Below are positions 1-64,000 of a stretch of DNA of 64,000 nt, one piece after another. Origin of the DNA: Sulfobacillus sp. (lineage in GTDB: Bacteria; Bacillota; Sulfobacillia; Sulfobacillales; Sulfobacillaceae); contig DAIDDL010000024.1 in assembly GCA_027309085.1 (NCBI GenBank), positions 1-64,000 on the forward strand, written 5' to 3'. A program made the translations under genes and the position numbers. Positions within the stretch are counted from its first letter, which is position 1. The number at the start of each line of letters is the position of its first letter. Below the pieces are notes generated by a model. The model did no database searches and was not told where the DNA came from. It was given only the letters and a program-made list of their open reading frames with translations.

Positions 1-8
1 GGATGTGC

Positions 9-32
9 CGGTTCGGTCGAAGGGCCGAACCG
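9..32. repeat. Short hairpin beyond the glucoamylase gene
   Basis: Arms 9-18 and 23-32 can pair around a GAAG loop; the outer eight pairs are perfect (CGGTTCGG with CCGAACCG). It lies about 45 bases past the stop of the leftward glucoamylase gene, so it could end that transcript. No T-run follows on either strand, so a terminator role is only a guess. Confidence 0.35.
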
Positions 33-77
33 ACGGGAAAGTTACGCCTGTCAGACACGAAGCGACACCCGCTGGCT

Positions 78-2658
78 CTATGCTGGCGGCTTCGGGGCAG
101 GAAGAATCATGAGATCACCAAAGATCACATGATTTATAGCAGAATACGACACCGCTTCGCTTAAGGCGCGGGTCTGGGCCCCGTCCGTCTCCGCGATCTC
201 CACCGTTTGCAAGGACGCTGGGATGGTGACAGAGAGGGAATACTGGCCTTCGGCGTTGGCCGTTGTGGAGGTGCTGGCCAGGCCTTGGGAACTGACCACG
301 GCCGCGGAAATTTTCGCCTGAGGAGCGGCCGTTCCGGTGATGGTCTGTACTGTCGAGTTTACAACCCAGTTGCCGCTGTCGACACTGTAAGGTCCCGCCG
401 CTGGCAAAGGGGCGTGTGTCCCGATGAGAATGATGCCGTTAATGGCAGGCTGGAAGGGGTGGGAGACGTCAGGTTGAACTGATTCAGCAAGCTCCGGGGT
501 TGGTCAACGAGCCGGTGTTTGCTGATATCCACTGCCAACCTGACATATTGCGCCATGGCCCAGTTGAGCGGGGCTGCTGAGCCGGTGGCTGCACCGGGCT
601 TGAGTCCAATGCTCGCAGTGGCCGGATTGGTTCCTGGGGCAGATGCGGGAATTGTCGTGGTGAAGGGCCAAACTTGTTCGGGAATCATTCCCAAACCGTA
701 GGCCATATTCTGCATGGTTTGCAGGTAAAACAGAGGGCTGTTGGCCGTTGGAATATGCTGTAACTGCGCCGCTAAATCATACTCCCCGCGCTCGCCGTCG
801 AGAACGGGCCATAGCCCCCCGTATCCTGAGCCGTTGTACGGGTCCCCGTTTGCATAGTTGCCGTAGCGGTCGTGATTATACCGGTGAAATCCGGGCCCGT
901 TCGGTGTTTGCACCCGAATCGTGCGGTCTATGACCTTGATAGAATTCTGAATGACTGGGTCGGAAGGGGAGAGGAGACCTAAGCGCACCAATGACAAAAA
1001 GCCGGCATCGACAATAGTGTTTTGGGGATAGGTGCTGCCGCCGTTGGCAATGGTGATCATGTTGGACGGGTTGACTGTGGCCGCCGTGCTGATCCGAATG
1101 AAGTACGGACGGGAAGAAAGTGGACCGTTCGCCGCCACGGTCCACGCTTGGATGTGGTCCAGCCAGTGGCGGGCTACCGCCTGATAGACGGCAGCCTGAG
1201 CCGGGTGGGCATCTTGCTGTGCGATCTTGGCTCCTAGCGCTAAAGCGGCGATGTCCACGGCCATGGTGTTGGGCGAAAACCCTGACGCCTCTTCCCAGCG
1301 TTCGAGATCGGTCCATGGGCCGTGCGCGAGAATATAGCGCAAGGCCGGTTCTATATGTTCTTTGTAGGTGGTTGGCCCGTCTTCCTTCAGTTGATACGCC
1401 AAAATCACCGGAAATCCATCTTGGTCGAGTTCCTGACCTGTCCAAAAAGGGGTGCCGTTGGCATAAGAATTTTGGGGGAGTTGCCATTGGGGTACTGATC
1501 TGTGGTGAAGAACCAGTGCAGGATCTGTGAAGCGGTGCGCTTGTCGCCGGCGGCGAGCAGCGCGGACGCCATTTGGTAGGCATCTCTCACCCAGGTCATG
1601 TGATATCCCGTGACGGACGCACTGGTGGCCGGTTCATCCTCCCCCCACGGGGTGGTCAAAGATGCAGCCATCGCCCCGATATCGGTTTTGTCCTCCGCGG
1701 CCTTTATGGTCATCAGTGCCAGCCAGTACTCGCGGCGCAACTGGGGAGTCAGATCATGCGGTCTATACAGGGGAGCCAAATATTGGTGCCACTGCGCGAT
1801 AAATTGGCCAAGAAGAGCCGTGGTGGGCACGCTGGCAGCCGGGAGGGTTCCGGATGCCACGGCACTGGCAGACCCTAAAGTGGCTGTCGCCGCGCTGGTG
1901 GCCTGAGATGGGGAGCTTCCATAGCCGACAGCGACGACACCCGTGAATGTCGCCGCCGATCCAGCCAGAGGTACTATCTGGCCGATATTTCCCTGGGCTT
2001 GGGTGAGGCCATCGGTGCTGCCCATGTAGCCAGTGCTGGTCTGGGTGAAGGCGGGACTGCTGGCAACGGCGGATGACACTGAGCCGTTCTCGGCAATGAG
2101 CACCGGATGACCCTGAACAACGGCTGCATAGCCGCTGTTCCCTGTCCCCAAGTTATCGAGGTGGGGATTGGAAAACAGGTAAAGCTGGTAATCGCTGGTG
2201 ACCCCTGTCAAGATATGCCGGTGAAACTCCATCACGAGGGCACTCGTATGGGGATTGGTAAAGAATGTTTCCTGCAGCACATAGGCTTTGCTGGCGGGAG
2301 TGTTGACGACACGCACGGCCAACGCCTTGTCATTCACCAGGGAATAGTGGTGGGACATTTCCGATACAGGCGTGGCATGGCCGTTGTGGACCACGACAAA
2401 CTCAATGTCCCGGCTATCCGCCACATTAATGTTGGGATAGTAGGTTTCGCCAATGGATCCGTGCAGGACGTCCGCCCAGACTTTGGACTGGGTGTCCCGG
2501 GCTGTAATCACCGCATCATTGCGCCCGACCGTCCAATATGGGGTGGGCGGAGATGAGGGGATGGGAGCTGGTGTCCCGGCGCTGGCCAAAAGCAGCGGAG
2601 CCGGCAAAATAAAGGTGGCGCCAAGGGCCAATAAGGTGGAGTGAGTAAAAATCCTCAT
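78..2658 (-). pseudogene. GH15 glucoamylase, secreted, broken by two frameshifts
   Basis: Glycoside hydrolase family 15 enzymes release glucose from the non-reducing ends of starch and related alpha-glucans. Three reading frames join into one protein of about 860 residues. The start encodes a signal peptide (MRIFTHSTLLALGATFIL..., then an Ala/Pro-rich stretch), so the product is exported. A bacterial-type N-terminal beta domain follows, then the catalytic barrel with MTWVRDAYQMASALLAAGD, an ERWEE segment carrying the likely general acid, and PEQVW carrying the likely general base. A beta-rich C-terminal domain ends the protein. The frame breaks near 1470-1478 and near 494-499. Both breaks lie in C-tracts of the coding strand, and adding one C to each restores the frame. 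All catalytic segments survive. Either the gene is newly inactivated or the assembly under-called homopolymers. The family call is firm; pseudogene status is not. Confidence 0.8.
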
Positions 2659-2721
2659 ATGATTTTGCCCTTCGGCCCGCGCGCCATTCTCTTCATCATT
2701 TGCTGATTATACGGGCAATTT

Positions 2722-3144
2722 TTATATTCGACCGCGCGGGGCTGTCGGACGTTGAAATTGAGGCTCGTTGTCTTTCGGTGTGTGACTGGGGCTACTATTC
2801 GGAGCGCCGATTTTGATTGTTGATGTGGACTGTAGCTGTTTGAGGTGCTTCGCTAACCCCATGAGGGCCTCGTCTGAAATTTCCACATCATCCACGAGGC
2901 AGCGCTCATTGAAGCGCAAAATATGGGGTTTGGTGAGCAAGCCCGAGCTGTATCCGGCCGATCGCAAGATTCGATATAGCATTGTGGACGTTGATCCTTT
3001 ACCATTTGTTCCCGCGATTAAGATCACCGGCAGATCCCATGGCTCTTCGAGATGGGTCAGGAGCCGATGGAAGGTTTCCACGGTGTACGGAGAATTGGGA
3101 CACGGGATCGTATCGATCCATTTAATGGCCTCTTCCCGATTCAT
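2722..3144 (-). pseudogene. FolC/Mur-ligase family N-terminal fragment
   Basis: Folylpolyglutamate synthases add glutamate to folates using ATP. This 140-residue product has the N-terminal part only: SPYTVETFHRLLTHL, then the ATP-binding loop AGTNGKGSTSTMLYRIL at about residues 43-60, then SGLLTKPHILRFNERC. The family is normally about 420-440 residues, so two thirds are missing, including the C-terminal domain. The last 30 residues are Pro/Ser-rich and do not look like the family. A good ribosome site (AGGAGAG) precedes the ATG, which overlaps the stop of the upstream MFS fragment as ATGA. The two genes were probably once a coupled pair. The fragment is very unlikely to be an active ligase. 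Confidence 0.7.
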
Positions 3145-3650
3145 TGGTCTCTCCTATATATCTTCACAGAAGATGGCGTTTGCCACCCATTCCAATGCTG
3201 CAGGAGCTGGGTCAGGCAGTAACCTAAGAGGATGATGGCGCCCGCTCCGGCAAAAATTACGCGAGCCGACACCTCGGTGGCCGCGAGACTTACGAGTCCA
3301 TAGACCAACAGACCGACGACCGACAGCGTCATCTGTAAGAAGCCTTTGACACGCCCCTGGTACTCCATGTCGGTAGTCGTTTGGATTATAGTGTCGTAGG
3401 TCACCCGAGACATTGAAAAGTCAACCCCATCACGAAATAGGCGATCATGGCCTCGATGCGCGTCTGTGACGCGGCAAATAGAACGGTTGCAACGCCTAAG
3501 ATCACCAAGCCGAGCTACTGAACGACGCGGGGTTTCCGCTGCATCACCGGCAGGATGGCCATTCCAGCGACTATTTCTCCGATCGCCCAACAGCTGTCGA
3601 GCAAGCTATACCCAAGAGCTCCGAGATGCAGACTGAACTTGGATCTCAGG
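3141..3650 (-). pseudogene. MFS transporter C-terminal remnant
   Basis: A major facilitator superfamily permease is visible in pieces over two frames. Reading leftward, one frame gives ALGYSLLDSCWAIGEIVAGM and, after an in-frame stop, LGLVILGVATVLFAASQTR and IAYFVMGLTF. The frame then shifts to give VTYDTIIQTTTDMEYQGRVKGF and two more hydrophobic helices, ending YRRDQ. This is the second half of a 12-helix MFS protein with at least one stop and one frameshift. The 5' half is absent. The stop codon overlaps the start of the folC fragment. The substrate cannot be inferred. Confidence 0.7.
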
Positions 3651-3715
3651 CAGTCACCTCTTCGCCTATTTTCCATACAATACTAGTGAATTCCATTTTA
3701 TAGGAGGTGTCTACC

Positions 3716-4228
3716 ATGCCCATCGGGCCAATTCCCCGAGATTGCATTGCTGTCTGCGCCCCAGAAGCGGGAGACGTCACCCAAGAAGTTCCCTTCTTTA
3801 GCGGCGTGGTTCAGTTTTCGAGCGCGTGCTTAAGCTTGTCCAATGTCACGGTCACCGGTTGCACCGTCACCGACGTCTTCTTTACGTCCGTGTCATCCCG
3901 CGCCGTCGGCATTACGGTCGCCGTAGCCGTTGATATCGCATTCGACGCAACCGTTGATGGATTCACGTTCCACGGCACCGGAACCGTCGAGGGCAACATC
4001 TTTTTTGTCCGGGTACTGCTGCCGACTAAAGGTGGATCGCTCATCTCTCCACCCGACTGTGCGGGAAATTTCACCTGCACGGCCCGGTATGCCGGCGTCG
4101 ATCCCACAACCGGCCAACAGCAGTTCATCGTGCATCTCAGGGGAGACGTAACGTGCGCCTACTGCTCCCCGATACCCTATGTCATTGTGAAAGCTTGCCG
4201 ACCGGTTAAAGACCGGGTTGAAGACTAA
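3716..4228 (+). CDS. Cys-rich beta-type protein, paralogue A (unknown function)
   Basis: The family is not recognised. I start at ATG 3716 because the ribosome site TAGGAGGTG (3701-3709) overlaps the GTG at 3707. The product is about 170 residues with no signal peptide or membrane segment. It has alternating hydrophobic and Thr/Ser residues typical of beta strands. It shares an ordered motif set with the next gene: an N-terminal C-x3-C, VTVTGCTV, a VAVDI strand, CTARYAG followed by DP, and a final GDVTCAYC near the C-terminus. The two genes are 12 bases apart and the next ribosome site overlaps this stop, so they are probably co-transcribed and made in step. The even Cys content and beta character would suit a spore-surface or extracellular assembly protein, but this is a guess. 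Confidence 0.65.
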   Translation: MPIGPIPRDCIAVCAPEAGDVTQEVPFFSGVVQFSSACLSLSNVTVTGCTVTDVFFTSVSSRAVGITVAVAVDIAFDATVDGFTFHGTGTVEGNIFFVRVLLPTKGGSLISPPDCAGNFTCTARYAGVDPTTGQQQFIVHLRGDVTCAYCSPIPYVIVKACRPVKDRVED

Positions 4229-4240
4229 GGAGGGATATTG

Positions 4241-4729
4241 ATGTCGGCACCCGACCAAAACTGCCAAGAGCTCTGCACCGCCATTGCCAGCGGCGTCTCA
4301 GCGCCTGTTAAGGCCCTGGGCGTCTGCGACTACCAAGTGTCCAACCCCCTTGAAGATGTGGTTGTCACCGGTTGCACCGTGGAAGAAGCGTTCGCCACTC
4401 CCATCAGCGACACGAGGGTGTTGGTGACAGTCAATGTCGCCGTGGACTTCACCGCCGTGGAAGCATCGAGCGGCCTTCCCTTTAGCGCCCAATGCGAGAC
4501 GTCCATCCCTGTGATTGTCACTCTCGCTCCACCACCGGCGGCCACGATATCCGAGCAATTTCCGTGCACCACCGACGTAACATGCACCGCCCAGTACGCC
4601 GGTTTCGAACCAGCTCCGTCTCCAGACATCAGTGCCGAAGAGTTTATCATCAGCGTCACCGGCAGTGTTTCCTGCACCAGTTGCGCGCCCGCCACGGTCA
4701 ACGTGCAACTGTGTCCGACTGCAGACTAG
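4241..4729 (+). CDS. Cys-rich beta-type protein, paralogue B (unknown function)
   Basis: This 162-residue product is a clear paralogue of the preceding one. Shared landmarks are an N-terminal C-x3-C, VVVTGCTVEEAF, VNVAVDF, CTAQYAGFEP, and SVSCTSCAP near the C-terminus. ATG 4241 is preferred over TTG 4238 because the ribosome site AAGGAGGG (4227-4234) spaces correctly to the ATG. A strong rho-independent terminator follows within about 10 bases of the stop, so the pair forms a short two-gene unit. No signal sequence or membrane helix is seen. Function is unknown; a structural surface protein is possible. Confidence 0.65.
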   Translation: MSAPDQNCQELCTAIASGVSAPVKALGVCDYQVSNPLEDVVVTGCTVEEAFATPISDTRVLVTVNVAVDFTAVEASSGLPFSAQCETSIPVIVTLAPPPAATISEQFPCTTDVTCTAQYAGFEPAPSPDISAEEFIISVTGSVSCTSCAPATVNVQLCPTAD

Positions 4730-4739
4730 CAAAACAAAC

Positions 4740-4778
4740 CGGGTCCCCCACACCAAGGGGGTCCCGACTTTCTTTCTT
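4740..4778 (+). terminator. Rho-independent terminator after the Cys-rich pair
   Basis: Arms 4740-4749 (CGGGTCCCCC) and 4757-4766 (GGGGGTCCCG) pair with one mismatch around a 7-base loop. A T-rich tract (actttctttctt) follows at once. Confidence 0.85.
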
Positions 4779-4997
4779 ACCTTGCAAAAGACGACGCCTC
4801 AGTTCGCACCCCACCTCCGACAGTAATTGGGGACGGTCATCGCCAACCCCTAATCGAGATGCGGATCGAGTTTTGGGCCATAAGTGCTCCCTTTTAGTTT
4901 CGGGCGGCATATCTCCCTCCGATTACCCCCATTTCGCCCTCTCGCCTGCATAGGGGCCATGGCGGCGATGCACTCTACGCAAAAAGGAGGATACCTC

Positions 4998-5216
4998 ATG
5001 GCCCAATTCAAACTTCCTGATCTGCCCTATAAGCTCGACGCGTTGGAGCTATGCGGTTCAACCGCGCGGAATGGAATGTGGGTAAGATTTGACGCTTACA
5101 CAGAACCGGTGTGGTCACGAAAGTGTCAGATTGCGAATACAGTAGTCGAAAGACCTTTCCACCCCGGGCGAGTTTGGTTCCTACGACAAAGGAGGAAACG
5201 CGTTGTCCAAGGTTGA
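4998..5216 (+). pseudogene. sodA N-terminal stub fused to unrelated sequence
   Basis: A strong ribosome site (AAAAAGGAGG, 4981-4990) precedes an ATG whose first residues, MAQFKLPDLPYKLDALE, match the start of Fe/Mn superoxide dismutases. The family would continue with P-H-(I/F) and the metal-binding His-rich helices. Here the sequence turns to LCGSTARNGM and has no further SOD character. No metal ligands are present, so the product cannot be a dismutase. The open frame runs on to 5216 and overlaps the start of the next gene by 14 bases. The simplest reading is a recombination joint just after codon 17 that left the sodA promoter and translation start in place. Confidence 0.55.
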
Positions 5217-5646
5217 GAGTAATGCAAAAACAGCAAACGACCCATTGTCGTCCAATCCACCGTCTCACTACAATCACGAGAATGTGGATCCGTCAGTGCT
5301 GGTCGATTGCAGCGTGACGCTTAAGCCTCAGTACGTTCCCGGCGGGACGGTTTGGATTCGGCAAGGCCCCGGCAATGAGGCCACTATTTTAATCATCGTC
5401 GAGAACCTACCCGATCCCCGCACCTTCGGAGAGGAGTTTACCGATTACTGGTACATCATCTACGGCGTCATCGAGCGCCGCATGGGTCGGTTGGAAGGCA
5501 CCTCCATCTGGTTCGCTTCGCATTCCGGCACCGATCTCCCGGTACCGTTTCCTCCGTTAGCCCCGGTTTCGATTGTTCCCGGCACGAAAGGAGAGCCCGC
5601 TGCAGGGTTTGCCGTTCTCGACGGCAATCTACGGGATTGCCATTGA
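5203..5646 (+). CDS. Hypothetical protein
   Basis: A strong ribosome site (AAAGGAGGA, 5189-5197) sits correctly for a TTG start at 5203. The 147-residue product begins with a polar, Asn/Ser/His-rich segment. It continues with VDCSVTLKPQYVPGGTVWIR, FTDYWYIIYGVIERRMGR and a Pro-rich stretch, and ends FAVLDGNLRDCH. I see no signal peptide, membrane helix or known motif. Two Cys flank the folded part. A rho-independent terminator lies about 50 bases downstream, which supports this as a real transcribed gene. I do not recognise the family. Confidence 0.5.
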   Translation: MSKVESNAKTANDPLSSNPPSHYNHENVDPSVLVDCSVTLKPQYVPGGTVWIRQGPGNEATILIIVENLPDPRTFGEEFTDYWYIIYGVIERRMGRLEGTSIWFASHSGTDLPVPFPPLAPVSIVPGTKGEPAAGFAVLDGNLRDCH

Positions 5647-5694
5647 GGGGAACCCGTCATCGTTAGGGTAAATTCCCTTAGTGGAATGGGAGGA

Positions 5695-5723
5695 GAGGCT
5701 GTCCAAAAAGGGCAGCCTCCTTC
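5695..5723 (+). terminator. Rho-independent terminator
   Basis: GAGGCTGTCC (5695-5704) and GGGCAGCCTC (5710-5719) pair around an AAAAA loop, then TTCGTATTGT follows. It would end transcription of the hypothetical gene at 5203-5646. Confidence 0.65.
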
Positions 5724-6123
5724 GTATTGTCGGGGCAGAACGTCCCTAGGTTCAAGATTTTTCGAGCTGTCTAATACCTTGGTTAAAAGGCGATTGTCAC
5801 GCGAAATGCGTCGCCGCAAATGAACACCACCCCGCGGAATCCCAGCCGTGTCCAGAGCCAATCGTTCAACACGCCCCTCCTGGCAAGGCCACAGCAGAGA
5901 CCCACTGGATCGACCCGGCGCCTTCTGACGATTGGCCGTCCCTCGTGCCGTGGCGGGCGCGGAGCGGAAGCTGGACGGCATCAATTGTTGGCGCTAATTT
6001 ATTTTGGCACGGGTTTAGCTAAAATGGGGCTGCCATCAAAGTCCCTGGGATCGGCTAAGGCTGTTGGCATCACGGTTAATACCCAGCGAGTTTGGAGTGG
6101 CAGGTCCTTCCGTTAGGAGAAAT
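5724..6123. other. Gene-free stretch
   Basis: Only short frames are present, and none carries a recognisable motif or a credible ribosome site. The sequence lies between a terminator and a set of palindromes, and may be old mobile-element debris, but I cannot identify it. Confidence 0.4.
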
Positions 6124-6260
6124 GCAGGGGACTAGTCCCCTGCACCCCTACGCTCGCCGCGAGGCAGGCCCAGCAAGGGGTTGCTGGGCCAGAAAATAGC
6201 GTGGGGGTAAGGCAATACCCGTCAAGGCTCAATAAACGCTGCGCGGCCTTGACGGGTATT
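6124..6260. repeat. Cluster of four palindromes/hairpins
   Basis: Four foldable units lie side by side. GCAGGGGACTAGTCCCCTGC (6124-6143) is a perfect 20-base palindrome. Arms 6144-6154 and 6198-6208 pair with one mismatch. These enclose a 10-base-pair hairpin, GGCCCAGCAA (6167-6176) with TTGCTGGGCC (6181-6190) around GGGG. Finally AATACCCGTCAAGGC (6214-6228) pairs perfectly with 6246-6260 around a 17-base loop. The cluster ends where topB homology begins. It could be a mobile-element end, a recombination or transfer site, or a structured RNA. None is proven. Confidence 0.6.
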
Positions 6261-6293
6261 CGGCATGGGACACGTGGCACCAAGCGGACTACC

Positions 6294-7010
6294 CCACATC
6301 GTTACGTTTTGGACCAGAAAGAAACCAAAGCCCCACCCAAAATTAACGACGCCTCCCTGTTGGCCCTGATGGAAAAGCACGGGCTAGGCACTCCTGCCAC
6401 CCGGGCCCGGATTGTGGAGGTCTTGTTGATCAGAAACTACGTGGAACGGCAGAAAAAGACGGTGGTCAGCACGGAGAAAGGGCGGGCGTTGCTGAAAGTA
6501 GTGCCGGCCACAGCCCAGTCCCCGGAGCTCACGGGGCAATGGGAGGCTCACCTGGACGCGATAGCCGCAGGGACGGGAAAGGCCGGCGACTTCATGCAGG
6601 CCATTCGCGTGTATACGCAGGAGTTGGTGATGGCGGCCCAAGGGCAGGCGGCCACGGCGGTGGGCACCGATCTGGGGGCCTGTCCGGTGTGTCAGACCGG
6701 ACACATCGTCGCCAGCAAGAAAGGCTGGGGCTGCTCCCACTGGCGGGAAGGCTGCTCGTTCACCATTTGGAAGACGGTCGCGGGCAAAGCGCTCACCGCC
6801 ACCGACGTGAAGTCCCTGCTCGCCGGCAAAACGACCCGGGAGATACGTGGTTTCACCTCGAAAGCCGGGAAACCGTTCAGTGCGCAGCTTACGTTGAATA
6901 AGACCACCGGCGCTGTTGCATTTGTGTTCTCGCGAAAGGAGGATCAGCCCCATGCCAAAGCGCACCCTTCGCAGAATGCGGGACGGACGGTTCCGGGCCG
7001 TCCTGTATGA
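6294..7010 (+). pseudogene. DNA topoisomerase III (topB) C-terminal fragment
   Basis: Type IA topoisomerases of the TopB group pass single DNA strands and are common on conjugative elements. Homology starts near RYVLDQKETKAPPK and runs through LMEKHGLGTPATRA and a winged-helix region (IVEVLLIRNYVERQKKTVVSTEKG). A C-terminal zinc-type domain follows (ACPVCQTGHIVASKKGWGC) with a repeat of the terminal fold after it. The N-terminal two thirds, including the Toprim domain and active-site Tyr, are missing, so it is inactive. The last 19 codons overlap the next gene's ribosome site and start, and this tail looks non-native. It suggests that a mobile island was truncated here. Confidence 0.7.
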
Positions 7011-8208
7011 GACAAACGGGAATCTGGCAGGCTTGTTAAGGCCGCCAAATCTACCGGGCAAGGATCCCATGGGTCATGACGGGGAGCAAGAACCCGACAT
7101 GATGAGACGCCGCAGGGAAAGAAGAGGCAGGGCGATACCGGAGACCCAGAGGCGCTGGACTGCAGGGCGTCTCACTTATTCCCTCATGATGCGCGGGACG
7201 GGATTTCTCCTGGTGGGGCTTCTCTCGGGCTGCGGTGTTGCCCAGGCGGCCGGGGTGGCCTTTCCTGCGGCCGCCTCACCCAAGGCTCCAATCACGGCAC
7301 TGTCGTGGATTAGTGAGCCGCAAGCGGGATTTGCCCCGTGGCGTGCCGCATTGCGCCAAGCCCAGACAGGCGTGGACGTCAATGCCTATCTGCTGACGGA
7401 TTCCGCCTATGTCCAAGATTTGCGCCAGATCGCGCGCTGCGGCATTCCGGTCCGGATCATCCTAGCCCCTAATCCCTATCACGATGCGGTCGCGATCCCT
7501 GAAGAGAAGGCGCTCCTGGTCGGCAGCGGGATTCCGTGGCATTGGGCTCCGTCCCGCTTTGATGCGGCGTATGCGACGGACCATGCCAAGTATCTGATTG
7601 TCAATCCCGGCACGCCGCACGCTCTAGCCATCGTAGGCTCCCCGAATGGCACATGGAGTGCGTTTGGGGGATATAACGCCGAGGACGCGATCGCAACGAC
7701 ACGTCCGGCAATCACCGCAGCGCTCACCCAGGTGTTTCAGGCGGATTGGGCGGGACGCCCGGCCGGACCGGCTCCCCATCACACTTTGGTCTTATCGCCC
7801 GGGGCCCAGTCTGCCTTCCTGACCCTATTGGCCGGTTCTGGGCCAATAGCCGTCACGGCCGAAGAATTGGGCGATGTGCCTACGCTCTATCGCGCCCTGG
7901 CAGCCCATGGGCGGCAAGCACGGCTGCTGGTGCCGGCCAGCCTCCTGACGTCGCGCGCCGCGCAAAGAACCGTGGCCTTCCTACGCCAGGCAGGTGTTCA
8001 GGTCCGCACCTTACGCCGTCCTGACGTGCATGCCAAATGTCTGATCACAGCCCAGCAGACGTGGGTGGGATCCCAGAATTGGTCGGAGCCGTCTTTAGAC
8101 AATAATCGCGAGGTGGGTGTGGTCACGCCGAATCTGGCCATTCACGCTCAAGCTCTGACCTGGTTTAACCAGCTCTGGGGGCAGGCCGCGCCGTGGGCCA
8201 GGAACTGA
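6952..8208 (+). CDS. Phospholipase D-superfamily protein, membrane-anchored or lipoprotein
   Basis: Two copies of the PLD H-x-K signature are visible. The first is TDHAKYLIVN followed by GSPNGTWSAF; the second is DVHAKCLITA followed by GSQNWSEPS and NNREVGV. Proteins of this type are nucleases or phosphodiesterases working through a paired His site. A hydrophobic segment with a lipobox-like LLSGC lies about 80 residues in, so the catalytic part is probably outside the membrane. I choose ATG 6952 because AAAGGAGGA (6936-6944) is ideally placed. ATG 7186 or 7189 would give a conventional lipoprotein but lacks a clear ribosome site. The Arg-rich first 78 residues are unusual. The gene overlaps the topB tail. 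Confidence 0.65.
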   Translation: MPKRTLRRMRDGRFRAVLYETNGNLAGLLRPPNLPGKDPMGHDGEQEPDMMRRRRERRGRAIPETQRRWTAGRLTYSLMMRGTGFLLVGLLSGCGVAQAAGVAFPAAASPKAPITALSWISEPQAGFAPWRAALRQAQTGVDVNAYLLTDSAYVQDLRQIARCGIPVRIILAPNPYHDAVAIPEEKALLVGSGIPWHWAPSRFDAAYATDHAKYLIVNPGTPHALAIVGSPNGTWSAFGGYNAEDAIATTRPAITAALTQVFQADWAGRPAGPAPHHTLVLSPGAQSAFLTLLAGSGPIAVTAEELGDVPTLYRALAAHGRQARLLVPASLLTSRAAQRTVAFLRQAGVQVRTLRRPDVHAKCLITAQQTWVGSQNWSEPSLDNNREVGVVTPNLAIHAQALTWFNQLWGQAAPWARN

Positions 8209-8385
8209 GGGCCGATGCGCCCATTCTTCACCATAGGGAGAGCGTGTGATAGACACGATGCTGCTCAAACTCTTGGTCGCGGCGGGGCTGTGGGGTTTCA
8301 TGCCCAATGACGGCACCCGTTTGTAGCAGCTCTGGCATCCGCAATGACTTTCCGCACTTCATAACCCGAAAGGTTGGTGTTTCCT

Positions 8386-8811
8386 ATGCCCGAACCGCAA
8401 TCCATCGATGTTCAGTTTTACACCATTCCCGAAGTGGCGCAGATCCTGCGGTGTTCGCCCCGTACCGTCCATGCCATGATTCATACCCATCGGCTGCCCG
8501 CCAAAGGATTTCATCTGGATGCCGTGACCCTGAGCACTCCGGAACGGTGGGATCGGATGCTCCTGGTCTTTGCGTGGGCGTATTATTGGTTGAATGCCGC
8601 CGGGTGGGCCATGGAAACCGCGGGCAAAGCCCGCGAATGGCGTGCCAATACGGTGAAAGCGTACCGCACGCATGCGTTGTGGCGCTTGGGCCATTGGGGC
8701 TTGGAACACCATGACCTGGTCTGGCGCACTCTGCTCCGCGCCGTGCGCGACTTTCGCCGCCACATCCCGCCTTTGCCCATTCGCGAGGTGACGGAAGCCA
8801 CCAGCCCATAA
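8386..8811 (+). pseudogene. HTH domain fused to IS4-type transposase tail
   Basis: The first 40 or so residues (FYTIPEVAQILRCSPRTVHAM) look like an excisionase/MerR-type helix-turn-helix. From about residue 43 the sequence becomes KGFHLDAVTLSTPERWDRM followed by a Trp-rich helix (FAWAYYWLNAAGW). That resembles the C-terminal end of IS4-family transposases just after the catalytic Glu region. The Asp residues and most of the DDE domain are missing. ATG 8386 is used; the GAAAGG element is 12 bases upstream, which is loose. The likeliest reading is a deletion that joined two mobile-element genes. A small DNA-binding protein may still be made. Confidence 0.45.
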
Positions 8812-8973
8812 GTTCTGGGAGGCGCTGTGAATCATACCGTCCCGATTCGCCCGCCGGGGGCGAATCGGTGGCGTTCATGCGTTCTCTCCCTCGAGAAGTC
8901 CTGGAATCGCTTCCGAGGCTCCCGAGACCCACTGGATATGCCGCGCTCAGGGCCCCGACGCCACAGACTAACC

Positions 8974-9316
8974 CGTTGTCCTGCCACAAAAAATCCACTT
9001 GCTTGGTAAAAACTGGGGATCGGTCAGCTCCCAGCCCGGACGCAAATACCACATGGAGGAATTGTCCGTTGAGGCGATCGGGAATCGACGCGCCCGAAAT
9101 GTCCACCGTTCCGTCAAACGTTTCGGGCCCGAACAGGGGGCGGTCGCGCGTTCCGTTGAGTCTCAGGGTAACGGGCTTGACTCCCTTGTGCGATCCCGCT
9201 TGATATTGGACGCCATGTAGAGTGACCGCGACGTTCCGAGGATATGTGCGGAAAATATACAATCCGAGTAGTACGAGCGCGCCCACAGCGACGACTAGTC
9301 AACGCTTTTTCCTCAT
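8974..9316 (-). pseudogene. Membrane-anchored hypothetical protein with nonsense codon, truncated
   Basis: Reading leftward from ATG 9316 gives MRKKR, a TGA stop at 9301-9299, and then LVVAVGALVLLGLYIFRTYP in the same frame. Restoring a Trp codon (TGG) would give a normal N-terminal membrane anchor. The body (NVAVTLHGVQYQAG, KPVTLRLNGTRDRPLFG, FDGTVDISGASIP) resembles small anchored beta proteins of Bacilli. After about residue 104 the frame runs into sequence that opposes the HTH/transposase chimera, so the 3' end is lost too. The function is not known. A ribosome site (GGGAG) lies before ATG 9316. Confidence 0.5.
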
Positions 9317-10042
9317 CTTCGCGCTCCCATTTCTTTGGTTTTTCATTCGAAGAATTTTCCCAGGACTATTCTATGTATGTAAGCGTCAAATAGATAGCAC
9401 CTCGCATTGACCCCCAACGTTTGCGCCGCCCCAGCAAACAAGGCAAGAGACATGGTTAATCCGGGAACTGCGCACCCCAGATTTCAGAGATTAGGAGCAA
9501 TAAACCATATAATGGATCCAATTACATAATATAGCAACCAAACAAAGCCAGTGCAAGTTCATGAAAGCTCCATCGGGTACAGATCCTGTAGACGCAGGAC
9601 AAAGCGACATAGAAACCTTGTGCGGGATTGGTTAGGACAGGGTGGGAACGTCAGATTTACGCACTGGCTGGGCGATGCACTTTACCAGGCACACGTCTCG
9701 CTCGCGCCTGTATCCCGTCAACATGCCCGCTGGACCGTAATTGTGGCGGTCAGCAGCGGCTGGTGCAGTGCTACCCCGTGCCCGGTAGGACAGGTGAAGT
9801 GCGACCGTGTGGTTCGGTGCCTGCTCGTGCTTCGGACGGGGACACAACAAAGATTTTCTTTGCGGATGGTATAGAGTTAGGAGCTTGCGAAAGTGTCGGC
9901 ATCCACATGGTCACAGGGGTGGGAACCCCGGAATGAAGGAAGGTGCGCGGATCTCGTGCTGAACGCCCGCTGCGCATGAGATTGCCGGAGGGGATGGCCC
10001 CTCCGGCTGAGAAAGAACAGTAAGTCTAGTAGAGGCCACGTT
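9317..10042. other. Gene-free stretch with one perfect hairpin
   Basis: No frame here shows a known family. The only clear structure is GCCGGAGGGG (9984-9993) pairing perfectly with 9998-10007 around ATGG. It lies 36 bases past the stop of the leftward aldo/keto reductase gene and may end its transcript, although no T-run follows. The rest may be mobile-element debris, judging by its neighbours. Confidence 0.4.
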
Positions 10043-11023
10043 TCAGTTAAAGCCCACTACCGGATGCGGGATGTATGGTGTCTCCAATCGCTCAATTTCC
10101 TCCGACGTCAGCCGGATGGCCAATGAGTGTATGGCATCATCGAGGTGCTGTATCTTCGTCGCTCCAACGATGGGAGCGGTTACGGGAGCTTTTTGCAGCA
10201 CCCAGGCGAGAGCGATTTGGGCTCGCGGCACGTGGCGTTCCGCCGCTATTGCGGCGACGCTTTCCACAACGGCCCTGTCAGCCTCGAGCGTGTGGTCGTA
10301 AAGTGTATGGGCAAATGCATCGGTTTGGGACCGCGAAGTGCTTTCATTCCAGTCGCGTGTCAGCCTGCCCCGCGCCAAAGGACTCCAGGGGATGACCCCG
10401 ATACGTTCAGACTGGCACAGCGGGAGCATTTCGCGTTCTTCCTCGCGGTATAGCAGGTTGACATAGTTTTGCATAGACACAAATCGTGTCCATCCGTGCT
10501 GTTCAGAGATTTTCAGAGCCTTTAAAAACTGCCAGGCATACATGGAGGACGCGCCAATATAGCGAGCCTTGCCGGATTTCACAACATCGTGCAGGGCCTC
10601 CAGGGTCTCTTCAATCGGCGTCACATAGTCCCACCGGTGAATCTGATAGAGATCCACATAATCAGTTCCTAATCTCCTGAGGCTGTTGTCGATCTCGCTG
10701 AGAATCGCCTTGCGCGACAAGCCGCCTCCATTGGGGCCGGGACGCATACGTCCCTGCACTTTGGTGGCGATGACGACCTCATCGCGCCGGGCAAAGTCTT
10801 TTAGGGCCCTCCCGGTAATTTCCTCGCTGGTGCCCCCGGAATACACATTGGCCGTGTCGAAAAAATTGATTCCTTCCTCGAGGGCCTTCTGAATGAATGG
10901 CCGCGCCTGTTCTTCATTGAGAACCCAACTGTGGTGTCCGCGTTCTGGGACCCCATAACTCATGCAACCCAGGCAGATTCTTGAGACTTCCAGTCCGGTA
11001 TTGCCCAGTGTGACATAATCCAT
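10043..11023 (-). CDS. Aldo/keto reductase
   Basis: NADPH-dependent aldo/keto reductases reduce aldehydes and ketones to alcohols with a TIM barrel. The 326-residue product starts MDYVTLGNTGLEVSRICLG. It carries the catalytic Asp and Tyr segment (INFFDTANVYSGGTSEE), the Lys strand (EVVIATKVQGRM) and the His segment (VDLYQIHRWD). The C-terminal cofactor-binding part (APIVGATKIQHLDDAI) is also present. The open frame extends to 11233, but ATG 11023 is preceded by AAGGAAGG and starts where family similarity starts. The form is closest to the 1-deoxyxylulose/YajO-like AKR group. A second AKR lies upstream in the same direction, 296 bases away. Confidence 0.88.
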   Translation of the reverse strand: MDYVTLGNTGLEVSRICLGCMSYGVPERGHHSWVLNEEQARPFIQKALEEGINFFDTANVYSGGTSEEITGRALKDFARRDEVVIATKVQGRMRPGPNGGGLSRKAILSEIDNSLRRLGTDYVDLYQIHRWDYVTPIEETLEALHDVVKSGKARYIGASSMYAWQFLKALKISEQHGWTRFVSMQNYVNLLYREEEREMLPLCQSERIGVIPWSPLARGRLTRDWNESTSRSQTDAFAHTLYDHTLEADRAVVESVAAIAAERHVPRAQIALAWVLQKAPVTAPIVGATKIQHLDDAIHSLAIRLTSEEIERLETPYIPHPVVGFN

Positions 11024-11319
11024 AAGACCATCCTTCCTTAATGAACGGGGGAGTTTGTGGGACTGCCTGACGGAGTCCAGAAGTGCTATGGTAGACCCGA
11101 AAAGCCACAGCTCCGGCCCTCCATTTTTACACCGCTTTCCATCTTCGACGCTTACAGAGCGCTCATCACTCACCACCGGGATCGCTACCCGACAAACGTA
11201 CACGCCCGGGGCCATCTCTAAACTTCGTACCACAATGACGCCCGGGCGCCCATTCGGATTAATCCATTCGCGACTCAGTAACTCTGGTCAGTCTAGATAT
11301 CCGCACTGCCCTGAAAGTT
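11024..11319 (-). other. Spacer with possible coding remnant
   Basis: An in-frame leftward stretch upstream of the AKR start reads REWINPNGRPGVIVVRSLE and then VYVCRVAIPVV. It looks like protein sequence but has no start and no family I can name. It could be the 3' end of a lost gene. Confidence 0.25.
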
Positions 11320-12186
11320 CTAGACTGCGTTTGTCAGCGTCTCGAAGTCCTCTTGGCTTAGTTTGACCTCTGCCGCGGCCACGTTTTCCTCCAAGTGACG
11401 CACATTTGAAGTCCCGGGAATAGGAAGCACCACCGGGGACCGCTTCAAGAGCCAGGCAAGCGCCAATTGAGAGGGTGTCGCGCCTAACCGTTTGGCCACG
11501 TCAGCCAAGGGGCCACCCGGCTTCGCCAATTCTCCCGTGGCAAGAGGAAACCAAGGAATAAACGCTAAGTTGTGTTCCTCACAGTACTTCAGCACTGGTT
11601 CCGCGTCACGCTTGGCCAGATTATATAAGTTCTGGACGGAGACAATCGTTGCGTATTGGACGGCCTCATTCAGTTGGTCCACCGTGACCTCACTCAGCCC
11701 AATGTGCCGGATCTTTCCTTCCCGTTGCAAGAGCGCCAGTTCACCCACCTGATCGGCGAGCGGCACCTTGGGGTCAATCCGGTGCAACTGCAAAAGATCA
11801 ATGCGCTCTAGCCCAAGATGACGCAAATTCAATTCCACTTGCTGGCGTAAATACTCGGGCCGTCCCACTGGTCGCCAGTCATTCGGCCCCGAACGGGTCA
11901 GTCCCACCTTCGTGGCAATCACGAGGTCCGTCGGATAGGGATGAAGCGCCTTCTTGATCAGAAGGTCCGCGACAAAGGGGCCATAGGCGTCTGCCGTATC
12001 AATTAAGTTTACGCCCAGTTCGATCGCCCGACGAAGCACCTGAACGGCTCCCTCAGGATCGCGTGACTCGCCCCAAACACCAGGCCCCGGCAACTGCATC
12101 GCACCGTAGCCTAACCGATGAACTGGAAGGTCGCCGCCAATCGCAAACGTCCCCGAAGCCAATGCTGAGATGTTTTCTACCGCCAT
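11320..12186 (-). CDS. Aldo/keto reductase
   Basis: This 288-residue oxidoreductase has the AKR elements in order: [19 protein letters not shown], the Asp/Tyr segment ([19 protein letters not shown]), the Lys strand ([12 protein letters not shown]), the His segment ([11 protein letters not shown]), and [18 protein letters not shown] near the end. The pattern matches the YdbC/AKR13-like group common in Bacilli, which act on small aldehydes. GGAGGGAC precedes the ATG at a good distance. It is one of four AKR genes in 10 kb; the others are at 10.0, 14.3 and 18.1 kb. The substrate is unknown. Confidence 0.88.
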
Positions 12187-13128
12187 ATATTTAGTCCCTC
12201 CTCAATATGTTGCGAAGCACGGGCGTAGTTCGTGGGAATGGCCCGCCCTCCTCATTACTAATGCCGAACACAAAGACTGGCACTGCCAAGAGCCACGACT
12301 CGCGGCCCTTCGTTTGCTTCCCCTCCTCAGCTTATTGTACCCGCAAATACGCGGTCTGTATAATTCATGGCGATAGCGAATTAACGGTGAGAGAGTTCTT
12401 TCCGGGGCCTGTGTAGTTCTCCATGCCGCCTGCGCCCAAAGCCGGCACCTGGTCGGTAGATTTTACTCTGCGATTTGGGATGCAAGAAGTTTGTAGGCCG
12501 CGGCAATTATTTGAATCACCAGGAAAGGCCTTGATACTTCATTTTAGCTACTGTCCGGATTTCGGCGTGGAAACCGACCAGTGTCCGGGGCGTCGCACGG
12601 TTGAAGCCTCGGACACGTCCGCGTGGAATGTGACACCGGCAAAGCGTGCTCTTGACCTTGCGCCATGGACCGCAAGCCGCGTGGCTGGAACCTCACGTCC
12701 CCACCGAGTTGTCTGTAGTCAAGACTTCCATTCCCCAAAGCCGCCGACCAGGCCGGGGCTTGAGTGAAGACAGCCATGCGCCCTTCTTTATGGGGATTTT
12801 TCGGGGCAGGGGATACGGCATTCTCTTGTTGTCAAGCTGCCGTCCCCGATCAGGCGGCAGTCAGGGATATCCGCCCAACGGGCGGGTGTTGAGGAGATTG
12901 GCGCAGCTGCTAGGTCTACCCGGCACTGGCGACAGTGCCGGGTAGACCTAGCACGGCGGTTGTGCAACTGCCGTGGCAGAGGTTGGGCGGGCAATGGTCT
13001 ATGCCGCGGAAAAGTAGGGTGCCGTGATGTGCTATGGGACAAAGTCGATGCCTGACGGAATTTTCATCGCGGGAGGAAATATTGAGCAGTTCATTTCGAG
13101 TAGTATAATCAAAAAAGGGGGGTGTATT
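12187..13128. other. Gene-free stretch with long perfect hairpin
   Basis: I find no supported gene in 940 bases. Short frames on both strands lack ribosome sites and motifs. The clearest structure is the long hairpin at 12908-12953. The last 50 bases hold the ribosome site of the FAH-family gene. Confidence 0.4.
12908..12953. repeat. 21-base-pair perfect hairpin with GCGA loop
   Basis: Positions 12908-12928 pair perfectly with 12933-12953 around GCGA, a GNRA-type tetraloop on the + strand. The inner arm is TAGGTCTACCCGGCACTG. No T-run follows on either side, so it is not a standard terminator. A hairpin of similar form, also with a 4-base loop, lies at 27466-27513. Confidence 0.75.
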
Positions 13129-13971
13129 ATGCGTTGGGGGACGGTTGTGCTCTCTGATGGCACAAGAACAGCGGCTTTTCTTCGAGACGGTGAGGCTGTG
13201 AGTGTGGCGGCCATAAACAGCCAATGCGGGAAGCGGTACCCCTTGGACCTTGAATCGGTGATTGCCGAGGGTCTAGACCGGGAGGTGGCTGCCGCTGGGA
13301 AGAATGTCCGCGGTGAGCTGGCGGGGCAGGTCACAGTCGCCGCACCGCTGTCCCATCCTGAGCGGATTGTGGGGATTGGCCTCAACTACCAGGCGCACGC
13401 GCGGGATTTGGGAGAACATGTGCCCCAGGAGCCTGCGACATTCTTAAAACCACTCAATACCTTGATTGGCCCGGGAAATCCCATTGAGATTCCGGTGATG
13501 TCCGAGCGTACGACGGCGGAAGCCGAGATTGCGTTGGTTTTTGGAAGGGGTTGCCGGGATGTGCCCAGCGCCTCTTGGCGTCAAGTGATCTTCGGCGTCG
13601 TGCCAGTGCTTGACATGACTACTGAAGATATTTTGCGTAAGAATCCCCGTTTTCTAACTCGGGCCAAGGGCTACGACAGCTTTTTCTCCTTCGGCCCCTG
13701 GATAGTTACCCTAGATGAATTGCCGGATCTCTCCTCGATTGTGGTAGAAACTTTGGTGAACGGGGAAGTACAGGCGCGGAGTCCGGTTTCGGGAATGACG
13801 TATGGTCCGGGCGATCTGGTCGCTTTCATTACGGCGGGGGTTACGGTCGGGGCTACAGCGGTGTTGAGCACAGGGACTCCGGGAGCGGTGGTCATTCACC
13901 CAGGGGATGTTGCTGAGGCCCGCGTGTCGTCAGTCGGGACGCTTTCCAACCCCGTGGCGGAGCGGCGGTAA
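13129..13971 (+). CDS. Fumarylacetoacetate hydrolase (FAH) family protein
   Basis: FAH-family enzymes are metal-dependent hydrolases, decarboxylases or isomerases of keto acids. The 280-residue product has a small N-terminal domain, then the catalytic fold starting RIVGIGLNYQAHARDLG. Next come PATFLKPLNTLIGPGNPI, AEAEIALVFGRGC (acidic metal ligands) and VLDMTTEDILRKN. GYDSFFSFGPWIVT and PGDLVAFITAGVTVG follow. The start at ATG 13129 follows AAGGGGGGTG; the frame is open further upstream but without family similarity. It precedes the AKR-lar operon by 280 bases. The substrate is uncertain; ring-cleavage products or sugar-acid keto acids are both possible. Confidence 0.8.
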   Translation: MRWGTVVLSDGTRTAAFLRDGEAVSVAAINSQCGKRYPLDLESVIAEGLDREVAAAGKNVRGELAGQVTVAAPLSHPERIVGIGLNYQAHARDLGEHVPQEPATFLKPLNTLIGPGNPIEIPVMSERTTAEAEIALVFGRGCRDVPSASWRQVIFGVVPVLDMTTEDILRKNPRFLTRAKGYDSFFSFGPWIVTLDELPDLSSIVVETLVNGEVQARSPVSGMTYGPGDLVAFITAGVTVGATAVLSTGTPGAVVIHPGDVAEARVSSVGTLSNPVAERR

Positions 13972-14250
13972 CACCGCAGAATGGATAGGGATAGTAGCAT
14001 GAAGGTGGGGATTTAAGAAATTCAGGGTGGTGATGTCCTGACAAGCAAGCGTTACATAGTACTGATCCGAGTCGTTAATGGCGCGGCCATGACCACCGCG
14101 TCCATCCCTCCTCAATTCATGCTGCCGTCGCCATCCCAGACGAATGATGGCAGAGCTTGTTGTGGCTCAAGAGAATATTCAATTCACCGAATAAGAGTCA
14201 TCGCCAAGACCTAGCACCACGCAGATCAACAAGCCAAAGGAGCGATCGAC

Positions 14251-15129
14251 ATGGAAAAACGACGATTTGGCCGGACTCAGCACCAGAGTTCTGTGGTGAT
14301 TTTCGGAGCGGCCAGTCTCTACGCAGTTCCACAGGAACAGGCGGATGAAGCGATCCAATTAGCCCTCGATGCGGGAATCAATCATTTTGACACGTCGGCC
14401 AGCTATGGGGTTTCGGAAGAGCGGATGAGGCCGTGGATGCCAACCATGCGGTCAGAGATCTTTTTGGCGACGAAAACCGACGGGTTGACACGGGACGAGG
14501 CTTGGCGGGAAATTGAGCAGTCCCTGCGGCGCATGGAGGTGGAGTATCTTGATCTGGAGCAGCTGCACGAGGTGAATTCTCTAGAGAAGCTGGATCAGCT
14601 CACTGGTCCGCAAGGTGGGCTGCAAGCTTTGATCGAGGCTAAAGAGCAAGGGTTGGTCAGGTTTATCGGCATCACTGGCCATGGGCACCAGGCGCCGGGG
14701 GTGCACTTGGAGGCGCTGCGCCGGTTTCCCTTTGACAGCGTGCTGACACCTTACAATTTTGTCCTCTACGCCAACTCAACCTATCGCCATGACTTTGATG
14801 CTCTCGTGAAGGAGGTCCAGCGCCTGGACGTGGGGTTCTGCACAATCAAAACCGTGGCCAAAGGACCGTGGCAATCACCGGAAGCGCAGCATTATGCCAC
14901 CTGGTATGAGCCGTTTGACGATGCGGCCCACATCCAGCAGTGCGTCAATTTCGTGCTGTCCTGTCCCGCGATTGCGGGCTTGCCCAGTGCTGGGGATGTG
15001 CATTTGCTGCCCGCCATTGTCCGTGCGGCGGAGCACTACCAGCCACTGACCACGGCCGAGCAGGACGCGCTGTTGGGCACAGCCAGCCTGTATGCGTCGC
15101 CGTTTGGGGAATTTCCAGCCCATGCCTGA
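14251..15129 (+). CDS. Aldo/keto reductase, first gene of the lar cluster
   Basis: The 292-residue product has AKR landmarks: [20 protein letters not shown], the Asp/Tyr segment ([17 protein letters not shown]), the Lys strand ([12 protein letters not shown]) and the His segment (LDLEQLHEV). Later, [14 protein letters not shown] and [13 protein letters not shown] correspond to the cofactor-binding end, though this part is divergent and resembles ferredoxin-linked AKR-like proteins. AAAGGAGC gives a clear ribosome site before ATG 14251. larE begins only 41 bases after the stop, so the two are almost certainly co-transcribed. Confidence 0.85.
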
Positions 15130-15170
15130 AAATAGCGGGCCGGCAGACGAGAGACGGAAGGAGCGCTCGC

Positions 15171-16028
15171 ATGGAACAAGCGTGGGAGAAATATGAACAG
15201 GTTTTAGCGGGATTGCGCCCGCTTGATCGCGTGGCAGTGGCCTTTTCAGGCGGCGTGGACAGCACATTGCTGCTGAAAGCCGCGGTGATGGCCTTGGGGG
15301 CCGGCCGGGTGCTGGCGGTGACGGCGGATTCTGAGACCTATCCGGCCCGGGAGCGGGTGGCGGCTGAGGCGGTGGCGCTGGAAATCGGCGCATCTCAGAT
15401 TCTCATTCAAACGGAGGAACTGGCTATTCCTGGCTACGCTGAGAACCCGGTGAACCGCTGCTACTTCTGCAAGCAGGAACTGTTTACGCAACTGTTGGCC
15501 GTGGCCCGGGAGCGGGGCATCAGCCATGTGGCCTTTGGCGCGATTGCGGAGGATGCAGGCGAATTCCGGCCGGGTTTGATGGCCGCTCGCGAGCAGCACA
15601 TCCTGGCCCCGCTGCAAACTGCGCAGCTTTTGAAGCGGGAAGTGCGCTACCTGGCCCACGGGTTAGGTCTGTCCAACTGGGACAAGCCATCCCTCGCCTG
15701 CCTGTCATCGCGCATTCCTTATGGGCACCGCATTACCCCTGAAATCCTGACGCAAGTCGACCAGGCGGAATTTTTCCTTCTGCAGCTGGGATTTCGCCAA
15801 GTGCGGGTGCGCCACCATGACGATGTGGCGCGCATTGAAGTGCTTCCGGAGGACCGCGCGGCGGTGCTGGACCTGACAGCTCTGATAACGGAGAAGTTCA
15901 CCCGGCTGGGCTATCACCATGTGGCGCTGGATTTGAATGGCTACCGCGCTGGCAGTCTCAATGCTGGCCTGCCGGTGACCGCAGGGGTCTGGCAAAGCCC
16001 TCCATCAGACGAGCCCGGCGACAGTTGA
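15171..16028 (+). CDS. larE: LarE, ATP-dependent sulfur transferase for the nickel-pincer cofactor
   Basis: LarE adenylates the carboxylates of the LarB product and donates sulfur to make the thiocarboxylates that bind nickel. The 285-residue protein has the PP-loop AFSGGVDSTLLLKAA at about residues 24-38. Family segments include NRCYFCKQELF, DAGEFRPGL, and KPSLACLSSRIPYG. Cys residues in the last segment lie where the sacrificial or cluster-binding sulfur donor is expected. The start at ATG 15171 follows GGAAGGAG; an open frame extends upstream to 14940 but is only a shadow of the AKR gene. larB follows after about 80 bases and then larC, giving the order E-B-C. Confidence 0.92.
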   Translation: MEQAWEKYEQVLAGLRPLDRVAVAFSGGVDSTLLLKAAVMALGAGRVLAVTADSETYPARERVAAEAVALEIGASQILIQTEELAIPGYAENPVNRCYFCKQELFTQLLAVARERGISHVAFGAIAEDAGEFRPGLMAAREQHILAPLQTAQLLKREVRYLAHGLGLSNWDKPSLACLSSRIPYGHRITPEILTQVDQAEFFLLQLGFRQVRVRHHDDVARIEVLPEDRAAVLDLTALITEKFTRLGYHHVALDLNGYRAGSLNAGLPVTAGVWQSPPSDEPGDS

Positions 16029-16107
16029 ACTGGCACCGGAATGAAGGTCGGGACACAGGGCGCCTAGGCGCCCGGAAAGCGGGGAGAATCTTACGAATTA
16101 CCGGGAA

Positions 16108-16839
16108 ATGCTAGAAGCCGTGCAGGACGGCACAATGAGTGTGGCGGACGGCTTGCAGGCTTTGCGCCGCCTGAATGCCGATGATCTGGGCTTTGCGCAA
16201 ATCGATCACCACCGGGCCTGGCGGCAAGCGATGCCGGAAGTGGTCTATTGTGAGGGCAAGACGGTGGAGCAAGCCGCCGCAATCTTGTTGCGGCAGGCCG
16301 CGGTCAGCACAGGACCGCTGTTGGGAACGCGGGCCAATCCCGCCTTATATGACCGCATTGGCCATCAGGGCTACGATTTTGAGTATGTCGAGGAAGCCCG
16401 TTTGGTGGTGTTGCGGCGTGGCGTGCCTGCACCCGTGGGACAGGTGCTCGCCGTTTCGGCTGGTACTGCGGATGGACCGGTATTGCGGGAAGCTGAGGTG
16501 ACTGCAGAGCTGATGGGCGCCAAGGTTGAGCGCCTGGTGGATGTAGGGGTGGCAGGTCTGCACCGCCTGCTTGGGCACCTTGATGCCCTCTATGCGGCCC
16601 GCGTGGTGATCGTGGCGGCCGGGATGGATGGGGCGCTGCCTAGTGTCGTCGCCGGGTTGGTCGATGCGCCCGTGATTGCGCTGCCGACCAGTGTGGGATA
16701 CGGCGCCAGTCTGCACGGCATCTCAGCCCTGCTTACGATGCTCAATAGCTGCGCAGCAGGCATTGGGGTGGTCAACATTGACAACGGATTCGGAGCAGGG
16801 TACCTGGCCGCCCTAATCAACCGGGGAGGGGTAGAATGA
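16108..16839 (+). CDS. larB: LarB, nicotinate adenine dinucleotide carboxylase/hydrolase
   Basis: LarB carboxylates the pyridine ring of NaAD and hydrolyses the phosphoanhydride, the first step of nickel-pincer cofactor synthesis. The 243-residue product shows DDLGFAQIDHHRAWRQAM, VVYCEGKTVEQ, and a PurE-like domain. That domain includes VSAGTADGPVLREAEVTAEL, VIVAAGMDGALPSVVAGL and TSVGYGASLHGISALLTML. The frame stays open in family-like sequence upstream of ATG 16108 (LTNYRE), and the only good ribosome site, GGGGAG (16081-16086), is 21 bases away from that ATG. An ACG codon at 16093 is 6 bases past it and would fit better. The stop overlaps the larC start by 4 bases. Confidence 0.9.
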   Translation: MLEAVQDGTMSVADGLQALRRLNADDLGFAQIDHHRAWRQAMPEVVYCEGKTVEQAAAILLRQAAVSTGPLLGTRANPALYDRIGHQGYDFEYVEEARLVVLRRGVPAPVGQVLAVSAGTADGPVLREAEVTAELMGAKVERLVDVGVAGLHRLLGHLDALYAARVVIVAAGMDGALPSVVAGLVDAPVIALPTSVGYGASLHGISALLTMLNSCAAGIGVVNIDNGFGAGYLAALINRGGVE

Positions 16840-18125
16840 CGGGAAGCGTGGCCTATTTGGAGTGTCCGGCGGGCGTGAGTGGCAACATGCTTCTGGGAGC
16901 GTGGCTGGACACGGGTATTTCCGAGGCCGTCTGGCGTGAGATGATGGCCCCTGTGCTCCTGCCGGGTGTGACGGTGGAAATCGCCACGGTGTATCGTCAG
17001 GGCATTCGGGCGACACAGGCCACCGTCCGGGTTTCTGACGAGGAATTATGGTATGAGGGAGATCCGGCGCCTGCCCCGTCCGTGCACCCGCACCGCCATT
17101 GGGCAGAGATTGACGCGCTCATCACCGGAGTTCCAGGACTGCCGGATATTGTAAGGCACCTAACCCGCCGGACGTTTTGGCTATTGGCCGAGGCGGAGGG
17201 CCGGGTTCACGGGATCGCCCCCGAACAGGTGCACTTTCATGAGGTGGGCGCCTATGATGCCATCGTGGACATCACTGGGGCGTTTTGCGGCTGGTATCTA
17301 GCCGGCTCTCCCCGCTGTTTTGTATCTCCAATCGAGGTGGGCGGGGGCACGGTGGCATGCGCTCATGGGAAGCTGCCGGTGCCTGCTCCGGCCGTGGCGA
17401 TTCTGCTGGAGGGGCTGGTGACTTATTCCTCCGGCAATTGGGGCGAGACCGTAACCCCAACGGGCGCGGCGGTTGTCCGCGCATTGCTGGAGCATTCTCA
17501 GAGCATGGGCGTGTCCGCACCGCTTTTAGTGTCCCGTACCGCCGGCTATGGAGCCGGCACCCGGGAATTTCCCGTTGCCAACCTGTTCCGGATCCGTCTC
17601 GGGGACGAGGCGGCCGACAGCTTGATGCCCCGGGCGGGCGGCACTGTAGTGGAACTGACGGCCAACCTGGACGACATGTCGCCGGAATGGGTAGGGGACG
17701 TAACTCAAGAATTGCTTGCGGCTGGGGCTCTGGATGCGTGGGTGACGCCGGCGGTCATGAAGAAAGGACGGCCCGGGTGGGTGCTGGCGGTTTTGGCGGA
17801 ACCTGCGCGAGAGGGAGCTCTGACCGACCAGATGCTCCGGTGTACGACTTCTTTAGGGGTGCGACGCATGGAGCGGCAACGGACGGTCTTGGAGCGTAGC
17901 TGGGAAGTGGTGGCCACGCCCTACGGGCCGGTGCGGGTGAAAATTGCGGGTCGGGGCGGGGACGTGTGGAACAGCGCGCCGGAATATGAGGACTGCCGCG
18001 CCCGTGCACAAGAGGCAGGGGTTCCTCTCAAGGAAGTCTACCAGGCGGCATGGACTGCTCTTCGCACGGCAGCATCAGAACGACACGGCGCCGCGCGGGA
18101 CGGTAGTGGCAGGAGAGGAGATTGA
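16836..18125 (+). CDS. larC: LarC, nickel insertion protein for the pincer cofactor (fused form)
   Basis: LarC inserts nickel into the pyridinium-bis-thiocarboxylate cofactor using CTP. The 429-residue product starts YLECPAGVSGNMLLGAWLD and contains a His-rich linker (HPHRHWAEI), VHFHEVGAYDAIVDI, VGGGTVACAHGKLPVPAPA, and TPTGAAVVRALL. A C-terminal domain follows with ELTANLDDMSPEWVG and VMKKGRPGWVLAVL. In some lactobacilli larC is split and joined by ribosomal frameshifting; here both halves are in one continuous frame. It overlaps larB (ATGA) and is followed after 2 bases by the start of a disrupted AKR gene. Confidence 0.93.
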   Translation: MTGSVAYLECPAGVSGNMLLGAWLDTGISEAVWREMMAPVLLPGVTVEIATVYRQGIRATQATVRVSDEELWYEGDPAPAPSVHPHRHWAEIDALITGVPGLPDIVRHLTRRTFWLLAEAEGRVHGIAPEQVHFHEVGAYDAIVDITGAFCGWYLAGSPRCFVSPIEVGGGTVACAHGKLPVPAPAVAILLEGLVTYSSGNWGETVTPTGAAVVRALLEHSQSMGVSAPLLVSRTAGYGAGTREFPVANLFRIRLGDEAADSLMPRAGGTVVELTANLDDMSPEWVGDVTQELLAAGALDAWVTPAVMKKGRPGWVLAVLAEPAREGALTDQMLRCTTSLGVRRMERQRTVLERSWEVVATPYGPVRVKIAGRGGDVWNSAPEYEDCRARAQEAGVPLKEVYQAAWTALRTAASERHGAARDGSGRRGD

Positions 18126-18409
18126 GGATGGAATACCGGCAATTGGGAAAGACGGACCTCACCGTGAGCGCCCTCAGTTTTGGCACGTGGGCCATCGGCG
18201 GGTCGTGGGGGGCAGTCAAAGATCAAGAGGCGGGCGAAGGAATTGCAAGGGCTGTGGATTTGGGCGTGACGCTGTTTGATACGGCCGATGTCTATGGGGA
18301 CGGCCATGCAGAAGAGCTGTTGGGAGCCGAGACCCGCCACCTCGCTGACCGGGTGGCTATTGCCACGAAATTTGGGAGATCAGGGGACTGGCAAGCTCCG
18401 GCTAATTAT

Positions 18410-19362
18410 CAAAAGAGCCGTAAAACCCCTAGCTTCAGCTATGGGGATATAAGGCGCTCGCCGTCAGGGGAATTTTTGGTATTTACACACTAACCACTTG
18501 GCATATCCTATCTATATAGAAAGAAGGTGACGAATGTGTACTTGGCACAGAGTAACCAAATCAAGGGACTCGACAAAAGTGAATACGAAGCCTTGCGGGA
18601 AATGTGCCGGTATGCGAAGAATCTCTACAACGTTGGCTTGTATTCGAGCCAGTATTTCTTTGCGGAAGGACGGTATTTGCGCTACGAGTCGACCTATAGG
18701 GCCGTGAAGGATAACGAGAATTACGTTTTACTGCAAGCCGGTGTGAGCCAGCAAATTCTCAAAGTAGTCGACCGCTCATTCCGTTCCTTCTTTAACCTAC
18801 TCAAGAAGGCGAAGAAAGGCGAGTATCGCTTTCATGATGTGCGGACTCCGCACTATCTGGAGAAGGACGGCTACTTTCCACTGATTCTATCGACGAATGC
18901 GATTGTCATTAAAGACAGCTACTTGCAAGTCCCCATGTCGCGTGCGTTTCAACGATTGCACCCAGACTTGGAGCGAATCAAAATTCCCTTTCCGTCCCGT
19001 TTGGATGATAAAACCATCAAAGAAGTTCGCATCCTGCCGATTGAGAAAGCGCGGTTCTTCAAAGTGCAATTCGTCTATGACGTGAAGGAAGAACCACAAC
19101 CGACGTGGTCGGGAGACAAGGCCCTCGATAAACCGCAACAATCAAGTGCGAGACTACATGATGAAGTCGGTGCGGTACATTGCAAACTACTGCCTTACTG
19201 AACGCAGACGCGAACGGTGCCGCAAATATCCTTCGCAAAAGTAACCACAGACTCGATGTTGAGCGAGTGGCTAGGGGGCTTTTGGCGAACCCTTTGCGAG
19301 TAAAGCTGACGTAAGTCGGTTCCTCGCAAGAATCTCCCGGCTTTAGCCGTGGGGGGTGTCAA
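18410..19362 (+). mobile_element. Non-autonomous IS200/IS605-type element with deleted tnpB
   Basis: The left end follows TTAT (18406-18409) and carries a foldable stretch (AACCCCTAGCTTCAGCTATGGGG). The right end has the typical subterminal hairpin CTCCCGGCTTTAGCCGTGGGG just before GTGTCAA. No tnpA is present. The same left end, also preceded by TTAT, occurs on the other strand at 27707-27794, which supports the boundary. The 3' part of tnpB and the right end normally encode the guide RNA of TnpB nucleases; that part is retained here. It interrupts the AKR gene. Confidence 0.8.
18536..19314 (+). pseudogene. TnpB, internally deleted
   Basis: TnpB is the RNA-guided nuclease of IS605/IS607 elements. 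The N-terminal 190 residues (MYLAQSNQIKGLDKSEYEAL, LYNVGLYSSQYFF, QAGVSQQILKVVDRSFRSFF) are present from GTG 18536. Then come only short islands: a VRDYMMKSVRYIANYCL helix and the C-terminal DANGAANILRKSNHRL. The RuvC Asp/Glu segments and the zinc-finger CxxC pairs are lost through internal deletions. The protein is inactive, but the 3' end that specifies the guide RNA scaffold remains. Confidence 0.8.
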
Positions 19363-20028
19363 ACCAGATTCATTGCCCGCCGACATGGGTGATTGAACAA
19401 GGAGATGTCTTTGCCGTGTTGGACAGGCTCCAGCAAGAAGGCAAAATACGCTATTACGGAGTCAGCGTGGAAGCAGTGGATGAAGGGCTGCAGGCTTTGC
19501 GATATCCAGGCGTCCGGGCCTTGCAGGTGATCTTTAATATTTTCCGGAAGAAGCCGTTAGAGACCTTGTTTGTGCAGGCAGCGGCCCAAGGCGTGGGCAC
19601 CCGTTGGCCAGCGGGCTGCTTACGGGGAAGTTCTCGCTGACCATACGTTTCCTGCCGACGACCACCGGGCATTCAACCGCAACGGTGAACAGTTTAATGT
19701 GGGAGAAACATTTGCCGGCGTGCCCTTTGCGAAGGGCGTGGAACTGGCCAAAAAACTCGGGTGGATTGCTGAGACACGCGGAACAATGGCCCGCGCGGCC
19801 TTACGCTGGGTGATTGACAGTCCCGGGGTCACGTGTGCCATTCCCGGGTTTAAATCGGCGCAGCAAGTGGAAGACAATGTCCAGGCCTTGGACGTTCCCC
19901 ATTTCACGGCGGCCGAAGTGGCCAGACTCCACCAATTTTATCTTGAAGAAGTGGAACCGGTGATTCGCGGGCGTTATTAACCGAGCCGGTGCGCAAAAAA
20001 ATGTTTTCCAGAAGGGAATGAGGGGACA

Positions 20029-20826
20029 TTGACGGGAGTGCTTGACGGACAAGTGGCGGTGATTACAGGAGCCGGTGAGGGGATCGGGCGCGGTGTGGCC
20101 TTGGAATTGGCCCGTGCGGGAGCGGATATTTGCGTGAATGATATCCGCGACCCTGAAGAGGTCCAGCCTTTGCTGGCGGAACTGGAGTCCTTGGGGGTAC
20201 GTGCCTTGTACGTGCAGACAGACGTGAGAGAACGCCGGGGGCTTGAGGAGATGTCAGACCGCATTGAATCCCAGTGGGGCCCAGTGTCCATTGTGGTCTC
20301 CAATGCGGTCACAAGCCAGCGGCACACCCTGTTGGACACACCCTTGGAAGAACTGGTGCAAGCGGTTGATGTGGGCATCTACGGCGCCTTTCACCTGCTC
20401 CAAGTGTTCGCCAGCCGGATGGTTTCCCACAAGGTCCACGGATCCATTATCCAGATGACGTCGCCATGGGCTTACCTGCCATATGCGGGCGGAATGGATT
20501 ACCGGATTGTCAAATCTGCCCAGCACCAGATGGCGCTGTCACTGGCCACCGAGCTCATGTCCTACGGCATCCGGGTGAACGTGCTGGAGCCGGGCTGGGT
20601 TGAAACCGAGGGCGAGCACCGCTGGCACTCCGCAGAAAGCATGCGGCAGGCGTCGAAGACCTTGCCGCTGGGCCGACTGTGCACCCCGGAAGAGACAGGG
20701 CGGGCAGCTGTATATCTCTGCAGCGAACCCTATATTACCGGGACTCATCTTAAAATTGATGGTGGGTTGACACTGAATTACTACTCTGCAGCTGGCTTGG
20801 CGGGCACGAGGCCAGAGGACAGGTAG
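20029..20826 (+). CDS. Short-chain dehydrogenase/reductase
   Basis: SDR enzymes oxidise or reduce alcohols, ketones or sugars with NAD(P). The 265-residue product has the cofactor motif AVITGAGEGIGRGVALEL, an NDI strand and VVSNAVTSQ in place of the usual NNAG. The catalytic region is QMTSPWAYLPYAGGMDYRIVKSA (Ser, then Tyr-x3-Lys). RVNVLEPGWVETEGE and YLCSEPYITGTHLKIDGG complete the fold. TTG 20029 is tentative; GTG 20038 is an alternative. It is 48 bases after the broken AKR gene, probably the last gene of the lar unit. A sugar or polyol substrate is plausible but not shown. Confidence 0.85.
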   Translation: MTGVLDGQVAVITGAGEGIGRGVALELARAGADICVNDIRDPEEVQPLLAELESLGVRALYVQTDVRERRGLEEMSDRIESQWGPVSIVVSNAVTSQRHTLLDTPLEELVQAVDVGIYGAFHLLQVFASRMVSHKVHGSIIQMTSPWAYLPYAGGMDYRIVKSAQHQMALSLATELMSYGIRVNVLEPGWVETEGEHRWHSAESMRQASKTLPLGRLCTPEETGRAAVYLCSEPYITGTHLKIDGGLTLNYYSAAGLAGTRPEDR

Positions 20827-21166
20827 CGTGCGCTGCAGCGGATAGGAAGCGGTTGAGATTTTTTAGAAATCTTGCTGCTACACCCCGAACTATCTGAATT
20901 CTGCTCTTTGATCGCGGCATCCCTTGCGGTGACGCGAGGAATGTCGTGGGAAAAGTTCTGAAGCCCCCTGTGCCTTGAAGACGGAATGGTTCGTCAGGGC
21001 ACAGGGGCTTGTCGCCATGACGCGGCGGCGTCCAATGGCTGCAGGAGTTACGGCCACCGCATATTGCACAGAAACTTCCTATATATTTAATCAAGATGCC
21101 TATTGTGCCTCTCGACCCTATCCTCTAAATTATTCAATAATTCCAGTAAGAAAGGGAGTCGAGACC
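20827..21166. other. gabT leader with a long-loop hairpin and regulatory motif
   Basis: No gene is seen. Positions 20961-20974 pair with 20998-21010 (13 pairs, one bulged C) around a loop of 23 bases, which may be the end of the lar unit or a leader structure. A TTGCACA-type motif lies at 21064-21081. The gabT ribosome site AAAGGGAG lies at the right edge. Confidence 0.5.
21064..21081 (+). promoter_or_regulatory. TTGCACA-type motif upstream of gabT
   Basis: TTGCACAGAAACTTCCTA lies 85 bases before the gabT start. Very similar sequences lie upstream of both pucR-type genes and, in shorter form, of the peptide-binding lipoprotein gene. It is a candidate binding site for one of the PucR regulators. 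It could partly act as a -35 element. Confidence 0.5.
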
Positions 21167-22507
21167 ATGTCTATTCCAGGACCCCGCTCGAAGGAGCTTA
21201 TGCGCCGCCGGGAATCTGCAGTGCCGCGAGGCGTCAGCCATGCCACACCTATTTTTGTGGAGCGCGCCGAAGGGTCCCGCATCTGGGATGTGGACGGCAA
21301 TGAGTATCTGGATTTCGCTGGCGGCATCGGGGTGCAAAATTTAGGACACCGGCCAGACTTTGTGCTACAGGCAATACGCCAGCAGTTGGATCGATATCTT
21401 CACACCTCGGTCAATGTCTTGCCTTATGAGCCATATATCGCCTTAGCCGAACGCCTTGCCGCTATCACTCCGGGATCTTGGGCGAAGAAAGTGCTTTTTA
21501 TCAATTCGGGAGCTGAAGCTGTTGAGAATGCTGTAAAAATCGCGCGCAGCTATACCGGCAGACCTGCCATTGTGGCTTTCACCTACGGATTTCACGGCCG
21601 GACCCTGCTGACCATGACTCTCACCGGCAAAGCGAAGCCTTACCGCGCCGGGTTTGGTCCCATGGCTCCAGAAATCTACCACATTCCCTACCCGTACCCC
21701 TATCGCGACCCGATCGGCGGCCAGCCCGGCTACGGGCGGATTGCCGCTGAGCGCCTGCTGGAACTCTTCCGCACGGAAATTCCAGCTGAGCAAGTGGCGG
21801 GAGTCATCGTCGAGCCAGTGGCGGGAGAGGGCGGCTTTATTGTGCCCCCTGCAGACTTTTTGCCGCGGCTGCGCGAGATTACCGCACAGCACGGAATCCT
21901 GTTAATCGCTGATGAAATTCAATCGGGGTTTGGGCGGACAGGAAAACTGTTTGCATGCGAACACACGGGCGTCGAACCGGATTTAATGACTGTGGCAAAA
22001 TCCTTGGCGGCTGGGCTTCCCCTGTCCGCAGTGGTTGGGCGCGCGGAGATTATGGATGCGCCCCCCGTGGGAGGGTTAGGGGGTACCTACGGCGGGAATC
22101 CCTTGGCTCTCGCCGCCGCATTGGCCGTCGTAGAGGCATTTGAGAAAAACCCCCGGTGGCTTGAACGCGCTGAACGTATGGGACAAAGGGTTCAAGCGCG
22201 ATTCCAATCATTCCATGACCGCTATGAGATTGTCGGGGAGGCGCGGGGGTTAGGACCCATGGCGGCTTTGGAACTGGTAGAGTCGCGAGAGTCGCGAGTG
22301 CCGTCGGCACTGGCGGCAGAACATTTTGCCACCTATGCTTATAAACATGGACTGATTGTCATGCGGGCGGGAATGGACAATCACGTCATCCGTACGCTTA
22401 TGCCCCTTTCGACAAGTGACGGCGAGCTGGACAAAGGCTTGCAGATTATGGATGAGGCTTTGACTTACGCCTCGCGCCAGGTTCAAGCCGCCATGCCTCA
22501 GAGTTAA
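21167..22507 (+). CDS. gabT: 4-aminobutyrate aminotransferase
   Basis: GabT moves the amino group of GABA to 2-oxoglutarate, giving succinic semialdehyde. The 446-residue class III aminotransferase has VDGNEYLDFAGGIGVQNLG, FINSGAEAVENAVKIARSYT, FTYGFHGRTLLTMTLTGK, VAGVIVEPVAGEGGF, ADEIQSGFGRTGKLF, and the PLP Lys in VAKSLAAGLPLSAVVG at about residue 278. A Gly-rich SYG/TYGGNPLA segment follows. ATG 21167 follows AAAGGGAG. An APC permease gene comes next, 221 bases on, which fits uptake and use of GABA or a similar amine. Valerate or lysine-derived omega-amino acids are other possible substrates. Confidence 0.88.
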   Translation: MSIPGPRSKELMRRRESAVPRGVSHATPIFVERAEGSRIWDVDGNEYLDFAGGIGVQNLGHRPDFVLQAIRQQLDRYLHTSVNVLPYEPYIALAERLAAITPGSWAKKVLFINSGAEAVENAVKIARSYTGRPAIVAFTYGFHGRTLLTMTLTGKAKPYRAGFGPMAPEIYHIPYPYPYRDPIGGQPGYGRIAAERLLELFRTEIPAEQVAGVIVEPVAGEGGFIVPPADFLPRLREITAQHGILLIADEIQSGFGRTGKLFACEHTGVEPDLMTVAKSLAAGLPLSAVVGRAEIMDAPPVGGLGGTYGGNPLALAAALAVVEAFEKNPRWLERAERMGQRVQARFQSFHDRYEIVGEARGLGPMAALELVESRESRVPSALAAEHFATYAYKHGLIVMRAGMDNHVIRTLMPLSTSDGELDKGLQIMDEALTYASRQVQAAMPQS

Positions 22508-22728
22508 ACGCCCCATTGGCAGTGAGTGGCGGGCTTCTCTTCTCCTCGTTCGGCGGCCTTCTTGTCGAAGAGACCGCCCGGGGAGGGCAGAAGTCTAAAG
22601 GAAGGCTACCATGCTTTGTGAGCACCCTGCTGGCCATTTTGCCTTGCATCCTTCCCGAGGACTTGGTCTTGATCCACCCCATTTCAGCGGGTCCATCTTT
22701 CAGCGATTATGGTAAGGGAGGCGTTCTC

Positions 22729-24147
22729 ATGAAACGAACTGAGCCAACATCTCGCCACAGACCTGTGGGACGGTTGAATAAAAACACGCTGACCACGGCT
22801 GACACTACTGCCGTGTCCCTGGCGAATACGGCGCCAGCGATGAGTTTTTTCTTTTCTTTTGCCACTATCGCCGCAGCCGCCGGCGTGGCCAGCCCTTTAG
22901 CCATTGTCGTCGCGGCCATCGTCATCCTCTTGAAGATCAATAGCCTGGTGGAATTTACGCGGGTCACCCCTAGCACGGGATCCTATATTTCGTATATTGG
23001 AAAGACCTTCGGAGCTATTCCTGGAGTGATGGCCGCATGGGCCCTGGGATTCGGCTTTATTGTTGCGGTAGGCTTTGTGATCGCTGTCTTAGGTGGGTGG
23101 ACAGCTCTGATTTTAAGCCAGTTTCTTCATGTCGTCGTCCCCTGGGAGATTATTTCGGTTGTTCTGGTCCTGTTTGTCGCATTCCTAGTCTACCGCGGGG
23201 TGAAGATCTCCACCAGGTGGGCGGTGGCGATGTTTGCCTTTGAGCTGCTGCTGATCCTTGTGAGCATGATCGCAATTGTGGTCACGCACCTACACGATCT
23301 GTCCTTCAGCAGTTTTAATCCGGCTCACATCAAAAATGGGCTAGCGGGAATTGGGTTGGCCTTTCCCTTAGCGGTCTTCTTGTTTATTGGTGTCGGTAAT
23401 CCCGGAGCTATGGTGGAAGAAACCAAAAATCCCCGCCACGCAGTGCCTATCGCGATTTACACGGCCACTGTCTTTGTGACCGTGGTGTATCTCTTGATGG
23501 CATGGACCACATCGATTGCTTTTCATGACCATGCTGCCCTCATTGCTAATCAGTCGGTGCCGTTTGTCGCCGCCGCGACTAAGGCGCTGGGCCCCTTCGC
23601 CATTCTCGTCTATCTAGCGGGACTCACCAGCACATTCGCCTCGCTGATCGGGGCGACAAATGCGCAGGCGCGGATGATTTTTAGTGCGGGCCGCGAAGGA
23701 CTGCTGCCATCCGTGTTGGGCCGTGTCAGCCGACACGGGACCCCGGCTGTCGCGATCTTTGTGTACTTGGGCGTCTCGCTCGTCATGACTCTCATTTGGG
23801 TCAGTCACGGATCGCCGCTCGCCGTCGCTGGCGTCATTGCCACCCTGGGCACGATTCCTGTTGCGCTGGTGTATCTGGTGCTCAATATCGCCTTGCCGGT
23901 CTATTATTTGCGTGAGGCCCGCGCGCAATTCTCGTGGGTGCGCCACCTAATTATTCCGGTCGGTGGCACAATTGCCCTCATTTTGCCTTTGTGGGGACTG
24001 ATTGAGCCGGGTCAGCCCGCACCGTTCAATGAATTCCCGTGGATTGTCCTAGGGATGCTGGTCCTGGCGTTTGTCTATGGACTCATCCGCCGGAGGCAAA
24101 TTCCCGACCTGGCTGACCGCGTGGGAAGCATTATTGCAGACGAGTGA
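22729..24147 (+). CDS. APC-family amino acid/amine permease
   Basis: APC transporters bring in amino acids or amines by proton or cation coupling. The 472-residue product has about 12 hydrophobic helices. It starts with RLNKNTLTTADTTAVSLANT and TM1 (APAMSFFFSFATIAAAAGVA). The GNPGAMVEETKNPRHAVP segment after TM6 is typical of the family, as is ARMIFSAGREGLLP after TM8. ATG 22729 follows AAGGGAGG. Placement behind gabT suggests GABA or a related omega-amino acid as substrate. Confidence 0.88.
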   Translation: MKRTEPTSRHRPVGRLNKNTLTTADTTAVSLANTAPAMSFFFSFATIAAAAGVASPLAIVVAAIVILLKINSLVEFTRVTPSTGSYISYIGKTFGAIPGVMAAWALGFGFIVAVGFVIAVLGGWTALILSQFLHVVVPWEIISVVLVLFVAFLVYRGVKISTRWAVAMFAFELLLILVSMIAIVVTHLHDLSFSSFNPAHIKNGLAGIGLAFPLAVFLFIGVGNPGAMVEETKNPRHAVPIAIYTATVFVTVVYLLMAWTTSIAFHDHAALIANQSVPFVAAATKALGPFAILVYLAGLTSTFASLIGATNAQARMIFSAGREGLLPSVLGRVSRHGTPAVAIFVYLGVSLVMTLIWVSHGSPLAVAGVIATLGTIPVALVYLVLNIALPVYYLREARAQFSWVRHLIIPVGGTIALILPLWGLIEPGQPAPFNEFPWIVLGMLVLAFVYGLIRRRQIPDLADRVGSIIADE

Positions 24148-24229
24148 CACAGGAACAAGAAAACCATGGCCTGTGGTGGGGACTGGGTGTCATGGGCGGT
24201 GGGGCTGGTTCGAAATTGAATGGGAGCGG

Positions 24230-25693
24230 TTACCAATCGCTTAGCGATTCGCTGCTGAGTGCGTGCAGGTGGTGCCATGACCACGTTAGCTCCAACTGCG
24301 ACAGAAACTCATTGGTTAGCGGCCTTTGCAGACAGGTTTCCAGACGGCTGATGCGGCTGCGCAGCGTATTGCGGTGAATGCCCAGGCTCCGTGCGGCACC
24401 GGTTAGGGAGCCCCGGTAGGCTATGAGCTGCTGCAGTGTCGTACGCAGCGCAGCATCATCAATCTTCTGCCAGGTCAAACGAAAGAATTCCTCCATGACC
24501 GGCGCCGGCAGAGACTGCAGAGCGCGGTAAAAGAGAAGGTCCTGAGCGGGAGTGACATGGCCTATAGGGGCAAATTCGCACAGGTGGCGCAAAGAGTCGA
24601 ATGTCCGGGCGGTATCTTGGAGAATCAGCGGTTCTGACAGCACCCCCCGTGTCCAGGAAAATTGCCGGCGCCACTCGGCCAGTGCGCTCTCAAGCTCCGA
24701 CAAGTTGGGACGCGGGGGTTTAAGCGCGACGGCCCAGAACCGGCCAGAGGCAGTGACAACGGGATTAAAGGATTTGAGTGCGGTGCTGAGCCATTGATGA
24801 TGCTGATCCTCTTCGAGAGGGTCAAAGTCCTCATGCGGCTCTTCTTTTGACAAGACAAGAAGGGAGTAGGGCGTGTCGGGATGCAGTCCCAGTAGATCTG
24901 CCCGCTTCACCGAGAGGCCTGCCGTGGGCGCCATTCCTTCTAGCAGGGCATCAAACAACGATGACCGGAGGCGCCGCTCCGTATCGCTTTTTACCTGATT
25001 TTTCATCAGCCGCATGGCGGCCAGCAACGCGGCATGCTCGAGGGCCTGGTAGCGGTACGGATCGCTTCGAATCTGAGCGGGGAAAGCGAGGTAGTAGACG
25101 ACGTCGTCAGCGCTCAGAACGGGGACTCTCGCCGCCGGCGGGTCAAATTGTCCGGCGCTAACCAGACAGTGACCCGCTGAATCTTCAAGCAGGAGGGGCG
25201 TTTGCAAAGCGGATGACACCTCACGCAGAAAATCGCTAAGGCTGCGGGAGTGAACTGCCTGGCGGGCAAATTGATATTGCCACTGTTGAAGGCGCTGCAG
25301 CTTATCCAGATACGAAGAAATCACTAATGCATGAATGCTTTCACTGATCCGCATAAAAGGCTGAGACCACGGCACGGTGATGAGGGGGAATTGGTGAGCT
25401 TCGGCTGCTGCGATAGCCTCGTCCGGCAAACTGACCATGTAAGGGCCGAGAGCACACAACAACCCTGCCACCTGTTGCTGGTCCAAACGCTCAATGAGCC
25501 GGGGCCACTTGGGATAACCGCTCAGCTGCTGGCCTGTCGTCAGAATCAGCATATGAGCATCGGCCCATGGACTCATGTCAGACAGATCGATCACGTGGGC
25601 CAATTTTACCAAGCGGCTGAGTCCTTGCTGCCCGGCAATTACCTTGCAGGCACTCAGATCGGGCAGATCCAGGCAATTCGCCACGGTCACCAT
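24230..25693 (-). CDS. PucR-family transcriptional regulator
   Basis: PucR-type regulators sense nitrogen-compound metabolites and bind DNA through a C-terminal helix-turn-helix. The 487-residue product has an N-terminal PucR domain (CLDLPDLSACKVIAGQQG, AHVIDLSDMSPWADAHML, DEAIAAAEAHQFPLITVPWS). A GAF-like middle follows, then the terminal HTH (LIAYRGSLTGAARSLGIHRN, TLRSRISRLE). I start at ATG 25693, since the earlier ATG at 25708 overlaps the ribosome site GGGAGG. It is read away from the PaiB-like gene, converges on the permease gene, and has a TTGCACA-type motif 32 bases upstream. It probably controls the adjacent gabT unit. Confidence 0.88.
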   Translation of the reverse strand: MVTVANCLDLPDLSACKVIAGQQGLSRLVKLAHVIDLSDMSPWADAHMLILTTGQQLSGYPKWPRLIERLDQQQVAGLLCALGPYMVSLPDEAIAAAEAHQFPLITVPWSQPFMRISESIHALVISSYLDKLQRLQQWQYQFARQAVHSRSLSDFLREVSSALQTPLLLEDSAGHCLVSAGQFDPPAARVPVLSADDVVYYLAFPAQIRSDPYRYQALEHAALLAAMRLMKNQVKSDTERRLRSSLFDALLEGMAPTAGLSVKRADLLGLHPDTPYSLLVLSKEEPHEDFDPLEEDQHHQWLSTALKSFNPVVTASGRFWAVALKPPRPNLSELESALAEWRRQFSWTRGVLSEPLILQDTARTFDSLRHLCEFAPIGHVTPAQDLLFYRALQSLPAPVMEEFFRLTWQKIDDAALRTTLQQLIAYRGSLTGAARSLGIHRNTLRSRISRLETCLQRPLTNEFLSQLELTWSWHHLHALSSESLSDW

Positions 25694-26086
25694 GAGCAAT
25701 CCTCCCATTTTGCGATATATGCAAGTTGCACAGAAATTCTAGCATAGACGTTATATTTTGCCCATAGGAGGTTCGCCCGCTCCTGATTACACTACACTTA
25801 GCGGGTAACTGCTTTGCTTAGGCGGTAGTTCTACACTGAGCAGAACAGCGTCCTCTCATCGCTGTTGCGCGTGGCACGGCTTGGCAGGAATGGCCCGGGG
25901 ATGTTTTATCGCGTCCTTGAGGTGCTCCTGCCATGTCCTGCGCTTACAGTGGTGAGTAGATAAGGGCAATGACGTTGGCGGACACGCTATCCTCCGTGTT
26001 GTCTAGCCCGTGCCCATCTGCAAGACAGTGCGATTGGCCACCCGTACGGGCGATTGTGATGAGTTGAAAAGAAAGGGAAGAGACGA
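25694..26086. other. Divergent promoter region
   Basis: This region separates the leftward pucR-type gene from the rightward PaiB-like gene. It holds the regulatory motif at 25726-25741, a small TGCAA-G-TTGCA dyad at 25720-25730, and an AT-rich patch (TTATATTTT) near 25750. No coding frame is supported. Confidence 0.5.
25726..25741 (+). promoter_or_regulatory. TTGCACA-type motif upstream of first pucR gene
   Basis: TTGCACAGAAATTCTA matches the motif at the second pucR-type gene (TTGCACAAATTTTCTA) at 13 of 16 positions and sits a similar distance from the start codon. Read on the - strand it contains TAGAAT, a possible -10 box, so a bound regulator could affect its own promoter. Confidence 0.5.
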
Positions 26087-26701
26087 ATGTATATTCCATC
26101 ATCATTCGCGATGGGAACCACTGCGCAGATGGTGCAGTTTGTGCGGAATAACAGTTTCGGGATCCTGTTTTCCTACATTGGTCAGCCCATGGCTACCCAC
26201 CTGCCTTTTATCATTGAAGAATCTCCGGGACGCCTTCCAATTTTGCGAGGCCATTTTGCCAAAGCCAATCCGCATTGGCGGCGACTTTGGGAAACGGAGG
26301 TCTTGGTGGTCTTTTCCGGACCGCATTCCTACATTTCTCCCACGTGGTACCAGAGGGCTCCAGCAGTGCCCACATGGAACTACGCAGCCGTGCATATCAG
26401 AGGACGCTGCACTATGCTTACGGACACATCGGAGCTCCACATCCTCCTGACGCAGATGATGCACTTCTATGAACCTGATGCGGCTGTGGACGACTTCCCT
26501 GACAGCGGCTTTTATGCCAAGATGGCTCAGGCTGTAGTGGGATTCAACATCGAAATTACCCAAATGGACGGGGCACTAAAAATGAGCCAAAACCGGTCGG
26601 TGGAAGATGTCCAAGGCGTAATGCAACAACTGCGGCGGTCGCCGCGTCAGGTGGATCATGAGGTGGCTGAATTAATGGACAGGGAGTTACACCATAGGTA
26701 G
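26087..26701 (+). CDS. PaiB-like FMN-binding protein
   Basis: PaiB-family proteins are small split-barrel flavin-binding proteins. In Bacillus subtilis PaiB is linked to negative control of sporulation and protease genes, and other members may be oxidoreductases. The 204-residue product has MYIPSSFAMGTTAQMVQFVR, YIGQPMATHLPFIIEE, LVVFSGPHSYISPTWYQ, VPTWNYAAVHIRG, and GFNIEITQMDGALKMSQNR, which match the family from end to end. AAAGGGAAGAG precedes the ATG. It is divergent from the pucR-type gene. PaiA/PaiB are associated with polyamine acetylation in Bacillus, which suits the surrounding amine genes. Confidence 0.85.
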   Translation: MYIPSSFAMGTTAQMVQFVRNNSFGILFSYIGQPMATHLPFIIEESPGRLPILRGHFAKANPHWRRLWETEVLVVFSGPHSYISPTWYQRAPAVPTWNYAAVHIRGRCTMLTDTSELHILLTQMMHFYEPDAAVDDFPDSGFYAKMAQAVVGFNIEITQMDGALKMSQNRSVEDVQGVMQQLRRSPRQVDHEVAELMDRELHHR

Positions 26702-26728
26702 CAGTAAAGTGGCGATTAGTGTATCAGG

Positions 26729-27225
26729 ATGGCTATAAAGAACACGATGACTGTTGCTCAGGTTGCCAAGATATTAGAGGTGACGGTGAAATCGTCCAGC
26801 GCCGGGATCGCGAAGGTCGTTTGAAGCCGGCGGGTCGCGTATGGCCGTGTGAGTAGCAGAGTCAACGCTCCGATCAGAAAAAACAGCGTCGTGTTCTGGA
26901 GGAGTTTGGCGTGGCACCGGACTCGCCCATGTCGAGTTTGTCGAAGAAGTGGGCGGCGGCATGAACTTTGGCCGTAAAGAATTTCTGGCGTTGATGGATG
27001 CCGTCGATACCGGGCAGGTCGACACCCTGATTGTGGCATATCGCTCGGCTCACACGGTTTGTCTACGAATGGTTCGCACATTGTTGTCAGCAGCATGCTT
27101 GTGAGATTATGGTACTCCATCAAACATCTATCCCCCGAGGAAGAACTGGTGCAAGACTGACTGACAAGTACGCACGTGTTTTCAGCCCGATAGTATGGAC
27201 TGCGGAACTATCGCAATAGTTTAAA
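26729..27225 (+). pseudogene. IS607-type serine recombinase TnpA, degraded
   Basis: IS607 TnpA is a small serine recombinase with a MerR-like DNA-binding domain. In pieces and over several frames I read MTVAQVAKILEVTVKS, then RRDREGRLKPAGR, RRVLEEFGVA, and GMNFGRKEFLALMDAVDTGQ followed by VDTLIVAYR. Then come YEWFAHCCQQHACEIMVL and GLRNYRNSL. The first frameshift is near 26790, stop codons are present, and a short piece of the catalytic N-terminus is missing. The order and spacing are those of IS607 TnpA. A tnpB start follows at once, as in intact IS607 elements. Confidence 0.8.
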
Positions 27226-27239
27226 GGACGTTGGCGCAC

Positions 27240-27331
27240 GAGATCCGGCTCAATCCGATCAAATCCAGAACTTTAAACAAGCGGCCGGGACGACGCGGAT
27301 GGTCTGGAATTGGGCGCTGGATGCATTGTAG
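27240..27331 (+). pseudogene. IS607-type TnpB, N-terminal stub
   Basis: Directly after the tnpA remnant the frame reads DQIQNFKQAAGTTRMVWNWA, the typical start of TnpB proteins, and stops at 27331. An indel lies just before it, in the RLNP segment. The rest of tnpB is gone. Confidence 0.65.
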
Positions 27332-27465
27332 CATTCGAAGACTCTCCGTTCTGATGGACTTATCTAAGTCTGATGATCACTGATCAACTCGGGCCATCTT
27401 CTTGCTTCATCATGCCATCGCTTCTTAGGGCTAGCGCCGGTCGTCCACGGGAGGGCACTCCACAA

Positions 27466-27513
27466 GCTGTCACCGAGCAGGTCTGCCTAACGGCAGACCT
27501 GCTCGGTGACAGC
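27466..27513. repeat. 22-base-pair perfect hairpin with TAAC loop
   Basis: Positions 27466-27487 pair perfectly with 27492-27513 around TAAC. It begins inside the tnpB remnant, so one arm looks like an inverted copy of the other, as made by template switching or hairpin repair. No T-run follows. Confidence 0.75.
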
Positions 27514-27706
27514 CGTCCATCGAACTCTCGGCCACTGTGCGTACATTGATCGTCGCGTTGACATCGCGGTCATGCTGCATACCACAGGCAGGGCACGTCC
27601 AGTCCCGCACGGAGAGCGGCATTTTCGGCATTTGGTATCCACAGGCGGAACACCTTTTGCTACTGGAGTCTGTGGTGACTTTTGTATATCCATAGGATAT
27701 CGCCAT
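27470..27706 (-). pseudogene. TnpB C-terminal zinc-finger fragment
   Basis: The 78-residue product contains the TnpB zinc finger, SSSKRCSACGYQMPKMPLS followed by WTCPACGMQHDRDVNATINV, with both CxxC pairs and the last RuvC Asp (DRDVNA). The N-terminal two thirds are missing. The frame starts at an ATG just inside the element's left end (AISYGYTKVTTD). The last residues come from the palindrome and are not native. Confidence 0.75.
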
Positions 27707-27822
27707 GCCCCTAGCGTGTAAATAGCAAAGATTCGCCTAACGGCGAGCGCCTGATATCCCCATAGCTAAAGCAAGGGGTTTTACGGCGCGGTTGATAATC
27801 CGCAATTCCTGGAGCCAAGTTG

Positions 27823-28977
27823 TCACTCCTTCTCTTTCAGCGACCGATACAGTGCCCATACTTCTTGTGTGTGCTCCCCTAAATGCGGAGGGGGCGTGCG
27901 GGGCATGGAACCGGACCCGGAAAAATTCCATGGCAGAGCAATTTGCGGGATTCCCTCTAGCACACTGACGACCGGATGGGGCAAGGTTTGCCGCCAGGCC
28001 AGTGCCTCTGGCAGTGTGCGCACAGGGCCGGCGGGCACTTGGCGGGCATCAAGCGCGGCGGTCCACTGGGACACTGCGCGCTGCCCGAGAACTTCTTGCA
28101 GGACATCGTGCAGACTGTCCCGGTTCTTGACCCGGTCCGGATTGGTTTGGTACCGCGGGTCTTGCGCCCACTCGGGATGCCCCAAGGTCTCGGATAGGGA
28201 CCGGAACTGGAGATCGTTGCCCACAGCAATAGCCAGATAGCCGTCTGCAGCCTCGAATAGTTCGTAGGGGGATAGCTGGGGATGGGCGTTGCCCCACCGG
28301 CCGGGGGGCGTGCCGGTCACTAAATGGGCCGACCCCACATTGGCCCACCAGGCAACCTGGGCATCGAATAAGGAGACATTGAGATGCTGTCCTTCCCCAG
28401 TGCGCTCCCGCATCAAGAGGGCGGACAAAATTCCTGACAGCAGGAAGAGGCCCGCGGTAATGTCAGCGATGGCGATCCCGACTTTGTACGGGGGACCGTC
28501 TTGGGGGCCCGTCAGTGACATGATTCCAGCCCCCGCCTGCATCACAAAGTCGTAGCCGGGCCGGTCATCTCCCTCAGGATAACCCCGCAAGGTGGCTGTT
28601 ACCAAGCGGGGGTTGTCACGGCGCAGATCCGCCAAGGCCAACCCGTAGCGCGCCATGGTGCCGGGTTTAAAGTTCTCCACGACCACATCTGCCCACCCAG
28701 CGGCTAATGTGCGCACCAGCTCTTGGCCAGCCGGATCAGTTAAATCCACGGTGCACGACTTTTTGTTGCGGTTGGCACTCAGAAAGTATGCCGATTCTTC
28801 CGCTAGAAAGGGCGGGCCCCACTGCCGCGTCTCATCGCCGGTGCCCGGGCGCTCGATTTTGATGATCTCCGCTCCCAAGTCGCCCAAGGCCATCGTGGCG
28901 TAGGGAGCCGCCAGGACCCGCGAAAGATCAAGCACGCGGATCCCGGCCAAGCTTCCGCTTATCTGGTCCATAGCCAC
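27823..28977 (-). CDS. Class III CoA-transferase (CaiB/BaiF family)
   Basis: Family III CoA-transferases move CoA between carboxylic acids through an aspartyl-CoA thioester. The 384-residue product has GIRVLDLSRVLAAPYATMAL, DLGAEIIKIERPGTGDETR, FLSANRNKKSCTVDLTDP, VVVENFKPGTMARYGL, and RPGYDFVMQAGAGIMSLTG with the active-site Asp. VSLFDAQVAWWANVG and ALAWRQTLPHPVV follow later. I choose GTG 28977 (M-A-M-D-Q) because AGGAGGGG spaces to it well; ATG 28971 is the alternative. It follows an APC permease gene in the same direction with a gap of 94 bases. The acid substrate is unknown. Confidence 0.88.
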   Translation of the reverse strand: MAMDQISGSLAGIRVLDLSRVLAAPYATMALGDLGAEIIKIERPGTGDETRQWGPPFLAEESAYFLSANRNKKSCTVDLTDPAGQELVRTLAAGWADVVVENFKPGTMARYGLALADLRRDNPRLVTATLRGYPEGDDRPGYDFVMQAGAGIMSLTGPQDGPPYKVGIAIADITAGLFLLSGILSALLMRERTGEGQHLNVSLFDAQVAWWANVGSAHLVTGTPPGRWGNAHPQLSPYELFEAADGYLAIAVGNDLQFRSLSETLGHPEWAQDPRYQTNPDRVKNRDSLHDVLQEVLGQRAVSQWTAALDARQVPAGPVRTLPEALAWRQTLPHPVVSVLEGIPQIALPWNFSGSGSMPRTPPPHLGEHTQEVWALYRSLKEKE

Positions 28978-29071
28978 TCGCGCGCCCCTCCTGGGCAATG
29001 GATTTCGACCCGTGGCGCGTACAGTATCTTGTTTTGGGGGATCCCCAGCAAACCAGTCACATGACCACTCC

Positions 29072-30544
29072 TTATTGTGCTTCAGAGTTCGCGGGTGCTG
29101 TCGGTTCCTTATCAAGCTGGCGCGCTTGGCGAGCTGCCGACGAAAGATAGTACACCAGGAACCCGATGACGATGATGGCGGCTGTGGCCAGCATCACCTC
29201 ATAATTAATATACCAGGGAGCAGATGGCGTCGTGGGACGCGCCAGATTGGCAATCATGCCGATGCCGTAAATGAGTGCTAGGATATTAATCGGCCAAGCC
29301 CATGCCTTCAGGTCAAACAGGCGGTCTGCTTTGACGCCACGGCTGCGCGCAATCAAAGCCCCGAGCATGATCATTTGGAATGCCAGATAAATTCCCACGA
29401 CCGCAAAGCTGGTCAGAATAGACTCGAACCTTGCCGAAAGGCTTAGCAGCAGGGCCACCGCGGCTGAGAGCCATAAGGCGTTGGTGGGTGTGTGGTACTT
29501 GGGGGATACATGGCTGAGAAATCGGTGGAAGGGAATGACCCGATCCCGGGCGTACGAGTAAAATACCCGGGTGGCTGCCGCTTCCACGGCAGCGCCGCAA
29601 GATAAAAAGGCGACAATTACGACCCACAAAAATATTTTGGAGGCGGTCGCGCCGATAGTGGCGGACAAAATATACGTTACGGGATTTGGGGTCTTTGCCG
29701 CGTTCATCGCAAGGGCCATGTCAGGGGTAGCGTGCAGGAAGGCAAAGACGGCAAACATTGTGGTTGCCCCTCCTGCCAGCAAAGCCCAAATCATGGCTTT
29801 GGGGACACGGCGGCGGGGATCAATGACTTCCTCCGCAACATCCGCAGCGGATTCAAATCCATAAAAGATAAATCCTGAAAAGAGCAGGGCCAGAAGGAAT
29901 ACCGGCCAATAGCTGTGATGCCCTTGCACGCCCATCGTGGTATTGACAATCGCAGCCGGCTGGTGTGAGAAGAACAGCAGGATGATGCCGATGCCGAGGG
30001 TGCCCAAGACTTCCATGGCCACGCCGATGTTAATCAATATGGACAATCTGGTAATCCCCAGCATATTGATCAGGGTCTGAATCACGATCATCACTAAAGT
30101 GATCAAGACCAGTTGGGACTGTGTCCCGGCCATCCCCAGGGCCGAAGCGATATACGGGGCGCCGCCGTAGTCCACGGCGGTAATTGTGATGAGCAGAGCC
30201 CATCCATAGAACCAGCCGACAAACCACCCGTAGCCCCCTCCCATCAAGCGGCGGGCCCACTGGTACAGCGCTCCTGCCAGAGGATACTTCGCAGCCAGTT
30301 CGGAAAAGACCAGGACGACGAGAAGCTGTCCCGCGACGACAATGGGAATTCCCCAGAAAAATGCGGGACCGCCGGTTTGCAGTCCAAAGGCAAACAGGGA
30401 ATAGAATCCTACGACGGGTGACAAATATGTGAAAGCGACACCAAAATTGGAAAAGAATTTCAACGTGCGCTGCAACTCTTGTTTGTAGCCAAACTGTTCC
30501 AAGTGCTTTTGATCCAAATCGATCTGACTCTGGTTCGTCTCCAT
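29072..30544 (-). CDS. APC-family permease
   Basis: The 490-residue transporter has about 12 helices with a long hydrophilic start. Landmarks are LQRTLKFFSNFGVAFTYLSP (TM1), SELAAKYPLAGALYQWARR, IFYGFESAADVAEEVIDP after TM6, and RVFYSYARDRVIPFHRFLS after TM8. This resembles the amino acid/GABA/choline permease branch. Start ATG 30544 follows AAAGAGGTGG; another ATG lies slightly upstream. It precedes the CoA-transferase gene, so the imported compound may be used as a CoA ester. The pucR-type gene at 30983 lies just upstream and reads the same way. Confidence 0.85.
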   Translation of the reverse strand: METNQSQIDLDQKHLEQFGYKQELQRTLKFFSNFGVAFTYLSPVVGFYSLFAFGLQTGGPAFFWGIPIVVAGQLLVVLVFSELAAKYPLAGALYQWARRLMGGGYGWFVGWFYGWALLITITAVDYGGAPYIASALGMAGTQSQLVLITLVMIVIQTLINMLGITRLSILINIGVAMEVLGTLGIGIILLFFSHQPAAIVNTTMGVQGHHSYWPVFLLALLFSGFIFYGFESAADVAEEVIDPRRRVPKAMIWALLAGGATTMFAVFAFLHATPDMALAMNAAKTPNPVTYILSATIGATASKIFLWVVIVAFLSCGAAVEAAATRVFYSYARDRVIPFHRFLSHVSPKYHTPTNALWLSAAVALLLSLSARFESILTSFAVVGIYLAFQMIMLGALIARSRGVKADRLFDLKAWAWPINILALIYGIGMIANLARPTTPSAPWYINYEVMLATAAIIVIGFLVYYLSSAARQARQLDKEPTAPANSEAQ

Positions 30545-30982
30545 GGGGGCCACCTCTTTCCTCATAGCGGATGTTGAATCAGACACCCCGTGCAAAGAAT
30601 TGTATGTCGGGAAGGATGCCCGCGGGCTGTGCCTTGTTGCGATGGGACAACAGTCATTGTCTCTTCAGGACGTCGCGTTCCCTGCATGGAACTCGGACTA
30701 AATCGGCAGATGAAATAGCAAAAGTCGCATCGGCGCGCTCCTACACCGTTTCACTATTTCATTAAACGCTATATTCGGTCATTAGTGCAGAAAGTCCTTT
30801 GGGCTTTGTGCACTATTGGCCAAGGTAATTTAGGCGGGCTGCACTGAGATTCCGGAACGCTGAAGCAGTCGGGATCTCGTGGACGCTGTCCGGACAAGGT
30901 GCGGATTGAATTAAGGCCAGAGCTGGACGCTCGCCGCCCAAGGAAATCCGGGGGGGCGGTGCAGAGAGTCACAGCTGCCAAT
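30545..30982. other. Permease promoter region with dyad
   Basis: No gene is supported. The region holds the dyad at 30783-30815 and an AT-rich patch near 30740-30780 that could carry the permease promoter on the - strand. Confidence 0.45.
30783..30815. promoter_or_regulatory. Interrupted dyad, operator or terminator candidate
   Basis: TAGTGCAGAAAGTCC (30783-30797) and GGGCTTTGTGCACTA (30801-30815) match as inverted repeats at 13 of 15 positions around TTT. The arms contain TGCACAAAG, close to the TTGCACA-type motif. It lies between the end of the second pucR-type gene and the permease start, so it could stop one transcript or regulate the other. Confidence 0.45.
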
Positions 30983-32422
30983 CTAGCTGTTTAGGCGGCT
31001 TTGGCGCCACGCCCAGACCATGTACAGTTCGTTCAGCCAGCGCTTGCTTAAGGGGCGGTGCAGATGCTGCTCAAGCTGGGTCATGCGGTAGTGTAGAGTG
31101 TTGCGGTGAATATGCAGGGTTTCGGCGGTCTCCTGGATTTGCCCGTGGTGGCACACGAGGGCGCTGAGGGTTTCCTGCAGCACCGCATCCTGCAGCTTGC
31201 CCCACGTCAGTGTCCAATAGGATTCCATCAGGTCTGCGGGCAGGTTTGTAATAATGCGGGGGAAGAGCAGGTGGTTGAGAGGGGTCAAGGTTCCGGCCGG
31301 AGCCAGGGGCAAGACGTTGGCGACGGTTGTGTAGACTTGACCCAGTTCCGTCGCCGCAATGGCATCAGTGGCAATTCCTGCGCTGCCGGGAAACTGTTCA
31401 AAAAATGGCCGGAGAACGGGGAGGGCTGCGGCTTGCGGATCGGTGCGCAGCACCACGACTACGGCATCGTCTACGGTCGTAATGAGGGGGGTGAACTGCT
31501 CCAACAACTTGCGGAGCAGATCTTCCGCGGCCGTCACCCGCTCAATCCACCGGGACGGAGTCGTGTGGTCGGACTCGGGCGCCAGTTTTATCACCAGCAA
31601 TGCGTGCGGGCGATCAAAGTGAAATCCCAGCAGGTAGGCCCGGTCGCGCAGACTTTGGTCGTCAACAAATTCGCGCCGCAGCACCATGTGCAGAAAAGAG
31701 GATTGGAGTTTCGCCTCGGTGCGCGCGGCGACTTGTTCACGCAGCAAGTACAGGCCGAGCACCAGCGCGATATATTCCATTAAGGGAGTCAGCCCGCTGT
31801 CTAGGGGGACTGCCAGGTAATAGCGGCTGGGGAGTCCCGCCGGTATGGGGATACTTTGCGACGGTGCCTCGAGGCGGCCGGCGGCGGCCATGACTTCCCC
31901 GTCACCATTGAATAGGTGCAGCGGCGCCGCAATAATCCTGGACAGCGTGCGGAGCAGGTCTGAAAGGCTGCGTGCAGATAAGGCAGCCTGCACAATTAGT
32001 GTCTGCCAGCGGCTGAGCTGTTCCACCAGGTTCCGCTGCTCTTCGATAATCAGGAGGTGTATGGACTCGGTGATCTGTATGAAGGGAATCTCCCAAGGCA
32101 GGCGGATGATGGGGAACTGGCGGGCGTTGGCTTCAGCCAGAGCTTCAGCCGGCAGAGACGGTGTGTAGCGGCCTAGCGCGATGCAAAAAGCGGCGACTTG
32201 GTGGTCATCGAGCTGCTGCACCAGACTGACCCATTCGCCAGGTTCCGCGCTCCGCCCGTGGCCAGTGCTCAGGATGATCAGACCCGGACGCACCCAGGGA
32301 GTGATTTCGGGAATATCAATCACATGGACGCCACTGACCGTCCGGGCCATTCCGGGAGCCCCAGCTAAAATCTCGGCACCAACCAAAGCGGGCAAAGAGA
32401 GACACGTATTGACCGTCGTCAT
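30983..32422 (-). CDS. PucR-family transcriptional regulator
   Basis: The 479-residue product is a paralogue of the regulator at 24230. It has an N-terminal PucR domain (VIDIPEITPWVRPGLIILST, EALAEANARQFPIIRLPWEI), a variable middle, and a C-terminal helix-turn-helix (LVCHHGQIQETAETLHIHRN, TLHYRMTQLEQHLHRPL). AGGAGGTG precedes the ATG. It is divergent from the ureohydrolase gene, with a TTGCACA-type motif in the shared region 25 bases from its start. It probably controls that rightward operon, itself, or both. Known PucR proteins respond to purine or amine catabolites; the ligand here is unknown. Confidence 0.88.
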   Translation of the reverse strand: MTTVNTCLSLPALVGAEILAGAPGMARTVSGVHVIDIPEITPWVRPGLIILSTGHGRSAEPGEWVSLVQQLDDHQVAAFCIALGRYTPSLPAEALAEANARQFPIIRLPWEIPFIQITESIHLLIIEEQRNLVEQLSRWQTLIVQAALSARSLSDLLRTLSRIIAAPLHLFNGDGEVMAAAGRLEAPSQSIPIPAGLPSRYYLAVPLDSGLTPLMEYIALVLGLYLLREQVAARTEAKLQSSFLHMVLRREFVDDQSLRDRAYLLGFHFDRPHALLVIKLAPESDHTTPSRWIERVTAAEDLLRKLLEQFTPLITTVDDAVVVVLRTDPQAAALPVLRPFFEQFPGSAGIATDAIAATELGQVYTTVANVLPLAPAGTLTPLNHLLFPRIITNLPADLMESYWTLTWGKLQDAVLQETLSALVCHHGQIQETAETLHIHRNTLHYRMTQLEQHLHRPLSKRWLNELYMVWAWRQSRLNS

Positions 32423-32737
32423 TGCAACACCTCCTCAAAAATCATCTTGCACAAATTTTCTATTGAAAAGGGGCGTATTGAACAAAGGATATTTTCAGAG
32501 TCACCGAGAATCTTAACACATCGTCAGAAATAGGCGATATATTCAAATACTATTCCCGGGGTTATTCCGAGCGAGTGTTCTCACACCGTTTGACAAATGC
32601 TGATGGCGTGGCCTGCAAGACTGCCAGCCATCTAGAATAGGCAGACGGCTGGTTGCGATTATTCTGACAGCTGTGCGCTGGCGGTATTGGACTAGTGTAT
32701 GGCGATGCTTTGACTGGCGGTAGCAGAAAGGAAGTCT
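32423..32737. other. Divergent promoter region of pucR-type gene and ureohydrolase operon
   Basis: AT-rich DNA with the motif at 32447-32462 and no coding frame. The promoter of the amine operon must lie here. TTGACA at about 32589 is a possible -35 element, but I see no clear -10 partner. Confidence 0.45.
32447..32462 (+). promoter_or_regulatory. TTGCACA-type motif upstream of second pucR gene
   Basis: TTGCACAAATTTTCTA matches the motif before the first pucR-type gene at 13 of 16 positions and lies a similar distance from the start codon. It is shared by two divergent units. Confidence 0.5.
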
Positions 32738-33685
32738 ATGATGCCGTCCTACTATGATCCGGTTTCCGAAAATGCGATGCCGCGTTTTGCCGGGCTGGCA
32801 ACTTTTATGAACATAGCGCCGCTGCAAGCGGGCGAGGCGCCAGATATTGTAGTGGTGGGAGCGCCATTTGACGGCGGCACGACCATGCGGCCGGGAGCCC
32901 GCATGGGACCGCGCGCTCTGCGCGAGGCGTCGCACGGCTTATACCCGTATCACCGCGTCCACCGTCATAAGCTTACCGATCGCGTGTCAGTGGCGGATGG
33001 GGGCGACCTGTTTGTGGTGGCCACGGATATTGTCCAGACCCTGGAGCATTTGACGCGACAGTTGCGGATTTTAGGCGAACGCAGCCGGATTCTGCTGATG
33101 GGCGGTGACCATTCTGTCACGCTGGCGCCCCTGCGGGCGGCGCGGGAGCGTTATGGGCAGCCCTTGGCGCTCATTCACCTCGATGCCCACAGCGACCTCT
33201 GGGACACGATGTGGGGAGGACCTTACAATCACGCCACGGTTTTCCGGAGAGCCGTTGAGGAAGGGTTGATTGATCCGGCCCACAGCATCCAAGTCGGGAT
33301 GCGCGGCAGTCTGGAAGAAGCTGCAGAAGACCAGTTCGGAGACGAGCTGGGTATTGTCCAAATCTCTACAGACCAGTGGTTGGATCAGGGCAATGAACGT
33401 GTGCAAGAAGCAATTGCACAAAGAGTGGGCCAGTTGCCTGCATATGTGTCCGTTGACATTGACGTGGTCGACCCAGCTTTCGCCTGTGGGACGGGCACGC
33501 CGGAAGCGGGAGGGCCGTCGAGTTACACGGTGCTGTCGCTGCTCCGCTTACTGCCCTCTCTAGTTGTGGGCGCGGATGTGGTGGAGCTGGCGCCGGACCT
33601 CGATGTGACGCGCAATTCTGCGCTGTTTGCGGCCAGTGTGGCGTATGAGCTGCTGTTCCTCCTCGCCCACGGGGCAGGATATTGA
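32738..33685 (+). CDS. Ureohydrolase (agmatinase/guanidinobutyrase type)
   Basis: Ureohydrolases split urea from guanidino compounds with two Mn ions. The 315-residue product has the three metal motifs: GGDHSVT at about residue 122, DAHSD at about 149-153, and DIDVVDPAFACGTGTPEAGG at about 240. VVGAPFDGGTTMRPGARMGP marks the agmatinase branch rather than arginase. The downstream neighbour is a putrescine-type aminotransferase, so agmatine (giving putrescine) or 4-guanidinobutyrate (giving GABA) are the best substrate guesses. No arginine decarboxylase or urease is in the window. AGAAAGGAAG precedes two adjacent ATG codons; I use the first. Confidence 0.85.
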   Translation: MMPSYYDPVSENAMPRFAGLATFMNIAPLQAGEAPDIVVVGAPFDGGTTMRPGARMGPRALREASHGLYPYHRVHRHKLTDRVSVADGGDLFVVATDIVQTLEHLTRQLRILGERSRILLMGGDHSVTLAPLRAARERYGQPLALIHLDAHSDLWDTMWGGPYNHATVFRRAVEEGLIDPAHSIQVGMRGSLEEAAEDQFGDELGIVQISTDQWLDQGNERVQEAIAQRVGQLPAYVSVDIDVVDPAFACGTGTPEAGGPSSYTVLSLLRLLPSLVVGADVVELAPDLDVTRNSALFAASVAYELLFLLAHGAGY

Positions 33686-33733
33686 ACGGTAGCGGGCGAA
33701 AACAAGACAACGATAGCGGAAGGGGCGGATTTC

Positions 33734-35074
33734 ATGAGGGCATCTAACGAGCAAGTCATCAGCGAGTCGGCGCGGATTCTCGGCTATATTGAGTCGGCCG
33801 AGCTGAGTACGGAGGAACAAGACCGCATTGTGGCCGATTCCTTGGAAAATTTCCCTCTATATGTCACTGAGGCAATCCTGAAGAGCCGCAAATCTTATTC
33901 GGATGACGTGTCCGTGGCAGAATGGTCGGATGAGGCGGCCGTGCTCCGGGATATCCATGGACAAGAATATATCGACTGTCTGGGTGGCTATGGAGTGTAT
34001 CTGCTGGGCCACCGCCACCCCCGGGTAGTGCAGGCCGTGAGGCGCCAGTTGGACAGGCAGGCCTTGCACAGTCAGGAACTGATTGACCCTCTGCGCGGGT
34101 ATCTGTCCAAACTGGTAGCCATGATTACCCCAGGTGATCTGCGCCATTCCTATCTGGTGAGCTCTGGGACTGAAGCCAACGAAATGGCGCTCAAACTGGC
34201 GCGCCTGGCGACGGGCAAGAAAGGGTTCATTGCCACAGAGAAAGGCTTTCACGGCAAGACGATGGGATCACTTTCGGCGACGGGCAAGGGACTTTTCCGT
34301 CAGCCCTACCTGCCTTTGGTGCCGGGCTTCCAGCATGTGCCCTATGGAGATGCGGCCGCTGTTGAAGAAGCCATCCGCGAGCTGGTGCTGACGGGCGAAA
34401 CCGTTGCTGGCGTCATTGTTGAACCCATTCAGGGCGAAGGGGGCGTCAATATTCCACCTGCCACTTACTTGCCCGACCTGCGGAAGATCTGCGACCGCTA
34501 TGAGTGCTTGCTAATCGTGGATGAGGTGCAGACCGGAATGGGCCGCACGGGCAAGCTCTTTGGCGTTGACCACGTCGGGGTCACGCCGGATATCATGACC
34601 CTGGGGAAAGCCTTTGGGGGAGGGGTGGCCCCGATTGCAGCGATGGTGGCCCAGCCTAAATGGTGGAGCAAGATGGAAGACAATCCCTTTATCCTCGGCT
34701 CATCCACATTTGGAGGCAATCCAATGGTGGCGTCCGCCGCCATTGCCGCCATCAACGTGATTATCAGCGAAGATGTGCCGGGCATTGCCGCGGAAAAAGG
34801 TGCATATTTCCTGCGCGGGCTGCAAAACATTCAAAGCCGATACCCTGATTTGATGCGCGAAGCCCGGGGCCTGGGACTGCTCATGGGCATGGAGTTTGTC
34901 AATCATGAAACCGGCTATCAGGTGGCCCGCGGCCTCTTTGAGCGCAAGGTGCTGGTGGGCGGCACGCTGAATAATGCGCAAGTCATCCGCATTGAGCCGC
35001 CTTACTCGATTAGTTACCCGCAAATCGACTATGTCCTGCAAGCACTGGACGAGACCTTAGCCGTTCCATCCTAG
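33734..35074 (+). CDS. Putrescine-type aminotransferase
   Basis: The 446-residue class III aminotransferase has YIDCLGGYGVYLLGHRHPRV, LVSSGTEANEMALKLARLAT, KGFHGKTMGSLSATGKGLFR, VAGVIVEPIQGEGGVNIP, VDEVQTGMGRTGKLFGVDH, and the PLP Lys in TLGKAFGGGVAPIAAM at about residue 292. GSSTFGGNPMVASAAIAAI completes the site. The long N-terminal helix and the GGYG and FGGGVAPI segments match putrescine aminotransferases (PatA/YgjG), which form 4-aminobutanal. It follows the ureohydrolase by 48 bases and precedes a permease by 30. Confidence 0.83.
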   Translation: MRASNEQVISESARILGYIESAELSTEEQDRIVADSLENFPLYVTEAILKSRKSYSDDVSVAEWSDEAAVLRDIHGQEYIDCLGGYGVYLLGHRHPRVVQAVRRQLDRQALHSQELIDPLRGYLSKLVAMITPGDLRHSYLVSSGTEANEMALKLARLATGKKGFIATEKGFHGKTMGSLSATGKGLFRQPYLPLVPGFQHVPYGDAAAVEEAIRELVLTGETVAGVIVEPIQGEGGVNIPPATYLPDLRKICDRYECLLIVDEVQTGMGRTGKLFGVDHVGVTPDIMTLGKAFGGGVAPIAAMVAQPKWWSKMEDNPFILGSSTFGGNPMVASAAIAAINVIISEDVPGIAAEKGAYFLRGLQNIQSRYPDLMREARGLGLLMGMEFVNHETGYQVARGLFERKVLVGGTLNNAQVIRIEPPYSISYPQIDYVLQALDETLAVPS

Positions 35075-35104
35075 GCAGGATCCCCATCTAAAAGGAGGCA
35101 TGAT

Positions 35105-36541
35105 ATGAAGAGTCGCCAGCCACTCGGCTTGGATGCCAATGTGTTAGGCCGTTTCGACGCCATCGTCATGGCGATTGCGGGCAGTGCGCCCGCTTACTCG
35201 ATTGCCGCGTCGACGGCCGTGCTCATTGGCGCGGTTGCCACGCAAGGGCCTGCTGCCCTGCTGTATTGCGGCATTCCCATGTTTGGCATTGTGTGGGCGT
35301 TCATGTATCTGGGGAAGATGCAGACCAATGCCGGGGCCAGCTATGCATGGGTCGGGCGGTCCTTGCACCCCGCTTTGGGGTACATTGCTGGATGGGCCTT
35401 GCTGGTCGCATCCACCTTGTTTATGGTGGCTGGCTCGCTGCCGGCCGGTTCTGTGACTCTGGCCTTGTTCAATCCCGCATGGGGCAATAATGTGACGCTG
35501 GTGACCATTGTGGGAGGCTTGTGGTTTTTGGTGATGGCCGTCATGGTGTTGATCGGGATCCGCATTACCACCCGGGTGCAGTGGATGATGTCTGCTATTG
35601 AAATGGCAATTTTGCTGCTGTTTGTTCTTCTGGCCATCATTCATTCCACCGTCGCGGCCCGGATTCCCTTTTCCTGGTCGTGGTTTTCCCTGACACGGTT
35701 TCATGGCCTCAGCGGTTTCGCTGCAGGGGGATTGGTGGCGGCCTTTTATTATTGGGGCTGGGATGTGAGCGCGAATCTGAACGAAGAAACCAAAGATCCC
35801 AAAAAACTGCCGGGCCAAGGCGGCGTGTATGGCGTCATTGTATTGTTTCTGTTGTTTGAGTTTTTCACTGTCGCGACAAATATGACTCTGACGACCAAGG
35901 TGATTAACGCGAACAGCGGCGATGTGCTGTCTGTGCTCGGGCAGCAGATCTGGCCGGGAGTAGGCGGCACCCTGCTGGCATTCGCCGTCATGCTCTCCAC
36001 GATTGCCACATTGGAAACGTCGCTAATCCAGGTGACGCGGTCACTGTTTGCCATGGGCCGTGACGGCACCTTGCCCAGAGTCTTCGGCGCGATCCACCCC
36101 CGCTGGCGCACGCCGTGGATCGCCAGCATTGTGGTGGGGGTCGTGGCACTGGCGCTCTTTGTCTTTTCCAATTTCGTCGGGTCGGTGAGCACGATCATGA
36201 CGGACGCCATTAATGCCATCGGACTGCAGATTGCCATTTATTATGGGCTGGCGGGGTTGGCCGTTGTCGTGGCATACCGGGCGTGGCTGTTCCGCTCCGT
36301 CGCCAACCTGGTGTTTATTGGGCTCTGGCCGCTCCTCGGGGCGATTTTCATGTTTTGGCTTCTGGTGCAGTCCATTGGCGGCCTAGGCACGACGACCGTG
36401 ATTATCGGCATGGGGTCAATGGTCTTGGGCCTGATTCCTTTGGCTATATACTGGGCCAAGGGGAGGCCGTATTTCTTGCAGCCACCCTTGCAGCCCATGG
36501 CCAGCGACATTCCCAATGATCCGGTGGAAATGGCTGACTGA
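35105..36541 (+). CDS. APC-family permease
   Basis: The 478-residue transporter has about 12 helices. TM1 is AIVMAIAGSAPAYSIAAST, and MQTNAGASYAWVGRSLHPAL follows as the family GASY segment. AFYYWGWDVSANLNEETKDP lies after TM6, and TRSLFAMGRDGTLPRVFGAI after TM8. AAAGGAGG gives a strong ribosome site. Its place between two amine aminotransferases makes putrescine or another diamine the likely cargo. Confidence 0.87.
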   Translation: MKSRQPLGLDANVLGRFDAIVMAIAGSAPAYSIAASTAVLIGAVATQGPAALLYCGIPMFGIVWAFMYLGKMQTNAGASYAWVGRSLHPALGYIAGWALLVASTLFMVAGSLPAGSVTLALFNPAWGNNVTLVTIVGGLWFLVMAVMVLIGIRITTRVQWMMSAIEMAILLLFVLLAIIHSTVAARIPFSWSWFSLTRFHGLSGFAAGGLVAAFYYWGWDVSANLNEETKDPKKLPGQGGVYGVIVLFLLFEFFTVATNMTLTTKVINANSGDVLSVLGQQIWPGVGGTLLAFAVMLSTIATLETSLIQVTRSLFAMGRDGTLPRVFGAIHPRWRTPWIASIVVGVVALALFVFSNFVGSVSTIMTDAINAIGLQIAIYYGLAGLAVVVAYRAWLFRSVANLVFIGLWPLLGAIFMFWLLVQSIGGLGTTTVIIGMGSMVLGLIPLAIYWAKGRPYFLQPPLQPMASDIPNDPVEMAD

Positions 36542-36624
36542 CGGGTTTCCCACAGGAGGGGCGCACGGTTCGTGATGCGCCGCCGTGCAAATTGACAACG
36601 GCATAACAAATTGAGGGGGAAACA

Positions 36625-37947
36625 ATGACAGCACGCTGGGCACCTTTTACGAATATGAAGACACTGGCCGATGAGCCGGGGTTCGTTGTCGATCATGCGG
36701 ACGGGGTTTACGTCTGGGATGAAGAGGGACGGCGCTACCTGGATGGGCATGCGGGATTGTGGCTGGTGAATGTCGGCTACGGCCAGGAGTCGATTATCCG
36801 CGCGATGCAGGAGCAAACGGCCCAGTTGGCGTGGTTTCCATCGTTCGGAGGGACGGCCAACCGGCCTTCTTTGGAATTGTCGGAGCGTCTGGTCGATATC
36901 TTGGAACCGGACGGCATGGCGTCTGTTTTTTTCAGCAATGATGGTTCGGAAGCCGTCGAAACGGCACTGAAGATGGCGCGGCTGTACTGGATTGCGAAAG
37001 GGCAGCCCCGCAAGGTCAAGTTCTTAGGGAGGCAGTACGGATATCACGGGGTCACTTTCGGAGCGCTCTCGGTGGCCGGAATTACATCGAACCGGAGCTT
37101 ATTTGAACCGCTGCTGCCGTCTGTGGCCCACGGTCCCGCTCCCTACGTATCCCACTGTCCCTATCACGGTCCCGACAGCCCGTGTTCATGGGCGTGCGTG
37201 GCGGAGATGGAGCGCATTATCCAATTTGAGGATCCCTCCACAATTGCCGCGCTGATAGCTGAGCCGGTTCAGGCGGCAGGCGGCGTGATCATCCCGCCTC
37301 CCGGCTACGTGGAGAAACTACGTGAGCTGTGCCGGCGCTACGGCATTCTGTTTATCGCCGACGAAGTGGTGACCGCGTTTGGACGTCTGGGGACATGGAC
37401 CGGAAGCCGATATTACGGGATTCAGCCCGACCTGATGACGTTCGCCAAGGGCCTGACCTCCGGCTATATGCCTTTGGGGGCGACGGCTGTCTCCGCCGAT
37501 GTGGTGAACACGATTCTGACACTGCCCGGAGAAGGGCCGGAATTCCGCCACGGGAATACCTACAGCGGGCATCCAGTAGCCTGCGCCGCAGCCTTGGCCA
37601 ACCTGCAACTGCTCGAGGACGGGGCGTTGTTTGACAATGCTACAGCCATGGGCCGCCATCTTGGGCAGCGTCTGGAGGGGCTGGTGGCAAAGTATCCGCA
37701 GCGGCTCCGCTATCCCGGGTCGATTGGACTGCTCGGGCGCGTTGAAGTGATTGCCCGGAATACGGAACCTGCAGGGCACACAGCTCTCGTGATTGCCGCG
37801 GAAATGCGCAAGCGCGGCGTCATCATCCGCGTGGCTGGGGATATCTTGACATTCTCGCCTCCCTTAATCATTCAAGAAGGGGAAATCGACGCGCTGACCG
37901 GGGCACTGGATGGGGTGTTGCAGGATCTGCCTCCTGGTGAAGCGTAA
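36625..37947 (+). CDS. Omega-amino acid/diamine:pyruvate-type aminotransferase
   Basis: The 440-residue class III aminotransferase starts RWAPFTNMKTLADEPGFVVD and has GHAGLWLVNVGYGQESIIRA, FFSNDGSEAVETALKMARLY, YGYHGVTFGALSVAGITSN, and the PLP Lys in TFAKGLTSGYMPLGATAVS at about residue 275. ADEVVTAFGRLGTWTGSRYY and HGNTYSGHPVACAAALAN follow. This form matches beta-alanine/omega-amino acid or polyamine:pyruvate aminotransferases rather than GabT. It shares an operon with the permease and the aldehyde dehydrogenases that follow, giving a second amine-oxidising step. Confidence 0.85.
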   Translation: MTARWAPFTNMKTLADEPGFVVDHADGVYVWDEEGRRYLDGHAGLWLVNVGYGQESIIRAMQEQTAQLAWFPSFGGTANRPSLELSERLVDILEPDGMASVFFSNDGSEAVETALKMARLYWIAKGQPRKVKFLGRQYGYHGVTFGALSVAGITSNRSLFEPLLPSVAHGPAPYVSHCPYHGPDSPCSWACVAEMERIIQFEDPSTIAALIAEPVQAAGGVIIPPPGYVEKLRELCRRYGILFIADEVVTAFGRLGTWTGSRYYGIQPDLMTFAKGLTSGYMPLGATAVSADVVNTILTLPGEGPEFRHGNTYSGHPVACAAALANLQLLEDGALFDNATAMGRHLGQRLEGLVAKYPQRLRYPGSIGLLGRVEVIARNTEPAGHTALVIAAEMRKRGVIIRVAGDILTFSPPLIIQEGEIDALTGALDGVLQDLPPGEA

Positions 37948-38006
37948 CGTGTTCAGACCCAGAAGCGGGATCTCATATATTCGGCAAGGGGAAAGGAGTC
38001 CAAACA

Positions 38007-39497
38007 ATGCAGTGGACATCATGGGTTAACGGGAAGTGGATCGAGGGTGACCAGGCGGAAACCGGGGAGATCATCAATCCGGCGACGCAAGAAGTGGTCG
38101 CGTCCCTGGCGGTTGCGGGAGAGCGCAGTGTCAACCAGGCGATTCAGACCGCCTGGGATGCCTTTCACGATGGGCGGTGGTCCCGCCTCGCCTACGGCGA
38201 GCGGGCCGCATGTCTGTTCAAGCTGGCGGATTTAATCGAGAGCAAGCAGGCGGATTTTGTGCACTGGGAATCTGTCCAGTCAGGCAAGCCCGTCAAACTC
38301 GTGCAGTACTCCGATATCCCATTCGGTCTGGATAATCTCCGCTATTTTGCCGGGGCCGGACGGGTATTGGAAGGGCAAGCCACGGCGGAATACAACGGGC
38401 TGCATACGTCATGGATCCGCCGGGAGCCGCTTGGGGTGGTTGGAGCAATCGCGCCCTGGAATTACCCCCTGATGATGGCGCTGTGGAAAATTGCCCCGGC
38501 GCTGGCCGCCGGGAATACGGTCGTGCTGAAACCGGCTTCGTTAACCCCTCTGACGGCTTTGATGCTTGGGCCTTTGGCGCAAGAAGCGGGCATTCCTGAC
38601 GGCGTGCTGAACATTGTGGCAGGACCAGGCCGGGTGGTGGGAGATGCCTTGGTGCGCGACCCGCGGGTCGCGATGATCACCCTGACTGGAGACACGCAAA
38701 CGGGAAGAACCATTATGGCGGCTGCTGCCGCCCGCGTGAAACGCCTGCACCTGGAACTGGGAGGCAAGGCTCCGGCTTTGGTCTTTGAAGATGCGGACCT
38801 GGACGCGGCCATTCAGGGAATTGCCGTGGCGGCCCTGGTCAACTCTGGACAGGACTGCACTGCAGCCACCCGGGCCTATGTCCATCACCGGCACTATGAC
38901 CGGTTTGTGGAAGGCGTGAAAGCGCTTTTTGAATCAGCGCGCGTCGGAAATCCCGAAGACATGCGCACCGACCTCGGCCCCGTCATCTCAGCCGCGCAGA
39001 GGCAGAAAGTCCTGGGCTATATTGAGCAAGCCCGCACCATGGGAGCTCAGGTGGTGACGGGGGGACAGGCTGGGCCGCAACCGGCAGGATTTTATGTGGA
39101 GCCGACTGTGCTTTCCCACGTGGAACAGCACTGGCCCTGTGTCCAGGAAGAAATTTTTGGGCCGGTTCTGGTGGTCCTGCCATTCACGTCTGATCAGGAA
39201 GCACTGGCCATGGCCAATGATGTGGATTACGGTTTGGCCTCCTCAGTGTGGACTACTCAACTTGACCGGGGATTGGAGATGAGCCGTCAATTGCAGTTCG
39301 GCGAAGTGTGGCTGAATGACCACTTGCCCCTCACATCGGAGATGCCTCACGGAGGGGTCAAGCAGAGCGGATTCGGCCATGACTTGTCGCATTATGCGCT
39401 GGAAGACTTCTCGACGGTGAAACACGTCATGGCCGCGGTTAAACAAGACGCGGTGAAGCCGTGGCACTTTACGGTGCTGGGCGACGTGCCAGAATAA
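38007..39497 (+). CDS. Aldehyde dehydrogenase, aminobutyraldehyde/betaine-aldehyde type
   Basis: NAD(P)-dependent aldehyde dehydrogenases oxidise aldehydes to acids. The 496-residue product has AIAPWNYPLMMALWKIAPAL, TVVLKPASLTPLTALML, LTGDTQTGRTI, the Glu segment LHLELGGKAPALVFEDADLD, and the catalytic Cys in VNSGQDCTAATRAYV at about residue 284. EEIFGPVLVV and PHGGVKQSGFG follow. The pattern is that of gamma-aminobutyraldehyde dehydrogenases (PatD/PuuC-like), which would turn the product of the putrescine aminotransferase into GABA. AAAGGAG precedes ATG 38007. Confidence 0.87.
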   Translation: MQWTSWVNGKWIEGDQAETGEIINPATQEVVASLAVAGERSVNQAIQTAWDAFHDGRWSRLAYGERAACLFKLADLIESKQADFVHWESVQSGKPVKLVQYSDIPFGLDNLRYFAGAGRVLEGQATAEYNGLHTSWIRREPLGVVGAIAPWNYPLMMALWKIAPALAAGNTVVLKPASLTPLTALMLGPLAQEAGIPDGVLNIVAGPGRVVGDALVRDPRVAMITLTGDTQTGRTIMAAAAARVKRLHLELGGKAPALVFEDADLDAAIQGIAVAALVNSGQDCTAATRAYVHHRHYDRFVEGVKALFESARVGNPEDMRTDLGPVISAAQRQKVLGYIEQARTMGAQVVTGGQAGPQPAGFYVEPTVLSHVEQHWPCVQEEIFGPVLVVLPFTSDQEALAMANDVDYGLASSVWTTQLDRGLEMSRQLQFGEVWLNDHLPLTSEMPHGGVKQSGFGHDLSHYALEDFSTVKHVMAAVKQDAVKPWHFTVLGDVPE

Positions 39498-39643
39498 AAG
39501 GCCACTTTGGGGATGCGGAAGAGAGCGGGAGTGCTTGAAAGGACGGGGCTGCACTGCCGAATTGCCGCGGTGCGGCCCGTTCGCTCTCTGCTTGCGGGGT
39601 ATAGGCCTGCAAATCCCCTACAGGGGCGTCAGGAGTGGATGAG

Positions 39644-41083
39644 ATGTGGACATCGAAAAACTGGATTGGTGGAGAGTGGACCGTCCCGGCAGGAGAGTCG
39701 TGGGCCGTTCACAACCCTTCAAATGTGTCTGACATTGTGGGGACGGTTCACCTGTCGGGACCAGCGGAACTCCGCCAGGCGGGAGTGGCGGCGCAGCAGG
39801 CCCAGACTTCATGGGCTGCAATGAACCTGCCCCAGCGCGGCGAGCAGTTGCTCAAGATCGCGGCGCTGCTTGAACAGCAGGCCGCTGAAGTGGCGCGCCT
39901 GGCCAGTCTGGAAATGGGAAAGCCGGTTACCGAAATGACGGGCGAGGTTATGCGCGGGGTGCATCTTCTGCGGTACTATGCCGCGGAAGGGGTCCGCACA
40001 GTCGGTTCCGTCATTCCCAACAGTCAAGCGCATACGTTGCAGTACACCAAGCGCATTCCGCTAGGGGTCGTTGGGGTCATCACGCCGTGGAATTTTCCTG
40101 TGGCCATCCCTATGTGGAAAATTGCGCCGGCGCTGATTTGCGGCAACACGGTGATCTGGAAACCGGCGGAGATAGCGTCCCTGACAGCCACGCGCCTAGC
40201 CGAAATTTTTGCACAGGCTGACCTGCCGGCGGGTGTTCTGAACATGGTCATCGGGAAAGGCGCGGAGATTGGCAGCTTGCTCGTGGAAGAAGGCCCCCTT
40301 GACGGGATAAGTTTTACCGGATCCACGAAAACTGGCATGGGAGTCGCCGGTGCGGCGGCTAGGCGAAATATCAAGTATCAAGTGGAGATGGGGGGGAAGA
40401 ATGCCGCGGTCATCCTGCAAGATGCGGACCTTGACCTCGCCATCCCTGCAGTGCTGAGTGGAGCATTCCGGTCAGCCGGTCAAAAGTGCACCGCAACCAG
40501 CCGCATTATTGTGGAGCAGCCCATCTATTCAGAGGTCGTGAGGGCCCTGCAAGACGCTGTCCCCCGCCTCTATTTAGGAGAGGCCACCGATGTGCAGGCC
40601 TATTTGGGCCCCGTAGCATCGGAGCCGCAGTACCAGAAAGTGCTGTCCTACGTGCAAGTGGCTCGGCGGGCCGAAGTGCTCGCCGAAGGGTCTTGGGACC
40701 ACGTGCGTCCGGACACGGGACATTACCTGGCACCCCTGGTCGTCACTGGGGTGGAGGCCGCTTCCCCACTGGTCCAGGAGGAGATTTTTGGTCCTGTGGC
40801 CACGCTGCTGCCAGCGGCGAACTTTGATGAAGCGGTGGAGCTGTGCAATGGCACGGTTTATGGGCTGAGCGCTTCAATTTTCACCAGGGACCTGCAAAAG
40901 GGACTCCGGTTTCTGGACCAAGCTGACGCTGGCATGCTCCGGGTCAATCAAGAAACGGCCGGGGTGGAATATCAGGCTCCCTTTGGCGGTGTCAAACACT
41001 CAAGCTCCCATTCCCGAGAACAAGGTGCAGCGGCACTGGATTTCTACAGTCAGGTCAAAACCTGCGCCGTCTATTTTGGATAA
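39644..41083 (+). CDS. Aldehyde dehydrogenase, semialdehyde type
   Basis: The 479-residue product has ITPWNFPVAIPMWKIAPAL, CGNTVIWKPAEIASLTATRL, FTGSTKTGMGVA, the Glu segment YQVEMGGKNAAVILQDADLD, and the catalytic Cys in SAGQKCTATSRIIV at about residue 282. EEIFGPVATLLPA and the end GGVKHSSSHSREQG resemble ketoglutarate semialdehyde or succinic semialdehyde dehydrogenases. I start at ATG 39644 because AGGAG (39631-39635) overlaps the GTG at 39635. As the last gene of the amine unit it would take succinic semialdehyde, made by GABA transamination, to succinate. Confidence 0.85.
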   Translation: MWTSKNWIGGEWTVPAGESWAVHNPSNVSDIVGTVHLSGPAELRQAGVAAQQAQTSWAAMNLPQRGEQLLKIAALLEQQAAEVARLASLEMGKPVTEMTGEVMRGVHLLRYYAAEGVRTVGSVIPNSQAHTLQYTKRIPLGVVGVITPWNFPVAIPMWKIAPALICGNTVIWKPAEIASLTATRLAEIFAQADLPAGVLNMVIGKGAEIGSLLVEEGPLDGISFTGSTKTGMGVAGAAARRNIKYQVEMGGKNAAVILQDADLDLAIPAVLSGAFRSAGQKCTATSRIIVEQPIYSEVVRALQDAVPRLYLGEATDVQAYLGPVASEPQYQKVLSYVQVARRAEVLAEGSWDHVRPDTGHYLAPLVVTGVEAASPLVQEEIFGPVATLLPAANFDEAVELCNGTVYGLSASIFTRDLQKGLRFLDQADAGMLRVNQETAGVEYQAPFGGVKHSSSHSREQGAAALDFYSQVKTCAVYFG

Positions 41084-41114
41084 GGGCGCGTGCGCTCCGC
41101 GGCTCAGAGCCTAA

Positions 41115-41141
41115 AAAGGGCAGCGGCACGCGCTGCCCTTT
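41115..41141. terminator. Bidirectional terminator between convergent genes
   Basis: AAAGGGCAGCG (41115-41125) pairs perfectly with CGCTGCCCTTT (41131-41141) around GCACG. A-runs flank the left arm and T-runs the right (TTTCTCATTGCATTTTT). It lies between the rightward amine operon and the leftward methyltransferase gene and can serve both. Confidence 0.85.
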
Positions 41142-41142
41142 C

Positions 41143-42444
41143 TCATTGCATTTTTCGCAGAATGAATAATTGTTCCCCATTCATTGTTGCCATCTTGTCT
41201 CCGGGCTGGTTGGTCGGGCTGTTTTCCTTGGGCATGCGCTTGTTCGGAATAGTCCGCGTCACGGTGGTGACAGGGACCAAACCATAGCGCGCTCCCAACT
41301 CGATGATAATGCGGTCAGTGAGCAATTGGATTTTTTTTACCGTCCGGTTGCCCACAACCCAACACTGGTAGCTGCCCGGCCGCATGACGCGGGCAATTTC
41401 GCTCAAGGTCCGGTCCAAGTCCTGATAAAAAGCCAGGACTTGGACCGCCCGCACAGCATCTCGAGCGGAAATTTGGTTGAGGGCCGCCTGCAGGGTTGGG
41501 GACGGGGGAATGGCAAAGGGACCCTTTGCGGCCTGCCCGCCGAGGAGAGCTTGGTCCAGACGATTGGGCGCGGGGCTGGTGGCTGCGTCTTCCAGGTCGA
41601 GCCACTGGAGGGACAGCCGGGAAAATTGGCCGTAGGCCACCGTGGTCCGGCTGTCGCCATACGGAGGGGAAGTGACCATAACATCAAAATGATCTGCGGG
41701 CAGGGCGGAAAGGTCCATGGCATTGAAGGCGTGGAGCGATACCGGAGGGAGGGGCTGGCACCTCCACAGGCGCGCATTGCCCAATTGGTTGCGCGCCATG
41801 ACCCGCTGGAACGCCGCGAGCACATCGGGATTCCACTGGGCCAGCCGGGGTGCATCAAGACGATAGAGTTTAAATTCGGTATTCCGGCTGTTGGAGACCC
41901 ATCTAACGGTGTCCGAAAATGCTACCCAGAAAAATGGCTGGACCGGCGCGGGCACGACTGTGGCAATACTGCGCTTGAGCCGGCTGAGATCGGCAATAAC
42001 CACGGGCTTAAACCAAAAGGTTAAATGGTCAAACGTTGGCCAGTCGGCCTCAAAGACAGTGAGAGCGCCGACATGGGACGCGACCGCATCCATCCAGTAT
42101 TGCAGGACATCAGGATCCCATGCAGTCGTTTTGGTGAACGCCAGCAGCCGCGACAAGGGATTCAAGTCGGATCCCGTTACGGCCAGTCCCGCCAAGAGGC
42201 CTTCTACGAGGCTGGTGCCGCTCCCCATAAAGGGGTCGAAGAGCGTGCCTATGCCCGGACGGTTTTGCTTAATAACTTGAATGAAGCTGCGGGCGATCTG
42301 GGGGATCATCATTGCAGGATAACTGTGGTAGCCGTGCGTCCACTCCTTGGTGTCGGCTGAAACAAAATCCCAGTAGCCTGCCGGCATCTGCTGGACCGTG
42401 CGGCGAATCGCATCATCTGAAGAAAGAGGCAATGAAATAGCCAA
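41143..42444 (-). CDS. DNA methyltransferase (amino-methylating)
   Basis: The 433-residue product carries AdoMet motif I as TLFDPFMGSGTSLVEGLL at about residues 67-84, with GSDLNPLSRLLAF after it. Motif IV is VTSPPYGDSRTTVAYGQFS near residue 260. TSPPY points to N4-cytosine or N6-adenine methylation. Motif I before motif IV excludes the usual beta-class order. The start has HGYHSYPAMMIPQIARSFI, common in this group of stand-alone or type II methyltransferases. No endonuclease gene is adjacent, so it looks like an orphan methylase. The recognition site cannot be read from sequence. Confidence 0.85.
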   Translation of the reverse strand: MAISLPLSSDDAIRRTVQQMPAGYWDFVSADTKEWTHGYHSYPAMMIPQIARSFIQVIKQNRPGIGTLFDPFMGSGTSLVEGLLAGLAVTGSDLNPLSRLLAFTKTTAWDPDVLQYWMDAVASHVGALTVFEADWPTFDHLTFWFKPVVIADLSRLKRSIATVVPAPVQPFFWVAFSDTVRWVSNSRNTEFKLYRLDAPRLAQWNPDVLAAFQRVMARNQLGNARLWRCQPLPPVSLHAFNAMDLSALPADHFDVMVTSPPYGDSRTTVAYGQFSRLSLQWLDLEDAATSPAPNRLDQALLGGQAAKGPFAIPPSPTLQAALNQISARDAVRAVQVLAFYQDLDRTLSEIARVMRPGSYQCWVVGNRTVKKIQLLTDRIIIELGARYGLVPVTTVTRTIPNKRMPKENSPTNQPGDKMATMNGEQLFILRKMQ

Positions 42445-43299
42445 GAAAGCACCCGTCCTTTCTGTCGTTGCTGTCTAGTTTATCATGAGTGGTGGGCGCG
42501 TGCGTTCCTGCGCTAGTGGGGAGAAAACGTCCCTGTGGTGGTGGGGTTGCTCTCGCAGTTCGAACACCCAAATAATCGCTCCACAGGGCTTTGGCTGTCG
42601 TCACGGGCGTTCACAACGGGATCTCGCCCGGATCACGTGGCGGGCGTGGTTCACGTCATCTTGGCATAGAGAGAGTCTTGTGACGCATGTGGTTGGCCGT
42701 TAAATCGGATTGGCGGAGGCTATCGGCAACGGCCTTAGCGCGGTGCGGCTGCACGTGCAAGGGAAAGGTTCATTCTCATTGCCGCTCACCATGCCTGATG
42801 TGTCACCTGGCCAGTGAGTGTGTTGTTTGGATGTACTGACATGCCCGTCAATGTGGGTGCCACAGCTTGGGCGAACGCCAAGCATCTTGCCTATGGCGGG
42901 AAGAGCTCGCGGCAGTGCGCTTGTATAACACGTGCAATGGTGGCCAGTGCCTTTCGCAGGACTTGCCGCTCAGCTTGCAACGTATTTTCCCTTCAAGACG
43001 GTTTTCTTTTAGCGCAACGTGTGCTACTTCTGCTTTCTCTTGTCGGTGGCCACAGGCAAGGGACTCCCGTCGCTACCGGGAGATTTTCCGTAAAGAGAGT
43101 GAAGAATCATGCGCTGGGCTGCCCCATAAAATTTCGGCGGGGTGCTGTCTTAGCGCGGCTGAAGGTGTGAAGTGCAGGAATCCGCTGCGCATTGGGCCAT
43201 TCAGCAATGCGCAGCGCGGTCCAATGCGATTGCGTCTGGCGGCGCCCGTCGCCACGGGTGGGCTGTGACAATTCCGGCCAGACGGAGTGACCAGAATGG
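42445..43299. other. Gene-free stretch
   Basis: I find no gene I can support in about 850 bases. One rightward stretch at 42704-42817 reads LAEAIGNGLSAVRLHVQGKG and looks protein-like, but it has no start or family. Other frames are rich in Arg, Ser and Cys and look non-coding. It probably contains decayed genes. Confidence 0.4.
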
Positions 43300-45015
43300 T
43301 TAACGCTCACGCCACATGTTGGGATAGATCAGCCCGGAAACCAGATTCATAGAATGCTGGTACCCATGCAGGGAATCACTGACCACATAGTCGCTCGCCG
43401 CATAGGGCATCCAGATTACGGGGATATGGTGGGCGGCAAAGGCCTGGTAGCTGTCAAGCCGGGATAATTCCTGGGTAGTGGATGTGTAGGGGGCGTACGT
43501 TTTATCGATCAGGGAATTCATCGTAGGATTGCTGTAATCCTCCCCATTTAACGCTGCATCGGTCTTAAAAAGTGCGCCCCCGGTGGGATAGTAATCAGGG
43601 CTATAGATCCAGCTGCCCAGCCCCAGCCAAATCATTGACCACTTGTTCGCCGGCATCGCAATCAAGCTGTCAAAAGGGGTCGAGACGAGATTAACCTGTA
43701 CCCCTTCCTGCGCCCAGTCGCTCTTTAACAGTTGCGCAATGTCTGTGACGGTCTGGCTTCCAGCATTATAGTTGAGGGTAAATGCCAGGGGCTTCCCATC
43801 CTTCGTCATTATGCCTCCCTGGTCATGCCATCCGTGTGAGAGCAGTAGAGCCTTGCCGCGCGGGGGATTGAAAGGGTAGACGGGTGTGTTCAGCGCCGTG
43901 TCGTAGTAGGGCGTTGCGGGCTTCTGTGGGATGGGCCCGTCTTCCATGATTCCATTGCCATGATAGAAGGCTTGAATAATAGCGGGTTGGTTGATGCCAT
44001 AAGCCAACGCCTGGCGCACATACAACTGGTGGAACAAGAGCCCGGTGCCGTTTGGCGCGGTGGCAGATTCATTCGGTTGGAGATACGTCATGCCCCATAC
44101 GTAACCGGGAATGACCTGATCGTGCGTTAACTCGCCGCGCGATTTCCACAGGCTCAAAGGCAGGTAACCTACGGTTAGTGCCCCGGTTTTCAGTGCGGAA
44201 AACTCACTGGTAGACGACGTTTCATATTGAAATACGACGGAAGATATGGAAGATAGCCGTCCTCCATAGTTCTTGTTGGCCACAAAACTCCAGGATTGGT
44301 TGGGTTGAACATGACCGAATTGGTAGGCGCCATCGACGACTTTAAAGAGAGGACTTGTGGGACTGTTGGCATGGGCCTCGATGAATCGCAGTTCAGACAC
44401 AAGGTTGTGGGGATGTTTGTTCCACACCGAGGCGGGTACAGGATTGATTTGGCCTAATCCGTTTAATATTAGCCATTGTGGGTTCACCGCTGTGGTCAGA
44501 CTCACACGCAGTGTCCGGGAATTGACCGCCGTTACCGATTTAAAGTCTGCCGGCACGCCCCCGCTGCCTTCTCCGCCATAGTTCCAGGGAAGATCTTTGG
44601 CATTGCTGCTGGCGGCTTTCATGATAGACCAGGTGAAGGCTACATCCCGGGCTGTCACTGGGTGGCCATTAGACCAGTGGTAGCGGGGATTCATGGTGAG
44701 CGTAAAGATGGTTGCTGATTTGTTCCAGGTGATGGACGAGACCAGGGAATGTTTGTAATCCACGGTATCTTGAGGCGTGACTTCAAGAAGGGGCTTGTAC
44801 ATCAGAGCATCAAGCTCAATATTGGTAGCGCTGAACGTGTTCGTAGAGAAGACCGGAAAAAACCAATTGGGGCTGGTTTCCACGGGAAGGGCAATGACAA
44901 CGGGCGCAGAGGTCGCGGGCGATGCCGCTCCAGAGAGCGGAGAAGCTCCACACCCAGCCAGTGTCAACGTCCCCATTGAGGCAGCCAAAACTAAGAGCGA
45001 CCGATTGTGTTTCAT
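43300..45015 (-). CDS. Peptide/nickel-type ABC transporter substrate-binding lipoprotein
   Basis: Family 5 solute-binding proteins capture peptides, nickel or other solutes outside the cell. The 571-residue product has a lipoprotein signal (LLVLAASMGTLTLAGC) and then VVIALPVETSPNWFFPVFST, LMYKPLLEVTPQDTVDYKHS and YHWSNGHPVTARDVAFTWSI. LFHQLYVRQALAYGINQPAI and HIPVIWMPYAASDYVVSDSL follow; all are typical. Start ATG 45015 follows GGAGGG. No permease or ATPase genes lie nearby, so it must use a transporter encoded elsewhere. A TTGCACA-type motif lies 58 bases upstream. Confidence 0.88.
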   Translation of the reverse strand: MKHNRSLLVLAASMGTLTLAGCGASPLSGAASPATSAPVVIALPVETSPNWFFPVFSTNTFSATNIELDALMYKPLLEVTPQDTVDYKHSLVSSITWNKSATIFTLTMNPRYHWSNGHPVTARDVAFTWSIMKAASSNAKDLPWNYGGEGSGGVPADFKSVTAVNSRTLRVSLTTAVNPQWLILNGLGQINPVPASVWNKHPHNLVSELRFIEAHANSPTSPLFKVVDGAYQFGHVQPNQSWSFVANKNYGGRLSSISSVVFQYETSSTSEFSALKTGALTVGYLPLSLWKSRGELTHDQVIPGYVWGMTYLQPNESATAPNGTGLLFHQLYVRQALAYGINQPAIIQAFYHGNGIMEDGPIPQKPATPYYDTALNTPVYPFNPPRGKALLLSHGWHDQGGIMTKDGKPLAFTLNYNAGSQTVTDIAQLLKSDWAQEGVQVNLVSTPFDSLIAMPANKWSMIWLGLGSWIYSPDYYPTGGALFKTDAALNGEDYSNPTMNSLIDKTYAPYTSTTQELSRLDSYQAFAAHHIPVIWMPYAASDYVVSDSLHGYQHSMNLVSGLIYPNMWRER

Positions 45016-45072
45016 GATTCCCTCCATATGTTGTGCTGAGAAGGTGCTGCGTGTTAGTGGATTTGATAATTG

Positions 45073-45085
45073 TTGCACAACTTCA
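45073..45085 (+). promoter_or_regulatory. TTGCACA-type motif upstream of the solute-binding gene
   Basis: TTGCACAACTTCA resembles the gabT motif with a shorter middle. It lies 58 bases from the start of the leftward lipoprotein gene. It is the weakest of the set. Confidence 0.35.
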
Positions 45086-45254
45086 GTGTGGAGTCTTCGG
45101 CACTCTGCCCAAAAACATCGCGCAAGTTTTGAGAGCCGGCGGATGGGGAATCAGGAGAACGGCTCCAGATTATCGTGGCGGAGGGGACAGCAATTCTACG
45201 GGTACCGTATGAGAGGATGAAGGCAGCCCTGCCAAGGCAGGGCTGCCTGTCCAA

Positions 45255-46838
45255 TCAGGAGCTAGCAGTGTTAAACAGGTTGATGAGTTCGCGTTTCAAA
45301 ATTTTCCCTGTGGGATTTTTGGGCAAGGCACCGACAAAGTAAATGGTTTTGGGCACCTCAAAACGGGCCAAGCGGCTTTTGCACGCCTCTTTGATATTGT
45401 CAGCGGAGACGTTGGCATGGGGCCCAAGCACAACCGCCGCCACGACGGCTTCAATCCAATAGGGATCTGGCACTCCAAAAACTGCGACTTCGGCGACGCC
45501 GGGGACTGAGGCAATCGCTTCTTCGACTTTTTGAGAGGAGACATTTTCGCCTCCGCACTTGATAATGCCTTTCTTGCGGTCAACAAAATGCACGAATCCC
45601 TCGGAGTCCTTGTAAGCGATATCTCCCGTGTGATGCCATCCATTGCGAAAAGTCTCAGCGGTCCGCACGGGGTCCTCGAAATATCCGGACATGACCGCGG
45701 GAGAGCGCACGACAATTTCGCCCGGCTGGCCGGGAAGCACCTCATTGTCATCGCTGTCAACCAGACGCAGTTCAACGGGAAGATGAGCAAGCCCGATGGG
45801 ATCCGCCTCGCCGGTCCGGGTCCAGAATTCTTCCGGGGGCATGGACGCGCCCAGCGGTGTCAGTTCAGACTGTCCCCAGTAGGTGCTCCAGTCCACCTGC
45901 GGCAGTCTCGCCTTCCATTCGTTTAACGGGGTGGAGGGAATATACTGAAATACCACACACCGATTGAGCGATTGCAGTGATGCGGAGTCAAAGTTGGGCT
46001 GAGATAACAATCCGATGAACACCGTGGCGGGAAGGCAGAGCCATGTCAGTTGGTGCTGGTCAATAGCCTGCAAGAGCTCGCCGGGAACAATCCTGCGCAT
46101 CAGATAGCCCACAGCGCCAGTGCTCAAGGTGCCGAGAAGGATATAGAGTCCCGCCACATGAAAGAGCGGGAGCGCCAGCATGACTTTCTGACGTCTGTCC
46201 ATATCCAAATCCGCGAACATGCTGAGCAAGGTGGCGTACCAGTTGGCGTGCGTATTCATCACGCCTTTAGGCGCAGACTCCGTACCGCTTGTAAACAGCA
46301 GCGTGCTTACCGCATCACTTGCCACGAGCGCTTCCACGTAATCTGTAGCGCTTTGGGCCACGGTCTGGTCCCAGCTCATCCAGCCAGGATGACGGGATTC
46401 CAAACTCACCCGCATTGTCTCCGACGGCCCCATCTGTTCTGCCGAAGCCCACAGGGCGTCATCGGCAAAGAGGGCCCGGGCCTGCACGCGCTGGACTGTG
46501 GCAGCAATGTCGAGCGGGGATAGCATCGGGTTAATGGGACAGTACACAGCCCCTATACGGGCTGCCCCCATCCACAGAGCAGCCAGTCGCGGATGGTTCA
46601 GCGACAGGGCGGCGATCACGTCTCCCCCGTGAACCCCTTGATTCTGCAGCCAGTGCGCCACCTGGTTGGCCCAGGCATCCAGCAGCTGGTAGGAAATCAT
46701 GTCGCCTTCAAAGGCGATGGCGGGTCTGGAAGGATAGCGCAGGGCGCTGCGGTGAAGAGCGTCGGCGACATTGAACCGGCGGAGCAAATTGCCAAGCAGG
46801 GCGTCTTGTGCGCCGTCTTCCAAAAATTGACCATGCAT
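45255..46838 (-). CDS. Acyl-CoA ligase (AMP-forming)
   Basis: These enzymes activate carboxylic acids to CoA esters through an acyl-adenylate. The 527-residue product has LLFTSGTESAPKGVMNTHAN (ATP loop), YWGQSELTPLGASMP, VRSPAVMSGYFEDPVRTAET, WHHTGDIAYKDSEGFVHFVD, KCGGENVSSQKVEEAIASVP, and the C-terminal catalytic Lys in LPKNPTGKILKREL. ATG 46838 follows GAGGAGGA. It lies 26 bases after the acyl-CoA dehydrogenase gene, in the same direction. The context (AtuA pair, acyl-CoA carboxylase) suggests a terpenoid or branched-chain acid, comparable to AtuH. Confidence 0.88.
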   Translation of the reverse strand: MHGQFLEDGAQDALLGNLLRRFNVADALHRSALRYPSRPAIAFEGDMISYQLLDAWANQVAHWLQNQGVHGGDVIAALSLNHPRLAALWMGAARIGAVYCPINPMLSPLDIAATVQRVQARALFADDALWASAEQMGPSETMRVSLESRHPGWMSWDQTVAQSATDYVEALVASDAVSTLLFTSGTESAPKGVMNTHANWYATLLSMFADLDMDRRQKVMLALPLFHVAGLYILLGTLSTGAVGYLMRRIVPGELLQAIDQHQLTWLCLPATVFIGLLSQPNFDSASLQSLNRCVVFQYIPSTPLNEWKARLPQVDWSTYWGQSELTPLGASMPPEEFWTRTGEADPIGLAHLPVELRLVDSDDNEVLPGQPGEIVVRSPAVMSGYFEDPVRTAETFRNGWHHTGDIAYKDSEGFVHFVDRKKGIIKCGGENVSSQKVEEAIASVPGVAEVAVFGVPDPYWIEAVVAAVVLGPHANVSADNIKEACKSRLARFEVPKTIYFVGALPKNPTGKILKRELINLFNTASS

Positions 46839-46864
46839 GGGGTCTGTCCTCCTCAATATCAACG

Positions 46865-48010
46865 TTATCGGTTTTTGAACAATTCGCGTGCGATGATCAG
46901 GCGGCGTATTTCATTGGTGCCGGCCCCAATGTCCAGCAATTTAGCGTCGCGGAAGAAACGTTCAACAGGAAAGTCCTTGGTGTATCCGTAGCCCCCGTGA
47001 ATCTGCAGGGCCTGAGTGGTGGCGCGGTTGGCGGCTTCCGCGGCAAAGAGGAGGGCCGACGCCGCCATTCGGCTGACCCGCTCTCCTTTCTGGGCTTGTG
47101 CCAAAGTATGGTAAGTAAAGAGGCGCGCAGCATCCAGCTGCGTTGACATGTCGGCTAATTTTTCCCCGATCATTTCGAATTGGGCGATGGGTTGGCCAAA
47201 CTGCTTCCGCTGCTGAGCATAGCGCAGCGACTGTTCCAGCATTTCTTCCATAATGCCGACGGCTGTAGCGGCATAGTAGGCCCGCTCCAAGTCTAAACCG
47301 CTCATGATGACCCCGGCTCCCCCGTTGAGGGGGCCGAGCAGATGGTCTCGGGGCACTCGAAGGTGGTCGAACACCAGTTCTCCAGTCGGTGAACCGCGCA
47401 TGCCGAGTTTATCGAAGGATTGCGATGCGTGAAATCCGTCCCAATGCGTCTCCACCACAAACGCGCTGAGCCCGCGTGTGCCCAGAGCGGGGTCGGTCAC
47501 CGCATACACCACCAGCAGATCGGCAATGGGCCCATTGGTAATAAAGGTTTTCGTGCCAGTCAGAATATAGTCTGCGCCGTCAGGTTCGGCCCGGGTGCGA
47601 ATGCTCATGGCATCCGAGCCAGCGTCGGGCTCTGTCAGCGCCATCCCCCCGATCATGGTGCCCGATGCCAGTTGAGGAAGATACTGCGCTTGCAAGAATG
47701 GGGAGCCGTTTCTCAAAATATTGTGCATGCACAAATTGACATGCGCCCCCATAGACAGTGCGGTGGCGGGACTAACCCGCGTGACAGCCTGGGCAATCAG
47801 GGCCGCTGCAAGGTAATCGCCGCCTGTCCCGCCCAAAGATTCCTCAACCCCCACCCCGAGGAACCCGGCGTCAGCAAGGTGCTGCCATATTTCCGGGGGA
47901 AACCGGTTCTCTCTCTCCATCTGCGCGACGCAGCCGGTGAGCTTTTCTCGCGCCAGGCGCAGGGCGCCGTGGTAAATCGCCCGGTGTTCGCTATCCAGCA
48001 CGGTCTCCAT
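46865..48010 (-). CDS. Acyl-CoA dehydrogenase, isovaleryl/citronellyl-CoA type
   Basis: The 381-residue flavoenzyme desaturates acyl-CoA at the alpha-beta bond. It has IGGMALTEPDAGSDAMSIRT, GTKTFITNGPIADLLVVYAV, QRKQFGQPIAQFEMIGEKLA, QALQIHGGYGYTKDFPVERF and DIGAGTNEIRRLIIARELF. In most family members a catalytic Glu lies where this protein has the Gly of IGAGT. Instead a Glu is present in SGLDLERAYYAA, the place used by isovaleryl-CoA dehydrogenases. That points to a branched substrate. Start ATG 48010 is chosen; longer forms lack similarity. It is divergent from the tetR gene and followed by the ligase gene. Confidence 0.88.
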   Translation of the reverse strand: METVLDSEHRAIYHGALRLAREKLTGCVAQMERENRFPPEIWQHLADAGFLGVGVEESLGGTGGDYLAAALIAQAVTRVSPATALSMGAHVNLCMHNILRNGSPFLQAQYLPQLASGTMIGGMALTEPDAGSDAMSIRTRAEPDGADYILTGTKTFITNGPIADLLVVYAVTDPALGTRGLSAFVVETHWDGFHASQSFDKLGMRGSPTGELVFDHLRVPRDHLLGPLNGGAGVIMSGLDLERAYYAATAVGIMEEMLEQSLRYAQQRKQFGQPIAQFEMIGEKLADMSTQLDAARLFTYHTLAQAQKGERVSRMAASALLFAAEAANRATTQALQIHGGYGYTKDFPVERFFRDAKLLDIGAGTNEIRRLIIARELFKNR

Positions 48011-48084
48011 GACTTCCACTCTCTCACATCCTATCGATTGACAAATTGGCGATATAATTCTAACATGAGTTACAAATAAATACG

Positions 48085-48100
48085 AGTCATTATAATGACT
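48085..48100. promoter_or_regulatory. 16-base palindrome, TetR operator candidate
   Basis: AGTCATTATAATGACT is a perfect palindrome in the 116-base region between the divergent acyl-CoA dehydrogenase and tetR genes. Its centre contains TATAAT, a possible -10 box. This is the usual arrangement of a TetR repressor controlling itself and a divergent catabolic operon. Confidence 0.65.
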
Positions 48101-48126
48101 AACGGTCATATCAGGGGGGAACCGAA

Positions 48127-48786
48127 TTGCCGTCAAAAGAACTTACGAAACCGCAGGAGCGTCAGGAAATTCGGCGTCAGCAGCGTCTGGCCCAGCTGCT
48201 GGTGGTGGCTTCGCAGCAGTTCGCCAGGAAAGGGTACGAGGCCGCCACTTTGGACATGATTGCGCGCGAAATGGGATTAACGAAGACGGGCCTCTACAAC
48301 TACGTGCATAGCAAGGAAGAAATAGCGGCCCTGATTTTGGAAGGCGCCATTACCCACCTATCGGAATCTTTAGTGGCCATTGAGGGAAAGACTGCAGACC
48401 CGCGTGAAATTTTGCATCAAATCATTGCAGAGCATGTGGAGAGTCTGGCTCACCACCCAGCCAGCCCCCTCTTGATCATGCATTTTGACCAGATTTTAGA
48501 TCCGGAGACCTTTCCGGGCCTGTATGCGCTGCGGCACCGCTATGAGATCCAACTGCGAGATGTGATAGAGCGGGGAATCCGGCAAGGAGAATTTGCCGTA
48601 GACGACCCTAAATTGGCTTCTCTGTTTTTGTTGGGGGCGGTGAACTGGATTGCGCGGTGGTTTCCAGCAGGGCAGGATGATCCGGGCCTCAGCGCGCGTT
48701 ATGTCGGTCAGTGGTTTGCCCGGGTGATTGTCGGGGGGCTTCGGGCACCCGACAGCAGCGCGGGAGAAGGGGGAGTGGAACAGTGA
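48127..48786 (+). CDS. TetR-family transcriptional regulator
   Basis: The 219-residue product has an N-terminal HTH, LLVVASQQFARKGYEAATLD followed by MIAREMGLTKTGLYNYVHSKEE, typical of TetR repressors. The C-terminal ligand domain has ILHQIIAEHVESLAHHPASP and LFLLGAVNWIARWFPAG. TTG 48127 follows AGGGGGGA. The stop overlaps the start of the enoyl-CoA hydratase gene by 4 bases (GTGA), so regulator and enzymes are in one unit. An acyl-CoA is the likely inducer, as for FadR, LiuR or AtuR-type proteins. Confidence 0.88.
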   Translation: MPSKELTKPQERQEIRRQQRLAQLLVVASQQFARKGYEAATLDMIAREMGLTKTGLYNYVHSKEEIAALILEGAITHLSESLVAIEGKTADPREILHQIIAEHVESLAHHPASPLLIMHFDQILDPETFPGLYALRHRYEIQLRDVIERGIRQGEFAVDDPKLASLFLLGAVNWIARWFPAGQDDPGLSARYVGQWFARVIVGGLRAPDSSAGEGGVEQ

Positions 48787-49550
48787 GCACGGTACAGTAC
48801 GAGGTGTCCGGTGCTTTGGCCCGAGTGCGGCTGGACCGTCCCGATAAGAACAATGCCCTGTCTGAAGAGATGATCGGGGAGTTGACGCGGATATTGTCTG
48901 AAGCCGATAACAATCCCAACGTCGGGGCCATTGTCTTAAGCGCCGAAGGGAAGAATTTCTGTGCGGGCGGCGACCTGGATGACTTCCTGACCGCAAGAGA
49001 TCAGCCCTTGGAACAGGGCTACCAAGACATCGCCCCGAGCATGGCCTTATTCGCGTTAGGGTTTCAACTGCGCACTCCGGTGATTGCCAGTGTCCAGGGA
49101 GCGGTGCGTGGGGGCGGGGTGGGTCTGGTGGCTCTGGCGCATTTGGCAGTCGCAGAGCCTACTGCTACCTTCGCATTGCCAGAACTTCAGCTCGGTCTGT
49201 TTCCTTTTGGAATTTTCCCTTTGCTGTCACGGGTGATGGGACCCCGCCGGAGTCTGGAACTGGCTTTGCTGAGTCGGACTATTGACGCTGAAGAAGCCCG
49301 GACATATGGATTGGTCCACCAAATTTCCGGCGATTGTCTGCAAGCTGCGGAAGACATGGGACAGATTCTCGCCTCGCGGTCATCGCTGGCAGTCGCCACC
49401 GGGCTGCAGGCCTACAATCACCTGACGGATCCGGGAGCGTGGCCGTTCGGCTATTTAGGGCTTTTGCGGCAACTGACCTTCAAGAGCGATACGCTCGGCC
49501 GCAATGTGGAGAAGTTTCTCGCCCGCCATAAAAACGCACCGGAGACCTAG
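48783..49550 (+). CDS. Enoyl-CoA hydratase/isomerase family protein
   Basis: The 255-residue crotonase-fold protein starts at GTG 48783, overlapping the tetR stop, with GGGGGAG as ribosome site. It has ARVRLDRPDKNNALSEEMIG, IVLSAEGKNFCAGGDLDDFL (oxyanion hole), PVIASVQGAVRGGGVGLVAL, and FALPELQLGLFPFGIFPLLS. The Glu that hydratases use in the ELQLGLFP segment is present. In the terpenoid pathway the equivalent step is hydration of isohexenyl-glutaconyl-CoA (AtuE); in leucine breakdown it is methylglutaconyl-CoA hydration. Confidence 0.87.
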   Translation: MSTVQYEVSGALARVRLDRPDKNNALSEEMIGELTRILSEADNNPNVGAIVLSAEGKNFCAGGDLDDFLTARDQPLEQGYQDIAPSMALFALGFQLRTPVIASVQGAVRGGGVGLVALAHLAVAEPTATFALPELQLGLFPFGIFPLLSRVMGPRRSLELALLSRTIDAEEARTYGLVHQISGDCLQAAEDMGQILASRSSLAVATGLQAYNHLTDPGAWPFGYLGLLRQLTFKSDTLGRNVEKFLARHKNAPET

Positions 49551-49577
49551 ACAGACAGGTACGGGAGGGATGTTGGA

Positions 49578-50939
49578 TTGGAGAGGATACGCATCGGGGC
49601 GGGCGTGGGATTTTACGGGGACTCGTTCCTGCCAGCTTTGGAGATTATCAGGCAAGGGGCCGCGGACTTTGTCTGTTTTGAGGACTTGGCCGAACTGACC
49701 CTGGCTATTTTGCAAAAGGACCGCAGCCGGAATCCCCAGAGCGGGTACACCAAAGATCTTTTGCCTATGCTGGAAGCGGGGCTGCCAGACGCTCTCAGGA
49801 ACCATATCCGCATCATTGCCAACGCCGGCGGGCTGAATCCCCAGGCTGCAGGCCAGGCCGTGAGGGGATTGGCGAAAAAACTGGGGCTGGCATTGAAAGT
49901 GGCTGTCGTCTCGGGTGACAATATTCTAGACCGGCTGCCGTCATTTCTGCCGTTCAGCCATATGGAGACGGGGGAGTCCTTGCCAGAGCAGGTCCGTGAG
50001 CGGGCGTTATTCGCCAACGTCTATTTGGGCGCATGGCCCATTGTCCAAGCATTGCAGCAAGGAGCGGACGTGGTCATCACAGGGCGGGTGGCGGACCCGT
50101 CGCTGTTTTTAGCGCCATTGGTCTACGGATTTGGGTGGGACTGGGATGACTGGGACCGTCTGGCCTTGGGAACAGTGGTCGGCCACTTGTTGGAATGCTC
50201 TTCGCAAGTGACGGGGGGGAATCACGGAGGGCATTGGGATGCGGTAGCTGGCTTGGACCAGATCGGATTCCCGATTGCGGACGTCACCCAAGATGACCAG
50301 GTCATCATCACCAAGCTCCCCCATAGTGGCGGCAAAATCTCTGCAGACACCGTGCGGGAACAATTACTCTACGAAATTCACGATCCCACCGCCTATATTA
50401 CCCCAGATGTAGTGGTCAATGTGAGCGGGGCTCACCTGGAAGATCTCGGAAATGACCGCGTGAAGGTGTCAGGCATTAAGGGGGGCGAGAGGCCTGCCAG
50501 ATATAAGGCCCTATTAGGGTATGAAGATGGCTACATGGGGCAGGGAATGCTGGGCTACAGCTGGCCCGACGCCCTCAAGAAAGCTCAAGCCACAGAGAAG
50601 ATTATGCGGAACCAGATGGCTCGGCTCAATCTGCCGGTGGAGGAAATACGCGCGGAGTATCTCGGATATAATTCGCTGCATGGCCCCCTCGCCAGTGCGC
50701 AGTGCCAAGACGACCTGAATGAGGTCTACCTGCGCCTCGCGGTGCGGACGCCAGACCGGCGGGCAGCGGAGCAAATCAGCCGGCTCATGGTGCCGCTGGC
50801 CTTGGGTGGCCCGCCGACAGCGAGCGGCCTGATTGGGGTAGACCGGGTGCGGGGCCTCACGGGGCTGTGGCCCAGCCTGGTGGAACGCCATGCGGTGGAC
50901 CAGCTCGTCACGGTGTCGGTGGAGGAGGTGACGTCATGA
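49578..50939 (+). CDS. AtuA-type protein, large part (DUF1446)
   Basis: AtuA is encoded in acyclic terpene utilisation clusters, but its reaction is not established. The 453-residue product has RIRIGAGVGFYGDSFLPALE, CFEDLAELTLAILQKDRSRN, RIIANAGGLNPQAAGQAV, DVVITGRVADPSLFLAPLVY, SQVTGGNHGGHWDAV, GFPIADVTQDDQVIITKLPH, and RYKALLGYEDGYMGQGMLGY. This covers the DUF1446 domain from end to end. TTG 49578 follows GGAGGGA at 7 bases. The stop overlaps the next start as ATGA. In some bacteria this and the next domain are fused. Confidence 0.85.
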   Translation: MERIRIGAGVGFYGDSFLPALEIIRQGAADFVCFEDLAELTLAILQKDRSRNPQSGYTKDLLPMLEAGLPDALRNHIRIIANAGGLNPQAAGQAVRGLAKKLGLALKVAVVSGDNILDRLPSFLPFSHMETGESLPEQVRERALFANVYLGAWPIVQALQQGADVVITGRVADPSLFLAPLVYGFGWDWDDWDRLALGTVVGHLLECSSQVTGGNHGGHWDAVAGLDQIGFPIADVTQDDQVIITKLPHSGGKISADTVREQLLYEIHDPTAYITPDVVVNVSGAHLEDLGNDRVKVSGIKGGERPARYKALLGYEDGYMGQGMLGYSWPDALKKAQATEKIMRNQMARLNLPVEEIRAEYLGYNSLHGPLASAQCQDDLNEVYLRLAVRTPDRRAAEQISRLMVPLALGGPPTASGLIGVDRVRGLTGLWPSLVERHAVDQLVTVSVEEVTS

Positions 50940-51250
50940 GAATTCAAGAGGTGGCTTATGCCCGCTCGTCCGACAAGGGTGATCACGTGGATATCAGCGT
51001 ATTTGCCTATACCGAAGAATCCTATCAGAAACTCTCCCAAATGCTGACGGCAGAGCGTGTGCGGCAATTCTTTGAGCCGATGGGCATTGGCGCTGTGGAA
51101 TGTTATCCGGTGCCCAACCTTCTGGCCCTCAAGTTTGTGGTGAAAAACGCCCTCGACGGCGGGGGCGCCCGGTCGATCCGTGCGGATAATCAGGGCAAGA
51201 CATGGAGTGGCGCCCTGTTGCGTCTGGCGCAGGAGCAGTGGGGCGGGTAG
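50936..51250 (+). CDS. AtuA-type protein, small C-terminal domain as a separate subunit
   Basis: The 104-residue product has VAYARSSDKGDHVDISVFAY, FFEPMGIGAVECYPVPNLLA, and NQGKTWSGALLRL. This is the small domain found at the C-terminus of fused AtuA proteins. The ATG overlaps the stop of the large part (ATGA), and GGAGGAGGTG lies just upstream, so the two chains should be made in equal amounts and form a complex. Confidence 0.83.
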   Translation: MRIQEVAYARSSDKGDHVDISVFAYTEESYQKLSQMLTAERVRQFFEPMGIGAVECYPVPNLLALKFVVKNALDGGGARSIRADNQGKTWSGALLRLAQEQWGG

Positions 51251-51325
51251 GCTTCGGAACTGGCCCGGCAGGCCTGGATCGCGTAAGGTTTGGCGGAACA
51301 TCTTTTGACGACGAGGAGAGAGATT

Positions 51326-52858
51326 ATGGGGCAAAGGGAAGAACGTGTGCTAGAGGCACAGCAGCAGATCAAGAAAGGGGGGCCTGCGCGCGGGCACCAG
51401 AAGCAAAAGGATGCCGGGAAGCTCTTTGTCCGGGACCGGTTGGACCTATTTTTTGATAAAGATCCCGCGATCACGGAATTTGGGCAGTTTGCCCACTGGC
51501 CTGACCCGGAGATGGCAGCGGATGGGGTGGTGGCTGGATCTGGATACATCGAGAGCCGGCCAGTGTTTTTTACCGCTAATGATTTCACGGTGAAGGCGGG
51601 TTCTATTGGTCAGCGCCATGGGGAAAAACTCATCCGGACCCAGCAGGCCGCGATTAGAGCCCGCAAGCCGATCCTTTACCTCGTCGATTCTTCCGGGGCG
51701 CGCATCGACGAGGTTGGCGGACATCATGTCGACCGGGACAGCGCAGGACGGCTGTTTTACTTGCACAGCGTGATGTCGGGATCCGTTCCGCAAATTGGGG
51801 TGCTCTACGGCACCTGCTTTGCCGGTACAGCGTATACACCGGTATTTACGGACTTGCTGGTCATGATGCGAGATGCCGCCATGGCCATCGCCTCGCCGAG
51901 GATGGTGGAAATGGCGATAGGGCAGAAAGTGAATGCCGGTGAGTTAGGGGGTGTGGATGTGCACACCAAGGCCAACGGCACCGCCCACTTTATTGCGGAC
52001 AGCGAAGCAGAGGCCGCCGCTTTGGTGAAGAAAATCTTGTCGTACCTGCCAAGCTCCTTTGACCAGGCGCCGCCCACCCGCACGCCTAAGGAGCCTGCGC
52101 GCCCACCTCAGGACATTGACGGCATCATTCCATCCGACGCCAACCGCCCTTACGATGTACGCGAATTGATCGAGGCATTAGTGGACCAGGACAGTTTCCT
52201 GGAGGTGAAAGCCTTCTATGCCGGGGAATTGGTAACGGGCTTCGCCCGGCTGGAAGGACGCGTGATCGGGGTGGTGGCCAACCAGCCCTTAGTCAAGGGT
52301 GGCACCATTTTTCCGGAGAGTGCGGATAAAGGGGCAGAATTTGTATGGCTGTGCGATGCGTACAATATTCCCTTGCTCTACTTGGTGGATACGCCCGGAT
52401 TCATGGTCGGCACGGCGGTGGAGAAAAATGGCATTCTGCGGCGCGGGCGAAAATTCATCTTTGCGACCGCGTCGGCTACGGTGCCGCGCATCTGCGTTGT
52501 TGTGCGCAAGGCGTACGGGGCGGGCATCTATGCGATGTCAGGACCAGCCTATGATCCAGAAGTGACTTTGGCTCTGCCGTCGGCGGAAATTGCGGTTATG
52601 GGTCCAGAAGCCGCCATTAACGCGGTCTACCTCAACAAACTGAATGCCATCGCCGATCCCCAGGAGCGCCAAAAAGAGATGGTGCGGTTGCGGGAGGAAT
52701 ACCGGGCGAGTTATGACATCTTCAAACTGGCCGCGGACCTTGTCGTCGACGAGGTCATTGCGCCCCGGGCGCTGCGGCAGGAACTGGCTCACTATTTCAC
52801 ACTGTACGCGGAGAAATCTGTAGGGTTGCCCCCAAGAAAACACGCCACCATTTTATGA
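51326..52858 (+). CDS. Acyl-CoA carboxylase beta chain (carboxyltransferase)
   Basis: The beta chains of propionyl-, methylcrotonyl- and geranyl-CoA carboxylases move CO2 from biotin to an acyl-CoA. The 510-residue product has two carboxyltransferase domains: KQKDAGKLFVRDRLDLFFD, SSGARIDEVGGHHVDRDS and FAGTAYTPVFTDLLVMM in the first; YDVRELIEALVDQDSFLEV, VDTPGFMVGTAVEKNGILRR and VVVRKAYGAGIYAMSGPAYD in the second. ATG 51326 follows GAGGAGAGAG. No alpha chain (biotin carboxylase plus biotin carrier) is in the window, so the partner must be encoded elsewhere. Context favours methylcrotonyl- or geranyl-CoA-like substrates. Confidence 0.88.
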   Translation: MGQREERVLEAQQQIKKGGPARGHQKQKDAGKLFVRDRLDLFFDKDPAITEFGQFAHWPDPEMAADGVVAGSGYIESRPVFFTANDFTVKAGSIGQRHGEKLIRTQQAAIRARKPILYLVDSSGARIDEVGGHHVDRDSAGRLFYLHSVMSGSVPQIGVLYGTCFAGTAYTPVFTDLLVMMRDAAMAIASPRMVEMAIGQKVNAGELGGVDVHTKANGTAHFIADSEAEAAALVKKILSYLPSSFDQAPPTRTPKEPARPPQDIDGIIPSDANRPYDVRELIEALVDQDSFLEVKAFYAGELVTGFARLEGRVIGVVANQPLVKGGTIFPESADKGAEFVWLCDAYNIPLLYLVDTPGFMVGTAVEKNGILRRGRKFIFATASATVPRICVVVRKAYGAGIYAMSGPAYDPEVTLALPSAEIAVMGPEAAINAVYLNKLNAIADPQERQKEMVRLREEYRASYDIFKLAADLVVDEVIAPRALRQELAHYFTLYAEKSVGLPPRKHATIL

Positions 52859-53072
52859 CACGGCCAAACAGATGACATCACGCAATGGACGCATGCGTTG
52901 CTGATGGCAGAGATGCCTGAAGTGCAGAACTGTTCGGAGGCGGCGAGGGCAAAATGTGGTCACCATGATAAGACGGATAAATCCATCAGAATAGCTTGCG
53001 AGCGAAGAAGGAATCCTCCGGTTTATCCCGAATTAACCCTGTAAATGCTGAATGCGCTGAAAGGAAAAAATT

Positions 53073-53396
53073 ATGCCCGCTTACAATAAACTAGTGAGAG
53101 ACAAGATTCCCGACATCATCCGCCAAGACGGAAAAACATGCCGGGTCCGCACGCTGTCCATGGCAGAAATGAAGCCCATGCTGCAGGCCAAGCTCCAAGA
53201 AGAAGCGGCGGAGTATCTTGGATCCGCCACTGATTCCCTGGCGCTGGAGGAACTCGCCGATATACTGGAGGTTATCGGGGCATTAGCCCGGCTGCATGGG
53301 GCCAGCATGGAGCAGCTGGCGGACATCCAGAAGAGCAAGCAGTCCGCGCGGGGGGGATTCGACCGGGCGGTATTTCTCATCGACGTGAATGACTAG
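53073..53396 (+). CDS. MazG-like nucleotide pyrophosphohydrolase
   Basis: The 107-residue product (YNKLVRDKIPDIIRQDGKTC, LQEEAAEYLGSATDSLALEE, LADILEVIGALARLHG) belongs to the all-alpha NTP pyrophosphohydrolase group. The metal-binding E-x2-E and the later E-x2-D are present (KLQEEAAEYL; LEELADIL). Such enzymes cleave non-standard nucleotides, and several act in phage defence or nucleotide depletion. The stop codon TAG directly abuts the ATG of the helicase gene, with no spare base. Translation is probably coupled and the proteins may work together. Confidence 0.85.
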   Translation: MPAYNKLVRDKIPDIIRQDGKTCRVRTLSMAEMKPMLQAKLQEEAAEYLGSATDSLALEELADILEVIGALARLHGASMEQLADIQKSKQSARGGFDRAVFLIDVND

Positions 53397-55820
53397 ATGA
53401 GGCTGGTGACACATAATCTGGTCAGCACTTTGCGCACACAGCTTAACCGGGCGCAAGGGGTCTATTGGCTGGTGGCATTTACGATGGCGTCGGGTGTCGA
53501 GCTCTTGCTGCCGGAGCTTCAAGAAGCTGCAGTGCGGGGCGCCGATATCAAGATTCTTACGGGAGATTACCTGTATGTTACCGAACCCGAAGCGCTGGCC
53601 AGGCTGCTAGCCGTCCTGCCGGAGGCTGAAATCCGCCTGTGGCAGAGCCGTGGCCAGTCATTTCATGCCAAGGCCTATCTGTTTGCACAGTCTGGCGAGG
53701 ATGATACCGTGATCGTGGGGTCGTCCAACTGGTCCGCATCGGCAATGACCAGCGGGGTTGAATGGAACCTCATGGTGCGAGACGCCTCGATTAACGGCCT
53801 GGAGCGATTCATGCGCCTGTTTTACGCTGACCGGACTGTGCCGCTCAACACGGTCACGCTGGCCCAGTATCAGAGGCAGTGGGAGCGGTTCCGCAAGAGC
53901 CACCCTGACTGGGCCAGGACATGGAGTGAAGGTGAGTCGGCGACGCTCATGTTTGATCCTGGAGAGGCCGCAGGCGCTTGCGATATTATCCCGGCCCGTC
54001 CGGAGGACCGGGCACCGATTCCGAGGCCTGTGCAGTCGGAGGCCCTGCTGGCCCTTTCTGCGACGCGTGAGGAAGGATACCGCAAGGCCCTGGTGGTTTT
54101 GCCGACGGGCCTCGGAAAAACGTATTTGGCGGCTTTTTTCGCGAAACAATTCCGGCGCATCTTGTTTGTGGCCCACCGGGAAGAGATTCTTCGCCAGTCC
54201 CTGCGGACTTTTCAGGACGTCATGCCGGAACGCCGCTTTGTGATGTATTCGGGACGCTCTGAAAAGACGCAGGACGGCATCTTCGCTTCGGTCTATACCC
54301 TTGCGGGAGAAGCCCACCGCAGAAGTTTTGGTCCTTCAGAGTTTGACTTGATTGTTGTGGATGAATTTCACCACGCCGCGGCCCAGTCATATATGCGCAT
54401 CCTGCAGCATTTCCAGCCCGAATTTCTGTTGGGGCTGACCGCCACGCCCGAACGGACTGACGGGCGTGACATCTTTGGACTGTGCGACGGCAACCTGGCC
54501 TACCAGCTTTCATTGTCAGAGGCAATCAACCGGGAATGGCTGGCTCCGTTCTGGTACGCCGGCGTATACGACCCGATTGACTACTCCCGGTTGCGCTGGC
54601 GGCAAACTCACTATGACGAGGAAGATCTGCTCCGCGCGCAGTTGGATTCTCATCATTCTGCGGCAGTTTTTCAGGCCTGGCAGGCGCATCGTCAGACGCG
54701 TACGTTGGGATTTTGCAGTTCAGTGCGCCATGCGGAATTTCTCGCGCAGGAATTTGCACAGCGCGGGGTCAATAGCACATGGGTTCATTCTGGCTCCGGA
54801 CGGGACAGGCGCCGCCAGGTCCTATCCGATCTGGCACAGGGCCGTCTCGATATTGTCTTCAGCGTCGACCTCTTCAACGAAGGCATTGATATTCCTTCGG
54901 TGGACACTATTTTGATGGTGCGTCCCACCGATTCGTCGATTGTGTTCATTCAGCAGCTGGGCAGGGGGCTGCGGCGCTCTCCTGGGAAAAGTTACTGTAG
55001 AGTCATCGATTTGATTGGAAATTACCGCAATGCGGATGCCAAGATCCGGTGGCTGGGAGTCAAGAATGCGGTGGCGCTGGCGGCGGGCGGGATAGAGGCC
55101 GTTAGAGCAGGATTGCCTCGCGCCTGCCGTTTGGACTTAGACCTCCAGGTGATCGACGTGCTGACGCGCCTGATCCGCCAGCAGACGCCGCGAAAGACTC
55201 TCGTGCTTCATGCCTACCAGCAAATGAAAGAGGACCTCGGACGCCCCCCGTCGTATTTGGAATTCCACTTGCGCGCGGGGATCGACTCACGGATGGTGCA
55301 TCAGGAATTTAAGGCTTATGCGGGGCTGAAAAGCGCTGCGGGAGACCTTACAGGCCATGAAGAGGCAGTGTGGGAGCGGTACCGTGAATGGATGCACGAG
55401 GTCGAGACCACCAGCATGGTCAAGAGCTATAAGATGGTCCTTCTCAAAGCCATGCTGGCGCGGGGGCCCCACAACTGGTGGGCACCCATCACACCGAAAG
55501 ACGCAGCCGGCTACTTTTACCGCTACCTTACCGCGGAGGAATACCGCAAGCGGACAGATTTCTCGGATAAGACCACGCGGGCCCTGTGGGAGTACCGGCA
55601 AGGTCCGGTGGCGAGCCTCATCCGCCGCATGCCCATGACCCAGTGGAGCAAAAGCAGCGCGGGGTGGGTCGTGCTGGATGCGGAGGGATTTCACATCCGG
55701 CTGGACAGCGCCGCCGCGGAGTCTCTCGCCACCCTGGCGGAGTGGACGACTGACGTGGCGGAGTACCGGCTGCACTGGTATTTTGAGCGCAAGGCACAGC
55801 TTCAGGGCGGTTCCCGGTGA
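53397..55820 (+). CDS. PLD nuclease-superfamily II helicase fusion
   Basis: The 807-residue product has an N-terminal PLD domain with one H-x-K site (QSFHAKAYLFAQ, about residues 88-99) and GSSNWSASAM. A superfamily II helicase follows: Walker A VVLPTGLGKTYLAAFFAK (about 232-250), FVAHREEILRQSLRTFQ, DEFHHAAAQS (about 321), LTATPERTD, STWVHSGSGRD, and QQLGRGLRRSPGKSYCRV (about 518). NYRNADAKIRWLG marks a known group of DUF3427-like helicases. The last 200 residues are helical with no known motif. It follows the MazG-like gene without a gap. Nuclease, helicase and nucleotide hydrolase together suggest phage or plasmid defence. Confidence 0.85.
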   Translation: MRLVTHNLVSTLRTQLNRAQGVYWLVAFTMASGVELLLPELQEAAVRGADIKILTGDYLYVTEPEALARLLAVLPEAEIRLWQSRGQSFHAKAYLFAQSGEDDTVIVGSSNWSASAMTSGVEWNLMVRDASINGLERFMRLFYADRTVPLNTVTLAQYQRQWERFRKSHPDWARTWSEGESATLMFDPGEAAGACDIIPARPEDRAPIPRPVQSEALLALSATREEGYRKALVVLPTGLGKTYLAAFFAKQFRRILFVAHREEILRQSLRTFQDVMPERRFVMYSGRSEKTQDGIFASVYTLAGEAHRRSFGPSEFDLIVVDEFHHAAAQSYMRILQHFQPEFLLGLTATPERTDGRDIFGLCDGNLAYQLSLSEAINREWLAPFWYAGVYDPIDYSRLRWRQTHYDEEDLLRAQLDSHHSAAVFQAWQAHRQTRTLGFCSSVRHAEFLAQEFAQRGVNSTWVHSGSGRDRRRQVLSDLAQGRLDIVFSVDLFNEGIDIPSVDTILMVRPTDSSIVFIQQLGRGLRRSPGKSYCRVIDLIGNYRNADAKIRWLGVKNAVALAAGGIEAVRAGLPRACRLDLDLQVIDVLTRLIRQQTPRKTLVLHAYQQMKEDLGRPPSYLEFHLRAGIDSRMVHQEFKAYAGLKSAAGDLTGHEEAVWERYREWMHEVETTSMVKSYKMVLLKAMLARGPHNWWAPITPKDAAGYFYRYLTAEEYRKRTDFSDKTTRALWEYRQGPVASLIRRMPMTQWSKSSAGWVVLDAEGFHIRLDSAAAESLATLAEWTTDVAEYRLHWYFERKAQLQGGSR

Positions 55821-55964
55821 ATGAAAAACCGCCTGCATCGTGGGGCCGCCGACATTTGGGCAAGGCGATGTCTTTATGAACTGGGACATGGCCCCGCAAG
55901 GCTTTGCATTATAGCGAATATTTGTTGCGGCGCCTTGGTGGCGGTGGTAGGATATCCATAGATT

Positions 55965-55983
55965 GTTAGGATTCTTTACTAAC
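55965..55983. promoter_or_regulatory. xyl operator candidate
   Basis: GTTAG (55965-55969) and CTAAC (55979-55983) form an inverted repeat with a 9-base spacer. It lies 18 bases before the regulator's start, between the likely promoter and the ribosome site AGGAGG. Known XylR operators are similar AT-rich dyads with TTAG/CTAA ends. Confidence 0.45.
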
Positions 55984-56001
55984 TCTCTTTAGGAGGACGT
56001 T

Positions 56002-57180
56002 ATGCAGCGGCCCAACAAAGCTGATTTGCTGACGGTGCGGCGTAGCAATCGCCAAGTCATCGTGGATGCGGTGAGGCGGGGCGGGCCGATTTCCCGGGCT
56101 GAGCTGTCGCGGCGATCTCAGCTGAGCAAGGTGACGGTGTCGGATGTGGTGGAGGATCTGATCGGTGAGGGATATCTTCGCGACATTGGCCCCGGACCCG
56201 CGGATGTGGGACGCAAACCGACTCTTCTTGAATTTGTCGGCGTATCGGGATTTGTCGCCGGACTGGAAATCGCACCTCAGTACCTCCGCGTCATTCTGAC
56301 GGATTTGATGGGGGAGGCCGTGTGCGGGGATCAGCGCAATATCGCTGTGGGCAGTTCCCAGGAGCTTTTGGCGGCCGTGTGCGCGCTAATCAGCCACATG
56401 CGGTCTTGTATGCCCAACAGTCCTTATCAGCTGCTGGGGGTTGGGGTGGCGGTCAGCGGGCTCGTCGATTACAAGGAGGGCACGGTGCTGTCGGCGCCCA
56501 ACATGCCATGGGCGCCGCTTTCGCTGCGGGACCTAATCGAAGGTTGCCTAGAGGTCCCTGCGATTATTGACAATGAGGCCAATGCGGCAATGTGGTATGA
56601 GCATTTGCAGGGTGAGGCGCAAAATCTGGAGCATGCGGTGTACCTCAGCGCCGGGTATGGTCTGGGGGCTGGCATACTGGCGCAAGGGTCTCTCTACCGC
56701 GGCAGCAGCGGGCTGGCGGGGGAGATGGGACACATGATTGTGGAACAACATGGGCTGGCCTGCTCTTGTGGCAACCGCGGGTGTTGGGAAATGTATGCAT
56801 CGGAAAAGGCCTTGCGGCGGCTGCTCGGCGAGCCATTCAGCTCTCCAGGCGCCCCTCCGGAGAATTTTACGCGGCATGTGGTCCAGTCGGCTCGTGACGG
56901 CGACAACCGGGCCCAAGAGTCTCTAAGGACTGTGGGACAGTCCTTGGGCCAGGGGATTGTCAATATTGCCAGCATCTTGAACCCGCAAATGGTGGTGTTG
57001 GGCAACGTGCTGGCCGAGGCATGGGAATTTCTTTATCCAGAAATTGTAGAGGCGCTGGATGGCCAGGGGCTGTCCCCGGTCACCCAAAATGTTTCAGTGC
57101 GGAGGGCGCGGAATTATCGCGATGCGGTGGTGAAAGGGGCAGCGGCGCTGGCGTGTGAAGCGTCCGTCGCCAAGATTTGA
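56002..57180 (+). CDS. xylR: XylR-like ROK-family repressor
   Basis: ROK repressors combine a winged helix with a sugar-kinase-like domain. The 392-residue product starts KADLLTVRRSNRQVIVDAVR and RGGPISRAELSRRSQLSKVT (winged helix). It continues with LLGVGVAVSGLVDYKEGTVL, IIDNEANAAMWYEHLQGEA, VYLSAGYGLGAGILAQGSLY, GLAGEMGHMIVEQHGLACSC and GNRGCWEMYAS, which gives the Cys/His zinc motif of the family. A xylose isomerase and a xylulokinase gene follow, so XylR is the natural name. AGGAGG precedes ATG 56002. Confidence 0.87.
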   Translation: MQRPNKADLLTVRRSNRQVIVDAVRRGGPISRAELSRRSQLSKVTVSDVVEDLIGEGYLRDIGPGPADVGRKPTLLEFVGVSGFVAGLEIAPQYLRVILTDLMGEAVCGDQRNIAVGSSQELLAAVCALISHMRSCMPNSPYQLLGVGVAVSGLVDYKEGTVLSAPNMPWAPLSLRDLIEGCLEVPAIIDNEANAAMWYEHLQGEAQNLEHAVYLSAGYGLGAGILAQGSLYRGSSGLAGEMGHMIVEQHGLACSCGNRGCWEMYASEKALRRLLGEPFSSPGAPPENFTRHVVQSARDGDNRAQESLRTVGQSLGQGIVNIASILNPQMVVLGNVLAEAWEFLYPEIVEALDGQGLSPVTQNVSVRRARNYRDAVVKGAAALACEASVAKI

Positions 57181-57294
57181 CCGGGTCCCCTGTGCCAATG
57201 GTGATGGTGGTAGAAAAGCATTACCGGAGCCCGTCTGGGGATCACACTGCGGAGTCTTGGGCAACACGACAGGTTAATGAGAGGATGGATCAGG

Positions 57295-58428
57295 ATGGAA
57301 GAGAAGCGCTGGATTCCGACCCCAGCCGACCAGTTCACGTTTGGGTTGTGGACGGTGGGCAACCGGGGACGAGACCCTTTTGGCGATGCGGTGCGTGAGT
57401 CTATTCCCCCCACGACCACGGTCAAGGAGTTAAGCCGCCTCGGGGCCTATGGAGTCACTTTGCACGATAACGACTTGGTGCCGGAAGATGCGAGCCTAGC
57501 GGAGCATGACCGCATTGTCAAGCAGTTCCAAGCCGCTCTGTCAGATTACCACATGGCTGTCCCGATGGTGACAGTCAATCTGTTTTACGACCCGGTTTTC
57601 AAAGATGGGGCGCTGACCTCGTCCGCGAAGCCCGTCCGCACGTATGCCATAGAGAAAGCCCAGCGGGCTATTGACCTCGGTGTGCAGCTGGGTGCCAGAA
57701 TTTTTGTGCTGTGGGGTGGCCGGGAAGGATCAGAAACGGATGCAGCCCGGGACCCGCGCCAGGCATTTTCCCATTACCGGGATAGTCTCAACGCCCTGAC
57801 GTCATACATCAGGGGGAGTCATTATGATATGAAGATCGCGCTGGAAGCCAAGCCTAATGAGCCGCGCAGCGACATTTACCTACCCTCCACAGGCGCTATG
57901 CTGGCGTTTATTCAGACCTTGGACCACCCCGAACTGGTGGGCGTCAATCCCGAACTAGCTCACGCCAAAATGGCTGGCCTCAACCCGGTCCATGAAGTGG
58001 CGCAGGCTATCGACGCTGGCAAACTGTTCCATATTGACCTGAACGACCAGCGCATCGGACGGTTCGATCAGGACTTGCGGTTTGGTTCAGACGATCTCAA
58101 AGGCGCCTTTTACCTCGTCAAACTCTTGGAGGACAGCCATTATGCGGGGCCGCGCCACTTTGACGCCCACCCCTACCGCACCGAGGATTACGCAGGTGTC
58201 TGGGATTTCGCGGCTGGGTGCATGCGCAGTTATTTGATTTACCGGGACCGTGCGCAACAATTCGCCCGCGATCCTGACATACAGGAGATGCTGCAGGCGA
58301 TAGAGCGGCTGAATGCGGACGAGACGGTGATCCGGTCGGCAGAGGACAGGAAGCGGTGGGGTCAGCATGGATATGCCTATGAGAAGCTGGACCAATTGGT
58401 CAATGAGTTGATTTTAGGCGTGCGCTAG
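57295..58428 (+). CDS. xylA: Xylose isomerase
   Basis: XylA converts D-xylose to D-xylulose with two divalent metals. The 377-residue product is the short, actinobacterial (class I) type: TPADQFTFGLWTVGNRGRDP, ELSRLGAYGVTLHDNDLVPE with the catalytic His, FVLWGGREGSE, ALEAKPNEPRSDIYLP with metal Glu and Lys, and GKLFHIDLNDQRIGRFDQDL. Start ATG 57295 is chosen because GAGAGGAT fits it; ATG 57277 has no ribosome site. It follows xylR by 114 bases. The class I form in a Firmicute-like genome suggests transfer or common thermophile ancestry. Confidence 0.92.
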   Translation: MEEKRWIPTPADQFTFGLWTVGNRGRDPFGDAVRESIPPTTTVKELSRLGAYGVTLHDNDLVPEDASLAEHDRIVKQFQAALSDYHMAVPMVTVNLFYDPVFKDGALTSSAKPVRTYAIEKAQRAIDLGVQLGARIFVLWGGREGSETDAARDPRQAFSHYRDSLNALTSYIRGSHYDMKIALEAKPNEPRSDIYLPSTGAMLAFIQTLDHPELVGVNPELAHAKMAGLNPVHEVAQAIDAGKLFHIDLNDQRIGRFDQDLRFGSDDLKGAFYLVKLLEDSHYAGPRHFDAHPYRTEDYAGVWDFAAGCMRSYLIYRDRAQQFARDPDIQEMLQAIERLNADETVIRSAEDRKRWGQHGYAYEKLDQLVNELILGVR

Positions 58429-58930
58429 GCGGCGGTGACCCGTGGCGCTCCGGGATGCCTGCGGAGCTAGCCGCTTGGGGAGGTTGTAACTGCTACTAAT
58501 TGCTGAGAAATCATAAGTTCCGTGCGCACCTTGCCAATCAGGGGCACTGTCGTCTCGGCGGACTCACGCGCTCATATGCCCCAAGATGTAGCTGGTGTTG
58601 TCAGGGCGCGGTGTCTGCATGCCCGTGTCTCAACACGAAAGCCACGAAATGTAGGGAATTGGGCCACAACTCGGACGTCTGGCAGCGTGCCGGGCAGAGC
58701 AACACTGGACAGTGGGACATGGATCCCCAGCGGTGGGAGGGGCGGCCCGCCCCGCCGATCAATAGTGCGGGAGCGGCCCTCCAGCGGACGAATCTTGTGA
58801 GATCCATGCCTCCGCAAGACAGTGACACTCTAATGATGGACTTGCGAGGTTTTTTAACCAGGATGCTAGGGCGTGCAGGTATTTTGCGCCAAGAACAGCA
58901 AGCCTGGAGAAAGCATGCGGAGGTGGGGCA
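58429..58930. other. Long spacer between xylA and xylB
   Basis: No gene or known family is seen in 500 bases on either strand. xyl genes are normally close together, so this may be an insertion that has since decayed. The last 20 bases contain the xylB ribosome site GGAGGTGGGG. Confidence 0.4.
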
Positions 58931-60376
58931 GTGGAAGATGCCTATATTGGACTAGATGTCGGCACTCAGGGCATGAAAGGCGTGGTGGTCGACACACGCG
59001 GACTTGTGATGCGCAGTGCGTTTTCTGCCTATCCGACACAGAGCCCGGCGCCAGGTTGGCAGGAACAGCACCCGCAGGATTGGCTGAAGGCCTATGACGA
59101 GGTTTTGCAGCAGTTGGTGGAGGGACATTTGCCTGTCCGGTTTGCGGGAATTGGGTTTACTGGGCAAATGCACACAACCGTGGTGTCGGATGGCCAAGGA
59201 CACCCGCTGCGGCCGGCGATTCTGTGGTCCGACACCCGCGCGGCTTCTTACGGTGCGGCCCTCGAGCACAGATTCGGATTGGAGGCGCTGCTGCGCATGA
59301 CTGGCAACAAACCCCTCGCGAACTTTTCCCTGCTGCGTCTGCTGTGGCTGCAAGACCACGAACCCGCTTTGTTTGCCCAAATTCAGCAGGTGGCAGTGGC
59401 GAAAGACTGGGTGCGCAATCAGGTCACAGGGACGTTTGTGTCTGAGGTGACCGATGCCTCAGGAACGTATCTATTCGACGTGGAACACCGGCAGTGGGCC
59501 ACTTCGTGGATGAAGGACTTGGCCATCTTGCCGGGGTGGTGGGCGGATGCAGTGGAATCAGCCACGGTCGTGGGGAGCCTGACTCGGGGACCAGAACAAC
59601 TGCTGGGTCTCCCTGTAGCTGCCGGGGCGGGAGATCAAGAGGCCAGCGCAGTGGGTACTGGGCTGGCTAGCGAACGCGAACTGGGAATATCGCTGGGAAC
59701 TTCCGGGGTGGTCTTTTGGCCGCGAGGCAGATTTTCCGTGCCCCCTCACCCTTCGGTTCATGCCTTCTGTCACGTGGTTCCGCAGATGTGGCACTGGATG
59801 GCTGTCACTCAGTCTGCCGCCCTGTCACTGCGATGGTACCGCGATGCCTTAGCCCCGTCACTTTCCTACAAAGATCTGGACCAGCTGGCTTTGACGAGCC
59901 CGGCTGGGAGTCAGGGTCTGTTATTCTTTCCCTATTTGCAGGGAGAGCGTGCGCCGCTGATGAATGCGGCCGCGCAAGGAACGTTTATGGGACTGCGGCC
60001 TGTCCACACGTCCGGAGACTTAGTGAGGGCTGTTATGGAGGGCGTCGTGTTCAGTCTCTACCATGCATGGATGGTGATGCAGCCTGCCCAGCAGGCGCCG
60101 CTTGACAGAATGGTGGCCACGGGCGGCGGGGCGCTAAGCGGGTTGTGGATGCAAATTTTGGCCGATGTGTTTAGGAGCCAGGTGACCGTGGTGGGAGATC
60201 CCGGCGCGGCTGTCGGGGCTGCATGGCTGGCGTACTGGGCTCTTCGTGGGCAGTCGGCGGTCCTTCCCCTGGATGTGCGGGTCACGCGGGACCCTAGCCC
60301 AGACCAGACCTTGTACCATACCCGCTTTCAAGAATACCGGATGATGGCCGAAAAGCTTAACGCGATTTGGGTGTGA
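58931..60376 (+). CDS. xylB: Xylulokinase
   Basis: XylB phosphorylates D-xylulose for the pentose phosphate pathway. The 481-residue FGGY-family kinase starts at GTG 58931 with AYIGLDVGTQGMKGVVVDT (phosphate 1 motif). It has GIGFTGQMHTTVV, LWSDTRAASYGAAL, VAVAKDWVRNQVTGTFVSEV, AAGAGDQEASAVGTGLA with the catalytic Asp, ISLGTSGVVFWPRG, and MVATGGGALSGLWMQILAD. It completes the xylR-xylA-xylB set. No xylose transporter is in the window. Confidence 0.92.
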   Translation: MEDAYIGLDVGTQGMKGVVVDTRGLVMRSAFSAYPTQSPAPGWQEQHPQDWLKAYDEVLQQLVEGHLPVRFAGIGFTGQMHTTVVSDGQGHPLRPAILWSDTRAASYGAALEHRFGLEALLRMTGNKPLANFSLLRLLWLQDHEPALFAQIQQVAVAKDWVRNQVTGTFVSEVTDASGTYLFDVEHRQWATSWMKDLAILPGWWADAVESATVVGSLTRGPEQLLGLPVAAGAGDQEASAVGTGLASERELGISLGTSGVVFWPRGRFSVPPHPSVHAFCHVVPQMWHWMAVTQSAALSLRWYRDALAPSLSYKDLDQLALTSPAGSQGLLFFPYLQGERAPLMNAAAQGTFMGLRPVHTSGDLVRAVMEGVVFSLYHAWMVMQPAQQAPLDRMVATGGGALSGLWMQILADVFRSQVTVVGDPGAAVGAAWLAYWALRGQSAVLPLDVRVTRDPSPDQTLYHTRFQEYRMMAEKLNAIWV

Positions 60377-60449
60377 ACTTCTCGGATGGCGCATGATACA
60401 ATGGCCACAGGTTTGACGTAGAACTTACGGGGAAAGACGGGGATATATC

Positions 60450-62024
60450 GTGGCGGCGTCCATAAATCTGACGGCTCTGCACGACAAAATGATGCATAAG
60501 CTCTTGCCCAATGACATTGCAGAGGGGTTGCGCAACGCGCGGCGCGGGCGTATCCAGCAGATTCACGTCACGGGGCAGGTGATTACTGCTGTGGTGGGGG
60601 GCGCTCAGAAATTTCGGGTCAGCCTGGATGCGGAGCGTTTTCCCGAAAATTGCTCCTGCTCCTGCCTTTCCACAAAACCTTGCAGCCATATGGCTACGGT
60701 GCTTTATACTGTGGACGAGAGTCTGAAACCCTCTCCGGCCGTGCTGAAGGCCCTCAAGCCCTCGGCCGCTGCCGTCTCCCCCCATCCACAGCGCCAGTTC
60801 GTTCCGGCGGAGCCTCCCGACATCATTTCGCCGAAGCCCGGTCAGCCCCAAGCTTGGTCCCGCTATTTTGCCGATGCTGCCCAGCGGGTGGGGGGTATCC
60901 AACAGTTGATGGCGGACCGTAATGAATTCACAAGGTTCCAAAGTCAGGTGATGGGGATCTCGGATGCTTGGAGGGGCCCCAGCCGGACAGCTTATGCGGT
61001 CATGGCTGAGTTCTTTTTCCTCCAAGCTTTGATGAACAGGACACCCCAAAAACGGGTCAATCCGCGGTGGGCTGGAGCCTACGGCATCAGCGCCACCGAT
61101 GGACTGATGGATAACGGGTTGCGGAGAATTGACAGGGCTCTCATGTCGGTCCTGCCCAGCGAGCGCGATGCATTGAGAACCACCTACGGCCTCATTTTAG
61201 CCGAGGGAGCCCGCGTGATGGTAGGGCTGCCTCCCCAGATAGCGCACCTAGGAGCCGCCACTTACCGGAAACTATGGACTGAAGTTCTGATTCCCACTGA
61301 CCTGCTCCAGCGCGAGGTGCGGTGGCTGAAGACCCGTCTGCAGCAGTTGCCCGCGCAACCGCGAAGTCCAGTGGCCGACGTTCTCGCCTTTCTCTACATG
61401 CTGGCAGGCGAAGATCACCAGTCATGGGCATTGCTGGCTGATGTTCACGCCTCCCAACGCTTTATGGTGGCCGAACCCATACTTTCCAGACTGGAAGGGG
61501 ACTCCCCGCAGCGGATGTATATTTGGATGAAGCATTTGAGCGCTTCGTCAACGCTCTATGACCCCGACATGGTGTTGGCCTGCCAGCATTGGGCTTCTCT
61601 GGTGGAAAAATATCCGGAGGCCACTGCGGACTATGAGAACTACCTGGTAAACCACCTGCCATACAGTGAAAACGCCTACCACCACTACCTGTTGCAAGCA
61701 GGCCGTTTTCGCGACTGGGCCGAACGTTATTTATTGGAGGAGGTACTGCCGCCAGATATCCCGCGTGATGAGATGCGCATGGTGGAAGACGGGTCACGAC
61801 ATACGCTGCTGCCCCTCTATCATCAAGCCGTCGTACGCCACATCATGCAGAAAAACCGCACAGCCTATAAAGTGGCCGTCAAGTTGTTGGCCAAACTCCG
61901 GGCCCACTACCGCCGGCTGAAGCGGGAGGGTGAATGGCACCGGTTCATTGCGAAATTTCTGCAAGAGCATGCCCGGCAGCACGCGTTGATTGAGGAATTG
62001 AAGGCAGGCAGACTGATAGATTGA
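60450..62024 (+). CDS. SWIM zinc-finger protein
   Basis: SWIM domains bind DNA or protein through a C-x-C-x(n)-C-x-H zinc site. It is seen here as ENCSCSCLSTKPCSHMATVLY at about residues 67-87. The 524-residue product then has a Pro-rich linker and a long helical region (NRTPQKRVNPRWAGAYGISA, NENYLVNHLPYS-type segments, RAHYRRLKREGEWHRFIAKF). In Bacillus and other Firmicutes such proteins are often encoded next to a SNF2-type helicase; none is seen here. GTG 60450 is the start, with GGGGAAAGACGGGGA upstream. The function is unknown; a partner of a remote helicase is possible. Confidence 0.75.
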   Translation: MAASINLTALHDKMMHKLLPNDIAEGLRNARRGRIQQIHVTGQVITAVVGGAQKFRVSLDAERFPENCSCSCLSTKPCSHMATVLYTVDESLKPSPAVLKALKPSAAAVSPHPQRQFVPAEPPDIISPKPGQPQAWSRYFADAAQRVGGIQQLMADRNEFTRFQSQVMGISDAWRGPSRTAYAVMAEFFFLQALMNRTPQKRVNPRWAGAYGISATDGLMDNGLRRIDRALMSVLPSERDALRTTYGLILAEGARVMVGLPPQIAHLGAATYRKLWTEVLIPTDLLQREVRWLKTRLQQLPAQPRSPVADVLAFLYMLAGEDHQSWALLADVHASQRFMVAEPILSRLEGDSPQRMYIWMKHLSASSTLYDPDMVLACQHWASLVEKYPEATADYENYLVNHLPYSENAYHHYLLQAGRFRDWAERYLLEEVLPPDIPRDEMRMVEDGSRHTLLPLYHQAVVRHIMQKNRTAYKVAVKLLAKLRAHYRRLKREGEWHRFIAKFLQEHARQHALIEELKAGRLID

Positions 62025-62412
62025 CTCTGCAGGAGGTGCTGAACCGTTTTCGGCACCCGGCACCCGGAGGACACGCCGCTTGCGGCGGGCAGGGGGGGAA
62101 CGCGAGATGGCGGAAGGCCGTTGGTCCCGAGACCCACGACTGTTGCGCGATAGCTGGGAAAGGAGTCGTGATTATGCATAGGACTGGTATTGAAGGCGGG
62201 CTGACCGCATGGGCTCCATCCTATGCAATGAGCCGCCTAGGAGACTATGCGGGTTATGGCTCGGGCACCTGCCGGCGGTTGTGTCCGCCGCTCACAGGAG
62301 AGGCGCCTTCACCCGGGGATTGGCCGGCGCGGCTATGGTGCCGGAAACCTTCGATCTCGCTAGCTGCGTGGTTCCCTGCTCGGACCGTCACCCTGGAAAG
62401 CTGGGCGGTGTA
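62025..62412 (+). other. Spacer with an unassigned open frame
   Basis: A frame of 130 codons (62021-62413) starts at a TTG overlapping the SWIM gene stop and reads MTLQEVLNRFRHPAPGGHAA, but the rest is rich in Ala, Gly, Arg and Cys and lacks a motif. The region is GC-rich, with several small hairpins. I considered a riboswitch for the next gene but found no known conserved core. Confidence 0.3.
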
Positions 62413-63369
62413 ATGCTGCACCCCCGCTGGATCACCGCGCATGAATTGGAAGACATTTTGCCGGATAGCATCATTAGAAAATACTTGGCCGAGAATATCC
62501 ACCGGACTCTGGCGACTCCCCCAGTGCGGGTGGTCCAGCCGGATAGTGCGGGGACAGTGATTGTGATGGCGGCCGGGGAGGCTGACCCCGGACTATCGGT
62601 CGTAAAAGTGCTGTATGAGCGCAGCGGCAATAAAACTCTGGACCCTCCAAAACCCACGCTCAATGGCTCCGTGATGATTTACGACGCCACCGGCGACGTC
62701 GTGGCTGGTGTCGATGGCGCTGCATTTACCGGCACGCGCACGGCCGCTATTGCAGGAGTCGCGACCCAGTGGCTGGCCTCTTCAGTGGCCATACAAACCA
62801 TTATCGGATCTGGTTTGGAAGCGTACCACCATGCCAAGGCCCTGGCCACCATAAGCGGCGTCAGGGAAATCCGCCTGTGGGCGAGGAATCGGCAGGCCGG
62901 GGAATTGCTGGCGGAACGGTTGCGGGCTCTACCGGCCTGTCAGCACATTGGGGTGCGCGTTATGGCGAGTATCGGGGAAGCTGTGCGGGACGCTGATGTG
63001 ATTACCACGGTCACTGGCTCCCCCCAGCCGTTGATTATGGAACGCCAATTGGCCCCTACTGTGCTGATTAATGCTATGGGTGCGTACCGTCCGACTACGC
63101 GGGAATTGGCCTCCGATGTGGTGCGCGGAGCACGCTTGTATGCCGACTCGGTGTCCGCGTGCCGGGCCGAGGCGGGCGATTATCTCATTCCGGCCGCAGA
63201 GGGACTCATCGATTGGCCGCAGGTGCGGCCATTGTCGGAGGCGGCCGGCGACGGGACGCACCGGGGCCGTACGGTCATGAAAAGTGTGGGGACAGCGTTG
63301 TTCGACGTGATCTGCGCCGAATCCTTGGTACACCAATTGCAGATGCGTCATATTCGTCAGGACCAGTAG
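62413..63369 (+). CDS. Ornithine cyclodeaminase/mu-crystallin family protein
   Basis: This family includes ornithine cyclodeaminase, alanine dehydrogenase and pyrroline-2-carboxylate reductase. The 318-residue product has RTLATPPVRVVQPDSAGTVI, GLSVVKVLYERSGNKTLDPP, LNGSVMIYDATGDVVAGVDG, GAAFTGTRTAAIAGVATQWL, QTIIGSGLEAYHHAKALATI (NAD-binding), and INAMGAYRPTTRELASDVV. ATG 62413 starts where similarity starts; the ribosome site is weak (GGAAAG). An FAD amine oxidase gene follows after 25 bases, so the pair probably acts on imino or amino acids, for example proline derivatives. Confidence 0.85.
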   Translation: MLHPRWITAHELEDILPDSIIRKYLAENIHRTLATPPVRVVQPDSAGTVIVMAAGEADPGLSVVKVLYERSGNKTLDPPKPTLNGSVMIYDATGDVVAGVDGAAFTGTRTAAIAGVATQWLASSVAIQTIIGSGLEAYHHAKALATISGVREIRLWARNRQAGELLAERLRALPACQHIGVRVMASIGEAVRDADVITTVTGSPQPLIMERQLAPTVLINAMGAYRPTTRELASDVVRGARLYADSVSACRAEAGDYLIPAAEGLIDWPQVRPLSEAAGDGTHRGRTVMKSVGTALFDVICAESLVHQLQMRHIRQDQ

Positions 63370-63394
63370 AAAATCAGAAAGGATGAGGGACACC

Positions 63395-64000
63395 GTGACC
63401 GACACCCAAGATGTTGTGATTATCGGGGGAGGTCTTGTGGGATTATCTATCGCCTGCCACTTGGCAGAAAAAGGCGTGACGCGCATTGTCGTGCTGGAGC
63501 GTGAGGCGATGTGGGGGCGGGGTTCGTCGGCACGCAGTGCTGGCGGCGTCCGCCTCGAATTTTCCCATCCCAGCAGTGTGCAGTTTTCGCAATATGGTCT
63601 AGAGATGTTTCGCCGATTTGAAGACCTATTCGGGATTTCGGCATCATTTAACCCGTGCGGCTACCTATTCCTCACCCGCGACCCTCAGCGTTGGGACAGG
63701 ATGCAGCAGCTCGCTGCGATGCAGCAAATGCTGGGTGTTCCAGTAGAGCTGTTGAGCCCTGCCGATTTAGCGCGGCGGTATGCTTATATCGAGATGCCGG
63801 ATTTAGTCGGGGCAACGTTTTGCGCACAGGACGGGATTGCTGACCCTGCATCGGTCGCCTATGGGTGGGCACGGCGGGCCCGAGAATTGGGGGTGAAAAT
63901 TCGGCTCAGTGAGCTTGTCACCGACATTACCCAGACACGCGGACACGTAAGCGGCGTTGTGACGGCATCGGGTTCCGTTATCCAGGCTGCCGTTGTAGTC
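63395..64000 (+). CDS. FAD-dependent amine oxidase (sarcosine oxidase beta-like), partial
   Basis: The frame is open to the end of the window, giving the first 202 residues. It has the FAD-binding Rossmann motif DVVIIGGGLVGLSIACHLAE, VVLEREAMWGRGSSARSAGG with the RS-x-G-G segment of the DAO family, NPCGYLFLTRD, and GATFCAQDGIADPASVAYGW. This matches the sarcosine oxidase beta/glycine oxidase/D-amino acid dehydrogenase group. GTG 63395 is preferred since AAGGATGAGGGA spaces to it; ATG 63383 is too close. The C-terminal half lies outside the window. Confidence 0.85.
   Translation, partial: MTDTQDVVIIGGGLVGLSIACHLAEKGVTRIVVLEREAMWGRGSSARSAGGVRLEFSHPSSVQFSQYGLEMFRRFEDLFGISASFNPCGYLFLTRDPQRWDRMQQLAAMQQMLGVPVELLSPADLARRYAYIEMPDLVGATFCAQDGIADPASVAYGWARRARELGVKIRLSELVTDITQTRGHVSGVVTASGSVIQAAVVV

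Follow-up and report, generated by a model that had tools for sequence, protein, structure and literature searches.

An SRA-less relative of SauUSI and its MazG-like partner in Sulfobacillus: probably a variant of a defence system with a patchy distribution in Bacillota

LAYOUT OF THE LOCUS

The window, that is, the whole stretch of 64,000 nucleotides analysed here, comes from a 4.5 Mb draft genome of Sulfobacillus sp. and carries on its forward strand a gene for a MazG-like protein, followed by a gene in which a PLD-type nuclease, an SF2 ATPase and a helical coupler are fused (Table 1). A preliminary description, made from the sequence alone, had reported two abutting genes. Both open reading frames were recovered, and the junction between them reads ...GAC TAG ATG AGG..., with the stop codon of the first directly followed by the start codon of the second. 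The G+C content of the pair (0.589) is close to that of the window (0.578), and composition therefore shows no trace of recent entry. The neighbours of the pair in the window are metabolic genes, as had also been described, and none is a defence gene.

Two further features of the window deserve mention. The orphan methyltransferase of the preliminary description corresponds to an ORF (41143-42444, minus strand) with weak matches to the UPF0020 and N6_N4_Mtase models; nothing links this ORF to the pair. In addition, at 18122-19980 an aldo/keto reductase frame appears, by eye only, to be split by a transposon-type OrfB-like ORF (18527-19201).

Table 1. Features of the gene pair, with positions in the window.
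Feature	Position	Strand	Remarks
Shine-Dalgarno-like GAAAGG	53059..53064	+	8 nt 5' of the MazG-like ATG; predicted from the sequence
MazG-like gene	53073..53396	+	107 aa; predicted COG4997-like all-alpha NTP pyrophosphohydrolase; PRA-PH profile, model, recurrent partner
Predicted metal-binding motif E43-E44-x-x-E47 ... E60-x-x-D63	53199..53261	+	Conserved in partner proteins
PLD nuclease - SF2 ATPase - helical coupler gene	53397..55820	+	807 aa; SauUSI-related, without SRA/DUF3427
N-terminal PLD-type nuclease domain, ~residues 1-170	53397..53906	+	PF13091 at residues 13-132; aligns with the SauUSI nuclease domain
Predicted HxK active site H90-x-K92; G108-S-S-N111 and E122 further on	53664..53672	+	H90, K92, N111 invariant in 83 relatives
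SF2 helicase-like ATPase, ~residues 206-556	54012..55064	+	PF04851, PF00271; structural match to RadD and to the SauUSI ATPase
Walker A LPTGLGKT (235-242)	54099..54122	+	K241, T242 invariant in 83 relatives
Walker B / motif II DEFHH (322-326)	54360..54374	+	D322, E323, H325 invariant in 83 relatives
Motif VI QQLGRGLR (519-526)	54951..54974	+	R523, G524, R526 invariant in 83 relatives
C-terminal helical region, equivalent of the SauUSI coupler; protein ends there	55065..55817	+	Profile and HMM match, first half
HNH_repeat-like (PF18780) helical motif inside the coupler	55206..55343	+	Sub-threshold; window protein and three relatives tested

THE LARGE PROTEIN AND ITS RELATION TO SauUSI

The 807-aa protein matches the Pfam models for PLD nucleases (PF13091, E 7e-13), ResIII/DEAD (6e-34) and Helicase_C (8e-16). 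Its residues 7-546 are recognised by the PADLOC Type IV restriction model mREase_IV (E 2e-96), and by far its best sequence match in the PDB is SauUSI (7clg; E 6e-82, or 1e-122 with the family profile, over SauUSI residues 40-671). The PLD-type nuclease and SF2 helicase of the preliminary description are confirmed by these Pfam, PADLOC and SauUSI matches. An assignment to Mokosh or DISARM finds no support, since MkoB (7e-5) and DrmC (2e-7) are weak secondary matches compared with mREase_IV. The 83 relatives compared, drawn from all three clades discussed below, share without exception the residues H90, K92, N111, K241, T242, D322, E323, H325, R523 and R526. The preliminary description had named a lack of conserved HxK and Walker residues as evidence against a defence module; the HxK, Walker A and DExH residues are in fact invariant.

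SauUSI, a Type IV restriction enzyme, consists of a nuclease, an ATPase, a helical coupler (residues 618-805) and an SRA recognition domain (806-953) (PMC7913695); the last of these reads 5-methylcytosine. The window protein shares with it the PLD HxK nuclease, the linker, the SF2 ATPase and the first part of the coupler, arranged as in SauUSI and with the same invariant residues (7clg; PMC7913695), but it has no SRA/DUF3427 target-recognition domain and ends where the SRA domain of SauUSI begins. A Pfam search of the 807-aa protein gave no match to DUF3427/SRA, and the SRA model matched 0/55 SRA-less relatives vs 28/28 SRA-bearing forms. Because this reader was looked for and not found, the pair is classified here as a SauUSI-type variant and not as a Type IV member. 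This matters for annotation: an automatic procedure would label the large protein a methyl-directed Type IV restriction enzyme in spite of its lacking the domain that reads methylation, and the PADLOC label mREase_IV is wrong if it is taken to mean "methyl-directed."

In the preliminary description, the C-terminal 200 residues were thought to be devoid of any recognised motif. This view has to be revised: their first half is equivalent to the SauUSI coupler and they also contain a sub-threshold HNH_repeat (PF18780). When the C-terminal region was compared with the coupler of SRA-bearing forms, the profile comparison gave 88.8%, over the first ~120 columns only. The structure prediction that had been suggested for the C-terminus was made on the whole chain (mean pLDDT 77.8), and its best Foldseek match was again 7clg; superposed as a single rigid body, the model covers 7clg residues 41-799, but at 29 Å rmsd, so that for the second half of the coupler the correspondence is no more than suggestive. 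The large protein has retained the nuclease and the SF2 motor of SauUSI and, at the least, the beginning of its coupler.

Two other groups of proteins invite comparison. In CglI and NgoAVII, a PLD nuclease likewise acts with an SF2 ATPase, but these are two-subunit systems that include a methyltransferase and a B3 domain for recognition (PMC7913695), whereas nuclease and motor are fused here, and no B3 domain was found in the fused protein of the window. For the ATPase part, the best structural match by VIA-align is RadD (Z 28). RadD shares this SF2 core but has neither a PLD domain nor a MazG-like partner, and an identity with RadD is not supported, the NCBIfam equivalog model scoring 108.8 bits against a cut-off of 720.

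THE MazG-LIKE PROTEIN

The small protein of the window carries the motif EExxE(12)ExxD and falls just below the PRA-PH cut-off, which its orthologues at L036 and L045 exceed. Among the partner proteins, E43, E47, E60 and D63 are present in 113/113 and E44 in 112. The predicted structure is an all-helical, four-helix model with a pLDDT of 96. Together, the motif, the profile matches and the model uphold the earlier MazG-like assignment. Comparisons of greater depth gave fainter signals: a profile search produced weak links to HISN2, iMazG, YpjD and MazZ, and PRA-PH and MazG proteins top the Foldseek list, but with E-values of 0.15-0.6, none significant singly, and with a VIA Z of ~6, which does not rise above the background seen with helical bundles. 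The protein therefore shares with MazG, PRA-PH and DCTPP1 the EExxE...ExxD motif, a weak HISN2/MazZ profile match and, to judge from the model, probably the all-helical fold; it differs from them in being short and single-domain, in having its own YNKLVRD and RGGF signatures and in remaining below the Pfam cut-off.

Since the active-site residues are conserved in both proteins, both partners are expected to be catalytic. One locus, L041 (8621-8941, plus strand), has a degenerate MazG-like partner beside an intact nuclease; it shows the substitutions G44, K59 and K66 and an altered C-terminus, with the four invariant ligands still present.

CONSERVATION AND DISTRIBUTION OF THE PAIR

A scan of one genome per species returned 346 relatives of the C-terminal region, of which 80, nearly all from Bacillales, were kept. 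Of the 97 loci that represent the clade of the window protein (a few of which stand for one genome taken from two collections), 93 show a MazG-like gene directly upstream in the same orientation, and this arrangement is seen in Sulfobacillus, Bacillus, Geobacillus, Planococcus and Paenibacillus. In most of these loci the two frames overlap by 1-20 nt. Four loci are without the gene: L159 and L175 are truncated at the start of their contigs, and at L163 and L210 the gene is genuinely missing and a HIT hydrolase is encoded in the vicinity. At L163, a TIR-domain gene (4325-5299, plus strand) lies between the HIT hydrolase and the SRA-less PLD-SF2 gene.

The pairing was not found in 40 control regions, and given its recurrence in the clade, chance was rejected as an explanation. 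Distances between the partner proteins correlate with those between the nucleases (r = 0.87 within the clade; all permutations at or below 0.26), which would follow from joint inheritance and is equally expected from shared vertical descent. The supposition of the preliminary description that the two products are made together is in keeping with a conserved gene pair, and the pair is almost certainly a functional unit.

Within the family to which the window belongs, 16 of 34 genomes contain a strong match to the large protein, full-length or nearly so in 13 of them, and the MazG-like gene was directly upstream in 14/14 loci examined. The site of the pair varies: the upstream carboxylase gene is found without the pair in two congeners, and in S. 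thermotolerans the downstream ROK and xylulokinase genes are kept with the pair next to different upstream genes. Several copies of the pair are broken. With a patchy occurrence and no fixed chromosomal site, conserved synteny of a core region was rejected; a universal and syntenic pair, which the preliminary description had named as the outcome that would speak against a defence module, is not what the family shows. On viral contigs no relative was found with the C-terminal profile, and PHROGs recognised neither partner, apart from the general helicase core. Plasmid and phage records do contain SauUSI-like proteins, among which no full-length SRA-less form of the clade was identified.

THREE CLADES AND THEIR HYDROLASE PARTNERS

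In a tree built on the PLD and ATPase columns, from which the C-terminus was excluded, well-supported branches separate three monophyletic clades: (i) the clade of the window protein, (ii) a sister clade that is also SRA-less, and (iii) the SRA-bearing forms. The window protein thus falls outside the SRA-bearing clade, and it differs from SauUSI in this placement as well as in its obligate-looking MazG-like neighbour. In the 24 loci of SRA-bearing relatives, a MazG-like gene is present once, a HIT gene once and a NUDIX gene 11 times. Four of the NUDIX proteins were tested, and all of them hit models for MutT and pyrimidine-dNTP diphosphatase; the loci at which a MutT/NudG-like NUDIX gene adjoins an SRA-bearing gene of the SauUSI type are L121, L132, L118 and others among L118-L139. 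The genome of the window itself encodes a 1048-aa SRA-bearing paralogue on contig C107 (L049, 7320-10466, minus strand), with an N-terminal extension of ~140 aa that matches no Pfam family and with no MazG-like neighbour.

The sister SRA-less clade has the reverse gene order. A MazG-like gene lies downstream in 18 of its 31 loci and a HIT gene is present in 14, with one or the other in at least 22; at L110, HIT and MazG are fused in one ORF.

These patterns bear on the main rival to the role that we propose below for the partner, namely that the MazG-like protein is a nucleotide-sensing regulator of the nuclease. Such a regulator would explain why the MazG-like partner accompanies precisely the subfamilies without an SRA reader. 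The overlapping frames point the same way, as they suggest stoichiometric, translationally coupled synthesis, and the interchange of MazG-like and HIT proteins suggests that nucleotide handling is what counts. However, NUDIX genes also adjoin SRA-bearing forms, in which recognition already exists, and the sister-clade loci L089, L093, L100, L103, L112 and L114 have neither MazG-like nor HIT genes nearby. We regard a regulatory role as rather unlikely.

DEFENCE CONTEXT

In 74 Bacillales loci, the genes found near the pair include SauUSI-like (23), NUDIX (17), GmrSD (11) and McrB (10) genes, whose identities were verified. At least one of the SRA form, GmrSD, McrB, McrC and PDC-M33A was present in 43 of 76 loci of relatives vs 0 of 40 control stretches chosen arbitrarily from a dozen or so genomes; as the neighbour models were made from the recurrent neighbours themselves, it is the contrast with the controls that counts and not its significance. 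The enrichment near defence genes that the preliminary description had suggested looking for is accordingly seen in relatives, whose pairs lie in Type IV restriction islands, and not at the window. The idea that the large protein must form a heteromer with a SauUSI form encoded nearby is not supported, because an SRA-bearing form is near in only about 1/4-1/3 of the loci; S. thermotolerans, moreover, shows no second strong match.

The pair is patchy, variable in its site, sometimes broken and, in relatives, close to SauUSI, McrBC and GmrSD, and for these reasons a role in defence against phages or foreign DNA is likely. Genome maintenance without any defence function offers a different explanation, in which a RadD/XPB-like repair motor with a nuclease would work alongside a house-cleaning enzyme that removes damaged nucleotides. 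The RadD match of the ATPase part and the metabolic neighbours in the window agree with it, and MazG, NUDIX and HIT proteins are classical house-cleaning enzymes. Nevertheless, maintenance appears improbable in view of the patchiness of the pair within a family and even a genus, its variable sites and its broken copies. It also fits poorly with the frequent proximity, in relatives, of SauUSI, McrBC, GmrSD and other PADLOC genes (0/40 controls), and over its full length the nuclease resembles SauUSI far more than RadD.

Pfam, NCBIfam, PADLOC 2023 and PHROGs hold no family that describes a MazG-like/PLD-SF2 pair. Similarly, no description of the pair was found in open-licence PMC papers on MazG with PLD/helicase, COG4997, DUF3427, or NUDIX/HIT with Type IV. 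The pair is probably an undescribed variant of a system for defence against phages and foreign DNA, patchily distributed across Bacillota.

PROPOSED MECHANISM

It seems to us about an even call that the pair belongs, as a variant, with the ATP-dependent restriction enzymes of the SauUSI kind and that its MazG-like member serves to remove non-canonical nucleotides. By analogy with SauUSI, the large protein would act as a dimer bridged through its PLD domains, which would load on foreign DNA, move along it with the energy of ATP hydrolysis and cut it (PMC7913695). As there is no SRA domain, the choice of target must have another source; the helical coupler may provide it, as may the partner protein, or the enzyme may respond to the ends or the structure of the DNA. 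The MazG-like enzyme, for its part, would remove non-canonical (d)NTPs, whether these are modified dNTPs of phage manufacture or nucleotides recycled from shredded modified DNA. This removal, by which the host genome would be kept free of bases that invite self-cleavage or aid the phage, is the least certain step of the scheme. The human MazG-type enzyme DCTPP1 acts on 5-methyl-dCTP (PMC4491611, PMC7162842), and phages produce hm5C through conversion of the dCTP pool (PMC3874153). No route is known by which an enzyme lacking the SRA domain could recognise modified DNA, so that any link of the pair to modified bases would be indirect. Taken by itself, nucleotide clean-up is a tentative proposal for the role of the partner, which we hold with a little less assurance than the scheme as a whole.

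The preliminary description had favoured nucleotide depletion. According to this explanation, the nuclease would cut DNA at the time of infection and the MazG-like enzyme would deplete the dNTP pool, thus halting phage replication. Nucleotide depletion is an established defence strategy, and the catalytic residues of the MazG-like protein are conserved. On the other hand, no sensor or switch was seen that would hold a depleting enzyme silent, close relatives of the MazG-like protein occur alone, and the NUDIX and HIT families, to which the analogous partners belong, are not annotated as depleting nucleotide pools. Nothing that was tested points to bulk dNTP depletion, which we judge very unlikely; given the interchange of MazG-like, HIT and, beside SRA-bearing relatives, NUDIX partners, nucleotide clean-up or sensing fits at least as well.

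The clean-up reading can be extended, more speculatively and on balance doubtfully, to the whole group. Each subfamily of PLD-SF2 restriction nucleases might have a small nucleotide hydrolase of its own, be it MazG-like, HIT, a HIT-MazG fusion or NUDIX. Restriction would then operate on two levels at the same time, the DNA polymer and the pool of modified building blocks. This could starve phages with modified bases or prevent self-attack after shredding. If the hydrolase partner is functional, restriction would be linked with nucleotide-pool control, a link that is absent from the defence databases and from the papers found. The pair is common in harmless and tractable Bacillales and is therefore open to direct testing.

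OTHER NEIGHBOURS OF MazG-LIKE RELATIVES

Of the closest MazG-like relatives, searched for in 299 genomes, roughly half adjoin an SRA-less PLD-SF2 gene. The rest include neighbours of DUF2357-PDDEXK_7 nucleases, of a PbeC/DndD-like gene and of a helicase that carries a weak REase domain, as well as several relatives without a nuclease in the vicinity. HIT-MazG fusions were encountered at L110 (7779-8519, plus strand), next to an SRA-less PLD-SF2 gene, at L320 (3570-4274, plus strand), next to PbeC/DndD-like and MzaA-like genes, and at L326 (483-1226, minus strand). At L323 (4388-6871) and L324 (3508-5904, minus strand), a MazG-like gene lies by DUF2357-PDDEXK_7 nucleases, with no PLD-SF2 gene in the stretch. 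Finally, a single genome (G102) encodes two helicases of 755-771 aa that adjoin a MazG-like gene (L126, 1782-4094, and L313, 1220-3484, both on the minus strand), and in these proteins a weak MTES_1575 REase domain takes the place of the PLD domain.
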